A DNA stretch of 64,000 nt, from the NCBI RefSeq assembly GCF_000378305.1, contig NZ_KB899538.1, positions 806,001 to 870,000 on the forward strand, given 5' to 3'. The notes beneath the pieces were generated by a model. That model made no database searches. It saw nothing but the letters and a program-made list of their open reading frames with translations, and was not told where the DNA came from. The position numbers and the translations under genes were made by a program. The stretch is from Thioalkalivibrio sp. ALJ12 (GTDB lineage: Bacteria; Pseudomonadota; Gammaproteobacteria; Ectothiorhodospirales; Ectothiorhodospiraceae). Below are positions 1 through 64,000 of the stretch, in pieces. How positions within the stretch are numbered: the first letter of the stretch is position 1; every line of letters starts with the position of its first letter.

Positions 1-616
1 CCATGTATTCGGCCCACAAGTCCAGTCCGGCTTCCAGCCGTCGACAGAGGGGTTGCGGACCGAATCCCCTTCGTTTGGGCGCGAGCGGGTTCAGCCGGTA
101 AACCCACCGGTGTCGATGGTAGCGTTCGAGACGGGTCTGCACGACCTGTCGACGACGGGACCGCAAGCTGGCCGCGACATCGACGCCATGACGAACGATA
201 TGCAGAACCCGGGCGTCCGGAAAAAGTTCCAGCCACAACGGAAGCGTCCAGGTGTTGCGCGGATCCTTCCAGCCCCACGCCTGGCGTTGGCCGAACATGC
301 CCCGGCCTCGGGCGCCCAGCCAGCGTCCTGGCCCGAGGAAGCGTGCACTTGCGGGGCCTCGCACGATCCCTTCCAGGTAGTCCACCAGCTCCGGGCGCAG
401 GTCCGTGTCGGCCAGCAGCTCGTCCATCGACTGCGGGCGTTCCCATGTGGCGGATGCCTGGCGAAACAACCAGGCATTGATTGCGTTGGTGAACGCCGCT
501 TCCTCGTTCCGGCTCGCGTCGCGACCCATGAAGAAACCAGCCTGCTGCAGCACACGTGTCAGCAGACTGGTGCCGGAGCGGTGCATCCCGATAATGATGA
601 CCGGTGGCCTTGTCAT
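1..616 (-). CDS. PAPS-dependent sulfotransferase family protein (3' end cut by window edge)
   Basis: Partial gene: the ATG at 616 is in the window and the reading frame runs off the left edge after about 205 codons. The N-terminus contains IIIGMHRSGTSLLTR (residues ~7-21), the phosphosulfate-binding loop of Sulfotransfer_3-type enzymes. A later segment, VLHIVRHGVDVAASLRSR, resembles the 3'-phosphate-binding segment. By family it would move a sulfuryl group from PAPS to a hydroxyl or amino acceptor; the acceptor cannot be read from sequence. It starts 17 bases downstream of a GT4 glycosyltransferase on the same strand, so it is probably co-transcribed and may sulfate the same surface glycan or lipid. 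Confidence 0.8.
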   Translation of the reverse strand, partial: MTRPPVIIIGMHRSGTSLLTRVLQQAGFFMGRDASRNEEAAFTNAINAWLFRQASATWERPQSMDELLADTDLRPELVDYLEGIVRGPASARFLGPGRWLGARGRGMFGQRQAWGWKDPRNTWTLPLWLELFPDARVLHIVRHGVDVAASLRSRRRQVVQTRLERYHRHRWVYRLNPLAPKRRGFGPQPLCRRLEAGLDLWAEYM

Positions 617-633
617 GGCTCGAGCTCGACTAT

Positions 634-1770
634 TCATGACGGGGATACTGGCGGCGTGATGCCCATGAAATCCAGATAGGCGCGCGCGGCACGCTCCGCC
701 CGGAAACGGTCGACTGCCTCCGCAGGGTCGTATTCGGGTGTCTCCCCGCGCAGTCCTTTCAGGATGCCTTCGGCCAGCGCGTCAGGGTCGCGCGGGGGTA
801 CGAGAATCCCGTATCGCCCGTCCTCCAGAATCTCGCGCGGTCCGCTCGGGCAGTCCGTCGAGACGACAGGTGTTCCGAGGGCCAGGGCTTCGATCACGAC
901 ATTTACTAATCCCTCCCAGCGTGATGACAGTACGAAGAGATCCGCCTGGGCCATGTAGGGGTAGGGGTTGTCCACATGTCCGCATAAATCCACGCGCTCG
1001 CCAATCCCTAGCTCGTTTGCCAGACTTTGGAGCTCATAGCGTTGCTCTCCCTCTCCGAGAATGATCAACCGTGCAGGAATGGCCTCGCAGGCACGAGCGA
1101 ACGCATGGAGAAGGTTCGGGTAATCCTTCTGGGGTGCAAGCCTGCCGGCAGCCACCAATACGGGCTCGGCATGGTTCGAACCCAGCCAGCGGTGGTTGGC
1201 AGGGAGTCGAGCACGATCATATGTATGGCGCGTTATTGTCCCACTGTAGATCTTTCTTGTTTCCAAGTTGCGCAGGCCGATCTGCTTGAGGTCGTCCTGG
1301 ACGCCCTGGGAAATCGCAATCAGGCCGTCCGCCAGTGGATAAACCTTCTGGATTTCTCGGAATTTCCGGTCTCTCTTTTTGGGAGATTCTGCCTGTTTTT
1401 CCGAAGCGCCAAAGGTATTGGGGACACTCAGGATTCGTCGTGAATGGATGCCCGGAAAGTAAGCGGTTCGAGCGAGTATGGTGTTGCTTGCGTGAGTGAT
1501 CGACAGGACCGCCTGGGGCTGGTAGCGATACAGAAAGGCTGCGAGAGCCAATGTGGTCGCGGGACGGCTTCGCGTTTTCAGATCATGGAAACTCACAGAC
1601 TCTGGCATTTCTTCCGGGAAGAATTGAACGCCCTTGCGGAACGTGACGAGCGCAGTACGCATACCCAGTCGATGCCAGACCTGGATCTGATTGGTCAAGC
1701 GCCGATAGATTCCTCCAGCGGGCTTGAACGAGCCAAATATGGCGATGTCGACATCGTCATTCATCCTCAT
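634..1770 (-). CDS. GT4-family glycosyltransferase
   Basis: 378-residue GT-B fold glycosyltransferase. The N-terminal half (IAIFGSFKPAGGIYRRL) is acceptor-side. The C-terminal Rossmann half has LVAAGRLAPQKDYPNLLHAF, LIILGEGEQR and the nucleotide-sugar motif EALALGTPVVSTDCPSGP, typical of GT4. It would transfer a sugar from a nucleotide-sugar donor onto a growing LPS or polysaccharide chain at the cytoplasmic membrane face; donor and acceptor are unknown. Its start overlaps the end of the upstream O-antigen-ligase-like gene by 14 bases, which suggests coupled translation; a second ATG two codons later (1764) is an alternative start. It resembles the GT4 gene at 4118-5251 in the NCPxGPxEIL region. 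Confidence 0.88.
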   Translation of the reverse strand: MRMNDDVDIAIFGSFKPAGGIYRRLTNQIQVWHRLGMRTALVTFRKGVQFFPEEMPESVSFHDLKTRSRPATTLALAAFLYRYQPQAVLSITHASNTILARTAYFPGIHSRRILSVPNTFGASEKQAESPKKRDRKFREIQKVYPLADGLIAISQGVQDDLKQIGLRNLETRKIYSGTITRHTYDRARLPANHRWLGSNHAEPVLVAAGRLAPQKDYPNLLHAFARACEAIPARLIILGEGEQRYELQSLANELGIGERVDLCGHVDNPYPYMAQADLFVLSSRWEGLVNVVIEALALGTPVVSTDCPSGPREILEDGRYGILVPPRDPDALAEGILKGLRGETPEYDPAEAVDRFRAERAARAYLDFMGITPPVSPS

Positions 1771-3148
1771 GAGAGCGCTCGTCTGGATAGGAGGTCAGCC
1801 TGGCAAAATGGGATGCGGCCATTAGTGCCAGGACCAGACCGTAAAAGTGTTCTACGGAAAAGCGTTGAATGATTTGTGCGTTCATGGCCCAGAAGGCCAT
1901 TGCAGGCACGAAACCGAGCGTAAAAAGGGCGATGGTTCGCGCTGCTCCTGGTGTTTGCAGTCGCCGCCACGCTTCAAGGAGGATCAGGAGTATTGTGGCA
2001 GCGAACAACAGATATCCGACAAGGCCGAAGCGAAGCAGGATGTCGATGTGCGAGTTGTGATACGTGTCGGTGCGTCCCTCCAGTTGGGGAGGAATCGGAT
2101 ACTCATCGGTCAGGTGTCTTTGATCGGCGGCGCCGCGGCCAACCAGGGGTCGATCAAGAAAGCGCTCCCAGCCAAAGGCCCAGTATGCGACACGAATGCC
2201 AACGGGGTCTTCGGCCAGGTCTTCGACTCGGCCGCCAAACGGCAATGCCATCGTCTGCTGCACGGTTTCTGCCGTCTCGCTCCAGCGCTCGCCGATCGCG
2301 CTCCATGCATACGTTGTGATCGCCCCTGTTCCGAGCATGATGGTCAGGGCACCTGCGAGTAGCGGGACGCGCATTTGCCAGAGTCTCGAGCGAAAAACCC
2401 ACAGGGCAAAGACAGCGGAAACCGACAGGAGGATGATCAAGGTCAGCCAGGAATTCCGACTCTTGGATGCGACCATGATCGCGACGAAAAAGCAGAAGAA
2501 CAGGGCCAGGAGTACTCCGGTCACAATGCGGGTGCCGCGCCGATCCTGTGGCCCGGAGATGCCGGAGAACATATGGATGGTTGCGAAGAGTGCCCCGGCA
2601 GCCAGACCTGGCAACACAAGGGCCGCGGTGCGAAAACCGAGATCGGGTTCCTGACGGGCGGAGGTGTGCAGCGCTTCCAGTGTTCCGCTCCAGGAGGTGG
2701 TGGCCACGAAGAAGATCATGTAGCCGACCAGCAATAGCCCGAGTACCACGATACCGTGGCGGAGCCAGCGCCCGGTCGCGGCGAGTGCAAGCCCGTAGAT
2801 CAGCACGGGAACGGCGGCCGATTTGAACCAGGTGGTCATTTCGTCCCAGTGTTCCGCGGCGCGCGCAGGGTCCTCCCAGAGCGCGGCCATGGCGGTCCGG
2901 ATAATCACCCACAGGGCAAACCCGACCGGCAGCCACAATAGTGGGCTGTTGCGCAACGCCGACCAGTGGCGTCGAACAAACAGGATGCCCACGATCAGCG
3001 CCGCAAACTGGAAAAGCTGCCCCAGGGACGTTGATACAGGGGAAAAGAATGCCCCGAGATACAGGACGACGACCGCCGACAGTGCGAGACGATCATCCGC
3101 CAGACGGGATGGTACAGAAGCGTAGGCTGAAGGGGGGTAGTGGCTCAT
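1757..3148 (-). CDS. O-antigen ligase / polymerase family membrane protein (Wzy_C type)
   Basis: 463 residues with about ten hydrophobic segments and a large periplasmic loop (around residues 270-360) containing RVAYWAFGWERFLDRPLVGRG and YHNSHIDILLRFGLVG. The conserved H-N-x-x-(I/L) plus a following transmembrane helix is characteristic of the O-antigen ligase/Wzy/ExoQ superfamily. WaaL-type members join undecaprenyl-linked glycan to lipid A-core in the periplasm; Wzy-type members polymerise repeat units, and sequence alone does not separate the two. It sits between a sulfotransferase (ATGA overlap at 3145-3148) and a GT4 gene, fitting a glycan-finishing role. Confidence 0.82.
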   Translation of the reverse strand: MSHYPPSAYASVPSRLADDRLALSAVVVLYLGAFFSPVSTSLGQLFQFAALIVGILFVRRHWSALRNSPLLWLPVGFALWVIIRTAMAALWEDPARAAEHWDEMTTWFKSAAVPVLIYGLALAATGRWLRHGIVVLGLLLVGYMIFFVATTSWSGTLEALHTSARQEPDLGFRTAALVLPGLAAGALFATIHMFSGISGPQDRRGTRIVTGVLLALFFCFFVAIMVASKSRNSWLTLIILLSVSAVFALWVFRSRLWQMRVPLLAGALTIMLGTGAITTYAWSAIGERWSETAETVQQTMALPFGGRVEDLAEDPVGIRVAYWAFGWERFLDRPLVGRGAADQRHLTDEYPIPPQLEGRTDTYHNSHIDILLRFGLVGYLLFAATILLILLEAWRRLQTPGAARTIALFTLGFVPAMAFWAMNAQIIQRFSVEHFYGLVLALMAASHFARLTSYPDERSHEDE

Positions 3149-3987
3149 GAGCGTGAGGTGACAGGGCTGCGATAATCGGAATAGGATTCATCAAGCTGCT
3201 CGTCGATAACCCGGTTGACCTTCTCCAGCGCGCTGCCCCGGAGGTGTTCGCGGTAGCCTCCGACCTCTCCTTTTCGAGTCTTGAAGCTGGCCTCGTCATT
3301 CCGGTCGCGCGCGGCCAGGGCGCTGGTGCCCAGGGCATTGCTGGACTCCAGCTTGCGCATATTGTCGAACCGGGCATATTCCGCGGCTTCAGCGATGACT
3401 GGGTCCGGGATGTGTCCGAGCCCACTGAAATCGAGCACTCGTCGCAGTTCGGCCGAGGGGTTGGCATGCAGATCCTCGTACCGAACCATAAGAAACTTGT
3501 CGGGAACGTCTCGGTTGCTGGCCCATATGTTGTAGAACTCGGTAATCGTTTCGATCCCGCCTCGACGTTGACGGACGTAATCCTCGAGTGTGCCTTCGTA
3601 GTTGAGGTTGCGCCGGGTCTTCTGGAAATAGGATGACACCAGCACGTCGCGCGGGTCTCGTACCATGAAGATCACCTTGCGTCCGCGATATTCCGATTTG
3701 TCGCGCGGAAGCTCTTCCGGTAGCAGGAACTCCGGGCCGCCATCATGGTGCTGGAGGATATACGGGATGTTGCGCCATGGGCGTACACAGGCGCGCAATT
3801 TGAGCAGATTGCGGTTACGCAATCCGTAGTGTTGCTGGATGGCGCGGCCGATCATCAAGACGAGCCAGGTTCGGCCGCATTTGGGATAGGAAATCAGGTG
3901 AACGTCTGCGCGCCATCGGCGCCAGGCGCGGCGGGCTTTTTGAACGGATCGGCGAAAAGGTCCGCGTTTTCGAACGATGGCGCCCAT
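3145..3987 (-). CDS. PAPS-dependent sulfotransferase (Sulfotransfer_1 type)
   Basis: 280 residues with all three landmark regions. The 5'-phosphosulfate loop is SYPKCGRTW (residues 33-41). The 3'-phosphate site is MVRDPRDVLVSSYF (108-121, with Arg110 and Ser118). The C-terminal RKGEVGGYREHL matches the conserved RKGxxGxW/Y box that contacts the PAPS adenosine phosphate. It would be a cytosolic sulfotransferase acting on a glycan, lipid or other acceptor; its place among glycosyltransferases and an O-antigen-ligase-like gene favours a surface glycan. It overlaps the downstream gene by ATGA. The 130 bases upstream (3988-4117) hold no recognisable gene. Confidence 0.87.
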   Translation of the reverse strand: MGAIVRKRGPFRRSVQKARRAWRRWRADVHLISYPKCGRTWLVLMIGRAIQQHYGLRNRNLLKLRACVRPWRNIPYILQHHDGGPEFLLPEELPRDKSEYRGRKVIFMVRDPRDVLVSSYFQKTRRNLNYEGTLEDYVRQRRGGIETITEFYNIWASNRDVPDKFLMVRYEDLHANPSAELRRVLDFSGLGHIPDPVIAEAAEYARFDNMRKLESSNALGTSALAARDRNDEASFKTRKGEVGGYREHLRGSALEKVNRVIDEQLDESYSDYRSPVTSRS

Positions 3988-4117
3988 GGGGCTAATAGTT
4001 TCCTGAATCCTGAGTCGGCGGCCAATAGCGGTCCTCGCGGGCCGGGCCGATTAGATCACAGAGGCCCACGGACAGGCCAGTGCCGCGGATGTCGCCAGAC
4101 TGTCCGGGACAGACTCG

Positions 4118-5251
4118 TCACTCGGTTTCCGAGTGCGAGAGGTCCAGGGCCTTCAGGTAGCTCACGGCCGACAGGGATGCGTCGAACGGTGCTACGGCTT
4201 GTCTCAGGCTCGTTGGGGATGGCGGTGCGTCGAGTAACTGCACGAGCCCGCGGGCCACGCCTTCGGGATCCGCTACCCCCACGACCGGTCCGAGGCGGCC
4301 GTTGTCCAGGATTTCAGCGGGGCCGGTGGGGCAGTTTGCGGTCAGGGCTGGCGTACCGCAGGCCAGCGCCTCGACCAAAACTGCGCCGGAGCCTTCGCGG
4401 CGGGACGTCATGGCAAATACGTCGGCCCGGGACATCCAGGCATAAGGGTTGGAGCGGAATCCTGGCAGGCGCAGGTGTTGCTGTACGCCCAGCTCCCGGG
4501 CAAGTCGCTCCAGCGCTTCGCGCTCGCGACCTTCGCCGAGGATGATCAATCGCGCCGCTCGCTGTCGGCGCACTTCCGCGAAGGCCCGGATCAGGGTGGC
4601 GAAATCCTTGCGTGGTTCGAGCGATCCCGCACCGAGGATGACTGGGACTTCCCGGCTCTCGTCATCCAGCCAGGGTTCCCCGGTGGGCTCTCTGGCCTGT
4701 TCGTGCAGGCGCGTGGTTACGATCGGGTTGGGGATCACATGGAGCAGATCATCAGGCACGCCCACGAGGGTGCGCAGGTCGTGTCCAACTCCCTCCGAGG
4801 GTGCGATGACGGCGTTCGCTTGCGGATACCAGCGCTGCATTGAGCGCTGGAGGCGTCGAGCGCGGTGGGGCTTCATCTCGGCGAGGGTGGCGCTGATGGA
4901 CATGCCCATGCGGATCGCCACCGGCATGCCGGGCCGGGCCAGGCGGCGTGCCAGGAGTGCGGTGCGGTTCAGCCGATGGCTGGCGGTATATAGCGCCTGT
5001 GGTCGATGGCGCAGCAGGTAGGCGATCAGGGCGGGCAGAGCCGTGTTGCGATGGGCGGCGCGCAGCGGTACCCGACGCACGTTGGGGGGCAGGTCGTCGA
5101 TATAGGGGCCATGTCCGCGCAGGGTCAGCAGATCGAACTCCAAAGAGTAGTGGCCAAATTCCCGGACGAGGTTGGTGACCACTCGATCGACCCCGCTATG
5201 CCCCGAGGTGGCAAACAGCAGGGCGACCCGGGGCGACGGGGTTTCAGGCAT
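4118..5251 (-). CDS. GT4-family glycosyltransferase
   Basis: 377 residues, GT-B fold. An N-terminal ALLFATSGHSGVDRVVTNLV glycine loop is followed by SEGVGHDLR linker features. The C-terminal donor domain carries GAGSLEPRKDFATLIRAF, LIILGEGRER and SRREGSGAVLVEALACGTPA. The catalytic Glu region EGSGAVLVEA is intact. The predicted role is sugar addition to the LPS core or O-chain. The start codon overlaps the end of the GT9 gene by 8 bases, so it is translated in the same message as the heptosyltransferase and lpxL. The specific sugar cannot be assigned. Confidence 0.88.
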   Translation of the reverse strand: MPETPSPRVALLFATSGHSGVDRVVTNLVREFGHYSLEFDLLTLRGHGPYIDDLPPNVRRVPLRAAHRNTALPALIAYLLRHRPQALYTASHRLNRTALLARRLARPGMPVAIRMGMSISATLAEMKPHRARRLQRSMQRWYPQANAVIAPSEGVGHDLRTLVGVPDDLLHVIPNPIVTTRLHEQAREPTGEPWLDDESREVPVILGAGSLEPRKDFATLIRAFAEVRRQRAARLIILGEGREREALERLARELGVQQHLRLPGFRSNPYAWMSRADVFAMTSRREGSGAVLVEALACGTPALTANCPTGPAEILDNGRLGPVVGVADPEGVARGLVQLLDAPPSPTSLRQAVAPFDASLSAVSYLKALDLSHSETE

Positions 5252-6341
5252 TGGTTGCCTTCGCCTCCATCAGCTCATCCAGTTTCGCGGTGACGTCTGC
5301 GACGTTGATGCGGTCCATCACGGCGGGATCGCGGACTCGCTGTCCCCAGCGCAACGCCCCCGGTGGCTTGCCGAAGGCCGCCTGGCAGGCCTCGGGGTAT
5401 GCGTTGACGACCCACTGGCGGCTGCAGTACGGCCCCGTACGTTCGGGATTGGAGCCGGCATAGAGTCCGATCACGGGTGTGCCGACTGCGTTGGCCATGT
5501 GGGCCGGGCCCGAGTCGGGTGAGACCACCGCGTCAGCTCGTTCGAGCACCGCCAGTAGCTGTTTGAGGCTGGTCGTCCCGATCAGGTTGATCAGCGAGTG
5601 GTGGCAGCCGGAGGCGATCGCTTCGCCATAGTCCCGCTCCAGTTCGGTGGGGCCGCCGGTGAGCACAACGGTCATGCCGTGGTGCTCCACCGCATGTTCG
5701 GCGACGGCCGCGTAGTGTTCTGCGGCCCAGTTACGAAAGTTGCGAAAGCGGGCGCTGGAACACGCGTTGATGACAAGGACGGGGCGGTCGGTGGGCAGGT
5801 GCCGATCGGCCCACTCCCTCGCGCTATCCGGGATCGGGATGTCCCAGCGCAGTTCGCGCTCCTGTACGCCCAGCGACTCGGCAAAGCCGAAGAAGGAGTC
5901 CAGGACGTGCTGGCGCGGCCGGGCGGCGATGCGTTCCTGGGTGAACAGCCACTGGAAGTCGCGTGCACGCTCACGGTCGAACCCGATCTTGCGCCGTGCC
6001 GGAACCTGCATTCCCATCAGGCTGGCGCGCAGGGAGACCTGCATCTGCAGGAGGACATCGAACTGGCGGCCCTTCAGGGCGCGCCGGAGGTCTGTGTAGG
6101 CGCGTAGCCCCCGCGCCTTGTCGACCACGACGAACTCCACATCGGGCAGGTCTCCCAGCAACTGGTATTCGAGGCGCCCGATGATCCAGGTGATGCGGGT
6201 GCGCGGCCAGGCCTTTTGCAGCGAGCGCACCACGGGGACTACATGGGTGGTATCGCCCAGCGCCGAGAGTCGCAGCAGGGCGATCTCCCGGGGCGGCCCC
6301 GGGGTTGCTGAGGCTGTGGTTGGCTGGTCAGGCGCCGTCAC
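5244..6341 (-). CDS. GT9-family heptosyltransferase
   Basis: About 365 residues from a GTG start at 6341. The open frame extends further upstream, but that part lies inside lpxL and is low-complexity. The GTG has a purine-rich stretch (GGAAGA) upstream and overlaps the lpxL stop by 14 bases, so I prefer it. The N-terminus ALLRLSALGDTTHVVPVVR and the C-terminal VSPDSGPAHMANAVGTPVIG are the two GT9 hallmarks shared by WaaC/WaaF. It probably transfers L-glycero-D-manno-heptose onto Kdo2-lipid A or the inner core. Neighbouring gmhA/gmhB make the heptose precursor. Whether it is heptosyltransferase I or II, or a variant, is not resolved. Confidence 0.87.
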   Translation of the reverse strand: MTAPDQPTTASATPGPPREIALLRLSALGDTTHVVPVVRSLQKAWPRTRITWIIGRLEYQLLGDLPDVEFVVVDKARGLRAYTDLRRALKGRQFDVLLQMQVSLRASLMGMQVPARRKIGFDRERARDFQWLFTQERIAARPRQHVLDSFFGFAESLGVQERELRWDIPIPDSAREWADRHLPTDRPVLVINACSSARFRNFRNWAAEHYAAVAEHAVEHHGMTVVLTGGPTELERDYGEAIASGCHHSLINLIGTTSLKQLLAVLERADAVVSPDSGPAHMANAVGTPVIGLYAGSNPERTGPYCSRQWVVNAYPEACQAAFGKPPGALRWGQRVRDPAVMDRINVADVTAKLDELMEAKATNA

Positions 6342-7335
6342 CGGGCGTCTTCCGCTTGTTCTTCTTTTTGAGCTTGTTTTTCTGCCACGGCAGGCGGCCG
6401 ATGTGTTTGCTGCGAATGGCCGGATAGGGGTCCGGGGATCCCTCGGGCTGGGTCTTGAAGCGTCGATGCGCCCAGAAATACTGCTGTGGATAGGCCCGTA
6501 CGGCATCTTCCAGTACCTGGTTCATGCGCGCCGCATCCGCAGCGCGGTCGCCGGAGGGATAGTTCTCCAGGGGCGGTCCGATCACGATCTCGTAGCCATC
6601 GTCCTGCGAGTCCACGTGATAGAACAATGGCAGTACGCGTGCCTTGCCCATGCTGGCGAGACGGGAAAGGCCGGTGGTGGTGGCCGCCGGCTGCCCAAAA
6701 AACGGGGCGAACACCAGCTCCGCCTGGCGAATGTTCTGATCGCCGGCATACCAGACCGGGACCCCGGCCTTGAGTGTGCGAAGAATGCCGCGAATGTCGT
6801 CCTTGGAAATCGCTCGGCTCAGGCTATTCTCGCGCCCCTGCTTCATGGCGCGTTCGAGCACAGGCTTTTTCTCCATGGGTTTGTAGATCACGGCCATTTC
6901 GGCCCGCTGCCCGAACAATCTTCCGGCGAGTTCGATGCAGGTGAAATGCCCGGACAGCAGGATCACAGGGCTGCCTTCCTCGGCGGCGTTATGCAGGTGA
7001 TGAAGGCCATCGACTCGGCAGGGAATCCGGTCGACGGCCTTGCCGCCGAACCAGCCGAGGGCGACTTCGGCCATGCCACGCCCGGTATAGCGGAAGTTGG
7101 CGCGCACCCATTCCTCGCGCTGGGTCTCCGTCAGGTTCGGGAAGCACAGTTCGAGATTGCGGCGCACGATGTAGCGGCGTGATTTCGCCACGTGGTAAAG
7201 GGCGCCACCCAGTCTTTCGCCGAGGCCGACCGCCCAGCGCCACGGTAGTCGCGCAATGAGCCACAGCGCTACGATTGCGGTGGTCTGTCCCCAGTTGGAT
7301 GGGTGCAGGGCGTTGTTGCTACGCGGGCCTTTCAT
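6328..7335 (-). CDS. lpxL: lipid A biosynthesis acyltransferase (LpxL/HtrB family)
   Basis: 335 residues. The catalytic HX4(D/E) motif is seen as GHFTCIE with His130 and Glu135. A hydrophobic N-terminal segment (about residues 17-35) would anchor it at the inner membrane. The family adds a secondary acyl chain from acyl-ACP to Kdo2-lipid A. LpxL, LpxM and LpxP paralogues are hard to separate by eye, so the symbol is a family-level call. The C-terminus is very basic (KKKNKRK). It lies between msbA, which flips the finished lipid A, and a heptosyltransferase, all on one strand. Confidence 0.88.
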   Translation of the reverse strand: MKGPRSNNALHPSNWGQTTAIVALWLIARLPWRWAVGLGERLGGALYHVAKSRRYIVRRNLELCFPNLTETQREEWVRANFRYTGRGMAEVALGWFGGKAVDRIPCRVDGLHHLHNAAEEGSPVILLSGHFTCIELAGRLFGQRAEMAVIYKPMEKKPVLERAMKQGRENSLSRAISKDDIRGILRTLKAGVPVWYAGDQNIRQAELVFAPFFGQPAATTTGLSRLASMGKARVLPLFYHVDSQDDGYEIVIGPPLENYPSGDRAADAARMNQVLEDAVRAYPQQYFWAHRRFKTQPEGSPDPYPAIRSKHIGRLPWQKNKLKKKNKRKTPGDGA

Positions 7336-7406
7336 CGCGCGGAGGAGATCCTGTCAGGCAAGGGCCGGAGGCCGCTTATTGTACATCGCATACCCGGCTG
7401 CCCGGC

Positions 7407-9227
7407 TCAGGGTGCGGGGGTGTCGTCATCCGCGTGTTCAGGCGGCTCGGGCGTTTCCTCGAACTGGGCCATTTGCAGTGCGGCGTAGTGGCCGTTGCGC
7501 TCGAGCAGTTCCGCGTGGGTGCCGGCTTCGATGATGCGGCCCTGATCCAGCACCACGATGCGGTCGGCATTCTCGATGGTGGAGAGCCGGTGGGCGATGA
7601 CCAGCGTGGTGCGGTTCTCCATCAGCCGTTCCAGCGCATTCTGGATCTTCTGCTCGGATTCCGTGTCCAGTGCCGAGGTGGCCTCGTCCAGAATCAGGAT
7701 CGGGGCGTCCTTCAGGATTGCGCGGGCGATGGCAACCCGCTGGCGCTGCCCGCCAGAGAGCATGATCCCGTTCTCGCCGACGATGGTGTCAAAGCCGTCC
7801 GGCAGTTCGTCGATGAAATCCATGGCGTTGGCGGCGCGTGCCGCCTCGCGCAACTCGTCCAGCGAGGGTTCGCGATTGAGCCCGTAGGCAATGTTGTGGC
7901 CAAGGGTGTCGTTGAACAGCACGACATGCTGGCTCACCAGGGCCATCTGTGCCCGCAGGTCGCGCAGGCGGTATTCCTGGATCGGGTGACCGTCCAGCCG
8001 GATTTCGCCTTCCTCGATCTCGTAGAAGCGGGGCAGCAGCCGGGCGAGGCTGGTTTTGCCACTACCGGAGCGACCGACGAGTGCCACCGTCTGACCGGGC
8101 TCCACGGTCAGGTTGATATCTTTCAGCACCCGTTCGTGGCTGGTGGGGTAGCGGAAGCCCACGTGCCTGAATTCGATGTGCCCTTTGGCGCGATCCAGCG
8201 GTCGTTGACCGTGGTCGGGCTCCGCGGGCGTGTCGAGCACCTCGAATACGCTTTCCCCTGCGGCCAGGGCCTTCTGAATTTCGGCATTCACCCCTACGAT
8301 TCGTTTGAGGGGAGGGAGCATCAGTACCATGGCCACGATGAATGAAACCATCCCGCCAGGAGTGATGGTCTGGAGAACCAGATCCATGGTTGCCAGATAT
8401 ACGATCACGGCCAGCGCGATGATGGCTCCCAATTGCGAAAGGGGTTGTGCGGCGGCCTGGACCGCTTTGTGGCGCATGGCTTGGCGGTGGAATTTTTCGT
8501 TGGTCTCTTCGAACCGGCGGGCCTCGTAATCCGTGGCGCCGAAAATCTTGACCTCGGCCTGCCCGCGAATGCCGTCCTCCGCGATCTGGGCATAGTCTCC
8601 GGTTGAGCGTTGCATGCGCCGGCTGATCTTCCGGAATTTTCGATTGGCGCTAGCGATTACGACCCCAACGATCGGCGCGAGGGTGAACACGATTAGTACG
8701 AGCCACCCGCTGAGATACGTCATGTATGCCAGCAGGAACAGCACCGTGAACGAGTCGCGGATCAGCACGACGATTGCCTTGGACGCCGCTGCGCTGATCT
8801 GGGTGACGTTGTACGTCAGCTTGGCAAGCAGAGTCCCCGGTGAGTTCCGGTCAAAGAAAGACGAGGGAAGGTGTAGATACTGTTCGAATACCGCCTGACG
8901 GATATCTTTCACGACCTTCCGGCCGATCCAGGCAACGCTGTAGTCAGAGGCAAAAGTAGTCAGCCCATGAAACAGAAAGATCCCGATGAGTGCCGCTGGT
9001 ACCCAGATGCGTGCATCCGGGTCTTGCTCGATGAATGTCCCGTCAACAAGGGGCTGAATGACCCAGGCGAACGCAGTCTGTCCCAGTGCTGCCAGGATCA
9101 TCGCGGCAATCGCCAGTACACCCAGGCGCCAGTACGGTTTGACGAACGCAAAAATGCGCTTGTACAGCGTCCAGGATTCGCCGGCCGTTGGCTGGGCCAG
9201 TTGAGGATGTTTCGGCTTGGCGTTCAT
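7407..9227 (-). CDS. msbA: lipid A export permease/ATP-binding protein MsbA
   Basis: 606-residue half-transporter: an N-terminal six-helix ABC exporter domain (about residues 25-320) and a C-terminal nucleotide-binding domain. The latter has Walker A GRSGSGKTSL (~382), the signature LSGGQRQRVAIARA and Walker B ILILDEATSALD, followed by the IAHRLST switch histidine. Homodimeric MsbA flips core-lipid A across the inner membrane. Length and motif order match the family. It is the promoter-proximal gene of the minus-strand LPS operon. The 175-bp gap to divergent gmhA (9228-9402) probably holds promoters for both directions. Confidence 0.95.
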   Translation of the reverse strand: MNAKPKHPQLAQPTAGESWTLYKRIFAFVKPYWRLGVLAIAAMILAALGQTAFAWVIQPLVDGTFIEQDPDARIWVPAALIGIFLFHGLTTFASDYSVAWIGRKVVKDIRQAVFEQYLHLPSSFFDRNSPGTLLAKLTYNVTQISAAASKAIVVLIRDSFTVLFLLAYMTYLSGWLVLIVFTLAPIVGVVIASANRKFRKISRRMQRSTGDYAQIAEDGIRGQAEVKIFGATDYEARRFEETNEKFHRQAMRHKAVQAAAQPLSQLGAIIALAVIVYLATMDLVLQTITPGGMVSFIVAMVLMLPPLKRIVGVNAEIQKALAAGESVFEVLDTPAEPDHGQRPLDRAKGHIEFRHVGFRYPTSHERVLKDINLTVEPGQTVALVGRSGSGKTSLARLLPRFYEIEEGEIRLDGHPIQEYRLRDLRAQMALVSQHVVLFNDTLGHNIAYGLNREPSLDELREAARAANAMDFIDELPDGFDTIVGENGIMLSGGQRQRVAIARAILKDAPILILDEATSALDTESEQKIQNALERLMENRTTLVIAHRLSTIENADRIVVLDQGRIIEAGTHAELLERNGHYAALQMAQFEETPEPPEHADDDTPAP

Positions 9228-9402
9228 CCAAGAGATCCTTCAAGGGAGCTGCGTCGATCAGGGGGCAAGTGTCGTCGTAAAGCTTCGGACTTTGGCAACG
9301 AGAGCGCGCCATGCTACCAGAGGCTTGTGTTGCCTGGTGGCGCGTTTGCGCCCGTCGTTCGTCAGGTTTTGTACTTGCGGCGTTATACTCCGGGGTTTGC
9401 GG

Positions 9403-10017
9403 ATGCGGGGAACGATCTTGCAGAACAGGGTAGCAACGGAGCTTTCTGCGGCCAGCCGGCTGTTCGGGCGGCTGGCTGAAGACCGGGCGTTTGTAGCCGA
9501 GGTCGAGACGGTCGGGCGGCGCTGGCTGCAGTGCATTCGCGACGGGGGCAAGATCCTGCTGGCGGGCAATGGCGGCAGCGCGGCGGATGCGCAGCACATT
9601 GCGGCGGAGATTGTCTGTCGTTATCGGGCGGTGCGTCCGGGCGCGGCGGCGATCGCGTTGACCACCGATACTTCGGTGCTTACGGCGATCGGCAACGATT
9701 TTGGATACGAGCATGTGTTCTCGCGTCAGGTCGAGGCGCTGGGGCAGCCGGGTGATGTATTCGTCGGGATCAGCACATCCGGGCATTCGCCCAATGTGCT
9801 CGAGGCCATCGGGATGGCGCGCAAGCGTGGGCTGGTTACGGTTGCCCTGACCGGCGAGAAGGGGCTGCCGGAGACGCATCCCGCAGATCATGTGCTGCGG
9901 GTGCCCGATGCCGCTACCGCGCGAGTTCAGGAGGTCCACGGGCTGATCGGGCATCTGTTGTGCGGGATCGTCGAGGATGCGCTGGTGGCCGATCAGGAAC
10001 GTTCGGGGTCGGCGTGA
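9403..10017 (+). CDS. gmhA: phosphoheptose (sedoheptulose 7-phosphate) isomerase
   Basis: 204 residues from ATG 9403. The open frame continues upstream into the msbA start region, but homologous sequence begins near VATELSAASRLFGRLAEDR. The SIS domain is clear: AGNGGSAADAQHIAAEIVCRY, ALTTDTSVLTAIGNDFGYE, GISTSGHSPNVLEAI, then the C-terminal QEVHGLIGHLLCGIVED with metal/catalytic His and Glu. It makes D-glycero-D-manno-heptose 7-phosphate, the first heptose precursor for LPS inner core. A TATACT at 9384-9389 is a plausible -10 element. It overlaps gmhB by GTGA (10014-10017). Confidence 0.93.
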   Translation: MRGTILQNRVATELSAASRLFGRLAEDRAFVAEVETVGRRWLQCIRDGGKILLAGNGGSAADAQHIAAEIVCRYRAVRPGAAAIALTTDTSVLTAIGNDFGYEHVFSRQVEALGQPGDVFVGISTSGHSPNVLEAIGMARKRGLVTVALTGEKGLPETHPADHVLRVPDAATARVQEVHGLIGHLLCGIVEDALVADQERSGSA

Positions 10018-10559
10018 GTGCGCGCGCCCTGTTTCTCGACCGCGACGGGGTGATCAATGTCGACCATGGCTACGTGCATCGCCCTGACCAGGTCGAGTTC
10101 GTCCCCGGCATCTTCGAACTGGTGGCGGCCGCCACTTCCCGGCACTGGCCGGTGGTGGTCGTCACCAACCAGTCCGGGATTGGCCGCGGCTATTACGGCG
10201 ACAGCGATTTCCGGCAGCTGACGGACTGGATGCGCGAGCGCTTTGCCGAGCGCGGTGGCCGCATCGAGGCCGTCTACCACTGCCCTCATCATCCCCATGA
10301 TGCGCAGCCCGACTATCGTCGGGCCTGTCCGGATCGCAAGCCGGAGCCGGGCATGCTGTTGCGGGCGCGGGATGACCTGGATCTGGATCTCCCGGGTTCG
10401 GTGCTCGTCGGGGATCGCGCGTCCGATCTCGAGGCCGCGCGGCGCGCCGGGGTCGGCGCCCGATTGCTGTTTGATCCCTCGGGCGCGGAACCGCTGCCCA
10501 CTGAAGACGGAGACATCCGTATCCGCACCCTGCCCGAGGCCATTGCGTGGCTCGACTGA
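10014..10559 (+). CDS. gmhB: D-glycero-beta-D-manno-heptose 1,7-bisphosphate 7-phosphatase
   Basis: 181 residues from GTG 10014, which overlaps the gmhA stop. HAD-family phosphatase with the FLDRDGVIN nucleophile loop (Asp9, Asp11), VVTNQSG and the C-terminal VGDRASDLEAA metal site. GmhB removes the C7 phosphate in ADP-heptose synthesis. The family's zinc loop is usually C-x-H plus C-x-C; here it reads HCPHHP and then ACPDRKP, so the fourth ligand is Asp107 instead of Cys. Otherwise length and context, directly after gmhA, support function. Confidence 0.92.
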   Translation: MSARALFLDRDGVINVDHGYVHRPDQVEFVPGIFELVAAATSRHWPVVVVTNQSGIGRGYYGDSDFRQLTDWMRERFAERGGRIEAVYHCPHHPHDAQPDYRRACPDRKPEPGMLLRARDDLDLDLPGSVLVGDRASDLEAARRAGVGARLLFDPSGAEPLPTEDGDIRIRTLPEAIAWLD

Positions 10560-10572
10560 GCCGCTAGCCGCG

Positions 10573-11838
10573 ATGCGCCACATCTTCTATACGGCCCTCC
10601 TGCGACTGACTTCTCCGGCCTTGCTGGCGCGGCTGGTGCGCCGCGCTCGGACAAACGCGGTACCAGTGGCCCGCTGGCGCGAATGGCTGGGAGCCGGGGA
10701 GCCGCTAACATCCGGCACCATCTGGCTCCATGCCGCCTCGGTGGGCGAGGTGGAGGCGGCGGTACCGCTCGCACGTGCCTTGCGTAGCCGCTATCCGGAG
10801 CATGCGCTCCTGATGACGACCACGACACCGGAGGGGGCCGCCCGGGTGGAAGCGGCTCTCGGGAGGGATGTCCAGCACGCCTATCTGCCGCTGGACCTGC
10901 CCGGGGCCGTTCGCCGATTCTTGCGGCGCACCCGTCCGGCCGTCGCGCTGATCGTCGAGACCGAGCTTTGGCCCAATCTCTATCGTGCCTGCGAACAGGC
11001 CGGTATTCCGCTCTGGGTGGTGAGTGCGCGGCTATCACCACGCTCAATCAAGCGGTACCGGCGTCTGCAGCCTCTGGTGCGGGAAACCCTTGCGCGTGCC
11101 GAGAAGATCCTGGCCCAGGACGAGTCGGCCGCCCGGGGCTTTCGCGAGCTGGGGGCGCCGAACGCGCGTGTCCAGGTGGTGGGGAACCTGAAGTTCGATC
11201 GCACATTGCCGCCCGGCCATGAGCAGGCGGCGGATCTGCGTGCGACTGTTGCGCCTGAAGGCGTGCCGGTCTGGGTGGCGGTCAGTACGCGGGAAGGCGA
11301 GGAAGAGGCCGTGCTCGAGGCCCATCGCGCGGTGCGCGAATCCCATCCCGACGCCCTATTGCTCTGGGTGCCGCGCCATCGCGATCGCTTTGACGTGGCT
11401 TTCGAGGCGGCCCGGCAAGCCGGGTTTTCTGTCGGGAGGCGCACGCAATGTCCGGGGCCGCCGCTGGATGTGCTGGTGGGCGATACGATCGGCGAGATTG
11501 GGGCCTACCTTGGTGCTGCGGATGCCGCTTTTGTCGGGGGCAGCCTGGTTCCCCTGGGAGGGCAAAATGTACTCGAGCCCGCCGCACTCGGACGGCCGGT
11601 GCTTGTGGGGCCCAGCACCGAGCATTTTACATTCGCAGTCGAGCGCCTCGAGGAGCGAGGCGCTTTGTGGCGTGTGCAGGATGCCGAGGCGCTGGGCCGC
11701 GCCGTCGCGGATTTGCTGGGAGATTCCGAGTGTCGGAAAACCATGGGTGATGCGGCGCGCACGGTGATCGAGGAGGGGCGTGGCGCAGTGGAGCGCGTAT
11801 TGGCCGAGTTGGAAAGCCGGTTGCATGATCTGCATTGA
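10573..11838 (+). CDS. waaA: 3-deoxy-D-manno-octulosonic acid (Kdo) transferase
   Basis: 421 residues from ATG 10573, 13 bases after gmhB. An N-terminal hydrophobic segment anchors a GT30 glycosyltransferase at the inner membrane. WLHAASVGEVEAAVPL, TTTTPEGAARV and VETELWPNLYRACE match the Kdo-transferase acceptor domain. FVGGSLVPLGGQNVLEPAA and GPSTEHF match the CMP-Kdo site. It adds Kdo residues to lipid IVA; with gmhA, gmhB and the GT9 gene it completes inner-core synthesis. The open frame extends upstream inside gmhB, which I reject as an artefact. Confidence 0.95.
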   Translation: MRHIFYTALLRLTSPALLARLVRRARTNAVPVARWREWLGAGEPLTSGTIWLHAASVGEVEAAVPLARALRSRYPEHALLMTTTTPEGAARVEAALGRDVQHAYLPLDLPGAVRRFLRRTRPAVALIVETELWPNLYRACEQAGIPLWVVSARLSPRSIKRYRRLQPLVRETLARAEKILAQDESAARGFRELGAPNARVQVVGNLKFDRTLPPGHEQAADLRATVAPEGVPVWVAVSTREGEEEAVLEAHRAVRESHPDALLLWVPRHRDRFDVAFEAARQAGFSVGRRTQCPGPPLDVLVGDTIGEIGAYLGAADAAFVGGSLVPLGGQNVLEPAALGRPVLVGPSTEHFTFAVERLEERGALWRVQDAEALGRAVADLLGDSECRKTMGDAARTVIEEGRGAVERVLAELESRLHDLH

Positions 11839-11865
11839 CCGCCCCGCCAGGTTTTCTAATGATCT

Positions 11866-12456
11866 TTATTTCTCCTGCTGTAGTCGCTGTCCGCACTCTC
11901 GGCATTCATAGCGGTATCGGCGCCGCTGAATCAGATAATGCCGACGCGCACTCAGCGCGTGGGTCTGGCAGGCGCAACGGTAGGTATAGGTCCTGACGTT
12001 TCTGCCTTTCAGGGGGGTGTTGTGCGTAACGCGTGGCTGGCAGCCGAACGTTTCCATCCAGGCCCGCCATTCCGGGCCGTGAGGGCGTACGCGGCGTAAC
12101 CCGGACGTCCGGTACACGAGCGAGTGTGCCACCTCGTGGGCGACGGTATCCGGGAAGTGTGAATCCCAGTCCTGACAGAACGCCTCGGGGTTGAACCGTA
12201 GCTGCTCGTGCCCGTTGCGCAGTCGCCATTGTCCGGCGGCTTTGCCCCGCAGGTTAAAAAGAACTTCTGGAATCGTGTTCGACTGTTCCGGATGCGCCTT
12301 AATGTAAAAGCCGCACACCTTTTGTCGGATTTTCGATTCCTCTTCGGGTGTTAATTTATTTCTCGGCTCTTGTAATTTACTTCCATTTTTATCATATTCA
12401 CCCGTGCGATATGTGCCGTCCAGGGCGTGCGAGGAGTTGGAAGCCGTTCTGGTCAT
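11866..12456 (-). CDS. SprT-like zinc metalloprotease-domain protein
   Basis: 196 residues from ATG 12456; an upstream in-frame ATG at 12501 would run into the divergent neighbour. The HEVAH zinc motif is at residues 107-111 and is preceded by a SprT-like core (LRFNPEAFCQDW). The C-terminus has a CxC...CxxC zinc-ribbon (RCACQ...CRECG). SprT proteins are poorly characterised in bacteria; eukaryotic Spartan digests DNA-protein crosslinks. The N-terminal part, encoded at about 12280-12420, uses AT-rich codons (AAA, TTA, AAT) unlike its neighbours, which suggests different ancestry or an embedded AT-rich divergent promoter. It is convergent with waaA. Confidence 0.82.
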   Translation of the reverse strand: MTRTASNSSHALDGTYRTGEYDKNGSKLQEPRNKLTPEEESKIRQKVCGFYIKAHPEQSNTIPEVLFNLRGKAAGQWRLRNGHEQLRFNPEAFCQDWDSHFPDTVAHEVAHSLVYRTSGLRRVRPHGPEWRAWMETFGCQPRVTHNTPLKGRNVRTYTYRCACQTHALSARRHYLIQRRRYRYECRECGQRLQQEK

Positions 12457-12484
12457 TGAGAAGTTCCGAACGAGGAGACGAGTA

Positions 12485-12922
12485 ATGAGTCTGGATAGCA
12501 AGAAGGCCTCCGAACTTTCCGCCGAAGAGCTGTATGCACTGGCCCGTCAGCGGGAAAAGGAAGAAGCCGAGCGCCAGGACGCCGAGCGCCGCAAGAAGCG
12601 CGAAAAGCTGATGGAAAAGCGCAAAGAGATGATCGCGCGTCATCGCAAAGAACTCAACGAGCTTGAGCGCCAGATCCGTGAACTGGGCGGCCGTGTCGGT
12701 CGTGCTGGTGGTGGTCGCCGTGGTGGCCGGGGCGGCAGCTCGGTCAGTCAGCAGTTGGTCGAGATCGTGGCGGAGAAATCCGAGATGGCGACCAAGGAGA
12801 TCAAGGAGCGTGCCGAGAAGGCCGGCCTGGATACCAAGAACATCTCGCAGACGCTTGCCTACCTCAAGCGCCAGGGCCGTCTGAAGTCCCCGCGCCGTGG
12901 TGTGTACAAATCCGCGGCCTGA
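12485..12922 (+). CDS. coiled-coil / RG-rich linker / winged-helix-like protein, candidate nucleoid-associated protein
   Basis: 145 residues from ATG 12485 with a good GAGGAG Shine-Dalgarno. Residues ~10-68 form a highly charged predicted coiled coil (EELYALARQREKEEAERQD...). Residues ~69-86 are an RG/GG-rich flexible linker. Residues ~88-145 look like a small helix-turn-helix/winged-helix domain: SQQLVEIVAEKSEMATKEIK, then NISQTLAYLKRQGRLK and a basic RRGVYK wing. The layout recalls H-NS-type proteins (N-terminal oligomeriser, linker, DNA-binding tail), but the usual H-NS tail motif is absent. It is probably a DNA-binding, bridging protein. Function is inferred from architecture only. Confidence 0.6.
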   Translation: MSLDSKKASELSAEELYALARQREKEEAERQDAERRKKREKLMEKRKEMIARHRKELNELERQIRELGGRVGRAGGGRRGGRGGSSVSQQLVEIVAEKSEMATKEIKERAEKAGLDTKNISQTLAYLKRQGRLKSPRRGVYKSAA

Positions 12923-12958
12923 GCAGGTTGCATCTGCATCTTGCGACGATTGCGGCGG

Positions 12959-14134
12959 CTATTCCGTCGCAATCGTTTCGCTAACGGGTTCCATATCAAG
13001 CTCACCACTGGGCTTGCAGGCCAGGCGGCTCTCGCCGCTGAACCAGTGCTGGATGGTCTGACCTGCAATCTCCCGGCGCCAGCCACTAGCCAGGCGGCCT
13101 TCCGTGCCGTCGCTCTTCAGTAGTTCGATCACATCCTTGCGTTGCGCGATCGCCGCGGCGCTGATCTGGTGTTCGCGGGCACACTCGCGCAGCAGCGCCA
13201 TGCCGATATCGACCAGCACCTCGTCACGCTCACTCAGGCGCGGCTTCTCCGGCAAATGCGGCCATTGCTCGCGTGGCAGGGCCTGGCCTTCCCGGATGGC
13301 GGCCAGAAGCGATTCGATGTGGTCGGGCTTCATGCCGCCGGGGAACTGGCGCAGTTCGCGCAAAGCCTGGGTATCAGCCGGTGTGCGGCGTGCGATGTCC
13401 AGCAGGAGGTCGTCGGACAGCACCCAGCGCCGGGGACGATTGCTGCTTTGCGCGGTACGCTCGCGCCAGGCCGCGACGCATTTGAGTACCGCGCGTTCTT
13501 TGGGCTTCAGCCGCTTGACCCCCGATACGCGCTGCCAGCTTTGTTCCGGGTCCGGTTCGTACAGGGCCGGATTGCTGAGCGCCTCCATCTCCGGGCGCAG
13601 CCAGTGCATGCGGTCGTGGGTATCCAGCTCGTGCAGCAGGCGGTTGAACAGTGTCGCGAGGTGGCGGACGTCGTCGGCGGCATAGCGGATCTGGTCCGCG
13701 CTCAGCGGACGCCGGGACCAGTCGGTCCGGGTCTGGCTCTTGTCGAGATCGCGATCGAGCACGTTCTTGACCAGGTTGGCATAGCCGACCTGCTCGCCGT
13801 AGCCGAGCATGCTGGCCGCAATCTGGGTATCGAACACGGGGCTGGGCACAAAGCCCAGCTCGCGATACAGCAACTCCATGTCCTGCGAGGCGGCGTGGAA
13901 GACCTTGGTGATGCGCGCGTCCCGGAACAGCGGGGCGAGCTGCTGGATGTCGAGGCGCAGCGGGTCGATGCAGGCGAGCTGATCCAGCGTGGCGGCCTGT
14001 ACCAGGCAGAGCTGCGGATAGTAGGTCTTCTCGCGCAGGAACTCCGTGTCCAGCGCGATCCAGTCCGTCCCGGTGATCGAATCGAGAAACGCCTGCAGGG
14101 CCTCGGGCGTCTCGATCAGTCCGTGGTCATGCAT
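12959..14134 (-). CDS. rnd: ribonuclease D
   Basis: 391 residues. The DEDD 3'-5' exonuclease domain has WIALDTEFLREKTYYP (Exo I), KVFHAASQDMELL (Exo II) and YAADDVRHLATLF (Exo III with Tyr, DEDDy type). HRDC domains follow (WRERTAQSSNRPR... and a second near the C-terminus), as in RNase D. It trims 3' ends of tRNA precursors and other small RNAs. The start overlaps the end of the DUF1244 gene by 8 bases. It is convergent with the winged-helix gene at 12485, only 36 bases away. Confidence 0.94.
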   Translation of the reverse strand: MHDHGLIETPEALQAFLDSITGTDWIALDTEFLREKTYYPQLCLVQAATLDQLACIDPLRLDIQQLAPLFRDARITKVFHAASQDMELLYRELGFVPSPVFDTQIAASMLGYGEQVGYANLVKNVLDRDLDKSQTRTDWSRRPLSADQIRYAADDVRHLATLFNRLLHELDTHDRMHWLRPEMEALSNPALYEPDPEQSWQRVSGVKRLKPKERAVLKCVAAWRERTAQSSNRPRRWVLSDDLLLDIARRTPADTQALRELRQFPGGMKPDHIESLLAAIREGQALPREQWPHLPEKPRLSERDEVLVDIGMALLRECAREHQISAAAIAQRKDVIELLKSDGTEGRLASGWRREIAGQTIQHWFSGESRLACKPSGELDMEPVSETIATE

Positions 14135-14429
14135 GGGTCGATTTCTGGCTCGCCTCGAAAGCCGCCTTCTGCTCGGCGGTCGCCTCCTTCTGGTAGCGCT
14201 CCTTCCATTCGCTGTAGGGCATGCCGTAGACGATCTCGCGGGCCCCCTCGTAATCGATCGACTCGCCGCGTTCCTCGGCGGCGGCGACGTACCACTTGGA
14301 CAGGCAGTTGCGGCAGAAACCGGCGAGATTCATCAGGTCGATGTTCTGCACATCCTTGCGTTCATCAAGATGCTGCAAGAGGCGCTGGAATACAGCGGCC
14401 TCGATTTCGGTGCGGGTCTTCGGGTCCAT
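14127..14429 (-). CDS. DUF1244 family protein
   Basis: 100 residues from ATG 14429, which is preceded by AGAGAGA at good spacing; an ATG five codons upstream lacks a ribosome-binding site. The sequence RLLQHLDERKDVQNIDLMNL, FCRNCLSKWYVAAAEERG and REIVYGMPYSEWK matches the small DUF1244 family of proteobacterial proteins, which carries a conserved CxxCLxKWY segment. Function is unknown. The CxxC pair could bind metal or be redox-active. It is translationally coupled to rnd by an 8-base overlap. The 97 bases to mreD contain nothing I recognise. Confidence 0.82.
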   Translation of the reverse strand: MDPKTRTEIEAAVFQRLLQHLDERKDVQNIDLMNLAGFCRNCLSKWYVAAAEERGESIDYEGAREIVYGMPYSEWKERYQKEATAEQKAAFEASQKSTHA

Positions 14430-14526
14430 CGTGTCTCTCTCCATTCGTCAGGGGACTAGTGATCAACGTACACGCTCGCGCATGAGTCGCTTTTGGGGGC
14501 GTTCGACCAGAACGGGTGGCCCGTGT

Positions 14527-15018
14527 TCAGCTCAGGTGGAGCAGCCAGCGCCGCCGCATGTCCCTTAGCAGCACGAAGATCAACGGCCAGACCAGTGCGC
14601 TGGTCGCCACCGGCGCCCAATACCAGGCGCTGTCGGGCGGCAGTCCAATCGCGCCCTGTGGCCACAGGGCCAGGAGCTTGTAAAGCGCCGTGAGGACGGC
14701 CACCACGATGGCCTGCTGCCAGACGGGGTAAACACGCAGGCGTGGATGAATCTGCAGCACGATGTACGCCACCACCGCCAGGGCGATGGCGTTCTGCCCG
14801 AGCAACTGGCCGTACAGGGCATCCAGTAGCAACCCCATGACAAAGGCCGTCAGCACCCCGAAGCGCTGAGGGAAGGCCATGATCCAGTACACCAGCGCCA
14901 GCAGGAGCCATTCAGGTCGGGCTGGGGGCAGCGCATCGGGTATGGGCACGATGGCCAGGGCCAGCGCGACGACCAGGGTCAGGGCGATTAGCCAGGGGAT
15001 GCCCAGCGTGTGGTTCAT
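14527..15018 (-). CDS. mreD: rod-shape-determining protein MreD
   Basis: 163 residues and strongly hydrophobic, with about five membrane segments, as expected for MreD. It follows mreC with an ATGA overlap (15015-15018) and mreB further upstream, the standard mreBCD order. MreD is an inner-membrane component of the elongasome, which couples MreB filaments to lateral peptidoglycan synthesis with MreC, RodA and PBP2. Sequence motifs are weak in this family, so position and hydrophobic pattern carry the call. Confidence 0.9.
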   Translation of the reverse strand: MNHTLGIPWLIALTLVVALALAIVPIPDALPPARPEWLLLALVYWIMAFPQRFGVLTAFVMGLLLDALYGQLLGQNAIALAVVAYIVLQIHPRLRVYPVWQQAIVVAVLTALYKLLALWPQGAIGLPPDSAWYWAPVATSALVWPLIFVLLRDMRRRWLLHLS

Positions 15019-15947
15019 GGGTTCTCAGCCGCCCCCGGAATGTCGGCCTCGCCCTCCGGTTCTGCTTCCCGTTCGGTCGTTTCCCCTTCTTCTTCCGGGC
15101 GGGTATCGGTGTCCGCGTCCGGACGTTCGCTGGTCCACAGCAGCAGGACCTCGCGCGAGCGGTCCAGGGCCGCCAGAGGCTCGGCCTGGATATCAAGAAA
15201 GGGTTGTCCCGGCTGGCGTTCGACCGAGGTCACTCGGGCGACCGGGTAGTCCGGCGGGAAGCGCCCGCCGAGCCCGGAGGTCAGCAGCAGGTCGCCCTCC
15301 TCGATGTCCTCCTGGGGCGGTACGTGCCGCATTTCGAGGCGCCGCGGGTTGCCGGTGCCGACGACAATGCCGCGCAGGCCGGTACGGGCACTGAGCACAG
15401 GCAAGGCGTGGCCGGGGTCGGAGATCAGCAGCGCGGTGGAGCTGGTCATTTGGGTGGACAGGACCTGTCCGATCACGCCATCGGGGTGGATGACAGGCTG
15501 CCCCGGGTAGACACCGTGCCGGTTGCCCTTGCTGAGCACGATCTGCTGGCGGAAGGGGTCCAGGTCCACGGCCAGGAGCTTGGCGATCTCGACGCGCTCT
15601 TGTGCCCGTTCGGCGGTGTTCAGGAGTGCGCGCAGGCGGTCGTTTTCCATCTGCAGCGCATCGAAGCGCAACTGGCGGGCCCGCAGCTCAGCGTTCTCTT
15701 CGCGCAGGATGCGGTTCTCGGTAATCAGGTCTTCGCGGCTGGTAAAGGACTCGAGCAGCCGGCTGCCCGCCCGGATCGGTGCATCGACCGCGACCTGCAG
15801 GGGGTAGGCCACCGTGGACAGCGCATTGCGCACCGTCTGCAGCTCGTTCAGTCGGTGATCCAGCGCCATCAGCGCGACACCCAGCAGGATCACCGCGAGC
15901 AGGCGCAGAGTGGGCGATACACCCAGTCTGAACAGCGGCTTGCTGAT
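15015..15947 (-). CDS. mreC: rod-shape-determining protein MreC, apparent AUC start
   Basis: 310 residues if read from the codon ATC at 15947-15945. The frame from there begins (M)SKPLFRLGVSPTLRLLAVIL, which supplies the cytoplasmic tail and transmembrane helix expected of MreC. A perfect GGAGG lies 7 bases upstream (15959-15955), and an in-frame TAA sits two codons before it. No ATG, GTG or TTG occurs before GTG 15893, which lies inside the membrane helix. Then come a coiled coil (ITENRILREENAELRARQL) and the beta-rich periplasmic domain (GQPVIHPDGVIGQVL, DLLLTSGLGGRFPPDYPV). The C-terminus is acidic. MreC is the periplasmic scaffold of the elongasome. Confidence 0.9.
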   Translation of the reverse strand: MSKPLFRLGVSPTLRLLAVILLGVALMALDHRLNELQTVRNALSTVAYPLQVAVDAPIRAGSRLLESFTSREDLITENRILREENAELRARQLRFDALQMENDRLRALLNTAERAQERVEIAKLLAVDLDPFRQQIVLSKGNRHGVYPGQPVIHPDGVIGQVLSTQMTSSTALLISDPGHALPVLSARTGLRGIVVGTGNPRRLEMRHVPPQEDIEEGDLLLTSGLGGRFPPDYPVARVTSVERQPGQPFLDIQAEPLAALDRSREVLLLWTSERPDADTDTRPEEEGETTEREAEPEGEADIPGAAENP

Positions 15948-15959
15948 GGCTTAACCTCC
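15945..15959 (-). promoter_or_regulatory. Shine-Dalgarno GGAGG and non-canonical AUC start of mreC
   Basis: On the minus strand the order is GGAGG, TTAAGCC, ATC. The 7-base spacing is ideal, and the in-frame TAA inside the spacer closes the frame upstream. This ribosome-binding site fixes the start at ATC rather than at the GTG 54 bases downstream. Confidence 0.65.
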
Positions 15960-16075
15960 GGTTGCGGGTCGTGATTGGGTCAGGGCGGCACCGCGGTTGG
16001 CAGGTGCGATGGGAAGAGCCCCACCAATTTCCCAGGATGCGGGGCGACACCCCATCCCCCGATCCAGCCCGGAGT

Positions 16076-17167
<1,092 letters not shown>

Positions 17168-17265
17168 CTAGCAACTGCCCGGGGTTTGGGCAATAACGGC
17201 TTTGTGGTAAGTTTGCCGGCCGCATTCCGCATCACCATCGACTGATACAGGGGCCCTTGCCGATC

Positions 17266-17553
17266 ATGTCTGTAGAAGCCTCCGAAGTTCAGCGCATCGC
17301 GCACCTCGCTCGTCTGGCGATGAGCGACGAAAAGGCCCGCGAATTTGCCGGCGGTCTGAGCGATATCTTCGATTTTGTCGAGCAGCTCGACGGCGCCCCC
17401 ATCGAGGGCGTGGAACCCATGGCCCACCCGCTGGATGCCGAGCAGCGCCTGCGCCCGGACGCGGTCACGGAGACCGACAATCGCGAGGGTTTTCAGGCGA
17501 TTGCGCCGGCCGTCGAGGGTGGGCTTTACCTGGTGCCACGCGTGATCGAGTAA
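17266..17553 (+). CDS. gatC: Asp/Glu-tRNA amidotransferase subunit C
   Basis: 95 residues from ATG 17266. The sequence VQRIAHLARLAMSDEKAREFAGGLSDIF...VEPMAHPL is typical GatC. GatC wraps around GatA and stabilises its contact with GatB in the GatCAB complex, which converts misacylated Glu-tRNA(Gln) and/or Asp-tRNA(Asn) to Gln- and Asn-tRNA. It heads the gatCAB operon; 67 bases separate it from gatA. Confidence 0.93.
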   Translation: MSVEASEVQRIAHLARLAMSDEKAREFAGGLSDIFDFVEQLDGAPIEGVEPMAHPLDAEQRLRPDAVTETDNREGFQAIAPAVEGGLYLVPRVIE

Positions 17554-17620
17554 GCCGCGGGCACCGCTGGCCGATTTCGCCGATTTCATCACGCTTTATT
17601 AGACAAGAGTTCCCGAAACC

Positions 17621-19072
17621 ATGTCCCAGGAAACCCTGTCCGGCTGGGCGCGCAAGCTCCAGGCCCGCGAGATCAGCTCGCGCGAGCTGACCCAGCTGTA
17701 TCTGGACCGGATCGAGCGCCTCGATCCGCAGCTCAACAGCTTTATTACCGTGACCGCCGAGTCCGCGCTGGCGCAGGCCGAAGCGGCCGATGCCCGCCTG
17801 GCCAATGGTGAGCAGACCCCGCTTCTGGGCGTGCCGGTCGCCCAGAAAGACATCTTCTGCACCGAAGGCGTGCGGACCTCCTGCGGCTCGCGCATGCTTG
17901 ATCCGTTCGTCTCGCCGTACAACGCCACCGTCGTCGAGCGCATGAACGCCGCCGGGGCGGTGATGCTCGGCAAGACGAATATGGACGAGTTTGCGATGGG
18001 TTCGTCCAATGAGACCAGTTTCTATGGCCCGGTGCGCAATCCCTGGGATACCGAGCGCGTCCCCGGCGGTTCCTCCGGTGGCTCCGCCGCGGCGGTGGGT
18101 GCGCGCCTGGTGCCGGGGGCGACCGGCACCGACACCGGCGGCTCGATCCGTCAGCCGGCCGCGTTCTGCGGCATTACCGGGCTCAAGCCGACCTACGGGC
18201 GCGTGTCGCGCTACGGCATGATCGCCTTTGCCTCCAGCCTCGATCAGGGTGGGCCGATGGCCGCGACCGCCGAGGACTGCGGCCTGATGCTGAACGCCAT
18301 GGCCGGTTTCGACGAGCGCGACTCCACCAGCGTCGAGCGCCCGGCCGAGGACTTCACCGCCGGTTTGAGCCAGGACCTGAAGGGTCTGCGCATTGGCCTG
18401 CCGAAGGAGTTTTTCGGCGAGGGCCTGGACGAGAAGGTACGCGGCGTGATCGACGCGGCCGTCGAGGTGCTCAAGGGCCGCGGCGCCGAGATCCGCGAGG
18501 TGAGCCTGCCGAACAGCCACCTGTCGGTGCCGGCCTACTACGTGGTCGCTCCGGCCGAGTGCTCCTCGAACCTCGCGCGCTTCGACGGCGTGCGTTATGG
18601 CCACCGCTGCGACAACCCCGCGGACCTGATGGACCTCTACACCCGCTCGCGCGGGGAGGGCTTCGGCGACGAGGTGAAGCGCCGCATCATGGTCGGTACC
18701 TACGTGCTGTCCGCCGGCTACTACGACGCCTACTACCTGAAGGCGCAGAAGGTCCGCCGCATCATCGCCGACGACTTCCGCAGCGCATTCGCGGACGTCG
18801 ACGTCCTGCTCGGCCCGACCACGCCGGAGCTGCCGTTCGCCCTGGGCGCCAAGGCCGATCCGGTCAGCATGTACCTGTCGGACATCTACACCATCGCCGC
18901 GAACCTCGCGGGCCTGCCGGCGATGTCGCTGCCGGCCGGCGAGATCGACGGCCTGCCGGTGGGCCTGCAGTTGATCGGCAACTACTTCGACGAGGCGCGC
19001 CTGCTCGGCGTTGCCCACCAGTACCAGCAAGAAACCGACTGGCACACCCGTGTGCCGGCGGCCTTCGCCTGA
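17621..19072 (+). CDS. gatA: Asp/Glu-tRNA amidotransferase subunit A
   Basis: 483 residues. Amidase-signature enzyme with the catalytic Ser-cisSer-Lys triad visible: Lys in [10 protein letters not shown], the Gly/Ser-rich [12 protein letters not shown] segment, and the nucleophile in [15 protein letters not shown]. It hydrolyses glutamine (or asparagine) to deliver ammonia to GatB for tRNA-bound transamidation. It is full length and ends 10 bases before gatB. The presence of GatCAB implies at least one indirect tRNA charging route in this organism. Confidence 0.97.
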
Positions 19073-19082
19073 GGATCGCCGC

Positions 19083-20516
19083 ATGGAATGGGAAACCGTC
19101 ATCGGGCTGGAGATTCACGCCCAGCTCAACACCGTCTCCAAGATCTTCTCCGGGGCGCCGACCGCCTACGGCGCCGAGCCCAACCGCCAGGCCTGCGCGG
19201 TGGACCTGGGCATGCCCGGCGTGCTGCCGGTGCTGAACCAGGGCGCGGTCGAGCGGGCCGTGATGCTGGGGCTGGCGATTGACGCCGAGATCGCGCCGCG
19301 GTCGGTGTTTGCGCGCAAGAACTACTTCTACCCGGATCTTCCCAAGGGCTACCAGATCTCGCAGTTCGAACTGCCGATCGTCGGGCTGGGGCATCTGGAT
19401 ATCGAGCTGGAGGACGGCACGATCAAGCGCATCGGGGTAACCCGCGCGCACCTGGAGGAAGACGCCGGCAAGAGCCTGCACGAGGGCTTCGAGTCGATGA
19501 CCGGCATCGACCTCAACCGCGCCGGTACGCCGCTGATCGAGATTGTCTCCGAGCCGGAACTGCGTTCGGCGAAAGAGGCTGTCGCCTACATGAAGAAACT
19601 GCACTCGCTGGTGCGCTATCTCGATATCTGCGACGGCAACATGCAGGAAGGCAGCTTCCGCTGCGATGCGAATGTCTCGATCCGGCCGAAGGGCCAGACC
19701 GAGTTTGGCACTCGTGCGGAGCTGAAGAACCTGAACTCCTTCCGTTTCGTCGAGCGCGCGATCAATCACGAGATCGAGCGCCAGATCGACGTGATCGAGG
19801 GTGGTGGCAGCGTGGTCCAGGAGACCCGCCTGTACGACCCGGATCGTGACGAGACGCGCTCCATGCGCAGCAAGGAAGAGGCCAACGACTACCGCTACTT
19901 CCCCGACCCGGACCTGTTGCCGCTGGTCGTGGACCAGGCCTTCATCGAGTCCGTGCGTGCCAGGCTGCCTGAGCTGCCGGATGCCAAGCGCGCCCGCTTC
20001 GTCGAACAGTACGGCCTGTCCGACTACGACGCCGGTGTACTGACCGCCGCGCGCGAGATGGGCGACTTCTACGAGGCCGTGGCCGCCGGCTGTGGCGCGC
20101 CGAAGATCGCCGCCAACTGGGTGATGGGCGAATTCTCCGCCGCGATGAACCGCTCCGAGGTCGAGCTGGCCGACGCCCCGGTGAACGCCGAGGGCCTCGC
20201 CGGGCTGCTGGCGCGCATCCAGGACGAGACCATCTCCGGCAAGATCGCCAAGGAGGTCTTCGAGGCGATGTGGAACGGCGAGGGCGATGCCGACACCGTG
20301 ATCGAGGCCAAGGGGCTCAAGCAGATCACCGATACCGGCGCGATCGACGCGATCATCGACGAGGTGATGGCCAACAATCCGCAGCAGCTGGAGCAGTACC
20401 GTGGTGGCAAGGACAAGCTGTTTGGCTTCTTTGTCGGCCAAGTGATGAAGGCCACCCAGGGCAAGGCCAACCCGGCTCAGGTGAACGAGCGCCTGAAGGC
20501 CAAGCTGGACGGATGA
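19083..20516 (+). CDS. gatB: Asp/Glu-tRNA amidotransferase subunit B
   Basis: 477 residues from ATG 19083, beginning [15 protein letters not shown], the conserved GatB start. [32 protein letters not shown] and [15 protein letters not shown] are family signatures. The C-terminal GatB/YqeY tail domain binds tRNA. GatB activates the misacylated tRNA carboxylate with ATP and uses ammonia channelled from GatA. The frame is open upstream inside gatA, but homology begins at this Met. Confidence 0.97.
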
Positions 20517-20534
20517 TGCAGGGCTGCGGACTTC

Positions 20535-21431
20535 ATGCTTGAAACCGACACCCTGCACCGCTTCATGCTGGAAGAAGCCGGGGTGCGTGGCGAATGGGTA
20601 CACCTGGACGCGGCCTGGCAGGCCCTGCTGGAACGCCACGAGTATCCGCCGGTGGTGCGCGACCTCCTGGGGCAGGCCTATGCGGCCGTGGCGCTGACGG
20701 CCGCCACGCTCAAGTTCGATGGTTCACTGATCCTGCAAATCACCGGCACTGGTCCCGTGCACATGATCGTGGCCCAGGCCGATGGCCAGGGTCGGCTGCG
20801 CGGCCTGGCGCGCTTTCGCGAGACGCCCCCCGAGGATGCGACGCTGGCCCAGTGTGCCGGCGACAACGCCCGGTTGATGCTGACGCTGGACCCGGGCGAT
20901 GGCGGCGAGCGCTACCAGGGGGTGGTCGAGCTGGAGGGCGAGACCCTGGCGGATGCGATGAATGTCTACTTCGAACGTTCCGAGCAGCTGCCCACCCGGC
21001 TGTGGCTGGCGGCCAACGGTCAGTCCGCGGCCGGGATGCTCCTGCAGGCGGTACCGGGTGAGGGTGGTCATGCAGTCACGCGTGACTCCGAGGACTGGAA
21101 CCGCGCGAACATCCTGGCCGACACCACCACCCCCGAGGAGATGCTGAAGCTGGATGCCGGCACGCTGCTCGGCCGGCTGTTCGCCGAGGAGCGCGTGCGC
21201 CTGTTCGACGGGACCCCGGTCCAGTTCCACTGCCCCTGCTCGCGCGAGCGGGTTGCCGAGACCCTGCGCGGCCTCGGGCAGGACGAGATCCGCGGCATCA
21301 TCGAGGAGCAGGGCAAGATCGAGGTGACTTGCGAGTTCTGCAACGCGCAATACCACTTCGACCCGGTGGATGCCGAGGCCCTCTGCGCCACCCAGACAGC
21401 CCAGCCGCCAACCCCCGACACGCGCCAGTAG
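20535..21431 (+). CDS. hslO: redox-regulated chaperone Hsp33
   Basis: 298 residues. An N-terminal holdase domain (LLGQAYAAVALTAATLKFDG...) is followed by the redox switch near the C-terminus, HCPCSRERV and CEFCNAQY. These give the CxC and CxxC zinc ligands that open on oxidative stress to activate the chaperone. It lies 18 bases after gatB and is probably read through from it, although it is unrelated in function. Confidence 0.95.
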   Translation: MLETDTLHRFMLEEAGVRGEWVHLDAAWQALLERHEYPPVVRDLLGQAYAAVALTAATLKFDGSLILQITGTGPVHMIVAQADGQGRLRGLARFRETPPEDATLAQCAGDNARLMLTLDPGDGGERYQGVVELEGETLADAMNVYFERSEQLPTRLWLAANGQSAAGMLLQAVPGEGGHAVTRDSEDWNRANILADTTTPEEMLKLDAGTLLGRLFAEERVRLFDGTPVQFHCPCSRERVAETLRGLGQDEIRGIIEEQGKIEVTCEFCNAQYHFDPVDAEALCATQTAQPPTPDTRQ

Positions 21432-21531
21432 CCGGGTGCAAATAAACCGGACACGGAATCTTCCCGCCGAGAGACAGTCTTTGCTATAGAGATAGTAATG
21501 GCATCAGTGTTTCCCTGGCGGGGGGCTGGTC

Positions 21532-21948
21532 ATGTATTCCCGGCATACCGAGATTCCCACCCTGGATACCCGACCCGGATGGCAGGTCGAGGCCCGCTAT
21601 TACAACCAGGTGGCCCTGGCCCTGCGGCGGCTGGGCCCCGAGATCCGTCTGCCCCTGCCAATCCTCAAACACCTGGACCTGATCCTGCAGCCGGATGCCT
21701 GGGTTGTGGTCGATCGTGTGCTCAACGATATGCCGGTGGTGGCCTGGACGGCCTTCCGCGCCGCCCACCGGTACAACCTGCATCGCCCGGTGGCCTGCGA
21801 GCTGCGTCTTTACCACTCCATGGCGCCCATGGTTACCAATCGCGCCCTGAACTGTATGGCCGACCGCCTGACCGCCGCCCTGGCCCAGGAGGATCAGCGT
21901 ATCCCGCGTGGCCAGGTGGTCGCCTTCCGACCCCGTTCCAGCGCCTGA
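21532..21948 (+). CDS. hypothetical protein of unknown family
   Basis: 138 residues. A G-rich stretch precedes the ATG. I do not recognise a family. The protein has no signal peptide or membrane segment. The sequence has alternating hydrophobic strands (WVVVDRVLNDMPVVAWTAF, CELRLYHSM) and a basic C-terminus, suggesting a small alpha/beta cytosolic protein. Codon use matches its neighbours, and the frame is uninterrupted in a 100-base-flanked space between hslO and convergent moeB, which favours a real gene. No function is offered. Confidence 0.55.
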   Translation: MYSRHTEIPTLDTRPGWQVEARYYNQVALALRRLGPEIRLPLPILKHLDLILQPDAWVVVDRVLNDMPVVAWTAFRAAHRYNLHRPVACELRLYHSMAPMVTNRALNCMADRLTAALAQEDQRIPRGQVVAFRPRSSA

Positions 21949-21961
21949 CTCAGCGTGCCGC

Positions 21962-22717
21962 TCAGGCCCGGGCCGCGCGCTGTGCGCAGACCGGGCAATC
22001 CGGGTCGCGGCGCAGACCAATCTCGCGAAACTGCATGCCGGCCGCATCCACGATCAGTAGCCGCCCGCTCAGGGTTGGGAGCCCGATCAGCAGCTTGAGC
22101 GCCTCGGTGGCCTGCAGGCTGCCGATCACCCCCGGCAGACTGGCCAGCACGCCATTGGCCGCACAGGTGTCCTCGTCCCCGCCGCCCTCGCCATACAGGC
22201 AGTGGTAGCAGGCGGCTTCCGGGTCGCGGTAGTCGAAGGTGGTGAGCTGTCCCTCGAAGCGGATCACCGCGCCGGAGACCAGCGGTGTGCCGCTGGCTAC
22301 GGCCGCGCGGTTGATCGCGCCCCGACTGGCGAAGTTGTCGGTGCCGTCCAGGACCACGTCGGCCTTTGCAAACAGGGTGGCCATGGCATCCACATCCAGG
22401 CGTTCGGCGCGGGTCTCGACGTGGCAGTTCGGATTCATCGCCGCCAGGCGCCGCGCCGCGGACTCCACCTTGTCGCGACCGATATCCGCATCGGTATGCA
22501 GGATCTGCCGCTGCAGGTTGGTGACCTCGACATGATCCGGATCGACCAGCGTGAGTCGCCCGACCCCGGCGGCCGCGAGGTAGGCGGCCACCGGCGAACC
22601 CAGTCCGCCCAGGCCCATGATGACCGCATGTGCTTCCTGCAGGCGCTGCTGCCCCTCGACTCCGACGCCGGGCAGCATGATCTGGCGGCTGTAGCGCAGC
22701 AGTTCCGGGTCATCCAC
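21962..22717 (-). CDS. moeB: MoeB/ThiF/HesA-family adenylyltransferase
   Basis: 251 residues from a GTG at 22717 with GGAG nine bases upstream; the nearby ATG is out of frame. The nucleotide loop is GLGGLGSPVAAYLAAAGVG, followed by LVDPDHVEVTNLQRQI and DGTDNFASR. Two Cys pairs, CYHC and CPVC, form the structural zinc site. It adenylates the C-terminal glycine of a ubiquitin-fold sulfur carrier (MoaD or ThiS). MoeB and ThiF cannot be separated with certainty. In related genomes it sits beside prmC/prfA/hemA, as here, although a His-rich gene has come between them. Confidence 0.85.
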   Translation of the reverse strand: MDDPELLRYSRQIMLPGVGVEGQQRLQEAHAVIMGLGGLGSPVAAYLAAAGVGRLTLVDPDHVEVTNLQRQILHTDADIGRDKVESAARRLAAMNPNCHVETRAERLDVDAMATLFAKADVVLDGTDNFASRGAINRAAVASGTPLVSGAVIRFEGQLTTFDYRDPEAACYHCLYGEGGGDEDTCAANGVLASLPGVIGSLQATEALKLLIGLPTLSGRLLIVDAAGMQFREIGLRRDPDCPVCAQRAARA

Positions 22718-22880
22718 GGGGCGTTCTCCAGTGTGAATCGCGTCAAGGCTTAGTCACGTAGTACGGCAAAGTGTAACCGGCGTCACGCTCCTGGGGCGGC
22801 TCGGTTAGGAACCGTTCAGGAAGACCCCGTAATTTGGACCTTGGCAATTCTGCCAGTTGCGCAGTTCAAGGAGGTACACG

Positions 22881-23240
22881 ATGAAACGCATGATGATCGC
22901 CCTGGCGCCGGCGGCGTTGCTGGCGTTTGCCCTGGCGGCCCCGGCGCATGCGGCCCAGCCGGTCTCCGGCTTTGTGCACACCGGTGCCGCGGCCTTCGAC
23001 CCTGATGCTCTGCAGCATGTGCATCATCGCCCGGGCCATTATGGTGGCCCGCCGCATGCCCGCAGCCATCCCGGCTATCGTGGCTACAAGCATTCCAAGC
23101 GCTCGCATAAGCGCGGGCGTGGCCATCAGCACCGGCACTACCACAGCTACCAGCAGCACCATCATCACCACTACCACAGCCGTCCGCGGCACCGTTCGCC
23201 CAGTGGCTCGATGAACCTGCACCTGCATCTGCCGTTCTAG
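22881..23240 (+). CDS. histidine-rich secreted protein
   Basis: 119 residues from ATG 22881 with a strong AAGGAGG. A classic signal peptide (MKRMMIALAPAALLAFALAA...AHA, cleavage about residue 24) is followed by a mature chain very rich in His, Arg, Ser, Tyr and Gly, including a run of five His. It should be exported to the periplasm and could bind Ni, Zn, Cu or Co; no catalytic motif is visible. It is monocistronic with its own terminator, between two minus-strand genes, and has 163 bases of upstream space for a private promoter. Its function is inferred from composition only. Confidence 0.72.
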   Translation: MKRMMIALAPAALLAFALAAPAHAAQPVSGFVHTGAAAFDPDALQHVHHRPGHYGGPPHARSHPGYRGYKHSKRSHKRGRGHQHRHYHSYQQHHHHHYHSRPRHRSPSGSMNLHLHLPF

Positions 23241-23270
23241 GCGCCTGTCCGTACCCGCATCACACGGTTG

Positions 23271-23298
23271 GCCCCGGCGCACGCGCCGGGGCTTTTTT
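23271..23298 (+). terminator. intrinsic terminator of the His-rich gene
   Basis: GCCCCGGC / GCCGGGGC stem around a GCACGC loop, followed directly by six T. It lies 31 bases after the His-rich stop codon. The T-run overlaps the last codon and stop of convergent prmC, so the two transcription units end on top of each other. Confidence 0.88.
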
Positions 23299-24154
23299 AT
23301 GGGCGGATGCCGATGGTGATGCGCTCGTGCCCGGCCGGGTCACGCAGACTCTGCACATCCTGATAACCGGCCTGTGCCATGCGGGCGCGAACGTCAGGGG
23401 CCTGATCGAACCCGTGCTCCAGCAGCAGCGGGGCACCCGGGAGCAGGTGGTCGGGCGCGGTATCGATGAGGGTGCACAGGTCGCCGAGCCCGCCCTCCGG
23501 CGCGGCCAGCGCCTCCCGCGGCTCGAAGCGCAGGTCGCCGCGGGTCAGATGCGGGTCATCCGGGGCGATGTAGGGCGGGTTGCTGACGATCACGTCGAAG
23601 GTGTCCCCGGACCTGAACGGGTCGAGCCACGTCCCCAGCAGGAAGGTCACGTCCAGCCCCAGGGTGTCGGCGTTCGCACGGGCCTGGCGCAGGGCGTCCG
23701 CGCTGCGGTCGGTGGCGACGGCCTCGATGGCCGGGCGTTCCGCCTTCAGCGCGAGGATGATCGCGCCGCTACCGGTGCCCAGGTCCAGCACCCGGGGATG
23801 CGCGCGGTCGCAGGCGTCAATGGCCGCGAGGGCCTGTTCCACCAGCAACTCGGTCTCCGGGCGCGGGATCAGGCAGGCGGGGGAGACCTCAAGATCGAGG
23901 GTCCAGAAGGCGCGGCGGCCGAGGATGTGGGCGATCGGTTCGCCCGCCTCGCGGCGGCGGCACAGGGCTTCGGCGCGTTCGTGCTGCGCCGCGGTGGGGG
24001 CGTCGAGCCCGCGGGCGATCAGGGCGCTGGTGTCGAGGCCGGTCGCCGCGCCGAGCAGCAGGCGGGCCTCGAGCCCCGGCTCTTCCAATCCGGCCGCCTG
24101 CAGGCGGCGGCGAAGTTCGCGCAGCAGGGCATCCAGCGTCGCGGGCGTTTCCAT
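23297..24154 (-). CDS. prmC: peptide chain release factor N5-glutamine methyltransferase
   Basis: 285 residues from ATG 24154. The SAM-binding Rossmann motif VLDLGTGSGAIILAL and the catalytic VSNPPYIAPDD (NPPY) are present, as is the N-terminal helical domain that grips the release factor. It methylates the Gln of the GGQ motif in RF1/RF2. The start shares one base with the prfA stop (TAATG), so substrate and modifying enzyme are translated together. Confidence 0.95.
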   Translation of the reverse strand: METPATLDALLRELRRRLQAAGLEEPGLEARLLLGAATGLDTSALIARGLDAPTAAQHERAEALCRRREAGEPIAHILGRRAFWTLDLEVSPACLIPRPETELLVEQALAAIDACDRAHPRVLDLGTGSGAIILALKAERPAIEAVATDRSADALRQARANADTLGLDVTFLLGTWLDPFRSGDTFDVIVSNPPYIAPDDPHLTRGDLRFEPREALAAPEGGLGDLCTLIDTAPDHLLPGAPLLLEHGFDQAPDVRARMAQAGYQDVQSLRDPAGHERITIGIRP

Positions 24155-25239
24155 TACGCCTCCGCGAGAGTCGCGAGCTGTTCGGCCTGGTATTCGTGGA
24201 TCAGCGGGTCGATCACCGGGTCGAGGTCGCCAGCCATCACCTGCTCCAGCTTGTACAGGGTCAGGTTGATGCGGTGGTCGGTCACTCGGCCCTGCGGGAA
24301 GTTGTAGGTGCGGATGCGCTCGGAGCGGTCGCCGCTGCCGACCAGACTCTTGCGCTCGGCGCTCTGCGCGGCGGCCTGGGCCTCGCGCTCGGCCTCGAAC
24401 AGGCGCGCGGCGAGGTAGGTCATCGCCTTGGCGCGGTTCTTGTGCTGCGAGCGTTCTTCCTGGCACTCGACCACGATGCCGGTGGGCAGGTGGGTCAGGC
24501 GGATCGCGGAGTCGGTCTTGTTCACGTGCTGGCCGCCGGCCCCGGAGGCGCGGAAGGTGTCCACGCGCAGGTCGGCCGGGTTGATATCCGGCATCTCGAC
24601 CTCGTCCAGCTCCGGCAGGATGGCGACGGTGGCCGCGGAGGTGTGGATGCGGCCCTGGGACTCGGTCTCCGGCACGCGCTGCACGCGGTGGGCGCCGGAC
24701 TCGAACTTGAGTCGCGAGAAGGCGCCCTGGCCGGCCAGGCGCCCGATCACCTCGCGGTAGCCGCCGTGTTCGCCCTCGCTGGCGCTGAGGATCTCCAGCT
24801 TCCAGCCCTGTTGTTCGGCGTAGCGGGTATACATGCGCAGCAGGTCGCCGGCGAAGATCGCGGCCTCGTCGCCGCCGGTGCCGGCGCGGATCTCGAGGAA
24901 CACGTTGGCGTTGTCGTGCGGGTCCTTCGGGATCAGGTGACGATGGAGCTCGGCCTCCAGCGCCTCGGCCTGTTCCTCCAGGGTCGCGATCTCGGCCTCG
25001 GCCATTTCGCGCAGTTCGGGGTCGTCCTCCGCGAGCATCGCGCGGGCCTCTTCCAGTGCGCCCTGGTTGTCGTGCCAGGCCTTCCAGGCCGCGGCGACCG
25101 GCTCGAGCTGGCTGTATTCCTGCGACAGGCGGCGCAGCTGGTCGGCGTCCTCGGCGGCGTCCGGCGTGGCCAGCAGCTGTGCGATCTCGGCATGGCGCTC
25201 GGCCAGGCCCTCGAGCTTGGTGCGGAACGAGGCCTTCAC
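24154..25239 (-). CDS. prfA: peptide chain release factor 1
   Basis: 361 residues from a GTG start that overlaps the hemA stop (GTGA). It carries [20 protein letters not shown] with the GGQ tripeptide (~233-235) that triggers peptidyl-tRNA hydrolysis. The tripeptide anticodon region lies upstream, between the HRVQRVP and GRIHTS segments. It recognises UAA and UAG. The hemA-prfA-prmC order is conserved across gammaproteobacteria. Confidence 0.97.
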
Positions 25240-26534
25240 GAACGGGTGCCGGACTCGGGGTCGTGGCCGGGGTCGTCTTCCGGGCTGGGAAGCTGGAACA
25301 GCCGATGGGCGGCATTGAGCAGGCGCGCGTCGCCCTCGTGGGCGGCGGTGTTCAGTGACTTGCAGGGGGCGTGCATCAGCTTGTTGGTCAGGCTGTGGGC
25401 CAGCAGTTGCATGGCCTCTTCCGGCGACTTGCCGGCGCGCAGCATCGCCTCTGCCCTGGCCAGGGATTCGGCCTTGACGGTCTCGGCGCGCTGACGCAGC
25501 TGGCGGATGCTGTCCACGGAGTCACGGGCGCGCAGCCAGCGCATGAATTCGCTGGCGCGCTGGGTGATGATCTCCTCGGCCTGTGCGGCGGCGGCCTGGC
25601 GCGAGGCCATGTTCTCGTCGATCACTTCCTGGAGGTCATCCACCGTGTAGAGGTAGACGTCCTCGAGCTGGCCAACCTCGGGCTCGATGTCGCGCGGGAC
25701 GGCGATGTCGACCATGAAGATCGGCTTGTGACGGCGCTTGCGCAGGGTGCGTTCCACCGCCCCCTTGCCGAGGATCGGCAGCGGGGCAGCGGTGGACGAG
25801 ATGACGATGTCGGCCTCGGCCAGGCGATCCGGTAACTGGTTCAGGCTGATCGCTTCGCCATCGAAGCGCTCGGCTACGGCCTGGGCGCGCTCCTCGGTGC
25901 GGTTGGCGACGATCACTTTGCCGATCCCGTGGCCGGATAGGTGCTGCAGCGCCAGTTCGATCGTCTCTCCGGCGCCGATTACCAGCGCGGTCAGCGGCTT
26001 CAGGTCGCCAAAGATCTGGCGCGCCAGCGAGACCGCGGCAAAGGCCACTGAGACGGCGCTCTGCCCGATCGCTGTCTGGGTACGCACATCCTTGGCGGTG
26101 GCAAAGGCGTGCTGGAACAGTCGCTCCAGTGAGCGGCCCAGCGTGCCGGCGTCATGGGCATGCTGGTAGGCCGTCTTCATCTGCCCGAGGATCTGGGGCT
26201 CGCCGAGGACCAGCGAATCCAGGCCGCTCGCCACGCGCAGGGTGTGGCGCACCGCGGAGCCGTCGTGGTGCAGGTAGAGGTAGGGCCTGAGTTCGTCGCG
26301 GTCGATGCCGTGGTAGCCGCCCAGCCAGTCCAGCACGCGATGTTCCGACTGCTTGCCGCCCTCGCGGAAGTACACCTCGGTGCGGTTGCAGGTCGACAGG
26401 ATCGCGGTTTCCGGCAACAGGACGCCCGAGCGCAGCGAGTGCAGGGCCTCGCCGAGCTGGCTTTCATTCACCGACAGCCGTTCGCGGATCGCGACCGGGG
26501 CGGTTTTGTGATTGATACCAAGAGTGAACAGCAT
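25236..26534 (-). CDS. hemA: glutamyl-tRNA reductase
   Basis: 432 residues from ATG 26534 ([20 protein letters not shown]). Catalytic Cys49 sits in [10 protein letters not shown]. The NADPH domain has [18 protein letters not shown] and [10 protein letters not shown]. The C-terminal dimerisation helix is present. It reduces Glu-tRNA(Glu) to glutamate-1-semialdehyde, the first committed step of C5 tetrapyrrole synthesis. The frame is open upstream for 69 codons, but that part lies in the divergent promoter region and is not homologous. It is first gene of hemA-prfA-prmC. Confidence 0.96.
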
Positions 26535-26790
26535 GCTGACGCTATTGTGCCGCAAATACCCGGAAAAGGCCCCCAAAACATACAAGTCACCCAGGATACT
26601 TGTGCTTCCCCAAGGGCGACGCGCGTAGTGTAACGACCCGTGCCGTCCGTTACAGTGTCCAGCCGGTGTGCCGCACGGTTGCCGGTTTGGAACCGTGGCA
26701 CGGGATGGGCGTCCCATTAGTGATGCAACTAAGTGATGCACTTATCCGAGTCTCCCCAGAATGCAACGGAGTAATCCGATCGGACCCGAA
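26535..26790. promoter_or_regulatory. divergent control region between hemA and the TPR lipoprotein gene
   Basis: This 256-bp space has no gene. It contains three operator-like patterns: an inverted repeat ACAAGT/ACTTGT at 26582-26603; a 7-bp inverted repeat TGTAACG/CGTTACA at 26629-26654; and a tandem repeat AGTGATGCAACT then AGTGATGCACTT at 26719-26743 with a 13-base period. Any could bind a regulator of hemA or of the TPR-lolB-ispE operon. No binding protein can be named. Confidence 0.4.
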
Positions 26791-28509
26791 ATGATTCGAC
26801 CCCTTTTTGCGGCGCTGGCCGCGCTCGTGCTGGTGGGCTGCGCCCACATGCCTCTGGGCGCCTCGGAGGGCGAGGCCCCGGAGGTGGATCGCCCCGTGAT
26901 CCTCCCGATCATGCCGGCGCAGGACCCGGAAGCGGCCCTGATGCTGGGTGTGCTGGTCGGCGAGATTGCTGTGCGCTCCGGGCAGTACGAAGAGGCCGCG
27001 CGCTACTACGGCGCCGCGGCCCTGCTCAGCGACGACCCGGCTATCGCCGAACGGGCCACCCGCATTGCGCTGTTCGCCCAGGACCGCAACCAGGCCCTGC
27101 AGTCTTCCGAGCGCTGGCGCCAGCTGGCACCGGAGAGCCTGGATGCCCTGCAGCTGTCCACGGTGCTGCGTCTGGACCTCGGGCAGCCGGACCCCGCTGC
27201 CGAGCAGATGGGCACGGTGATTGACCTGCAGACCGTGCAGGGTGGAGATCCCTACGCGGCGCTGGGGGCGGTGGTCGGTCAGACACGCAACCGCGAGGCC
27301 GCGCTGGAGGCCCTGGAGAGCCTGACGGATCAGCGTCAGGACGACGTCGGTGTCCATCGCGTATTTGCAGAGGCCGCACTGCGCTTCGCGCCCGGCGAGC
27401 CGGCGCTGGAGGCGACCGCTCGGGGTGTGGAGCGCTTCCCGGAATCCGTGTCTTTGCGTCTGTTGCGCGCCCGTGCCCTGGACGAGGTGGGGCAGTCCGA
27501 CGAGGCACTGGAAGAGCTGCGCACGACGGTGGCCAGCCACCCCGAGAGCCGAGAGGCCCGTTTTGGCTATGCCCGCATGCTGGCGGAGCACGATGATCGC
27601 GAAATGGCACGCGAAGAGATGGACCGCCTGGTCGAGCAGGACCCGGAGGATGTGCAGCTGCTGCTGGCCCTGGCGCTGATGAACCTCGAGGCCGAACAGC
27701 TGGGACCGGCCCGGACCTATCTGGAGCGACTGGACGCCCTGGGCGAGCGCGAGGACGACATCGCCTACTACCTGGGGCGGCTGCACGAGATGGAAGACGA
27801 CCCGGAGGGGGCGCGCCAGGCGTACGAGCGGGTCGGGGGCGGCAGCCACGCCGATGATGCCCGCCTGCGTGCGGCGCGCATGACGCTGGAGGTCGAGGGC
27901 GAGTCGGCTGCGCGCGAGCGTTTCGAACAGATGCAGCAGGGCCCGGATACGGAGCTTGCCCGACGCGCCTATCTCGGCGAGGCGAACCTGCTGCGTGAAA
28001 AGGGCGAGTACACGGCTGCGCGCGAACGCCTGAACCGGGGGCTGGTGCAGTTCCCCGGCGATACCCGGTTGCTGTATATGCGCGGCCTGGTGCACGAGCG
28101 CCAGGATGAAATCGAGGCCGCCGAGGCGGATTTCCGCGCGATCCTGGACAACGATCCGGAGAACGTCGCCGCGCTGAATGCGCTCGGCTATACCCTGGCT
28201 GATCGCACCGACCGCTATGAGGAGGCGCTGGACCTGATCGAGCGGGCCTACGCGCAGGAGCCCGACGACGCGGCGATCATCGACAGTTATGGCTGGGTCC
28301 TCTATCGCCTCGGACGGCTGGACGAGGCCGAGGATTTCCTGCGCCGCGCCTACGATCTCTCCGACGACGGGGAGATCGCGAGCAACCTCGCCGTGGTGCT
28401 CTGGGAGCGGGGCGAACGCGACGAGGCCCGCTCCATTCTGGAGGCGGCACTGGAGCGCGAGCCGGATCACGAGCGCCTGCTGCGGGTGCGTGACGAACTT
28501 CTCGAGTGA
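26791..28509 (+). CDS. TPR-repeat lipoprotein
   Basis: 572 residues from ATG 26791. The N-terminus MIRPLFAALAALVLVGC ends in a lipobox with Cys17, so it should be a lipid-anchored periplasmic protein. The rest is helical with many degenerate TPR units (for example SGQYEEAARYYGAAALL, ALNALGYTLADRTDRYEEAL, YGWVLYRLGRLDEAEDFLR). A homologous TPR gene occupies the same place upstream of lolB in Pseudomonas. TPR lipoproteins commonly act as envelope assembly scaffolds; the precise partner is unknown. It overlaps the lolB start by one base (TGATG). Confidence 0.85.
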   Translation: MIRPLFAALAALVLVGCAHMPLGASEGEAPEVDRPVILPIMPAQDPEAALMLGVLVGEIAVRSGQYEEAARYYGAAALLSDDPAIAERATRIALFAQDRNQALQSSERWRQLAPESLDALQLSTVLRLDLGQPDPAAEQMGTVIDLQTVQGGDPYAALGAVVGQTRNREAALEALESLTDQRQDDVGVHRVFAEAALRFAPGEPALEATARGVERFPESVSLRLLRARALDEVGQSDEALEELRTTVASHPESREARFGYARMLAEHDDREMAREEMDRLVEQDPEDVQLLLALALMNLEAEQLGPARTYLERLDALGEREDDIAYYLGRLHEMEDDPEGARQAYERVGGGSHADDARLRAARMTLEVEGESAARERFEQMQQGPDTELARRAYLGEANLLREKGEYTAARERLNRGLVQFPGDTRLLYMRGLVHERQDEIEAAEADFRAILDNDPENVAALNALGYTLADRTDRYEEALDLIERAYAQEPDDAAIIDSYGWVLYRLGRLDEAEDFLRRAYDLSDDGEIASNLAVVLWERGERDEARSILEAALEREPDHERLLRVRDELLE

Positions 28510-29159
28510 TGTTGTCTGGATCCCCAGAGTCCCGTGCGCCCTCGTGGGCGGGAGTGACCCGTTGGGTGTCAGGTGTCGTCGTGGCGCTGGTGCTGATCGG
28601 TTGTACGGCCCCAATGCCTCGTACCGAAGACCCCGCTGCACGACAGGCCTTCGACGAGCGCGCCGAGGTCGTGAAGGCCTTTGATGAGTGGCGCCTGGCG
28701 GCCCGTCTGGGGCTCTCCACCGAGACGGAATACTGGTCCGCGCAGCTGAATTGGCGCGTGCAGCAGGAGCGCCATGTCCTCGACTTGTCTGGTCCCATGG
28801 GGCGTGGGGGTGGCCGTCTGACGCTGGCCCCGGATCAACCCGCGGTGCTGATCACGCGAGCCGGCGAGCAGTATCAGGCCGAGGACCCGGATGCTCTGGT
28901 CGCCTACCTGACGAACGAGTCGATACCGGTGTCCGGCATGCGCTACTGGGTGCGGGGTCTGCTCGCGCCGGGCGCCGAGTACGATCTCGAGGTGGACGAG
29001 GACGGCTTGCCCCGGCGCATCGAGCAGTCCGGCTGGGTGATCGAATTCGGCGAGTTCGATGAGGTTGACGGCATGGCGCTCCCGGTGCGCATGGACCTCG
29101 AGCGCGAGGGCGTGGAGCTGCGTGTGCGCATCGCTAACTGGCACATGGCGACGCGATGA
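28509..29159 (+). CDS. lolB: outer-membrane lipoprotein receptor LolB
   Basis: 216 residues from ATG 28509. The signal/lipobox VVALVLIGC places Cys32 at the mature N-terminus. The sequence WRLAARLGLSTETEYWSAQLNWR and LTNESIPVSGMRYWVRGL fits the LolA/LolB half-barrel. LolB accepts lipoproteins from LolA and inserts them in the outer membrane. It overlaps ispE by ATGA, in the conserved TPR-lolB-ispE order. Confidence 0.9.
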   Translation: MLSGSPESRAPSWAGVTRWVSGVVVALVLIGCTAPMPRTEDPAARQAFDERAEVVKAFDEWRLAARLGLSTETEYWSAQLNWRVQQERHVLDLSGPMGRGGGRLTLAPDQPAVLITRAGEQYQAEDPDALVAYLTNESIPVSGMRYWVRGLLAPGAEYDLEVDEDGLPRRIEQSGWVIEFGEFDEVDGMALPVRMDLEREGVELRVRIANWHMATR

Positions 29160-30046
29160 GCGGCGATTTCGATGTGGCCTTCCCCGCGCCGGCCAAGATC
29201 AACCGATTTCTGCATATCACGGGGCGGCGCGCCGATGGTTACCATGAGCTGCAGAGCGTGTTTCAGTTCGTCGGGCTGGCGGATTCGCTGCGCTTCGAAC
29301 CGCTGGAGCGGGGGCGATTCGAGATGTCGGCCGGGGCGCTCGATGGAGGTCACAACCTGTGCCTGCGGGCCGCGCGGGCGCTGGCGGAGGCCAGCGGTTC
29401 ATCCTTTGGGGTGCGGGTGCATCTCGACAAGCGCATCCCGATTGGAGGTGGCCTGGGTGGGGGCAGTTCCGACGCCGCAACCACGCTGGTCGTACTGAAC
29501 CGACTATTCGATCTCGGGCTGTTGGAGGATGACCTGGCCGCGATTGGATTGGGCCTGGGGGCTGATGTGCCGGTTTTTGTGCGCGGCCGGGCGGCCTGGG
29601 CCGAAGGCGTCGGGGATCGCCTGGTTCCTCTGGAGCCGGATCTGGCCTGGTTGCTGCTGGTGGACCCCGGCGTTTCGGTGGCGACAGGGCCCATGTTTGG
29701 CTCAGCGGAATTGACACGCGACTGTCCCGCCGAGACAATTTCGCCCGAAATTGATGCCGCGCGCTTTCGTAATGTGTTCGAGCCGCTGGTTCGCCGGCAG
29801 TATCCACTCGTTGCCGAGGCACTGGACTGGATGGGCGGGCAAACGGAGCGCGCGCGGCTGAGCGGCACTGGGGGCTGTATCTTCGGGATGTTCCCGAACG
29901 AGCAGGCTGCCCGCCAGGCGCAGGCCGCACAGCCCCGTCCCTGGCGGAGCTGGGTGACGCCGCTGACGAACGTGTCGCCCCTGCGGCAGTGGCTCCCGGG
30001 CAGCGCCGCCGCCGAGGGTGCCGAACAACAAGTAATTGGGCCGTAG
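29156..30046 (+). CDS. ispE: 4-diphosphocytidyl-2-C-methyl-D-erythritol kinase
   Basis: 296 residues. GHMP-kinase with FPAPAKINRFLHITGRRADGYHEL at the substrate side, the ATP loop PIGGGLGGGSSDAATTL and the C-terminal LSGTGGCIFGMF. It phosphorylates CDP-ME in the non-mevalonate isoprenoid route. The stop codon TAG (30044-30046) lies inside the first, interrupted tRNA-Gln copy, so the last three codons are shared with tRNA sequence and the C-terminal residues may have been reshaped by the tRNA duplication. Confidence 0.95.
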   Translation: MSGDFDVAFPAPAKINRFLHITGRRADGYHELQSVFQFVGLADSLRFEPLERGRFEMSAGALDGGHNLCLRAARALAEASGSSFGVRVHLDKRIPIGGGLGGGSSDAATTLVVLNRLFDLGLLEDDLAAIGLGLGADVPVFVRGRAAWAEGVGDRLVPLEPDLAWLLLVDPGVSVATGPMFGSAELTRDCPAETISPEIDAARFRNVFEPLVRRQYPLVAEALDWMGGQTERARLSGTGGCIFGMFPNEQAARQAQAAQPRPWRSWVTPLTNVSPLRQWLPGSAAAEGAEQQVIGP

Positions 30047-30174
30047 CCAAGCGGTAAGGCAACGGGTTTTGATCCCGTCATGCGCAGGTTCGACCCGAGC
30101 GGCGCAGCCGCGAGAGCACGCCACCGCAGGTGGCGCCCGAAGGGTGGCGCGCAGCGCCATCATCCTGCCGGCCC
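30037..30174 (+). pseudogene. tRNA-Gln copy split in the T-loop by a 68-bp insert
   Basis: Bases 30037-30093 are identical to the first 57 bases of the intact tRNA-Gln at 30252 (acceptor, D, anticodon UUG, variable and 5' T arm, ending TTCGA). Bases 30162-30174 (ATCCTGCCGGCCC) are identical to the continuation of the tRNA. Between them, 30094-30161 is foreign sequence rich in hairpins, placed between T-loop positions 58 and 59. After 30174 the last acceptor base, discriminator and CCA are missing. A duplicated tRNA broken by insertion is the simplest reading. An excisable or processed insert cannot be excluded from sequence. Confidence 0.75.
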
Positions 30175-30218
30175 GGATCGGCGGCAGCCGATCCGCCATC
30201 GGTTCCGGAAGCGGAACC
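30094..30218. repeat. array of perfect mini-hairpins with GNA triloops
   Basis: There are six successive perfect hairpins. GCGGC-GCA-GCCGC is at 30099-30111. CGCCACC-GCA-GGTGGCG is at 30119-30135. CCC-GAA-GGG is at 30136-30144. TGGCGC-GCA-GCGCCA is at 30145-30159. A 9-bp stem with GGCA loop is at 30174-30195, and GGTTCCG-GAAG-CGGAACC is at 30201-30218. The first four form the insert inside the tRNA copy; the other two follow its 3' fragment. GNA triloops are known to make very stable DNA mini-hairpins. Similar GCA/GAA hairpins occur in the grxD-rnt gap. Confidence 0.85.
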
Positions 30219-30251
30219 TGGACAGGGTTGGGGCAGGCAACAACGAGTAAT

Positions 30252-30326
30252 TGGGCCGTAGCCAAGCGGTAAGGCAACGGGTTTTGATCCCGTCATGCGC
30301 AGGTTCGAATCCTGCCGGCCCAGCCA
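30252..30326 (+). tRNA. tRNA-Gln (anticodon TTG)
   Basis: A 75-base cloverleaf. The acceptor is TGGGCCG pairing with CGGCCCA, then discriminator G and an encoded CCA. The anticodon arm is ACGGG-TTTTGAT-CCCGT with TTG, and the T arm is GCAGG-TTCGAAT-CCTGC. It lies between ispE and prs as in Pseudomonas. It is the intact member of a tandem pair; about 12 bases of upstream sequence (AACAAC-AGTAAT type) are shared with the broken copy at 30037. Confidence 0.96.
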
Positions 30327-30377
30327 TACAACGCGGGTGGTGATGCTGGATATCGCCACCGCGCCACACACCACCGG

Positions 30378-30404
30378 CCCCGGCGCCACGCCGGGGTCTA
30401 TTTT
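30378..30404 (+). terminator. probable intrinsic terminator/attenuator after tRNA-Gln
   Basis: CCCCGGCG-CCA-CGCCGGGG, a perfect 8-bp stem, followed by TCTATTTT. It lies 51 bases after the tRNA and 52 before the prs start, so it could end the ispE-tRNA transcript and leave partial read-through into prs. Confidence 0.7.
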
Positions 30405-30456
30405 GGAGCCAGGTGACCCGTTCACCCGCTCCGCACCACCCAGACCGGAAAAAACC

Positions 30457-31413
30457 GTGGTCGACAAGAGCCGAATGATGGTCTTCGCGGGGAACGCGAA
30501 CCCCCGCCTGGCACAGAGCGTTGCCGAGCACCTGGGCCTGCCGATGGGCAAGGCGATTGTGGGCCGCTTCAGCGACGGCGAGGTGCAGGTCGAGATCCTG
30601 GAGAACGTGCGCGGTCGCGACGTTTTCCTGATCCAGCCGACCGGGCAGCCGACCAACGAGAACATCATGGAGCTGGTCATCATGGTGGACGCGCTGCGGC
30701 GCGCCTCGGCCGGTCGCATTACCACCGTGATCCCGTACTTCGGCTACGCCCGCCAGGACCGCCGGGTGCGCTCGGCGCGGGTGCCGATTTCGGCCAAGGT
30801 GGTCGCGAACATGATCGAGGCGGTCGGTGCCGATCGCGTGCTGACTATCGATGTGCACGCGGATCAGGTGCAGGGTTTCTTCAACGTCCCGGTGGACAAC
30901 ATCTACGCCTCGCCGGTGCTGCTGGGCGATGTCTGGCGGCATGTCTCCGGCAATCTGACCGTGGTTTCGCCGGATGTTGGCGGTGTGGTGCGTGCCCGCG
31001 CGATTGCCAAGCGCCTGGATGATGCCGATCTGGCGATCATCGACAAGCGCCGTCCGCGTGCGAACGAGTCCGAGGTGATGCATATCATCGGTGATGTGCG
31101 CGACAAGTCCTGCATCATCATCGACGACCTGGTGGATACCGCCGGCACGCTGTGTCAGGCGGCCAAGGCCCTGAAGGCGCACGGTGCGGCGTCGGTGAGC
31201 GCCTACGCCACGCACCCCGTGCTTTCTGGTGCAGCAATTGATAATATTAACGGTTCGGCGCTGGACGAGCTGGTGGTGACCGACACTCTGGCCCTGCAGC
31301 CGAATGCCCAGGCCTGTGCAAAGATCCGGCAGCTGTCGGTCGCGGAGATGCTGGCCGAGACCATTCGTCGGATTAATCTCGAGGAATCGGTCAGTTCGCT
31401 GTTTGTGGACTGA
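30457..31413 (+). CDS. prs: ribose-phosphate pyrophosphokinase (PRPP synthase)
   Basis: 318 residues from GTG 30457, which has GGAAAAAACC before it; ATG 30475 is the alternative. [44 protein letters not shown] (ATP/flexible loop) and [13 protein letters not shown] (PRPP binding) are all present. It makes PRPP for nucleotides, histidine and tryptophan. It is full length. The order tRNA-Gln, prs, rplY, pth, ychF is conserved. Confidence 0.96.
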
Positions 31414-31450
31414 AGCCTCGGGCGCAAGGCGCTACTGGCGCCACGATTTC

Positions 31451-31499
31451 GGGGGATTGTCCCCCAACTTCACGCCTCATCTGGTCGCGGATGAGGCGT
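31451..31499 (+). promoter_or_regulatory. two hairpins in the prs-rplY spacer
   Basis: GGGGGA-TTG-TCCCCC at 31451-31465 and a perfect 10-bp stem ACGCCTCATC/GATGAGGCGT with an 8-base loop at 31472-31499, ending 21 bases before the rplY start codon. The second is followed by GTTCATTT, a poor U-tract. So it may be a weak terminator of prs or a leader structure controlling rplY translation. Confidence 0.5.
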
Positions 31500-31520
31500 G
31501 TTCATTTGGAGAAAGCAACG

Positions 31521-32222
31521 ATGAGCATGAGTTTTACCATTGAAGCCGAGAAGCGGGACGAGCAGGGATCGAGTGCGAGCCGCCGCCTGCGTCGCGCCGG
31601 CAAGCTGCCCGCCATCCTGTACGGTGGCGAGAATGACGCGCAGCCGATCACCCTCGACCACAACGCGATGGTGCACAACCTGAAGCATGATGCGTTCTAC
31701 TCGCACATCCTGACGGTCAAGCTGGATGGCAAGAGCGAGAAGGCGATTCTGCGCGACGTGCAGCGTCATCCGTTCAAGCCGACCATCTACCACGTGGATC
31801 TGCTGCGTGTGTCGGCGAACCAGCCGATCCGTGTGCACGTGCCGCTGCACTTCCACAATGAGGAAGAATGCAAGGGCGTGAAGCTGGGTGGTGGCATGGT
31901 CAGCCGCATGCTGAACGACATCGAAGTCGAGTGCCTGCCGGGCGACCTGCCCGAGTCCATCGACATCGATGTGGCCGAGATGGACGTCGGTGACACCATC
32001 CACATCTCCGAGCTGACCCTGCCGAAGGGTGTGGAGAGCGTGGCCCTGATGCACGGCGAGGACTACGACTACGCCGTGGTCAGTGTCCTGCTCCCGCGCG
32101 CCGCGAAGGCCGAAGAGGAAGAGGGCGAGGAAGCCGAAGCCGCCGAGGCCGAAGGTGCCGAGGCCGAGGGTGGCGAAGAGGCGGCCTCCGGCGACGAAGG
32201 CGAGTCCGAGGACAAGGAATAA
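31521..32222 (+). CDS. rplY: ribosomal protein L25 (TL5/CTC form)
   Basis: 233 residues from ATG 31521 (GGAGAAAG upstream). The N-terminal 5S rRNA-binding L25 domain (residues 1-~95, [24 protein letters not shown]) is followed by the TL5 C-terminal beta domain ([20 protein letters not shown]). The final ~35 residues are almost entirely Glu/Ala/Gly. The long CTC form binds 5S rRNA in the large subunit. The acidic tail is low complexity and could vary between strains. Confidence 0.93.
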
Positions 32223-32254
32223 GCCTCACGGCCATTCCTGAGCCCTTCTGACCC

Positions 32255-32866
32255 ATGGCTATTCGCCTGATCGTCGGGCTGGGCAATCCGGGCCCGCGTT
32301 ATGCCGAGACCCGGCATAACGCGGGCTTCTGGTTTGTGGATGCCCTGGCCCGTCGTCACGCCACCGAGTTCCGCAGCGAGAGCCGCTTCGATGGCGAGGC
32401 GGCGCGGCTGACCCTGCCCGAGGGCGACTGCTGGCTGCTCAAACCCATGAGCTTCATGAACAAGAGCGGCCTCCCGGTGCGCAAGTGCTCGGATTTCTAT
32501 CGCATTGCCCCGGAAGAGATTCTCGTGGTGCATGACGAGCTCGACCTGGACCCCGGTGTCGCGCGCCTGAAGATGGGCGGCGGGCACGGCGGCCACAATG
32601 GTCTGCGCGACCTGCATCGCCATATGGGCGGGCCGAACTATGCCCGGCTGCGGCTGGGTATCGGTCACCCCGGGCACCGCGACGACGTCGTCCCGTTCGT
32701 GCTGGACCGGCCTGGCCGGGACGATGCGCGTGCGATCGAGGATGCCATCGATGCCGCGCTGGATCAGGTGCCGGCGCTGATTGCCGGCCGCTGGGACGAG
32801 GCCGTACGTAATCTGCATGGCGGCGGGTCGAAGGCGGCCCGCGCAACATCCGAGGAAACCCCATGA
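32255..32866 (+). CDS. pth: peptidyl-tRNA hydrolase
   Basis: 203 residues. [21 protein letters not shown] holds the catalytic His and the substrate-binding Asn. [19 protein letters not shown] (Asp) and [13 protein letters not shown] complete the family pattern. It recycles peptidyl-tRNA released by abortive translation. It overlaps ychF by ATGA. Confidence 0.96.
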
Positions 32867-33957
32867 GTCTGAAGTGCGGGATCGTCGGCCTGCCGAACGT
32901 CGGCAAGTCGACCCTGTTCAATGCCCTGACCCGCGCGGAGATCGCCGCGGAGAACTACCCGTTCTGCACCATCGACCCGAACGTGGGTGTGGTGGAGGTG
33001 CCGGATCCGCGCCTGGCGCGGCTCACCGAGATCGTGAAGCCCGAGCGTACGCTGGCCACCACGGTGGAGTTCGTTGATATCGCGGGTCTGGTGGCCGGTG
33101 CCGCGCAGGGCGAGGGGCTGGGCAACAAGTTCCTGGCCCATATCCGCGAGACGGATGCGATCGCCCAGGTGGTGCGCTGTTTCGAGGACGACGACATCGT
33201 GCACGTGGCCGGCAAGGTTGATCCACTGGCCGATATCGAGACGATCAGCACCGAACTGATGCTGGCGGACCTCGAGACCGCCAGCAAGGCGCTGACCCGA
33301 CTGGCGCGAGCGGCGAAGTCGCAGGACAAGACGGCCATCGCGCAGCTGAAGGCGGCCGAAAAAGTCGCGGCCGGCCTGGATCAGGGGATTCCGGCGCGGG
33401 CCCAGGACCTGGACGAGGACGAGCGGCGCCTGCTCTATGACCTGCATCTGCTGACGATCAAGCCGCTGATGTATATCGCCAACGTCGACGAGGCCTCGCT
33501 GGCCGGCGGCAACGCGATGGTCGAGGCGGTGCAGGCCAGGGCGGCCGAGGAGGGCGCCGAGGTGGTCAGCGTCTGTGCGGCCATCGAGGCCGAGATCGCC
33601 GTGCTGGATCCGGAGGAGCGGGCCGAATTCCTGGCCGATCTCGGGCTCGAGGAGCCGGGGCTGGATCGGGTGATCCGTACCGCCTACCGGCTTCTGGACC
33701 TGCAGACCTTCTTTACCGCCGGCGAGAAAGAAGTGCGAGCCTGGACCGTGCGTCGGGGTTCCACTGCGCCGCAGGCCGCGGGTGCGATCCACACCGATTT
33801 CGAGCGCGGTTTCATCCGTGCCGAAGTGGTGGGGTATGACGACTTCGTCGCGAACAATGGCGAGCAGGGTGCGAAGGACGCCGGGAAATGGCGCCTGGAA
33901 GGCAAGGAATACCTAATGCACGAAGGCGACGTGGTACATTTCCGCTTCAATGTCTGA
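32863..33957 (+). CDS. ychF: redox-regulated ATPase YchF
   Basis: 364 residues of the OBG-related family: [14 protein letters not shown] (P-loop), EFVDIAGLV, and NVDE (IANVDEASL) in place of the guanine-specific NKxD. The last explains ATP rather than GTP preference in YchF. A coiled-coil arm and C-terminal TGS domain ([19 protein letters not shown]) follow. It associates with ribosomes and is linked to oxidative stress control. Last gene of the conserved pth-ychF pair. Confidence 0.96.
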
Positions 33958-34039
33958 GCGTTACACTGCGAATTGATTATCGGGTGTGGTGCCGCTGGTG
34001 CCTCGCCCTGTTTTGCACCGAATCTTTGGGAGTACTTCG

Positions 34040-34369
34040 ATGGACGTAATGGACCGCATCCGCCAGCAGGTGGAAGACAATCCGGTGGTGATCTTCATGA
34101 AGGGCACCCCGCAGTTCCCGATGTGTGGCTTCTCCAGCCGCGCGGTCGAGGCGCTCAAGCGCTGCGAGCAGGAGTTCGCCTACGTAAACGTGATCGCTGA
34201 CCAGGAGGTCATGCAGAACCTGCCGCGCTTCGCCGACTGGCCGACCTTCCCGCAGGTCTATGTGGATGGCGAGCTGATCGGTGGCTGCGACATCACCCTT
34301 GAGATGTTCGAAAGCGGTGAGCTGAAGAAGGCGGTCGAAGAGGCCCACGCCAAGCGCGCGGCGAGTTAG
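34040..34369 (+). CDS. grxD: monothiol glutaredoxin (Grx4/GrxD type)
   Basis: 109 residues from ATG 34040. VVIFMKGTPQFPMCGFSSRA has the CGFS active site (Cys29), and WPTFPQVYVDGELIGGCDI has the glutathione-binding TxP-type and GGCD elements. CGFS glutaredoxins bind a glutathione-ligated 2Fe-2S cluster in dimers or with BolA and take part in Fe-S trafficking. It is a single gene, followed by a repeat-filled spacer. Confidence 0.95.
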   Translation: MDVMDRIRQQVEDNPVVIFMKGTPQFPMCGFSSRAVEALKRCEQEFAYVNVIADQEVMQNLPRFADWPTFPQVYVDGELIGGCDITLEMFESGELKKAVEEAHAKRAAS

Positions 34370-34378
34370 AACTCCTGG

Positions 34379-34575
34379 TGCGTCAGCCCGAAGGGCTGTC
34401 GCACACCCCGAAACCGTCATCGCGAGGCCCCGCCAGGGGCCGTGGCGATCTCCTGACGTAGCCCCCGGGCCCTGCCGCCGCCGAAATGTCGGGCGATTGC
34501 TTCACCCCCTGCGGGGTTCGCAATGACGGGGTTGCGGTTGTGTCATCGCGAGCCCCGCAGGGGCATGGCGATCTG
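34379..34575. repeat. cluster of palindromic intergenic repeats (REP-like)
   Basis: Between grxD and rnt. A 25-base hairpin with GAA triloop (CAGCCC-GAA-GGGCTG core) is at 34379-34403. Then there are three copies of a GTCATCGCGAG...GGCGATCT unit: plus orientation at 34416-34457, inverted at 34493-34527 and plus at 34542-34574. Each unit has an internal CCCC-GCA-GGGG type stem. This is the alternating pattern of REP/BIME-like intergenic elements. No transposase gene is nearby. Confidence 0.8.
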
Positions 34576-34597
34576 TGGGTGTTACCCCGGGTCGGGG

Positions 34598-35284
34598 TCA
34601 GCTCCCCGGCGGCAGCTCTTCCGGGTCGGGCAGGCGCAGGGCGTTCTGCGGGACCCCGACCCCGTCCTGCCAGCGGTTCGCGATCTGGCAGAAAATATCC
34701 GCTGTCTTTTCCGCATCAAATGCCGCGCTGTGAGCGGCTTCCGTATCCCATCCCAGCCCCGCGGCATCGGCCGCCCGTGCCAGCACCGTCTGGCCGAACG
34801 CCAGTGCGGCCAGGGACACGGTATCCAGGCTGGAAAACGGGTGGAACGGGTTGCGCTTGATCCCGCAGCGCTCGGCGGCGGTATGCACGAAGCCGAGATC
34901 AAAGTGTGCGTTGTGCCCGACCAGGATCGCCCGCTTGCAGTGGTTGATCTTCACCTCCCGTCGGACCTCGCTGAACAGCCGGCCCATGGCCTGATCTTCG
35001 GGGTAGGCCGCGCGCAGCGGGTGGTAGGGGTCGATCCCGTTCACCTCCAGCGACTTTGGATCCATCTCCGACCCCTCATAGGGGCGCACGTGCAGGCTCA
35101 CGGTGCGGTCGCGCACCAGATGGTCGTTTTCGTCGCGGCGCAGGAACACGGCCGCGACCTGCAAAAGGGCATGTCGCCGACAATCGAAGCCTCCCGTCTC
35201 GACATCTACCACAACGGGCAGGAAGCCGCGAAATCGGTTTGCCATGGGGCGGTGTTGCGGGTCCAGCTGGACGGGTTCGGCCAT
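34598..35284 (-). CDS. rnt: ribonuclease T
   Basis: 228 residues from ATG 35284 ([20 protein letters not shown]). DEDDh exonuclease: [11 protein letters not shown] (Exo I), [13 protein letters not shown] (Exo II) and [14 protein letters not shown] (Exo III with His). RNase T trims the 3' end of tRNA (the CCA terminus turnover), 5S and 23S rRNA. The frame is open upstream for another 135 codons, but homology and family length support this start. It is divergent from aceE. Confidence 0.94.
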
Positions 35285-35416
35285 CGGTGTGCTCGGTCCT
35301 GAATGGGGTCGGCGGGCGGTATTCGCGGGTGTTGGCGGCGAGAGCGTGGGCTTTCGTGATGTTTGCGGCTTTTCCCGCAGATTTTCCCGAAGATCGGCGC
35401 CATAGGCGGCTTTCGC

Positions 35417-35446
35417 TTGACCTGTTGGCGGCTCAGTCGGGATACT
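35417..35446 (+). promoter_or_regulatory. candidate sigma-70 promoter of aceE
   Basis: TTGACC at 35417-35422, an 18-base spacer, and GATACT at 35441-35446, 113 bases before the aceE ATG. Apart from the rnt promoter, I see nothing else in the 274-bp rnt-aceE gap. Confidence 0.5.
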
Positions 35447-35558
35447 TGCGCCTTTTATGCCCGCCCAACACCGGCGCATGGTAGCAAATGCCCGCCCGCC
35501 CGGTGGCCTGGAGCCGTGATGGCATCCTGATTCCCAACCCGTTTTCAGGGGTAGACGC

Positions 35559-38222
35559 ATGGACCCGAACGCGACCGAACACGATATCGACCCGCAGGAG
35601 ACCCAGGAGTGGATTGACGCCCTGGCCTCCGTGCTGGAGACCGACGGCCCCGAACGGGCGCACGCCCTGCTGGAGCGCCTGGTCGACAAGGCGCGCCGCA
35701 GCGGGGCCTATCTCCCGTATTCGGCCAACACGGCCTACGTGAACACCATCCCCACGCACCTGGAGCCGGAGTATCCGGGCGACGGTGCGGTGGAGCACCG
35801 CATCCGCTCCTATATCCGCTGGAATGCGATGGCGATGGTGGTCAAGGCCAACCGCGTATCGGCCGAGCTGGGCGGGCATATCGCGACCTTCGCATCTGCC
35901 GCTACGCTCTATGATGTCGGCTTTAATCACTTCTGGCACGCCCCGTCGCACGATCATGGCGGCGACCTGCTGTTTGCCCAGGGGCACTCCTCGCCGGGGA
36001 TCTATGCCCGCGCGTTCATGGAAGGCCGCCTGACCGAGGAGCAGCTGGACCACTTCCGCCGCGAGGTGGACGGCAAGGGCCTGTCCTCCTACCCGCATCC
36101 CTGGCTGATGCCGGACTTCTGGCAGTTCCCGACCGTGTCCATGGGTCTGGGCCCGATCATGAGCATCTACCAGGCGCGTTTCATGCGCTATCTGCAGGAT
36201 CGCGGCCTGGCGCAGACCGAGAACCGCCGCGTCTGGAGCTTTGTCGGTGACGGCGAGGTGGACGAGCCGGAGACCCTGGGGGCAATCACGCTGGCCTCGC
36301 GCGAGAAGCTGGACAACCTGACCTGGGTGGTGAACTGCAACCTGCAGCGCCTGGACGGCCCGGTCCGCGGCAACGGCAAGATCGTCCAGGAGCTGGAGGC
36401 GATCTTCCGCGGCGCCGGGTGGAACGTGGTCAAGGTGCTGTGGGGCCGCTACTGGGACCCGCTGCTGGCGAAGGACACTGACGGCCTGCTGCAGAAACGC
36501 ATGATGGAGGCGGTCGACGGCGACTACCAGAACTACAAGTCGCGCGATGGCGCCTACGTCCGCGAGCACTTCTTCGGCAAGTACCCCGAGCTCAAGCGCA
36601 TGGTGGCCAATATGTCCGACGAGGACATCTGGCGCCTGAATCGCGGTGGCCATGACCCGGTCAAGGTCTATGCAGCCTACAAGGAGGCCGCGGAGCACAA
36701 GGGGCAGCCGACCGTGATCCTCGCGCACACCGTGAAGGGCTACGGCATGGGGTCGGCGGGCGAGGCCCAGAACCGTACCCACAGCCAGAAGAAGATGGAC
36801 GCGGACGACATGAAGCAGTTCCGCGACCGCTTCAACATCCCGCTGTCCGACGAGCAGGTGGAGAAGGCCGAGTACATCAAGCCGGACCCCGACTCCGAAG
36901 AAATGAAGTACATGCACGAGCGGCGCAAGGACCTGGGCGGCTATTTGCCGGTGCGCCGCCCGCTGGCCACCCCGCTGGAGATCCCGGGGCTGGACGCCTT
37001 CAACGGCCTGCTGGAGGCCTCCGGCGAGCGCGAGATGTCCACCACCATGGCCTTCGTGCGTCTGCTGACCCTGCTTGCCCGCGACAAGAAGATCGGCAAG
37101 AACATCGTCCCGATCGTGCCCGACGAGGCGCGTACCTTCGGCATGGAAGGGCTGTTCCGCCAGCTGGGAATCTACTCCTCGGTCGGTCAGCTCTACGAGC
37201 CGCAGGACAAGGACCAGGTGATGTATTACAAGGAGGACAAGAAGGGCCAGATTCTCGAAGAGGGGATCAACGAGGCCGGTTCCATGTCCTCCTGGATCGC
37301 GGCGGCCACCTCCTACTCCACCCATGGCGTGGCGATGGTGCCGTTCTACATCTTCTATTCGATGTTCGGCTTCCAGCGCATTGGCGACCTGATCTGGGCC
37401 GCTGGCGACATGCGTGCCCGTGGCTTCCTGATGGGGGCGACCGCCGGGCGTACCACCCTGGCCGGTGAGGGCCTGCAGCACGACGACGGCCACAGTCTGA
37501 TGATGGCCGCCAACGTGCCCAACTGCATCGCCTACGACCCGACCTTCGCCTTTGAGCTGGCGGTGATCGTGCAGGACGGCATGCGCCGTATGTACGCGGA
37601 GCAGGAGAGCGTCTTCTACTACATCACCGTAATGAACGAGAACTACCCGCAGCCGGCCATGCCGAAGGGCGCCGAGGAAGGCATCCGCCGCGGCCTGTAC
37701 CGGCTGCAGGCGGGTGGGCGCAAGAAAAAGAAGGTGCGCCTGCTGGGTTCCGGCACCATCCTGCGCGAGGCCATTGCCGCCGCCGAACTGCTGGATAAGG
37801 ACTTCGGCGTCGCCGCCGAGGTCTGGAGCGCGACCAGCTTCAACGAGCTGGCCCGCGACGGCCGCGATGTCGAGCGCCATGCGCGGCTGCATCCGGAGGC
37901 CAAGCCGCGCAAGTCCTGGGTGGAGGAATGTCTGGGTGGCTCGGAGGATCCGGTAATCGCCGCGACCGACTACGTGCAGGCCTATGCCGACCAGATCCGT
38001 GCCTTCGTGCCGGCCGAATACCGCGTGCTGGGGACCGACGGCTTCGGTCGCTCGGATACCCGTGCCGCGCTGCGACGCCACTTCGAGGTGGATCGTTACC
38101 ACATCGCGGTCACGGCCCTGAAGGCCTTGGCCGATAACGGGACCGTCGAGGTCAAGACCGTCTCCGACGCGATCAAGAAGTACAAGATCGACGTCGAACG
38201 GCCCAACCCCTTGCAGGCCTGA
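35559..38222 (+). CDS. aceE: pyruvate dehydrogenase E1 component (homodimeric)
   Basis: 887 residues, full length. The thiamine diphosphate site is [15 protein letters not shown]...[11 protein letters not shown]. The N-terminal [19 protein letters not shown] and C-terminal [16 protein letters not shown] are typical of AceE. It decarboxylates pyruvate and reductively acetylates the lipoyl arm of E2. First gene of aceE-aceF-lpdA, so the whole complex is encoded together; 28 bases separate it from aceF. Confidence 0.97.
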
Positions 38223-38250
38223 GGCCGCCGGACCCGAGGCAGGAGCAGAC

Positions 38251-39576
38251 ATGAGCAACACGACTACTGTGCACGTCCCGGATATCGGCGACTTCAAGGA
38301 CGTCGAGATCATCGAGGTCATCGTCAGCCCCGGCGACACCGTGGCCCCCGAGGATCCGCTGATCACGCTGGAGTCCGACAAGGCCTCCATCGAGATCCCG
38401 GCCCCGCAGGGCGGCACCGTGAAGGCGCTGAAGGTGAAGGCCGGCGACCGCGTCAACCAGGGCGACCCGATCCTGGAGCTGGAGCCCTCCGACAAGGGCG
38501 CGGCCGAGGACACCTCAGCCAACGACGAGGCGCCGAAGCAGGAAGCGCCGTCTCCCTCGGGTGGGCAGGCCGAGTCGGCCCCCGAGGCCGAGCAGCCGAA
38601 GCCGTCCGAGGCGCCGAAAGCGGCCGGTCGGGCCGATCCGCGGCCGTCGCCGACCGAGCACATCCGCGACGAATCGGCCTTCCGCAAGGCCCACGCCTCG
38701 CCGGTGGTGCGCAAGTTCGCGCGCGAACTGGGCGTGGACCTGAGCAAGGTCGAGGGTTCCGGGCGCAAGGGGCGCATCCTGCGCGAGGACGTGCAGGGCT
38801 TCGTCAAGCGCGCGCTGAGTCAGGGCGCCGGCGGCGGCCTGGGGGTCGAGCCGATGCCGGAGATCGACTTCTCCGAGTTCGGTCCGATCGAGACCCAGCC
38901 GCTGTCGAAGATCAACAAGCTCACCGGCAAGAACCTGCATCGCAACTGGGTCACTGTCCCGCACGTGACCCAGTTCGACGAGGCCGACATCACCGAGCTC
39001 GAGGACTTCCGAAAGTCGCTGAAGGCCGAGTACGAGAAGAAGGGCGTGAAGGTTACCTTCCTGCCGTTCCTGATGAAGGCGGTGGTCTCCGCGCTCAAGC
39101 AGTACCCGCGCTTCAATGCCTCGCTGGATGCGACCGGCGAGAACCTGATCCTGAAGCAGTACTACAACCTCGGTATCGCGGTCGATACGCCGGACGGCCT
39201 GGTCGTCCCGGTGGTGCGCGACGTCGATCGCAAGAGCCTGGTCGACATCGCCTCCGAGCTGATGGACCTGTCCCAGCGCGCTCGCGACAAGAAGCTCAAG
39301 CCCGCGGACATGCAGGGCGGCTGCCTGACCATCTCCAGCCTCGGCGGGATCGGCGGGACGCAGTTCACGCCGATCGTGAATGCCCCCGAGGTGGCGATCC
39401 TGGGCGTGTCGCGCTCCAGCATGAAGCCGGTCTGGAACGGCAAGGAGTTCGAGCCGCGCCTGATCCTGCCGCTGGCGCTGTCCTACGATCACCGGGTGAT
39501 CGATGGCGCGCTGGGCGCCCGTTTTGCCACCACGCTGAGCGCATTGCTGTCCGACATGCGCCGCATGCTGCTGTAA
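38251..39576 (+). CDS. aceF: dihydrolipoamide acetyltransferase (pyruvate dehydrogenase E2)
   Basis: 441 residues. A single N-terminal lipoyl domain (Lys44 in ESDKASIEIP) is followed by an Ala/Pro/Glu-rich linker (residues ~85-135) and the peripheral-subunit-binding domain (ASPVVRKFARELGVDLSKVE). The acetyltransferase core ends in LSYDHRVIDGALGARF, the catalytic His motif. E. coli AceF has three lipoyl domains, so this is a short form. It accepts acetyl groups from AceE and passes them to CoA. Confidence 0.96.
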   Translation: MSNTTTVHVPDIGDFKDVEIIEVIVSPGDTVAPEDPLITLESDKASIEIPAPQGGTVKALKVKAGDRVNQGDPILELEPSDKGAAEDTSANDEAPKQEAPSPSGGQAESAPEAEQPKPSEAPKAAGRADPRPSPTEHIRDESAFRKAHASPVVRKFARELGVDLSKVEGSGRKGRILREDVQGFVKRALSQGAGGGLGVEPMPEIDFSEFGPIETQPLSKINKLTGKNLHRNWVTVPHVTQFDEADITELEDFRKSLKAEYEKKGVKVTFLPFLMKAVVSALKQYPRFNASLDATGENLILKQYYNLGIAVDTPDGLVVPVVRDVDRKSLVDIASELMDLSQRARDKKLKPADMQGGCLTISSLGGIGGTQFTPIVNAPEVAILGVSRSSMKPVWNGKEFEPRLILPLALSYDHRVIDGALGARFATTLSALLSDMRRMLL

Positions 39577-39592
39577 CGACCGGAGCTTTGTC

Positions 39593-41377
39593 ATGAGCCA
39601 GACCAAGACCATCGAGGTCCCGGATATCGGGGATTTCAAGGACGTCGAGATCATCGAGGTCCTGGTACAGCCGGGCAGCGAGATCGCACCGGAGGACCCG
39701 CTGATCACGCTGGAGTCCGACAAGGCGACCATCGACGTGCCCGCCCCAGAGGCCGGCACCGTGAAGAAGCTGCATGTGAAGGTCGGGGACAAGGTCTCCC
39801 AGGGCAGCAAGCTCCTCGATCTCGAGGCCAGTGGCGAGGCTGCGGGCGGAAGCGATGACGCCCCCGCATCCGGTGGCGAGAAGACCGAATCCGCCAAGGT
39901 GGAATCGGGCGCCGCGAGTGAGCCGCAGAAGGCGGCACCCAAGGCGGCCGCCGACCTGAATACCGACAGCCAGTGCCAGGTCCTGGTGCTGGGCTCCGGC
40001 CCCGGCGGCTATACCGCCGCCTTCCGCGCCGCGGACCTGGGGCTCGACGTGGTGATGGTCGAGCGCTACCCGCAGATCGGCGGGGTCTGCCTGAACGTCG
40101 GCTGTATCCCGTCCAAGGCGCTGCTGCACGCCGGCGAGGTGCTGCACGAGGCTGAGCGCTTTGCCGCGCTGGGCATCAAGTTCGGCGAGCCGGAGATCGA
40201 TCTCGACGGCCTGCGGGGCTACAAGGACAAGACGGTCAAGAAGCTGACCGGCGGGCTCAAGCAGCTGTGCAAGCAGCGCAAGGTGCGCGTGGTGCAGGGT
40301 GTGGGCGAGTTTGTCGGCGCCAACAGCATCGCGGTCGAGGGCGACGGCGGCCGCGAGGTGATTGGCTTCGAGCACGCGATCATCGCGGTCGGTTCGCAGG
40401 CGATCAAGCTGCCCGGTTTCCCCTGGGACGACGAACGGGTGATGGACTCCACCGGCGCCCTCGATCTGGCCGACATCCCCGAGCGCATGCTGGTGGTCGG
40501 CGGCGGCATCATCGGCCTGGAGATGGCCTGCGTGTACGAGTCGCTGGGCGCGAAGGTCACGGTGGTCGAGCTGTCCGATACCCTGATGCCGGGCGCGGAC
40601 CGCGACATCGTGCGCCCGTTCGAGAAGCGTGCGAAGAAGCGCTTCGAGAATATTTTCCTCAAGAGCAAGGTGTCCGGGGCCAAGGCCACCAAGGCCGGGA
40701 TCGTCTGCCAGTTCGAGGGCGAGGCCAAGGGCCTGCCGGAAGAAGACACCTTTGACCGTGTGCTGGTCGCCGTGGGGCGCAGCCCGAACGGGGCGAAGAT
40801 CAAGGCCGAGGCGGCGGGCGTGCAGGTGACCGAGCGCGGCTTTATCGAGGTCGACAGCCAGCAGCGCACCAACGTCGAGCACATCTTCGCCATCGGCGAC
40901 GTCGTCGGTCAGCCGATGCTGGCGCACAAGGCCACCCACGAGGGCAAGGTCGCGGCCGAGGTGATCGCCGGGCACAAGGTGCACTTCGACGCCCGCGCGA
41001 TCCCGTCGGTGGCCTACACCCATCCGGAGGTCGCCTGGATGGGCGTGACCGAGGAGCAGGCCAAGGCCGACGGCATCGAGTACACCAAGGGCGTGTTCCC
41101 CTGGGCCGCCTCCGGCCGCGCAATTGCGCTGGGTGCCGAGGACGGCATGACCAAGCTGCTGTTCGACGCCGATGGCCGGGTGATCGGTGCGGGCCTGGTG
41201 GGCCCGTCCGCCGGCGACCTGATCGGCGAGGCGATGCTGGCGCTGGAGATGGGGGCGGAGATGGAAGACATTGGTCTGACCGTGCATCCGCACCCGACCC
41301 TGAGCGAGACGGTGGCCTTCGCCGCCGAGGTCGCGCACGGTTCGATCACCGATATCCTGCCGCCCAAGAGTCGCTAG
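39593..41377 (+). CDS. lpdA: dihydrolipoamide dehydrogenase with N-terminal lipoyl domain (E3)
   Basis: 594 residues, about 120 longer than plain E3. Residues 1-~80 form a lipoyl domain (Lys44 in ESDKATIDVP) nearly identical at its start to that of aceF. After a linker comes E3: FAD loop VLGSGPGGYTAAFRAA, redox disulfide CLNVGC, NAD loop VVGGGIIGLEMAC and the C-terminal HPHPTLSETV His-Glu pair. It reoxidises dihydrolipoyl groups. Lipoyl-E3 fusions are known in other proteobacteria. Confidence 0.96.
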   Translation: MSQTKTIEVPDIGDFKDVEIIEVLVQPGSEIAPEDPLITLESDKATIDVPAPEAGTVKKLHVKVGDKVSQGSKLLDLEASGEAAGGSDDAPASGGEKTESAKVESGAASEPQKAAPKAAADLNTDSQCQVLVLGSGPGGYTAAFRAADLGLDVVMVERYPQIGGVCLNVGCIPSKALLHAGEVLHEAERFAALGIKFGEPEIDLDGLRGYKDKTVKKLTGGLKQLCKQRKVRVVQGVGEFVGANSIAVEGDGGREVIGFEHAIIAVGSQAIKLPGFPWDDERVMDSTGALDLADIPERMLVVGGGIIGLEMACVYESLGAKVTVVELSDTLMPGADRDIVRPFEKRAKKRFENIFLKSKVSGAKATKAGIVCQFEGEAKGLPEEDTFDRVLVAVGRSPNGAKIKAEAAGVQVTERGFIEVDSQQRTNVEHIFAIGDVVGQPMLAHKATHEGKVAAEVIAGHKVHFDARAIPSVAYTHPEVAWMGVTEEQAKADGIEYTKGVFPWAASGRAIALGAEDGMTKLLFDADGRVIGAGLVGPSAGDLIGEAMLALEMGAEMEDIGLTVHPHPTLSETVAFAAEVAHGSITDILPPKSR

Positions 41378-41381
41378 TTTC

Positions 41382-42350
41382 GTGTCCGTGCTGCGCCGTC
41401 TTGCTCTCCTGGTTTTCGGGGGACTGTGGCTGGCGCACGGGGTGGCTCAGGCGGGGGTCGTGCCTCACCGTGAATCGCTGGAGCGCAGCGACTGGCAGGT
41501 GATCGAACTGGACGATGCCTGCCGCATCGAGCAGGGCGTTCGCCACGGCGGTACGCTGCGCTTCGAGACCCGGCCAGGCCTGGCGCTTCGCGCCTTCTGG
41601 CTTGCCCCCTACGCAATGCCCGAGGGCGCCACCGCGCGATTGCGCACCGGGGCCCCGGAGTGGCTTGGGGCGAGTCCGAAGTCGCCCCTGGATCTCGAGT
41701 TGCGGGCCGAACGACCCGATCGTTTCCGGGTTCCGGACGCGCATGTTCAGGCGCTCCAGGCCCGCCTTCTGGTGGGGCATGACGTGCGGATCGATTTCCC
41801 CGGTGCCGAGGACGCGGTGCATTTTCGCGGCATTCGTTTTGCCCAGCGTGCCGGGGCCTTCGAGGCCTGCTACACCGGGGCCGAGGGCCCGGATGTCGGG
41901 GCGCTGGATCGCTGGTCGGTGTACTTCGCAACCGGCAGCCGCGAACTGGATTCCAGGGGGCGCGAGACCGTCGCCCGTGCGGCCGAGACCCTGCGCACCG
42001 TAGAACGCCCGCGCGTGCGCCTGGTCGGCCTGACCGACGCCGAAGGCCCGCGCGAGGTTAACGAGCGTCTGAGTCGCCAGCGCGCAGAGGCGGTGCGCGC
42101 GGCGCTGGTGGAGGCGGGTGTGCCGGGCGATGGATTGACGGTCGAGGCCGGTGGTGTCGACCCGGACGCGGACGGCGAGCGCGAGGGTTCGCGCCGGGTG
42201 GATATCTGGTGGCTGGGTGGCGCGGACGCCGCAGCCAGACCGTCTTCCGTTGCGGAAACCGCTGTTGACGCCGGCCGCGAGCTGCCCCCGGCCGAGCCGC
42301 GGGCGGCGCCGGAGTCTCCCCGGGGCGCCCCGGCCTCCGCGGGCTGGTAG
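41382..42350 (+). CDS. OmpA-domain periplasmic protein, possibly MotY-like
   Basis: 322 residues from GTG 41382. A signal peptide (about residues 1-24, ending VAQA) is followed by a beta-rich N-terminal domain ([20 protein letters not shown]...) and an OmpA-like peptidoglycan-binding domain. The latter contains [48 protein letters not shown] and GSRRVDIWW. The tail is Ala/Pro/Glu rich. The N-terminal part recalls MotY of sodium-type flagellar motors, but I cannot confirm this. It starts 4 bases after lpdA and is probably co-transcribed. Confidence 0.75.
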
Positions 42351-42408
42351 TGAAGCCCGTCACAAAAACGACTATAACTCTCAAGAAGAAAGAAGGATTG
42401 GTATTCCC

Positions 42409-43632
<1,224 letters not shown>

Positions 43633-43633
43633 G

Positions 43634-45637
43634 ATGAGCCCGCGTGCGTGCCTCCGGCGATCGCCTGGTTTCCTGTCCTGGTTCGGCAGGGGCGGTCTCG
43701 GAGGTGTCGTTCTGCTGTGGGGGCTGGTCTTTGGCGCGCTGCTGGCAACGCCGGCCGGTGCGAAGGCCGGGGTGGCCGAGCGCGAGCTGATCCTCGCGGT
43801 GCTGGCGCACCGGGGCGAGGATGCCGCGCGCGAACAGTGGACGCCTTTCGCCGAGTACCTGGAGCAGGCGCTGGAGGCCATTCAGGTCCGCCTGGTGCCG
43901 GTCGACAATGATGCCCTGCAGGCGGGTGCGGCCGAGGGTCGCTTTGACCTGGTCCTGACCAACCCCGGCTCCTACGTGATGCTGGAGCAGCGTCACGGCA
44001 TCTCCCGTATCGCGACCATGCTCCCGGCCGAGGTCGGGCGCGAGGAAGACCGTTTTGGGGCTGTGATCATCGCGCGCGAGGACCGCACGGACCTGGTCGA
44101 GCTGAGCGACCTGGTCGGGCAGCGGGTCTCCGCGGTCCACCCCGACGGCTTTGGCGGCTGGTGGATGGCCTGGCGGGAACTCGAGGCCGCCGGGCTGGAT
44201 GTCGAGACCGATCTGGATCGCGTGGTATTCACGGGCTTCCCGGTTTCCCGGGGACTGGATCTGCTGCTGGCGGGCGAGGTGGATGCCGCGACCTTTCGCA
44301 CCGGGATCCTCGAAGACCTGCGCGAGCAGGGCGACCCACGGGTCGAGCAAGTGCGTCTGATCGGCGAGCGGGCCGTGCCCCGCTTCCCCTACCGGACCTC
44401 GACCCGTCTGTACCCGGAGTGGCCGCTGGCGATGCGCGGCGATCTCGATGTGGATATCGCTCAGGCAGTGCTGCGCGCCCTTCTGGCGCTGGATGCCGAG
44501 CACCCGGTGAGCCAGGCGGTCGGGATTACGGGCTGGGCCGCGCCGCGTTCCTACGAGGACGTGCAGGGCCTGATGTACGACCTGGGCGTGGGGCTTTACG
44601 CCCCCGAGCCGTTCGCCGTGCTGCGATGGGCGCGCGACAACCTGGCGGCGTTACTCGCCGTCCTGGCGGCAGGTATCGCGGCGATCCTCCTGTACGTGCT
44701 GCGGGTACATGCCCGTATGCGCATCGCCGGGCACAACCTGCGCCGGGCGATGGGCGCGATCCCGAACGCGGTGATTACGCTGGATGCCCGTGGCGGGATC
44801 GTCTATATGAACCCTGCGGCCGAGCAGATGGCGGGGCTGGTCCGTCTGCAGGCACTGGGGTGCAGCCTGGATCAGGTCCTGGACCTGCGCGAGATGGGGA
44901 CCGATCGGCCGCTGGGTGCAGACCGATCCCAGCCGCTCGCCAAACATCTGGGCGAGCATACCGAGGCACGCTTGGTGACGCCCAGCGGCCACGAACGGAT
45001 CGTGCGCATCGACCGCACAGCGCTGGATCCGGTGGCGGGCAGTTCGGTGCGCACCCTGCTCGTGCTGGCCGATATCTCCGAGGAACGCGAGTTGGTGGAC
45101 CGGCTTGTGCATGAAGCGAGCCACGATCCGCTCACCGGTCTCTTGAACCGGCGCGCATTCGAGCGCGAGATGCAGCACGCGATGGACAATGCCCGGGAAT
45201 ACTCGTCGGTGGCGAGCCTGCTGCTGGTGGATCTGGATTATTTCAAGGCGGTAAACGATCGCCATGGCCACCGGGTGGGCGACGAGCTTCTGCGCCGGGT
45301 GGCGACGATCCTGCGGCAGCTGACGCGATCGCGCGATGCCGTGTCCCGGATCGGGGGCGACGAGTTTGCGGTGATCGCGTACGAGACCGATGCCGAGCAG
45401 GCCCGGGTCCTGGGGCAGCGGATCTGCAGTGCGTTGGGCGACCGGCCGTTGCAGGTCGAGGCGCGGGACGTCACCATTGGGGCCTCGGTGGGTGTGGTGC
45501 AACTGGGCGAGACGCTGCCGAGTGTGGATGCGGCCTTCGTGGCCGCCGATCGCGCTTGTTACACCGCCAAGAACGAGGGACGGGGCCAGGTTGGTGTGGC
45601 CCGCAAGGCGGATATTCACCCCATTACCGGTTCCTGA
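43634..45637 (+). CDS. PhnD-like periplasmic sensor / PAS / GGDEF diguanylate cyclase
   Basis: 667 residues. A signal-anchor lies at about 22-43. A periplasmic PhnD-type binding domain follows (~50-305: LAVLAHRGEDAAREQW, FDLVLTNPGSYVMLEQ, AAWR-type DGFGGWW, VDAATFRTGILEDL). A membrane helix is at ~336-356, then a PAS domain (~370-485, AVITLDARGGIVYMNPAAEQMAG). The C-terminal GGDEF domain has an intact IGGDEFAV (574-578) and an RxxD inhibitory site five residues before it. It should make cyclic di-GMP in response to a small periplasmic oxyanion-type ligand; the ligand is unknown. It starts one base after argG. Confidence 0.88.
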   Translation: MSPRACLRRSPGFLSWFGRGGLGGVVLLWGLVFGALLATPAGAKAGVAERELILAVLAHRGEDAAREQWTPFAEYLEQALEAIQVRLVPVDNDALQAGAAEGRFDLVLTNPGSYVMLEQRHGISRIATMLPAEVGREEDRFGAVIIAREDRTDLVELSDLVGQRVSAVHPDGFGGWWMAWRELEAAGLDVETDLDRVVFTGFPVSRGLDLLLAGEVDAATFRTGILEDLREQGDPRVEQVRLIGERAVPRFPYRTSTRLYPEWPLAMRGDLDVDIAQAVLRALLALDAEHPVSQAVGITGWAAPRSYEDVQGLMYDLGVGLYAPEPFAVLRWARDNLAALLAVLAAGIAAILLYVLRVHARMRIAGHNLRRAMGAIPNAVITLDARGGIVYMNPAAEQMAGLVRLQALGCSLDQVLDLREMGTDRPLGADRSQPLAKHLGEHTEARLVTPSGHERIVRIDRTALDPVAGSSVRTLLVLADISEERELVDRLVHEASHDPLTGLLNRRAFEREMQHAMDNAREYSSVASLLLVDLDYFKAVNDRHGHRVGDELLRRVATILRQLTRSRDAVSRIGGDEFAVIAYETDAEQARVLGQRICSALGDRPLQVEARDVTIGASVGVVQLGETLPSVDAAFVAADRACYTAKNEGRGQVGVARKADIHPITGS

Positions 45638-45643
45638 CGCCTA

Positions 45644-45956
45644 GGGAAACACAGATTAATGTACACACTCGCGTTGGCACCCCAGGTTTTCCGAGACAAG
45701 GCGTGGTGCGTAGCGGGTAGTGGTTCTACCCGCCCGTTTTTGATGAATGCGGGGCGCAACGCAGGATCGGGGCACCTGGGGTGCCAACCCCGCAACTCAC
45801 TCACTGCAGGGGCTCGGCTGCCCGTTGTTATCAAAAACGGGCGCGCGTACGGCGTTGCGGCTCCCTTGTGCAGAATGACTGCACGGCAGTCACCGCGCCT
45901 TGTTCGCACGCAAAAGCGACTCGAGCGCGAGCGTGTACATTGATCCGTGTTTCCCG
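45644..45956. repeat. 313-bp inverted-repeat element (MITE-like)
   Basis: It nearly fills the space between the GGDEF gene and mlaA. Terminal inverted repeats of 30 bp are at 45644-45673 (GGGAAACACAGATTAATGTA...) and 45927-45956, matching at 27 of 30 positions. Inside, further mirrored blocks occur: ACAAGGCG-GGTG near 45695 and, reversed, near 45900; and GCCCGTTTTTGAT near 45747 and, reversed, near 45830. It also has a perfect hairpin GCGGGTAG/CTACCCGC. No coding frame inside is convincing. It ends 28 bases before the mlaA ATG, so it may carry or displace the mlaA promoter. Confidence 0.8.
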
Positions 45957-45984
45957 AGGTCGGGCGCGGCGAAAAAGGAATCGT

Positions 45985-46770
45985 ATGTCGGTTGTTTCCC
46001 GTTTACGCATGGGGTTGGCGGCCCTGATGGTACTGACGCTTTCCGGCTGTGCGACCGTGCCCAGCGAAGATCGTCATCCGGACGACCCCTGGGAGTCGTA
46101 CAACCGGGTGGTGTTCGAGATCAACGACGACTTTGACCAGGCCCTGCTGCGCCCGGCCGCAGTCCAGTATCGGCGGCTGCCGCAGCCCGTCCAGACCGGG
46201 GTAGGCAATTTTTTCTCCAACCTCAATGACTTCACGGTCCTGTTCAACAACCTGTTGCAGGGCAACCTGGACAACGCCGCCTCGGATACCGGGCGCATCA
46301 TGTTCAATACGACCTTCGGTCTGCTCGGCCTGATCGATGTCGCGACTCCCATGGGCCTCGAGAAGAACAACGAGGACTTCGGTCAGACCCTGGGTGCCTG
46401 GGGCGTGGCACGTGGCCCGTACCTGCAGCTGCCGCTGCTTGGCCCCAGTACCGCGCGCGATGCCCCGGCGCGTCTGGTTGACGGCTATACAAGCCCCCTC
46501 TATCACACAAATCTGCGCACCGATCACACCGGTTGGTGGGTGGGTCTGATCGCGCTGGATGTGGTTGATATGCGCGCCGGATTGATACCGACCGAGCGTA
46601 TGCTGGCGCAGATCTCCGACGATCGATACATCGCCATGCGCGAGGCCTATCTGCAGCGCCGCGACTTCCTGGTGCGCGGGGCGTCGGACGAGCGCGCAAC
46701 CGAGATGCTGGATGAACTCGACGAGCTCGAGGCCCTGGAGGCGATGGAAGCCGAGGAGGACATGGATTGA
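45985..46770 (+). CDS. mlaA: intermembrane phospholipid transport lipoprotein MlaA (VacJ)
   Basis: 261 residues from ATG 45985 (AAAAAGGA upstream). Lipobox LTLSGC gives Cys22. DDPWESYNRVVFEINDDFDQALLRP, NFFSNLNDFTVLFNNLLQG and DFGQTLGAWGVARGPYLQLPLLGPS are MlaA signatures. It is the outer-membrane part of the Mla system, which removes misplaced phospholipid from the outer leaflet. The C-terminus ends in an acidic Glu/Leu/Ala tail. Its frame is open upstream in the repeat element, which is not homologous. Confidence 0.95.
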   Translation: MSVVSRLRMGLAALMVLTLSGCATVPSEDRHPDDPWESYNRVVFEINDDFDQALLRPAAVQYRRLPQPVQTGVGNFFSNLNDFTVLFNNLLQGNLDNAASDTGRIMFNTTFGLLGLIDVATPMGLEKNNEDFGQTLGAWGVARGPYLQLPLLGPSTARDAPARLVDGYTSPLYHTNLRTDHTGWWVGLIALDVVDMRAGLIPTERMLAQISDDRYIAMREAYLQRRDFLVRGASDERATEMLDELDELEALEAMEAEEDMD

Positions 46771-47276
46771 ACAGCCTCTGGACGATGCTGGACATCCTGC
46801 GTCTGCGCAGTGGCCCGCAGGACCTGCCGCCCGATAACGCTACGCTGATCTTCTGGCTCGGGATTGCCCTGGTCACGGGCATGGCGGTCGGCATCCCGAT
46901 GTACGGCACGGGCCAGGCCCTGGTCCTGAATGTGCTCGATCTCGCCGTGCTGTATATGTTTATCGTCGTGGTGCTGCGCATGGGGGGTGTGCCTGACCGC
47001 TGGCTGCAGACCTTTACCGCAATGGCCGGCACCGGGGCCCTTCTGGGCCTGCTGATGGCCTTGTTGATGCTGATCGATGCCCCGACCGACCCGGAGGAGG
47101 TCTCCACCGGGGCCCTGCTGGCCCTGCTGACGCTGGTGGGCTGGCTGCTGCTGGTGTTCGGGCACATCCTGCAACAGGCCCTGGAGCTGGGCAGCCGCTT
47201 TGTCGGCATGCTGATTGCGCTGGGGTATGTGGTGGTCTCCAGTGTGATCACCCAGGTGGCCCTGGGAGCGCTGTAG
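46767..47276 (+). CDS. small inner-membrane protein of unknown function
   Basis: 169 residues from a TTG at 46767 that overlaps the mlaA stop (TTGA), with GGAGGA six bases upstream; an ATG six codons later is the alternative. There are four clear membrane helices (about 26-45, 50-70, 84-103, 115-135), perhaps a fifth at the C-terminus (VGMLIALGYVVVSSVITQVAL). I do not recognise the family with confidence; the pattern is Yip1-like. Its tight packing between mlaA and mpl suggests an envelope role, which is inference from position. Confidence 0.65.
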   Translation: MNSLWTMLDILRLRSGPQDLPPDNATLIFWLGIALVTGMAVGIPMYGTGQALVLNVLDLAVLYMFIVVVLRMGGVPDRWLQTFTAMAGTGALLGLLMALLMLIDAPTDPEEVSTGALLALLTLVGWLLLVFGHILQQALELGSRFVGMLIALGYVVVSSVITQVALGAL

Positions 47277-48679
47277 TGAGCACGGGCCAGCTGCATATCC
47301 TCGGTATTGGCGGGACCTTTATGGGCGGGCTGGCCCAGCTTGCCCGGGCGCGCGGCTACGAGGTCACCGGATCCGACCAGAAGCTGTACCCGCCGATGAG
47401 CGAACAGCTGGAGCAGGCCGGTATCCACTACCACGAGGGGCATGACCCGGCGACCCTGCCGGAGCAAGGGCCGGTCGTGGTCGGCAACGTGATGACCCGC
47501 GGTATGCCGGTCATCGAGGCCCTGCTCGATCGCGGCCTGTCCTACACCTCCGGCCCGCAGTGGCTGGCCGAGCATGTGCTGCATGATCGCTGGGTGCTGG
47601 CGGTGGCCGGTACCCACGGCAAGACGACGACCGCCAGCCTGCTGGCCTGGATCCTGGAACATGCCGGGCTGAGCCCGGGATTCCTGATCGGGGGCGTGCC
47701 CGGAAACTTTGGCGTCAGCGCGCGGATGGGCGAGACCCCGTTCTTCGTGATCGAGGCGGACGAGTACGACTCTGCATTCTTCGACAAGCGTGCCAAGTTC
47801 GTCCACTACCGGCCGCGTACCCTGGTACTGAACAACCTCGAGTTCGACCATGCAGACATCTACCCGGACCTGGCCGCGATCGAGCGTCAGTTCCATCACC
47901 TGGTTCGTACCATCCCCGGCCAGGGCCTGATCCTGGCGCCCGCAGGTGATGCCGCGCTGGAGCGCGTGCTGGAGATGGGCTGCTGGACGCCGGTGGAGCG
48001 CATCACCACCGACCCGGACACCGGGGATACGGTGTCCCTGGTGGCGCGGCCTTTGAATGACGATGCCTCGGAGTTCGAGGTGCTGGCCAACGGGGTGGCC
48101 CAGGGGCGCGTGGCCTGGGAGATGACGGGGCAGCACAATCTTTCCAATGCCCTGGCCGCGCTCGGGGCGGCCCGCCATGCCGGGGTACCGCTGGCCGCGG
48201 GGATCGCGGCCCTGCCGGCCTTCCGCGGTGTGCGGCGGCGCCAGGAGTTGCGCGCCGAGATCGACGGGATCCGCGTAATCGACGACTTCGCCCATCACCC
48301 GACCGCGATCCGCCTGACCCTCGAGGGCCTGCGCGGCCGCGTCGCCCCCGGCGGACGCCTGATCGCGGTGCTGGAGCCGCGTTCCAACACCATGCGCATG
48401 GGGGTGCATGCCGACGCACTGGGGGCCGCCCTGGAGCGCGCGGACGCAGTGCATCTTTATCATGCCCCGGAGATCGACTGGTCCACCGAGGGTCTGCAGC
48501 GAAAGCTCGGCGGTCGGCTGTCGGTGGCGCGCGAGATCGAATCCCTGTTGCAGGGGATTCTTGCCACGGCGCGCCCCGGCGATACGCTGGTCATTATGAG
48601 CAATGGTGGTTTCGATGGCCTGCACCAGCGCCTGATCGCCGGGTTGCAGTCACGTGAACCCTCGGGGACCCCCGCATGA
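47276..48679 (+). CDS. mpl: UDP-N-acetylmuramate:L-Ala-gamma-D-Glu-meso-DAP ligase
   Basis: 467 residues from GTG 47276, overlapping the previous stop by one base. Mur-ligase fold: [18 protein letters not shown] (nucleotide-sugar side), [16 protein letters not shown] (ATP loop), [18 protein letters not shown], and [20 protein letters not shown]. Mpl reattaches recycled murein tripeptide to UDP-MurNAc. The GIGGTFM start and length distinguish it from MurC. Overlap with ubiX by ATGA. Confidence 0.95.
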
Positions 48680-49314
48680 GTGGAAAGCCGCGTTCGATCG
48701 CCCTGGCCCTGACCGGTGCCTCCGGCGCGCCCTACGGGCTGCGCCTGCTGGAGTGCCTGGTACAGGCGGGGGTGCAGGTGCATCTGATGCTGTCGAAACC
48801 GGCACAAGTGGTGCTGGGGCTGGAGACTGATCTCGACGTACCCGGGCGTCCGGCCGAGATCGCTCGCTTTTTCGCCGAGCGTCATGGGGCTGCCGATGGA
48901 CAGATCCGCTGCTATGGCCCGGAGCAGTGGACCGCACCGGTGGCCAGCGGCTCGGCGGTGCCTGAGGCGATGGTGGTCTGCCCCTGCACCACGGCGACCG
49001 TATCGGCCATCGCGACCGGGGCCTCGCGCGGGCTGATCGAACGCGCGGCGGATGTGGTGCTCAAGGAGCGGCGCAGGCTGGTGCTGGTGGTACGCGAGAC
49101 GCCGTTCTCCGAGATCCACCTGGAGAACATGCTGCGCCTGGCGCGCATGGGTGCGGTGGTCATGCCGGCCAACCCGGCCTTTTATCATCGGCCGCAATCC
49201 ATCGACGATCTGGTTGATTTCATGGTGGCGCGAGTACTGGACCATCTGGACATCGAACATGCCCTGGGCCCGCGCTGGGGCGAGGCGTCGTTGCCGCCGG
49301 AGGGCCCGGCATGA
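48676..49314 (+). CDS. ubiX: flavin prenyltransferase UbiX
   Basis: 212 residues. Flavoprotein fold with [18 protein letters not shown] at the FMN site and [26 protein letters not shown], typical of Ubi[28 protein letters not shown] is represented by the [15 protein letters not shown] segment. It prenylates FMN to the cofactor of UbiD decarboxylase in ubiquinone synthesis. Overlaps its neighbours by ATGA at both ends. Confidence 0.94.
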
Positions 49315-49919
49315 CAACTCTGCCACTGTTCCCGCTGAATACCGTGCTGTTTCCGGAGGGGCTGCTGCCGCTGCGGATCTTCGAGACGCGCTATCTCGAC
49401 ATGGTGCGCCGCTGCCTGCGCGAGGATGACCGCTTCGTGATCGTCGCGATCGAGCCGGACACCGAGTCCGGTGCGCCCCGTCCGGAGGCGGAGACGGACC
49501 CGTCCGTCGGCTTCCACCCGATCGGGACCGAGGTCGCGATCGTCGACTGGGACCAGCGGCCGGACGGCCTGCTCGGGATCCTCGTCAAGGGCGAGCGTCG
49601 CCACCAGCTTCACAACCCGCGCCGCGCCGAGGACGGCCTCTGGCTGGCGGAGGTCGAGCCTTTGCAGGAGCGCCCCGATGTCAGCCTGCCGGTGGACTAT
49701 GCCTCACTGGCGGATCTGCTCGAGCGGCTGCTGGACCAGCTCGGCACGCCCTGGTCACACCTGGAGCGTCGTTTTGACGATTCCTCCTGGGTGGTCGGAC
49801 GGCTGACGGAGCTGCTGCCGATCGATCTCGAGATCAAGCAGCAGCTGCTGGAGGCGGACGACCCGATCGAGCGCCTGGAGCGCCTGCGAGCGGCCATGCT
49901 CGCGGCATCGAAATCCTGA
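49311..49919 (+). CDS. stand-alone LON substrate-binding-domain protein
   Basis: 202 residues beginning [29 protein letters not shown], the LON N-terminal (PUA-like) domain. No AAA or protease domain follows, so it is not Lon itself. [18 protein letters not shown] and [22 protein letters not shown] form the helical C-terminal half. Such proteins are common in proteobacteria, and their function is not established. It is translationally coupled to ubiX. Confidence 0.85.
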
Positions 49920-49976
49920 AACCCTGCGGCGGGGCTGTTAAGGTTTCGGCACACACTTTCATTGGAGCCCGCCATC

Positions 49977-50360
49977 ATGGCCGTTCAGGAACTCACGCAG
50001 GATACGTTCGAATCCACGATCACCGGCAACAACATTGTCATTCTGGACTTCTGGGCCCCCTGGTGCGGCCCGTGTCAGCAGTTCGCCCCGACCTTCGAGG
50101 CGGCCTCCGAGCAGCATTCCGACGTCGTCTTCGCCAAGGTGAACACCGACGAGGAGCAGGGGATCGCCGGGGCGTTCCAGATCCGTTCCATCCCGACGCT
50201 GATGATCTTCCGCGAGCAGATCATCGTCTTCTCCCAGCCGGGCGTGCTGTCCGCCGGGCAACTGGACGAGGTGCTGGGCAAGGTGCGCGAGCTGGACATG
50301 GACCAGGTGCGTGCCGACGTCGAACGCCAGCAGCAGGAGCAGCAGGCTGGCCAGGCCTGA
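49977..50360 (+). CDS. thioredoxin-family protein with Gln-rich tail
   Basis: 127 residues from ATG 49977. ILDFWAPWCGPCQQFAPTFE holds the WCGPC redox site (Cys30, Cys33), and SIPTLMIFRE the cis-proline. The thioredoxin fold ends near residue 103; about 24 extra residues, ending in a Gln/Glu-rich stretch, make it longer than TrxA. It is probably a cytosolic disulfide reductase or chaperone-like thioredoxin; its specific partner is unknown. Confidence 0.88.
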   Translation: MAVQELTQDTFESTITGNNIVILDFWAPWCGPCQQFAPTFEAASEQHSDVVFAKVNTDEEQGIAGAFQIRSIPTLMIFREQIIVFSQPGVLSAGQLDEVLGKVRELDMDQVRADVERQQQEQQAGQA

Positions 50361-50393
50361 TTACCTTCTGACGCGAAACCTATAGTCCTAAAC

Positions 50394-50436
50394 GAGCGCC
50401 CCCATGCTGACGGTCATGACCCAGATGGGGGCGCTC
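50394..50436 (+). promoter_or_regulatory. perfect 12-bp hairpin enclosing the start codon of the AEC transporter
   Basis: GAGCGCCCCCAT (50394-50405) is exactly complementary to ATGGGGGCGCTC (50425-50436), with a 19-base loop. The first two bases of the ATG at 50404 are the last two bases of the 5' arm. No purine-rich ribosome-binding site is visible outside the stem. It could block initiation at 50404 until opened. Otherwise the true start could be an ATG in the loop (50415) or at the 3' arm (50425). Confidence 0.55.
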
Positions 50437-51351
50437 ATCGTTGCGGGCGTCGTCTGGCGCCTGTTGCGCCCCGGCGGGCTGGACGCCGACACCGCCCGCC
50501 GGGTGCTCACCACCCTGGTCTACTACCTGCTGCTGCCCGCGCTGGTGCTGCAGGTGCTGTGGACCGCCCCCCTGGGACTCGACTCGCTGCGCATCGCCCT
50601 GGTGGCCGGCACGACCGTGCTGGCGATGGTGGCCGTGACCCTGCTCGCTTGCCGACTTTGCCTGGCAGAACGCGCGGCGGTCGGGGCGATGCTGCTGGCC
50701 GCGGCCTGGCCGAATGCCACCTACCTGGGGCTCCCCGTACTCGATAGTCTGTTCGGCGATGCCGGCCGGGCGGTGGCGATCCAGTACGACCTGTTCGCCT
50801 GCCTGCCCCTGGTGCTGACGCTGGGGATCCTGCTGGCCAGGCGTTACGGGGACCCGGAGGCGGTCCGGCTGTATGGCGGCGGCGGGGCCATTCGCGGGCT
50901 GGTCGCTGTCCCCTCGATCTGGGCGGCGGTCCTGGGCGTGGCGCTGAACCTGGCCGGTCTGCCGCTGGTGACCTGGCTGGATACCTGGCTCGGCTTCCTG
51001 GCTGACTCGGTCGCCCCCCTGATGCTGTTCTCGCTGGGGCTGGCGCTGGTGTTCGACCGTTTCCGCGGCCGCGATCTGCGCCCCCTGGTGATGGTGTCCG
51101 TCATCCAGTTGCTGATCGCACCGCTGTTCGCGCTCGGCCTGGTCTGGTGGGTCGGGCTGGAGGGTGTGCCCGGGATTGGTTCGGTGCTCGAGGCGGCGAT
51201 GCCGGCGATGGTCCTGGGGCTCGTGTTCTGTGATCGCTTCCGGCTCGATACCGGCCTGTATGCGGCCGCGGTCACGCTGACGACGGCGCTGTCGCTGGTG
51301 ACACTCCCGCTGTGGTTCGCCATCGCCGGGTATCTGATCCCTGGGGGGTGA
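50404..51351 (+). CDS. AEC (auxin efflux carrier) family transporter
   Basis: Up to 315 residues with about ten membrane helices in two five-helix halves. LLAAAWPNATYLGLPVLDSLFG in the first half matches the AEC NxxxxGxP-type motif, and VLEAAMPAMVLGLVFCDRFRLD the second. Family members are secondary carriers, some for malate or malonate; the substrate here is unknown. The start is uncertain: ATG 50404 lies in a strong hairpin, and in-frame ATGs follow at residues 5 and 8. It is probably monocistronic or a weak leader to the next carrier. Confidence 0.82.
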   Translation: MLTVMTQMGALIVAGVVWRLLRPGGLDADTARRVLTTLVYYLLLPALVLQVLWTAPLGLDSLRIALVAGTTVLAMVAVTLLACRLCLAERAAVGAMLLAAAWPNATYLGLPVLDSLFGDAGRAVAIQYDLFACLPLVLTLGILLARRYGDPEAVRLYGGGGAIRGLVAVPSIWAAVLGVALNLAGLPLVTWLDTWLGFLADSVAPLMLFSLGLALVFDRFRGRDLRPLVMVSVIQLLIAPLFALGLVWWVGLEGVPGIGSVLEAAMPAMVLGLVFCDRFRLDTGLYAAAVTLTTALSLVTLPLWFAIAGYLIPGG

Positions 51352-51454
51352 CAGTGCGCGCGGGCCGGCCCCGGCGATTGGTTACAGCGATCGGCTACAA
51401 TTGGCGGGTGAAGAGACACCCCGCTCCACCCACCTCCGGTCCCGGCACTCGCTG

Positions 51455-52432
51455 ATGGTCCTTCCCGTTGCTGCGGTCATCGGCGGTCTGGTACTGCTGA
51501 CCTGGAGTGCCGACCGCTTCGTGTTCGGTGCCTCGGCGTTCGCGCGTAGCGTGGGCGTGAGTGCCCTGCTGGTCGGGTTGACCATTGTCGCCTTCGGTAC
51601 CTCGGCCCCGGAGATCGTCGTGTCCGTACTGGCGACGCTGCAGGGCAACCCGGGCCTCGCGGTGGGTAATGCGATCGGCTCGAACATCGCGAATATCGGG
51701 CTGGTGCTGGCGATGGCGGCGCTGGTGGCGCCGCTCGTTATCGGGCACGGCCTGGTGCGCCGCGAGCTACCGATCCTGATGGGGGTGAGTCTGGCTGTCC
51801 TGTTTCTGCTGCTGGACGGCGAGCTGGGCCGCCTGGAGGGCGGGCTTCTGATTTCGGGGTTGCTGCTGGTGACCGCCTGGGTGATCCATATCGCGCGGCG
51901 TGCGCAGGCGCTGGATCCGGCCGAGGCGCCTGAAGAGGTGCGTGGCATGGTCGAGGCCATTCCGGCGGCCACCTCTACCGGTCGCGCCCTGGGCTGGCTG
52001 GGCCTTGGTCTGGCGCTGCTGATTGCCAGCAGCCAGCTGGTCGTCTGGGGTGCGGTGGGGATTGCGGAGCAGCTGGGCATCAGTGACCTGGTGATTGGCC
52101 TGACCATCGTGGCCATCGGGACTAGCCTGCCGGAACTGGCGACTTCCCTGGTGGCGGCCTTTCGCCGCGAGGCGGGATTGGCGATCGGCAACGTGATCGG
52201 TTCCAATCTGTTCAACCTGCTGGCCGTGCTGGCAGTCCCCGCGCTGATTGCGCCGCTGGCGATCGAGCCCGAGGTGCTGGTCCGCGACTACCCGGTGATG
52301 CTCGGCATGACCGCCACGCTGTTCGTCTTTGCCCTGGCGCGAGGCAGCCAGCTGCGGCGCTGGCAGGGGGGGCTTCTGCTCGTGGTGTTCGCGGGCTACC
52401 TTGTCCATCTCGGAATGACGGCAACCGCATGA
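51455..52432 (+). CDS. calcium/sodium antiporter (CaCA family, YrbG-like)
   Basis: 325 residues from ATG 51455; an upstream TTG at 51401 would add a non-homologous tail. Two inverted halves each carry the alpha-repeat: VGLTIVAFGTSAPEIVVSVLA, GNAIGSNIANIGL and IGLTIVAIGTSLPELATSL, GNVIGSNLFNLLA. About ten helices. It exchanges Ca2+ for Na+ or H+. The position just before kdsD matches E. coli yrbG-kdsD-kdsC-lptC-lptA-lptB, which supports orthology. It overlaps kdsD by ATGA. Confidence 0.9.
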   Translation: MVLPVAAVIGGLVLLTWSADRFVFGASAFARSVGVSALLVGLTIVAFGTSAPEIVVSVLATLQGNPGLAVGNAIGSNIANIGLVLAMAALVAPLVIGHGLVRRELPILMGVSLAVLFLLLDGELGRLEGGLLISGLLLVTAWVIHIARRAQALDPAEAPEEVRGMVEAIPAATSTGRALGWLGLGLALLIASSQLVVWGAVGIAEQLGISDLVIGLTIVAIGTSLPELATSLVAAFRREAGLAIGNVIGSNLFNLLAVLAVPALIAPLAIEPEVLVRDYPVMLGMTATLFVFALARGSQLRRWQGGLLLVVFAGYLVHLGMTATA

Positions 52433-53406
52433 ATTTCAATCCTGATACCACTCGCAAGCTGGCCCTGGCGGTCCTGAACGATGAGGCCGAGGCCGTGCGT
52501 CGACTGGCCGACCGCGTGGACGATGCGTTCCTGGAGGCCTGTCGCCACATCCTCGAGTGCCGCGGCCGGGTCGTGGTGACCGGCATGGGCAAGTCCGGCC
52601 ATATCGGCTCCAAGCTGGCGGCCACCCTGGCCTCCACCGGGACCCCGGCGTTTTTCGTCCACCCCGGCGAGGCCAGCCACGGCGATCTTGGCATGATTAC
52701 CCGTGACGACGTGGTGATCGCCCTGTCCAATTCCGGCGAGACCGACGAGCTGCTGACCATCCTGCCGTTGATCCGGCGGCTGGACGTACCGCTGATCGCG
52801 CTGACCGGCAATCCCGGGTCGCGGCTGGGGCAGGATGCCACCGTGCACCTGGATGTCTCGGTCGAGCGCGAGGCTTGCCCGCTGGGCCTGGCCCCGACCT
52901 CCAGCACCACGGCCGCGCTGGCGATGAGCGATGCCCTGGCGGTCGCGGTGCTGGATGCGCGCGGCTTTACCGCCGACGATTTTGCCCGCTCGCATCCCGG
53001 CGGCCGACTGGGGCGGCGGTTGCTGGTCCATGTCGCGGACATCATGCATACCGGTGACGCGATCCCGCGCGTGGGTCCCGAGGCCCCGCTGAAGGACGCC
53101 CTGTTCGAGATTACGCGCAAGGGGCTGGGGCTGGTGATCGTCGCCGATCCCGAGGCGCATATCCTCGGCGTGTTTACCGATGGCGACCTCCGACGCACGC
53201 TGGATCGTGGCGAAAGCCTGGAGGCGCTGACCATCGGCCAGGTGATGACGCGGGGCGGACATGCCGCCCGCCCGCAGTGGCTGGCCGTGGAGGCCCTGGA
53301 GACCATGGAGAGCAAGCGGATCAATGCCCTGCCGGTGGTGGATGACGACCAGAGGCTGGTCGGGGTGCTGAACATGCACGACCTGCTGCGCGCGGGGGTG
53401 GCCTGA
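52429..53406 (+). CDS. kdsD: D-arabinose 5-phosphate isomerase
   Basis: 325 residues. SIS domain (VVVTGMGKSGHIGSKLAATLASTGTPAFFVHPGEASHGDLGM, SNSGETDEL, APTSSTTAALAMSDAL) followed by two CBS domains (from about residue 205; DIMHTGDAIPRV and QVMTRGGHAARPQ). It converts ribulose 5-phosphate to arabinose 5-phosphate, the first step of Kdo synthesis. Overlaps kdsC by one base (TGATG). Confidence 0.95.
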   Translation: MNFNPDTTRKLALAVLNDEAEAVRRLADRVDDAFLEACRHILECRGRVVVTGMGKSGHIGSKLAATLASTGTPAFFVHPGEASHGDLGMITRDDVVIALSNSGETDELLTILPLIRRLDVPLIALTGNPGSRLGQDATVHLDVSVEREACPLGLAPTSSTTAALAMSDALAVAVLDARGFTADDFARSHPGGRLGRRLLVHVADIMHTGDAIPRVGPEAPLKDALFEITRKGLGLVIVADPEAHILGVFTDGDLRRTLDRGESLEALTIGQVMTRGGHAARPQWLAVEALETMESKRINALPVVDDDQRLVGVLNMHDLLRAGVA

Positions 53407-53945
53407 TGGACCGTCACGACGAGGCCCTGCACAGCCGCCAGGCGGCGGTGCGTCTGCTGATCCTGGATGTCGACGGCGTGCTGACCGATGGCAGCCTGTT
53501 CATGGGGGATGCCGGCGAGCAGTACAAGGCCTTTCATTCGCGCGACGGGCACGGCATCCGTCTGGCACTGGACGGAGGGCTGGAGGTCGCGATCCTGACC
53601 GGACGCACCTCCGGGGTGGTCGAGCACCGCATGCGGGACCTCGGTGTGCAGCATCTGGTGCAGGGGCGGCGCGACAAGGGGGCCGCACTGCACGAGTTGC
53701 TGGAGCAGAGCGGCCACGCGCCCGACGAGGCCGCCTTCGTGGGCGACGACATCGTCGATCTGCCGGCGATGCGCCGTGTGGGGCTCGGCATCGCGGTGGC
53801 GGATTCCCACCCGTTGGTATTGCAGCATGCACATTGGGTTACGCAGGCCCCCGGCGGTCGCGGCGCGGTGCGCGAGGTCTGCGAGGGCCTGCTGGCGGCC
53901 CAGGGGCGGCTGGAGGCCCTGTTCGCGGAGTACGTCGACGGATGA
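53406..53945 (+). CDS. kdsC: Kdo 8-phosphate phosphatase
   Basis: 179 residues, HAD type C0 without cap. LLILDVDGVLTDGSLFM (Asp21, Asp23), HSRDGHGIRLALDGGLEVAILTG and FVGDDIVDLPAMRRVGLGIAVADSH are diagnostic. It makes Kdo from Kdo 8-phosphate as a tetramer. It overlaps the lptC start by ATGA. Confidence 0.96.
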   Translation: MDRHDEALHSRQAAVRLLILDVDGVLTDGSLFMGDAGEQYKAFHSRDGHGIRLALDGGLEVAILTGRTSGVVEHRMRDLGVQHLVQGRRDKGAALHELLEQSGHAPDEAAFVGDDIVDLPAMRRVGLGIAVADSHPLVLQHAHWVTQAPGGRGAVREVCEGLLAAQGRLEALFAEYVDG

Positions 53946-54505
53946 AGTGGGTGGCCGGACCGGTGGCGCTGATCCTGTTGCCAATGGCGGCGCTGGTGGC
54001 CGGCGCTGTTGCCAGCGAGCACGAGCCGGAGGGCGAGGTGACGCTGGAGATCGAGGGCTTCACGCTGCACGCGACTGGCGAGGACGGCGAGTTGAGTCAC
54101 CGCCTGCGCGGGACGCGTCTGCGCGAGTTTGGCCGCGACGGCCCGCAGCTGATCGACGACCCCGACCTGGATATCTTTGACGCTGGCGGCATCGAATGGC
54201 ACTGGACTGCGCCCGAGGCGCTGCACCGACCGATGGACGAGATCCTGGACCTGATCGGCCCCACGCGGGGGGTGCAGCCCGAGCGTGACGAGCGCGTGCG
54301 CACGGTGATTGAATCCGCCGATGTGAAGGTGGCGACCGACACCATGATCGCCACCTCCGATGCCCCGTCGACGCTGGAGCAGCCTGGCCTTTTCCAGCGG
54401 GGCACGGGTCTGCGCGTCGACTCGCGAGGGGATACCATAGAGCTGTTCCATGACGTGTACACGCTCTACAGCGAGTCGGGCGAGGAGGAAGCCGCAAATG
54501 ACTGA
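53942..54505 (+). CDS. lptC: LPS export system protein LptC
   Basis: 187 residues from ATG 53942. A single N-terminal membrane helix (residues ~3-24) anchors a periplasmic beta-jellyroll (GFTLHATGEDGELSHRLRGTRLREF). LptC takes LPS from LptB2FG and hands it to LptA. The family is weakly conserved, so position between kdsC and lptA carries the call. The C-terminus overlaps lptA by 8 bases. Confidence 0.9.
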   Translation: MKWVAGPVALILLPMAALVAGAVASEHEPEGEVTLEIEGFTLHATGEDGELSHRLRGTRLREFGRDGPQLIDDPDLDIFDAGGIEWHWTAPEALHRPMDEILDLIGPTRGVQPERDERVRTVIESADVKVATDTMIATSDAPSTLEQPGLFQRGTGLRVDSRGDTIELFHDVYTLYSESGEEEAAND

Positions 54506-55022
54506 ACGTGGTGGGTCGTCGCTCGCCCGGGCCGGATGGCCCGTGCTGCTGGGCAGTGCCTTGTTGCTGCTGGCCGCGCCGGTCATTGCCCAGCAGCAGC
54601 CCCTGCCGGTGGAGATTACCGCCGATCGTGCGGAGATGGACGACCGGCGGGGCGTAAGCACTTATACCGGTGATGTGGTGGTGATTCGCGGGGACATGAC
54701 ACTGGAGGCCGACAAGGTCTATGTGCGCAGCCGCGACCGACGCCCTTACGAGATGGAGGCCCACGGCGAGCCTGCGCGGCTGGAGTCCCCGGACCCGGAG
54801 ACGGGCGAGATGCGCATCGCCACCGCGCTGCGCATCGACTACCTGCTGAACGAGGACCGGGTGATCCTGACCGACCAGGCGCATGTGGTCACGGCAGCCG
54901 AGGAAGCGCGCGGCAAGCGCATCGTCTACGACCTGGAGACGGATGTGATCGAGGCCGAGCGTGGCGAGGCCGATGACGAGCGTGTACGTATCAGGATCCA
55001 GCCCCGCGAAGACGACGAATGA
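54498..55022 (+). CDS. lptA: LPS transport periplasmic bridge protein LptA
   Basis: 174 residues from ATG 54498. The signal peptide cleaves after about residue 31 (APVIA). The mature chain begins [34 protein letters not shown], the OstA-like beta-jellyroll that oligomerises across the periplasm to carry LPS from LptC to LptD. The C-terminus is highly charged and acidic. Overlaps lptB by ATGA. Confidence 0.94.
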
Positions 55023-55801
55023 ACGAGCTCGACACCAGCGCGCCCGCCGCGGCCGGTGGCGAATCTGCGCCGATGGCCGGCTATCTGACCGGCCGCGAGC
55101 TGACCAAGCGCTATGGCAAGCGTACGGTGCTGGATCGTGTCGACGTCGATCTGGCACCAGGGGAGGTCGTGGGCCTGCTGGGACCGAACGGCGCAGGCAA
55201 GACCACCTGTTTCTACAGCCTGGTCGGCCTGATCCGGCCCAATCGTGGCCGCATCACGCTGGGTGACCGGGACATCACCCGGGCCCCGATTCATTCGCGG
55301 GCCCGAGCCGGGCTGGGCTACCTGCCGCAGGAGGCCTCGATCTTCCGTCGGCTGAGTGTTTGGGACAACCTGCAGGCGGTGCTGGAGCTGCGCTCGGAGC
55401 TCGACCGCCACGAGCGACGCCGCATCGGCGATGCCCTGATCGAGGAGTTCCAGCTGGAGACCGTGCGCCACAGCCCTGGGATTGCCCTGTCCGGGGGCGA
55501 GCGTCGCCGCGCCGAGATCGCGCGGGCACTGGCCGGTGACCCGCGCTTTATCTGCCTGGACGAACCGTTTGCCGGCGTGGATCCGATTTCCGTGGGTGAT
55601 ATCCAGGCCGTGATTGGGCATCTGGCCCAGCGCGGGATCGGTGTGCTGATTTCCGACCACAACGTGCGCGAGACCCTCGGAATCTGCGACAGGGCCTATA
55701 TTCTTAGTGAGGGCCGCATCCTGAGCGCCGGGACCCCGCAGGAGCTGCTGGACGACCCCCAGGTGCGCCGCGTGTATCTCGGAGAAAACTTTCGACTGTG
55801 A
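55019..55801 (+). CDS. lptB: LPS export ABC ATPase LptB
   Basis: 260 residues. Walker A is GPNGAGKTT (55-63), the signature is [16 protein letters not shown], and Walker B is [16 protein letters not shown], a run typical of LptB. The first ~20 residues are an extra low-complexity leader; the family normally begins near [13 protein letters not shown], so a start at Met19 is possible. It energises LPS extraction by LptFG. rpoN follows after 58 bases. Confidence 0.96.
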
Positions 55802-55819
55802 ACATTGATCAGTGTTTCC
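55802..55819. repeat. solitary copy of the 313-bp element's terminal repeat
   Basis: ACATTGATCAGTGTTTCC directly follows the lptB stop. It matches the terminal repeat at 45939-45956 (ACATTGATCCGTGTTTCC-type) with one mismatch in 18. No second terminus is seen nearby, so it may be a remnant of a deleted element or a shared functional site. Confidence 0.5.
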
Positions 55820-55859
55820 TTAAGATGATCTTGATGGTCACCATGGACCTCAAACCGCG

Positions 55860-57353
55860 ATGCTGAAACCCGGGCTCAATCTGCAGCTGGGGCAGACGCT
55901 GACGATGACCCCGCAGCTGCAACAGGCGATCCGTCTGCTGCAGCTTTCCACGCTGGAGTTGCAGGCGGAGATCCAGCAGGCGCTGGAAAGCAACCCCATG
56001 CTCGAGCAGGTGGAGGACGAGGGCGAGGAGGCCCCGCCCGAGCGCCCGGAGGAAGGGGGCGAACGGGTCGACGGGGATCGCATGCAGGCCGACACGGCTG
56101 GCGATGACGTGATCCCCGAGGAGTTGAGCACCGACAGTCGCTGGGACGACATCTACGAGCCCGCCCCGAGCCCACGCGGCCTGGACGACCGCGACCCGCT
56201 GGAGAATACCTCCGACGGCGAGGACGAGGGCCTGCAGGATCACCTGCTCTGGCAGCTGCATCTGAGCCACCTGACCCCACGAGACCAACGGATCGGGGCG
56301 GCGCTGATCGACGCGATCAGCCCGGACGGCTATCTGGACAGTGAACTCGAGGCGCTGGCGGAGATGATCAGCCAGGGCGAAGACGAGCCCGTGGGGGTCG
56401 ACGAGGTCGAGGCGGTGCTGCACTGGATTCAGCAGTGCGACCCGCTGGGCGTCGGTGCGCGGGACCTGCGCGAGTGCCTGGAGATCCAGCTGCGCCATTT
56501 GGCGCCGGATGCCCCGGCGCGTGACGCGGCTCGAGCCATCCTGGAAAACGGCATGGAGAGCCTGGCCAAGCGGGACTACCGAGCCCTGCAGCGCCAGTCC
56601 GGCGTGCGCGACCCGGACGAGCTGGCGCGGGCGCTGGACCTGATCCGCACCCTGAATCCGCGGCCCGGTGCCCAGATCAGCGAGTCCACTTCGGAATATG
56701 TGGTGCCGGATGTCTATGTCCGCCATGACCGCGATGGCTGGCGCGTGGACTTGAACCCGGAGATTGCGCCGCGCATTCGCATCAACGATCTCTATGCGGG
56801 CATGGTGCGGCAGGTCTCCGATGCGCGTGATAGCGCGTTTATGCGCGATCAGTTGCAGGAGGCGCGCTGGTTCCTGAAGAGCCTGCACAGCCGGAACGAC
56901 ACCCTGCTGCGGGTCGCCCAGGCCATCGTCGTGCGCCAGCAGGGGTTTCTCGAGCATGGTGAGGTTGCCATGCAACCGCTGATCCTGCGCGATATCGCCG
57001 AGACCCTGGAGATGCACGAATCGACCATCTCGAGGGTGACTACACAGAAATACATGCACACCCCGCGTGGGGTATTCGAGTTCAAGTACTTCTTTTCCAG
57101 TCATGTTGGCACAGCCGATGGCGGCGAATGCTCGGCGACCGCGATCCGTGCCATGATTCGGGAATTGATTGGTGGCGAGACCCCGAACAAGCCACTGAGT
57201 GATGCAAAACTGGCCCAGATCCTGTCGGATCGGGGCATTAATGTGGCCCGACGCACCGTGGCCAAGTACCGCGAGGCTATGCACATACCGTCTTCCAGCG
57301 AACGCCGGCAGATGGCGAGTATGCCCAGTGGAACCAAGCAAAAAGGAGCCTGA
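55860..57353 (+). CDS. rpoN: RNA polymerase sigma-54 factor
   Basis: 497 residues. Region I begins MLKPGLNLQLGQTLTMTPQL and is Gln/Leu-rich. Region II is acidic (residues ~50-110). Region III has the core-binding and helix-turn-helix segments (LRDIAETLEMHESTISRVT). The RpoN box is NVARRTVAKYREAMHIPSS. It directs transcription at -24/-12 promoters with enhancer-binding ATPases. It heads the rpoN-hpf-ptsN-hprK-rapZ-ptsH block and follows lptB as in most gammaproteobacteria. Confidence 0.97.
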   Translation: MLKPGLNLQLGQTLTMTPQLQQAIRLLQLSTLELQAEIQQALESNPMLEQVEDEGEEAPPERPEEGGERVDGDRMQADTAGDDVIPEELSTDSRWDDIYEPAPSPRGLDDRDPLENTSDGEDEGLQDHLLWQLHLSHLTPRDQRIGAALIDAISPDGYLDSELEALAEMISQGEDEPVGVDEVEAVLHWIQQCDPLGVGARDLRECLEIQLRHLAPDAPARDAARAILENGMESLAKRDYRALQRQSGVRDPDELARALDLIRTLNPRPGAQISESTSEYVVPDVYVRHDRDGWRVDLNPEIAPRIRINDLYAGMVRQVSDARDSAFMRDQLQEARWFLKSLHSRNDTLLRVAQAIVVRQQGFLEHGEVAMQPLILRDIAETLEMHESTISRVTTQKYMHTPRGVFEFKYFFSSHVGTADGGECSATAIRAMIRELIGGETPNKPLSDAKLAQILSDRGINVARRTVAKYREAMHIPSSSERRQMASMPSGTKQKGA

Positions 57354-57355
57354 CC

Positions 57356-57694
57356 ATGCAGATCAACCTGACCGGCCATCACGTCGATATCACCGACGCC
57401 CTGCGCGACTACGTGAACGAAAAGTTCGCGAAGCTGGAACGCCACTTCGACAAAGTGATCGACGTGCATGTGGTGCTGACCCACGAGAAAAACCAGAACC
57501 TGAACAACAAGGCGGAGGCCAATCTCCAGGTCAGCGGCAATCACATCCACGCCGAAGCCAGTCACGAGGATATGTATGCGGCGATTGATGGCCTGATCGA
57601 CAAGGTGGATCGTCAGCTGATCAAGCACAAGGAAAAGGTCAAGGACCATCACCGCGCCGAGGGTGCCCAGCGCAACCGCGAACAGGCCCTTTAA
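57356..57694 (+). CDS. hpf: ribosome hibernation promoting factor (short HPF)
   Basis: 112 residues, two bases after rpoN. MQINLTGHHVDITDALRDYVNEKFAKLERHFD and HAEASHEDMYAAIDGLIDKVDRQL match the S30AE family. HPF binds the 30S decoding region in stationary phase and promotes 100S dimers. The length fits the short form, without the long-HPF C-terminal domain. Older annotations call it sigma-54 modulation protein because of its position. Confidence 0.95.
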   Translation: MQINLTGHHVDITDALRDYVNEKFAKLERHFDKVIDVHVVLTHEKNQNLNNKAEANLQVSGNHIHAEASHEDMYAAIDGLIDKVDRQLIKHKEKVKDHHRAEGAQRNREQAL

Positions 57695-57698
57695 CGCA

Positions 57699-58169
57699 AT
57701 GACCATTGCCGAGCTGATCACCCGCGCCCGTATCCGGCTGGAGCCCGAGTGTTCCAGCCAGAAACGGGCGCTCGAGACCCTGGCCGAGTTGCTGGCCGTC
57801 GGCGGCGAGGAGTCCGCCGGCCCGGCCAGCGGGGCCATCTTCGAGGCCCTGTCTGCCCGCGAGAAGCTTGGCTCCACCGGTCTGGGGCATGGCGTGGCCA
57901 TCCCGCATGGGCGTCTGGCCGAGCTCGATGCCCCCCGGGTCGCGGTCCTGCGGCTGGACCAGGGGGTCGACTTCGACGCCATGGATCACGAACCCGTGGA
58001 CATCCTGATCGCACTGCTGGTGCCCGAGGCGGCGACCAGCGCGCACCTGGACCTGCTGGCGCAGCTGGCGCGCGGTCTCTCGCAGCCCGACAATATCGCC
58101 TCGCTGCGCCGTGCCGGCGACGCGGACGCCCTGGAACGCGAACTGACCCGGGCCTTCGGCGACGCCTGA
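57699..58169 (+). CDS. ptsN: PTS IIA-Ntr component
   Basis: 156 residues from ATG 57699. REKLGSTGLGHGVAIPHGRL carries the phosphorylatable His70 of EIIA(Ntr). It receives phosphate from an HPr/NPr protein and regulates targets such as potassium transport and sigma-54-linked functions rather than importing sugar. The 67 bases to hprK contain no recognisable signal. Confidence 0.94.
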   Translation: MTIAELITRARIRLEPECSSQKRALETLAELLAVGGEESAGPASGAIFEALSAREKLGSTGLGHGVAIPHGRLAELDAPRVAVLRLDQGVDFDAMDHEPVDILIALLVPEAATSAHLDLLAQLARGLSQPDNIASLRRAGDADALERELTRAFGDA

Positions 58170-58236
58170 ACATGGCTCTCCCGGCAGTACTTTCTCTCTT
58201 ACGACGCCCCGTGCCAGCACTGCCGGAGATTCGTGC

Positions 58237-59268
58237 ATGAACGAGGCACTGGGAGAGGGCGGCATCGCGCGCGACATCACCGTAGAGGTCCTGATCCAGG
58301 CGATGGGCAATCGCCTGGATCTGCGCTACGTACACGGCGAGCAGGTCGCACCGGATCGCAACCTGGTCGGCGGTGACGGCGACGACCTGCCCCTCGCCGG
58401 GCACCTCAACCTGATCCGGCCTAACCGTATCCAGGTGATCGGCGATTTCGAGGCGCGCTATATCGCGCGGCTGAGCGATGATCAGCGCGAGCAACTGATC
58501 CTGGAGATGGCCCGCACCGGGACGACCGCGGTGATCTTCGCCGAGGACACCTGCCCGTTCTCGGAGATGCCGGACGTCCCCGATGAGCAGCTGCCGCTGA
58601 TCTTGTGCTCCTCGACCAGCAGCCACGAGATTATCTCCCTGCTGCGCTATTTCCTGCAGCAGCGGCTGGCCCATTTCGAGGTGCGCCATGGCGTGTTCAT
58701 GGAGATCCTCGGCATTGGCGTGCTGATCAGCGGGGCCTCCAGCGTGGGCAAGAGCGAGGTGGCGCTCGAGCTGATCTCGCGCGGGCACCGGCTGATCGCC
58801 GACGACGCACCGGAGTTTGCCCGCATCGCCCCGGATATCGTGCGCGGACACTGCCCGGCCCTGTTGCAGGATCTGCTCGAGGTCCGCGGGCTGGGCGTGC
58901 TGAACGTCCGCGCCATGTACGGGGATTCGGCGATCAAGGGCGGCAAGTATCTGCGGCTGATTATCGACCTGCGCGACCACGGCGAGCCCTCGCCGGTGCC
59001 GGATGACCGCCTGAATGGCCGCCGCGGGGAGATCGGCATCCTCGGGCTGCGTATCCCGCTGATCAGCCTGCCGGTCGCGCCGGGGCGCAACATCGCGGTG
59101 ATGATCGAGGCGGCGGTGCGCAACCACATGTTGCACATGCAGGGCTATGTCGCCGGCGACGACCTGCGCGCACGTCAGCGCCGGCAGATGAGCGGCGAGC
59201 CCGAGGAGCCGCCGTACCACCGCGCGATCCCTGCAACCACCGTCCCCAACCCGGACCCGGAGGGCTGA
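58237..59268 (+). CDS. hprK: HPr kinase/phosphorylase
   Basis: 343 residues. The P-loop is ISGASSVGKSEVALELISRGHRLIADD (around residues 163-190, with the conserved His-Arg-Leu and Asp-Asp). LLEVRGLGVLNVRAMYG is the HprK signature. The N-terminal regulatory domain occupies residues 1-~130. It phosphorylates or dephosphorylates HPr on Ser46. Co-location with a ptsH that keeps Ser46 fits a regulatory circuit. The stop is followed at once by the rapZ ATG. Confidence 0.94.
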   Translation: MNEALGEGGIARDITVEVLIQAMGNRLDLRYVHGEQVAPDRNLVGGDGDDLPLAGHLNLIRPNRIQVIGDFEARYIARLSDDQREQLILEMARTGTTAVIFAEDTCPFSEMPDVPDEQLPLILCSSTSSHEIISLLRYFLQQRLAHFEVRHGVFMEILGIGVLISGASSVGKSEVALELISRGHRLIADDAPEFARIAPDIVRGHCPALLQDLLEVRGLGVLNVRAMYGDSAIKGGKYLRLIIDLRDHGEPSPVPDDRLNGRRGEIGILGLRIPLISLPVAPGRNIAVMIEAAVRNHMLHMQGYVAGDDLRARQRRQMSGEPEEPPYHRAIPATTVPNPDPEG

Positions 59269-60153
59269 ATGCGACTCCTGCTGGTCAGTGGTCTGTCGGG
59301 CTCCGGCAAGACGGTCGCCCTGCATACGCTGGAGGACGCCGGCTATTTCTGTGTCGACAACCTGCCGCTGCCGCTGCTGCCCGGGCTGATCGAACAGGTC
59401 CGCAGTGGCGATTACGACGCGGACGAAGACCGGCATCTGGCGGTCGGGGTGGATGTCCGCAGCGGGCTGACGGCGCTCGAGGGCTTTGCCGACCTCCTGC
59501 GCGAGCTCCGGGGCAAGGGGATGCAGGTCGAGGTGATGTTTCTGCAGGCCTCCAGCGAGGTCCTGCTGCGCCGCTATCACCTGACGCGGCGCCGACACCC
59601 ACTGGCGCGCGACGGCGTGCCACTGGTGGACGCGATCGAGCGCGAACGTGACTGGCTCGGCCATGTTGCGGCCGAGGCGGATCTGACCGTGGACACCTCC
59701 CGTCTGTCGATGCACGATCTCGCGCGCACCCTGCGCGACCGCGTCGGGCTGCTGGGCGAGGAGCGCCTGTCCCTGCTTTTTCAGTCATTCGGGTTCAAGC
59801 ACGGGGCCCCGCTGGACTCCGACTTCGTGTTCGACGTGCGCTGTCTGCCCAACCCGCACTACGAGCGCGATCTGGCGCCATTGACTGGCCGCGATGCGGC
59901 TGTTTGCGAGTTTCTTGCGCGCCATGGCGAGGTCGAGGAGATGTATGACGGGATCCAGGGCTTTCTCGAACAGTGGGTCCCGCGGATCCGGCAGGATCAC
60001 CGCAGCTATGTGACCGTTTCGATCGGGTGCACCGGCGGCCGTCACCGCTCGGTTTATCTTGTGGAGCGGCTGGCGGCTGCCTGGCGGGGGCGCGAACATG
60101 TTACTGTTAGCACCCGTCACCGCGAGCTATCCCTGCCCCTCGAATCGGAGTGA
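59269..60153 (+). CDS. rapZ: RNase adapter protein RapZ (YvcJ family)
   Basis: 294 residues. Walker A is LVSGLSGSGKTVALHTLEDAG (loop at 7-14). FCVDNLPLPLLPGLIEQ and the C-terminal VSIGCTGGRHRSVYLVERLA are conserved. In E. coli RapZ controls glmZ decay and hence GlmS and cell-wall precursor supply; other members bind nucleotides with less clear roles. Four bases separate it from the EIIA(Man) gene. Confidence 0.95.
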   Translation: MRLLLVSGLSGSGKTVALHTLEDAGYFCVDNLPLPLLPGLIEQVRSGDYDADEDRHLAVGVDVRSGLTALEGFADLLRELRGKGMQVEVMFLQASSEVLLRRYHLTRRRHPLARDGVPLVDAIERERDWLGHVAAEADLTVDTSRLSMHDLARTLRDRVGLLGEERLSLLFQSFGFKHGAPLDSDFVFDVRCLPNPHYERDLAPLTGRDAAVCEFLARHGEVEEMYDGIQGFLEQWVPRIRQDHRSYVTVSIGCTGGRHRSVYLVERLAAAWRGREHVTVSTRHRELSLPLESE

Positions 60154-60157
60154 GTCC

Positions 60158-60583
60158 ATGGGCGTTGGTCTGATCCTGATCACGCATCAAAACCTCGGCG
60201 ACACCCTGCTGCAGACGGCCCAGAGCATGCTGGGCGACCTGCCCGAGGATTGCGAGTCCATGGCGATGTCGCAGAATGACGACCCCGACGAGGTGCTGGC
60301 GCGCGCGAGGGCGCGCCTGGGCGAGCTGGATTCCGGCTCCGGCGTGCTGATCCTGACCGACATGTTTGGCTCCACCCCATCCAATGTGGCCAGTCGCGTG
60401 GCCCGGGGCGCGAACGCCCGCGTCATTGCCGGGATCAACCTGCCGATGCTGATCCGTGTGCTGAACTACCGCCATCTGCCGCTGACGGAGCTGGTCAACA
60501 AGGCCCTGTCCGGCGGGCACGATGGCATCCTTCTTTGTGACCAGGAGTGTTCGGATGCCGCAGCGCGAAGTCCCCATCGTTAA
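60158..60583 (+). CDS. PTS IIA component, mannose family
   Basis: 141 residues from ATG 60158. GLILITHQNLGDTLLQTAQ has the expected active His10, and VLILTDMFGSTPSNVASRVARG is a mannose-EIIA signature. No IIB, IIC or IID gene is nearby, so it is probably a phosphate-relay or sensor protein, as in other proteobacteria with this gene between rapZ and ptsH. Its 3' end overlaps ptsH by 29 bases. Confidence 0.92.
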   Translation: MGVGLILITHQNLGDTLLQTAQSMLGDLPEDCESMAMSQNDDPDEVLARARARLGELDSGSGVLILTDMFGSTPSNVASRVARGANARVIAGINLPMLIRVLNYRHLPLTELVNKALSGGHDGILLCDQECSDAAARSPHR

Positions 60584-60824
60584 TCGTCTGGGGATGCATG
60601 CGCGTGCGGCGGCCAAGTTCGTGAGCCTGGCCAGCCAGTACGCGTCCGATGTGACCGTCTCCCGGAACGCCCAGGAGGTCAACGGCAAGAGCATCATGGG
60701 GGTGATGATGCTGGCAGCGGCGCAGGGCTCCGAGGTTACCATCACCACCGACGGCGAGGACGCCGAAGAGGCCCTCGACGCCCTCACCGAACTCGTCGCC
60801 AACCGCTTCGGCGAGGACGCCTAG
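60555..60824 (+). CDS. ptsH: phosphocarrier protein HPr
   Basis: 89 residues from ATG 60555 (AGGAG seven bases upstream). VPIVNRLGMHARAAAKFV holds His15, and EVNGKSIMGVMML holds Ser46. Both the EI-dependent and the HprK-dependent sites are kept. The gene for enzyme I (ptsI/ptsP), which often follows, is not here; an inverted-repeat element begins 26 bases downstream instead. Confidence 0.95.
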   Translation: MPQREVPIVNRLGMHARAAAKFVSLASQYASDVTVSRNAQEVNGKSIMGVMMLAAAQGSEVTITTDGEDAEEALDALTELVANRFGEDA

Positions 60825-60849
60825 CCCCTCTCCTGCCGCCATGCCTTTA

Positions 60850-61732
60850 CGAGGCTGTGTCTAGTTCGATCTCGGGTGTTTACGGTGGCTTCGGTCCGCC
60901 GCCTGCCTGCGCTGTCTCGCCAGCGCGCCGCGCCCGTTTTTGATCAACAACGGGCTTTCTTGCTTGCCCAAGAAAGTACCCGTCGAGGCGCACCCGGATT
61001 CCGCCCGGGGACCTTGCTCCAGGGCCCTCGGGCCGGCGGCGCTGAAACTCGCTGCGCCTTCGGCTCCGCTGAGACAGTCAGCGCCCCCGTTTTTATTTTG
61101 AATCGTCCGTCCCGAGAACCCTTCCGCAAGGGGCTTCATACGGGGGGATGAAGGTCAAAACACAAGCTGTCCCTACGCCTGCAGCCAACTCCAACGCCGT
61201 AGGGTGCGGTTGAGCGCAGCGAAACGCACCGTTCCGACGGTCGGGGCAAACCCTGATGCGATTCGCTGCGCTCATCACATCCTACGATGGGGTCTGGCGC
61301 CCGCTGGCGGACGCGGCACGCCAAGGCCGAAGGCCGAGCGTGCCGAAGATGTCGGAAGACCCAGCCTCCATCCATGTGCTACGTCGCTGGGGCAGCCGTT
61401 TTTTGGACCTTCACCCCCGTTGTCGTCGCGCCGAGTGGAGAGGGTTTTCGCGGGACGATTCAAAATAGAAACGGGGGCGCTGACTGTCTCAGCGAAGCCA
61501 AAGGCGCAGCGAGTTTCAGCGCCGCCCGCGAAAAGCCTCGGAGCGAGGGAAAGCCCGGCCCGCACAGCGGGCCGGGGTCGCGGCAGTCGGGCGTGTTTCT
61601 TGGGTACTTCTTTGCACGAGCAAAGAAGCCAGTTGTTGATCTAAAACGGGCGCGGCGCGCTGGCGAGTCAGCGCAGGCAGGCGGCCGGACGAAGGCAGCG
61701 TAAACACCGAGGGTGAACTAGGCCCAGCCTCG
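60850..61732. repeat. about 883-bp long inverted-repeat element
   Basis: It fills the ptsH-hisC gap. The left arm (60850-~61160) and right arm (~61400-61732) are imperfect reverse complements over more than 300 bp. Outer ends: CGAGGCTG at 60850 and CAGCCTCG at 61725-61732. Strong inner blocks include GCCGCCTGCCTGCGCTG, GCGCCGCGCCCGTTTT, GGCGGCGCTGAAACTCGCTG and TTTTGAATCGTCC. The 240-bp centre holds an unrelated palindromic repeat. Several short frames cross it in both strands, but they mirror each other and have no start sites, so I do not call genes. It shares a GCCCGTTTTTGAT-AACAACGGGC palindrome with the element at 45644. Confidence 0.82.
61198..61286. repeat. 89-bp palindromic repeat nested in the larger element
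   Basis: CGTAGGGTGCGGTTGAGCGC at 61198 is mirrored by GCGCTCATCACATCCTACG ending at 61286; about 26 of 32 positions pair. The CGTAGG...GAGCGCAGCGAA pattern resembles a dispersed palindrome seen in many proteobacteria (recollection, not a search). It looks like an insertion into the centre of the long inverted repeat. Confidence 0.65.
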
Positions 61733-61743
61733 GAAATCAGGGT

Positions 61744-62841
61744 TCAGCCGGCGAGGGCGTTGCGCAGGGCCGCGAGAAATGCGTCGTTCTCGTCGGAGCG
61801 GCCGACGGTGACGCGCAGGCAGTCGGCGAGTAGCGGATGCGCGCGGCCAACATCCTTGATCAGGATGCCGGCGTCGCGCAGGGCCGCGAAGCTCGCGTGC
61901 CCCTGCCCCTCGCGCACTCGAAAGAGGATGAAATTCGCCTGGCTCGGGAACACGTGCTCGACGCCGTCGATCGCCGCAAGCGCCTCGGACAGCCGGCCGC
62001 GTTCCTCGATGATGCCGCGCGCCTGGTCATCCAGCGCCTCACGGTGATCGAGGGCGAAGGTGACCGAGCGCTGGGTCAGGGTGTTGATGTTGTACGGCAG
62101 GCGCAGCCGGTCCAGCGCATCGATCCAGCCCGCGGAGGCGGCCAGATAGCCCAGCCGCGCGCCGGCCAGCCCCAGCTTCGAGACCGTGCGCATCACCATG
62201 AGCCCGTCGTGCTGGCCGACCTCCGGCAGGAAGCTGTGGGCGGCGAACGGGGCATAGGCCTCGTCGACCACCGTGACGCCGGGGTTGGCCTCGATGATCG
62301 CCTGCACGGCGGCCGGGTCGTCCAGGGTCCCGGTCGGGTTGTTCGGATAGGCCAGGAACACGACCGCCGGGTCGTGTTCGGCCAGGGCGGCGTGCATCGC
62401 GGCGAGGTCCAGGGTGAAATCGCGGTGCAGCGGGACGCCGACGAACGGTACGCCCATTGCGCGGGCCAGCACGCCGTACATCACGAAGGTCGGCTCCGGC
62501 GCCAGGATCGGGCGGCCGGAGGCGGCGACCGCCATGATCAGGATCTGGATCAGTTCGTCGGACCCGTTGCCGAACAGCAGCCCGGCCGCTTCGGGCACGC
62601 CGTGAGCGGCGCGCACATTTTTCTCCAGCTCGCGCGCCCCGGCGTCCGGATAACGGTTTAGCTGCGGGTCGCGCAGGGCCTCCAGCCAGGCGTCTTCCAG
62701 ACCGCCGGGCCAGGGATGCGGGTTTTCCATCGCGTCCAGCTTGATCAGGCCGGTCGCGTCGGCCACCTGATAGGCCGACTGCGCCAGAACCTCCGGACGC
62801 ATCAGGGCATCCGGGCTGCGGCTTTCGTGCGGCAGGCTCAT
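61744..62841 (-). CDS. hisC: histidinol-phosphate aminotransferase
   Basis: 365 residues. PLP aminotransferase class [15 protein letters not shown] at the substrate side, [38 protein letters not shown] and the PLP lysine in [16 protein letters not shown]. It converts imidazole-acetol phosphate to histidinol phosphate. The start overlaps the hisD stop (ATGA), so hisD-hisC are co-translated; prs, which makes the PRPP used by the pathway, lies elsewhere in the window. Confidence 0.95.
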
Positions 62842-64000
62842 TGCCCGCCGCGCAGTTCGGCGGAGCGGGCGTGGGCGGTCAGGCCCTCGCCGTGCGCGAG
62901 GGCGGCGGCGGTCTTGCCGAGCTTCGCCGCGCCCTCGGCCGAGCAGTGGATGATGCTCGAGCGCTTCTGGAAGTCGTACACCCCCAGCGGCGAGGAGAAG
63001 CGCGCGGTGCGCGAGGTCGGCAGCACGTGGTTGGGCCCGGCGCAGTAGTCGCCCAGGGCCTCGGAGGTGTAGCGGCCCATGAAGATCGCGCCGGCGTGGC
63101 GCAGGCCGGCGTCCAGCATCGCCTGCGGGTCGGCCACCGACAGCTCCAGGTGTTCCGGCGCGATGCGGTTGGCGACGGCAACGGCCTCGGCGGAGTCGCG
63201 TACCTTCACCAGCGCACCGCGCTTTTCGAGGCTGGTGCGGATGATCTCGGCACGCGGCATCTCCGCCAGCAGGCGATCCATGGCCTTGGCCACGCGATCG
63301 AGGAAGGCATCGTCCCAGGACAGCAGGATGGACTGGGCCTGCTCGTCATGCTCGGCCTGCGAGAACAGGTCGGCCGCGATCCAGTCCGGGTCCGTCTCTC
63401 CGTCGCAGACCACCAGGATCTCCGAGGGGCCGGCGATCATGTCGATGCCGACCGTCCCGAACACCTCGCGCTTGGCCGCAGCGACAAAGATGTTGCCGGG
63501 GCCGACGATCTTGTCTACCGCCGGGATGGTATCGGTGCCATAGGCCAGGGCCGCCACGGCCTGGGCGCCGCCCACGGTGAACACGCGGTCCACCCCGGCC
63601 ACGGCGGCCGCGGCCAGCACCAGATCGTTCAGTTCGCCGCCCGGGGCGGGCACGACCATTACCAGCAGTTCCACGCCCGCGACCTTGGCCGGCACGGCGT
63701 TCATCAGTACGGAGGACGGGTAGGCGGCCTTGCCGCCGGGGACGTACAGGCCGACCGAGTCGAGCGCGGTCACGCGCTGGCCGAGTACCGTGCCGTCGGC
63801 ATCGGTGAAGTCCCAGTCCTGCATCTTCTGGTGTTCGGCGTACTGGCGGATACGCGCGGTGGCGGTCTCCAGCGCCTGGCGCTGCTCCGCCGGGATCGAT
63901 TCCAGCGCGGCCTGCAGGCGCTCCCGTGGGATCTCCAGGTCGGCGACCGCGCTGCGATCGAGGCGATCGAACTTGGCGGTGTAGCGCAGCACGGCCGCGT
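62838..64000 (-). CDS. hisD: histidinol dehydrogenase (5' end cut by window edge)
   Basis: About 387 codons are visible. The frame enters from the right edge in [16 protein letters not shown], which in complete family members lies some 45-60 residues after the start, so the N-terminus is outside the window. [45 protein letters not shown] and [15 protein letters not shown] (zinc/catalytic His) are diagnostic. It oxidises histidinol to histidine with two NAD+. It overlaps hisC by ATGA. Confidence 0.96.

Follow-up and report, generated by a model that had tools for sequence, protein, structure and literature searches.

The elements called tRNA-linked repeats (TLR, or RtT in Rfam) have been on record since 1978 and still lack an established function, an early claim for one having been withdrawn (PMC8144298). 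They are described as repeating 18-19 bp from the 3′ end of the adjoining gene, and those of E. coli are reported to be transcribed and then released in the course of tRNA processing (PMC8144298). RtT RNA of Thioalkalivibrio has also been reported as transcribed and cold-induced, a result that stands for the genus and not for the particular locus considered here (PMC8092127). In the E. coli tyrTV/rttR layout, the cassette is placed between GGTTCGA and AATCC.

Here we analyse a tRNA-Gln gene of the soda-lake bacterium Thioalkalivibrio sp. ALJ12, located in a stretch of 64,000 nucleotides that we call the window. What is new at this locus is a cassette that lies upstream of a working tRNA and keeps the entire front half of a tRNA gene, the RtT family itself being already known. 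Taken as a whole, positions 30037-30194 are very probably an upstream variant of the TLR elements, which would have originated by duplication and recombination and would give a TLR-like RNA by-product.

The split and intact tRNA-Gln genes

The features of the locus are the following:

29156-30046: ispE, on one side of the split tRNA-Gln locus
30024-30036, + strand: first copy of the 5′ flank, duplicated along with the tRNA (repeat search)
30037-30093, + strand: 5′ half of the split tRNA-Gln(TTG), positions 1-58, matching the intact copy at 57/57 bases
30094-30161, + strand: RtT/TLR hairpin cassette in the T-loop (RF00391 match, RtT insert of a relative, fold, covariation in related cassettes)
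30099-30111, + strand: HP1 of the cassette
30119-30135, + strand: HP2 of the cassette
30136-30144, + strand: CCCGAAGGG of the cassette
30143-30161, + strand: HP3 of the cassette
30162-30174, + strand: 3′ part of tRNA-Gln, positions 59-71 (3′ strand of the T-stem and 6/7 acceptor positions, without discriminator and CCA)
30175-30194, + strand: 8-bp hairpin GGATCGGC-GGCA-GCCGATCC in place of the CCA end, its stem constant in 8 genomes
30239-30251, + strand: second copy of the 5′ flank (repeat search)
30252-30326, + strand: intact tRNA-Gln(TTG) with CCA (ARAGORN, Rfam tRNA)
prs, the gene for ribose-phosphate pyrophosphokinase: on the other side of the locus, the tRNA-Gln copies lying between ispE and prs

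The tRNA-Gln(TTG) copy at 30037-30174 carries 68 nt within its T-loop, which separate position 58 from position 59, and the 13-mer ATCCTGCCGGCCC that continues it is found, identical, at 30162-30174 and 30309-30321. On this split and its 13-base continuation, the sequence and the repeat search agree with the earlier note, which had also proposed that both a duplication and an insertion had taken place; the presence of 70-nt direct repeats (30024-30093 and 30239-30308, 99% identity, spacing 215), together with the two copies of the 13-mer, bears this out. In 8 Thioalkalivibrio genomes the insert lies at this position, with identical junctions and 13-mer, which puts the layout far beyond chance, and the same junction occurs in 7 public genomes, every one of them Thioalkalivibrio.

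The intact gene was called at 30252-30326/30323 with 68.1 bits (ARAGORN and Rfam tRNA); besides it and the split copy, no tRNA-Gln(TTG) turned up in the genome, and the intact copy presumably does all the translation. ARAGORN and Rfam tRNA also gave a weak call at 30036-30109 (35.1 bits), which is false, as the cassette begins with bases that resemble the 3′ strand of the acceptor. Split copies of this kind pass for genuine tRNA genes in annotation tools, so that tRNA numbers are inflated in the genomes that carry them. The stop codon of ispE (30044-30046) falls within the split tRNA, at its positions 8-10. A promoter consensus scan of the locus found none, and the sole terminator-like site found by scan is 3′ of the intact tRNA.

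The RtT/TLR cassette family

The window copy matches the RtT model RF00391 from 30046 to 30179, over its full 130 positions, with 38.6 bits (E 1e-5), a score that falls short of the gathering cut-off of 45 bits. Homology of the cassette to RtT gets independent support from the genome G022, because its RtT, downstream of the same tRNA, carries a cassette 97% identical to that of the window and passes the gathering score with 45.4 bits; RtT copies located downstream at this locus in G001, G005, G021 and G022 score between 45.4 and 62.3 bits. Our own covariance model R1 gives the window copy 60.9 bits, which is not independent evidence since R1 was built with the window sequence included. Between GGTTCGA and A/ATCC, the window element shows the hairpins with CCCGNAGGG typical of the cassette. 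However, its 3′ tail is of 13 bp (positions 59-71) followed by a hairpin and not of the full 18-19 bp, which the ordinary TLRs of the same genome do carry as a full tRNA 3′ tail, and it is placed upstream, not downstream, of the tRNA at 30252-30326. In view of its score, tail and position, we class it as a variant that shares the cassette, and do not count it among the ordinary TLRs. Judged by sequence, the insert is an RtT/TLR cassette (RF00391, E. coli rttR), and neither an intron nor a random palindrome. The earlier note was right in calling it structured and palindromic, as the predicted fold into HP1-HP3 indicates, but in place of its palindromic mobile repeat we find, rather than an unknown element at a chance site, a cassette whose family members split the T-arm at this very point.

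A search for the insert across its own genome, also suggested by the earlier note, returned by BLAST only weak partial matches, most of them away from tRNAs. It was through covariance models that the family came into view in this genome, with 10 clear cassettes, all adjoining tRNA-Ser (TGA, CGA, GGA, GCT), tRNA-Gln (TTG, CTG) or tRNA-Arg(ACG) genes, and two weak further ones at tRNA-Arg(CCG). At this last gene (L213 1202-1620, corresponding to G000 C1:634105-634328), there follow two diverged TLR-like units, each with an Arg 3′ tail, which are below detection by the Rfam model. Within the class, matches at E <= 1e-4 were obtained in 44/273 good genomes.

About 60 loci share a common plan, in which an antisense T-arm is followed by a sense GGTTCGA, HP1, HP2, CCCGNAGGG, HP3, A/ATCC and then what remains of the tRNA 3′ end, CCA included. 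The 3′ tail fits best the isotype of the local tRNA in 56/59 loci from many families, all 59 loci comprising 29 Gln, 20 Ser, 7 Tyr and 3 Arg. One rule thus serves for the tRNAs of all four isotypes: at T-loop 58/59 sits a conserved hairpin cassette, whose tail follows the adjoining tRNA. The fold of the cassette is supported by covariation. In the gapless subset of 17 Ser-type cassettes used for this purpose, 96.7% of the cells are paired and 9 pairs have changed on both sides; two-sided changes amount to 29 cells, versus 8.8 +/- 2.2 in shuffles and no more than 4 in slid structures. RNAalifold found 8 pairs on a mixed alignment of 32 cassettes, few because MAFFT misaligns hairpins of unequal length.

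The upstream variant and its conservation

The window type departs from the common plan in that a complete tRNA 5′ half replaces the antisense arm, and that the 3′ part ends at position 71 and continues into a hairpin. Upstream split tRNA-Gln copies occur in 8 genomes (G000, G001, G002, G004, with two units in tandem, G005, G021, G022 and G023), and also in other gammaproteobacterial families (G032 of f9, G191 of f41, G070 of f47 and G082 of f59). G032 has two of them (L163 and L124) at two contig ends, on the ispE and prs sides, with more hairpin strings nearby. The same arrangement is found at tRNA-Ser(TGA) in 5 genomes (G000, G002, G004, G009 and G011), where the 5′ half agrees with the genome's own intact copy at 72/72 positions in four cases and at 68/72 in G011 (ungapped count), and where the shortened 3′ part also runs into a GC hairpin. 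Downstream RtT copies at the tRNA-Gln locus are present in G001, G005, G021, G022, G023 and G002. Those of G001, G005 and G021 are absent from the window genome (window 30320-30345 compared with L097 690-870). The ispE-prs spacer of relatives, which the earlier note had proposed to inspect, does contain empty sites in G011, G007, G017 and G018, each with a single tRNA and without a cassette.

The split 5′ half is 91% identical between the two carrier clades, the cassette 76%, the 13-nt 3′ part 100% and the hairpin 84%, whereas the spacer reaches 32%, and the flanks and the ispE end, the latter only roughly aligned, about 50%. The hairpin stem is identical in 8 genomes while its loops differ, and in G009 it shows a compensatory change, GAATCGGC/GCCGATTC, from G-C to A-T. 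Gene conversion with the intact tRNA can account for the tRNA parts, but it falls short for the hairpin, given this constant stem, the variable loop and the compensatory change. The G009 copy itself is a remnant (L103, reverse strand, 395-470) in which HP3, the 3′ part and the hairpin survive, while the 5′ half and the greater part of the cassette are gone. Since G009 has only this remnant and G011 is without the tRNA-Gln split unit, the unit is dispensable and not essential. Most likely, the copy is dead as a tRNA and lives on as a structured non-coding segment of the TLR type. The pseudogene favoured by the earlier note stands in part: CCA is missing and the spare copy is not a working tRNA, but simple decay does not fit a unit that is conserved, dispensable as it is, while the spacer diverges.

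Origin and comparison with known systems

In the origin that we propose, the T-loop cassette, whose usual place is a partial tRNA 3′ end following a tRNA gene, would have come to lie in a tandem-duplicated tRNA-Gln with its whole 5′ half. Going by the layouts, an ancestral array of tRNA-Gln and downstream TLR would have undergone duplication, after which the TLR cassette would have been fused to the 5′ half of the tRNA by recombination at the short GGTTCGA repeat. Later recombination may have kept the split unit similar to its neighbours, its 5′ half agreeing with the intact copy in its own genome and its cassette recurring in a downstream TLR of relatives. The tandem unit measures about 215 bp, with three in a row in G004. 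In the downstream TLR of G261 (L235 540-660), the 5′ piece starts at the anticodon arm of the tRNA and not at an antisense T-arm, an intermediate layout of the kind that recombination at GGTTCGA would give. The window junction fits a precise collapse between two tRNA 3′-end repeats CCAGCCATACAACG, with loss of the downstream RtT. Cassettes also appear to move between the positions before and after the tRNA: the window cassette, which is upstream, shares 97% identity with the downstream cassettes of both G022 and G023, and upstream and downstream cassettes within one genome are 74-83% identical. By analogy with E. coli TLR RNAs, the split unit is likely to be co-transcribed with ispE and/or the tRNA, remaining unspliced and uncharged, and its RNA would be either a structured precursor segment or a stable by-product of tRNA processing.

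It is possible, if on the unlikely side, that the cassette is a non-autonomous mobile element targeting T-loops, which would leave one tRNA intact because the inserted half-copy restores the gene; the spread of TLRs would then be selfish and not functional. The insertion point is constant across isotypes and families, presence is patchy with empty sites in relatives, and RtT-like cassettes also occur off tRNAs in dispersed GTCATTGCGAG...CTCGCAATGACG repeats, in 17 genomes of the genus and with up to 33 copies per genome. However, no transposase or integrase is linked to the cassette, every copy has the tail of its own neighbour, as expected from local duplication, and the covariation of the stems points to selection on structure. 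The dispersed repeats are MITE-like, mostly with those ends, and their RtT-like cassette (GTTGAACGGCCGNNGGCCGGCCCGAAGGGCGAGCG.AGCGAGTAATC) has no tRNA within 1.5 kb. In G000 (L216-L223) they include C1:684772-684811, 685635-685674 and 686761-686800, C2:11190-11229 and C3:416188-416227, and in relatives they correspond to loci L247-L258. The repeat is absent from the other genera searched, its 17 carriers being of the genus Thioalkalivibrio, and a literature search on it gave unrelated matches only. A broader proposal, which we likewise regard as possible but rather unlikely, would make TLR cassettes a family of tiny T-loop-targeting elements that duplicate the 3′ side of the tRNA (ordinary type) or its 5′ side (window type), always leaving one working tRNA and having common ancestry with the dispersed MITE-like repeat, so that spread rather than cellular function would explain TLRs.

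A regulatory RNA, either a CCA-less tRNA mimic titrating GlnRS or processing enzymes, or an attenuator preceding tRNA-Gln, seems improbable to us. The 5′ half remains tRNA-like, the 3′ part and hairpin are conserved where the spacer is not, and the layout appears again at tRNA-Ser(TGA), all of which would suit such a role; yet G009, G011 and G007 dispense with the unit, gene conversion also explains the identity of the 5′ half, and neither a T-run after the hairpin nor a promoter in the consensus scan was found. More improbable still is an ordinary decaying pseudogene split by a chance palindrome: the lack of CCA and the loss or reduction of the split copy in relatives agree with decay, but not so a layout common to 8 genomes and several families, a unit better conserved between clades than its spacer, and a cassette homologous to RtT.

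Archaeal T-loop tRNA introns interrupt the gene within the T-loop, as occurs in the window copy, and removal of the 68 nt in silico restores a normal tRNA-Gln cloverleaf, if without discriminator and CCA; nevertheless, a spliced tRNA of this kind is hardly credible, because the genome has no match to the splicing endonuclease EndA (PF01974; archaeal controls were positive), the split copy has no CCA or discriminator, an intact copy is present, and the same cassette occurs in tRNA fragments unable ever to form a tRNA. The archaeal-type intron mentioned in the earlier note is thus unsupported, and its remark that 68 nt are too short for a group I or II intron agrees with the lack of any Rfam match to these introns up to E 1. 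Splicing of the split copy to a working tRNA is accordingly very unlikely.

Returning to the upstream TLR variant, REP/BIME and MITE-like repeats resemble it as short palindromes outside genes, and one dispersed repeat of the genus has a similar cassette, but TLR cassettes are tied to T-arms and have neighbour-specific tRNA ends. The B. cereus pseudo-tRNA "tRNA-Other" is likewise a tRNA-like RNA gene outside translation (PMC3399842), but it is not known to have a T-loop cassette or a TLR layout. The rule common to the isotypes, together with an upstream form in which the 5′ half of the tRNA is retained, makes the origin and function of TLRs testable, including a possible kinship with the dispersed repeat. 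The closest system is the TLR/RtT family (RF00391, E. coli tyrTV-rttR), which shares with the window copy the T-loop split GGTTCGA-cassette-A/ATCC, the order of hairpins with CCCGAAGGG and a 3′ part copied from the adjoining tRNA. In contrast to ordinary TLRs, which lie downstream of the tRNA, begin with an antisense T-arm and finish in an acceptor end with CCA, the window copy precedes the intact tRNA, has a full tRNA 5′ half and ends in a hairpin.
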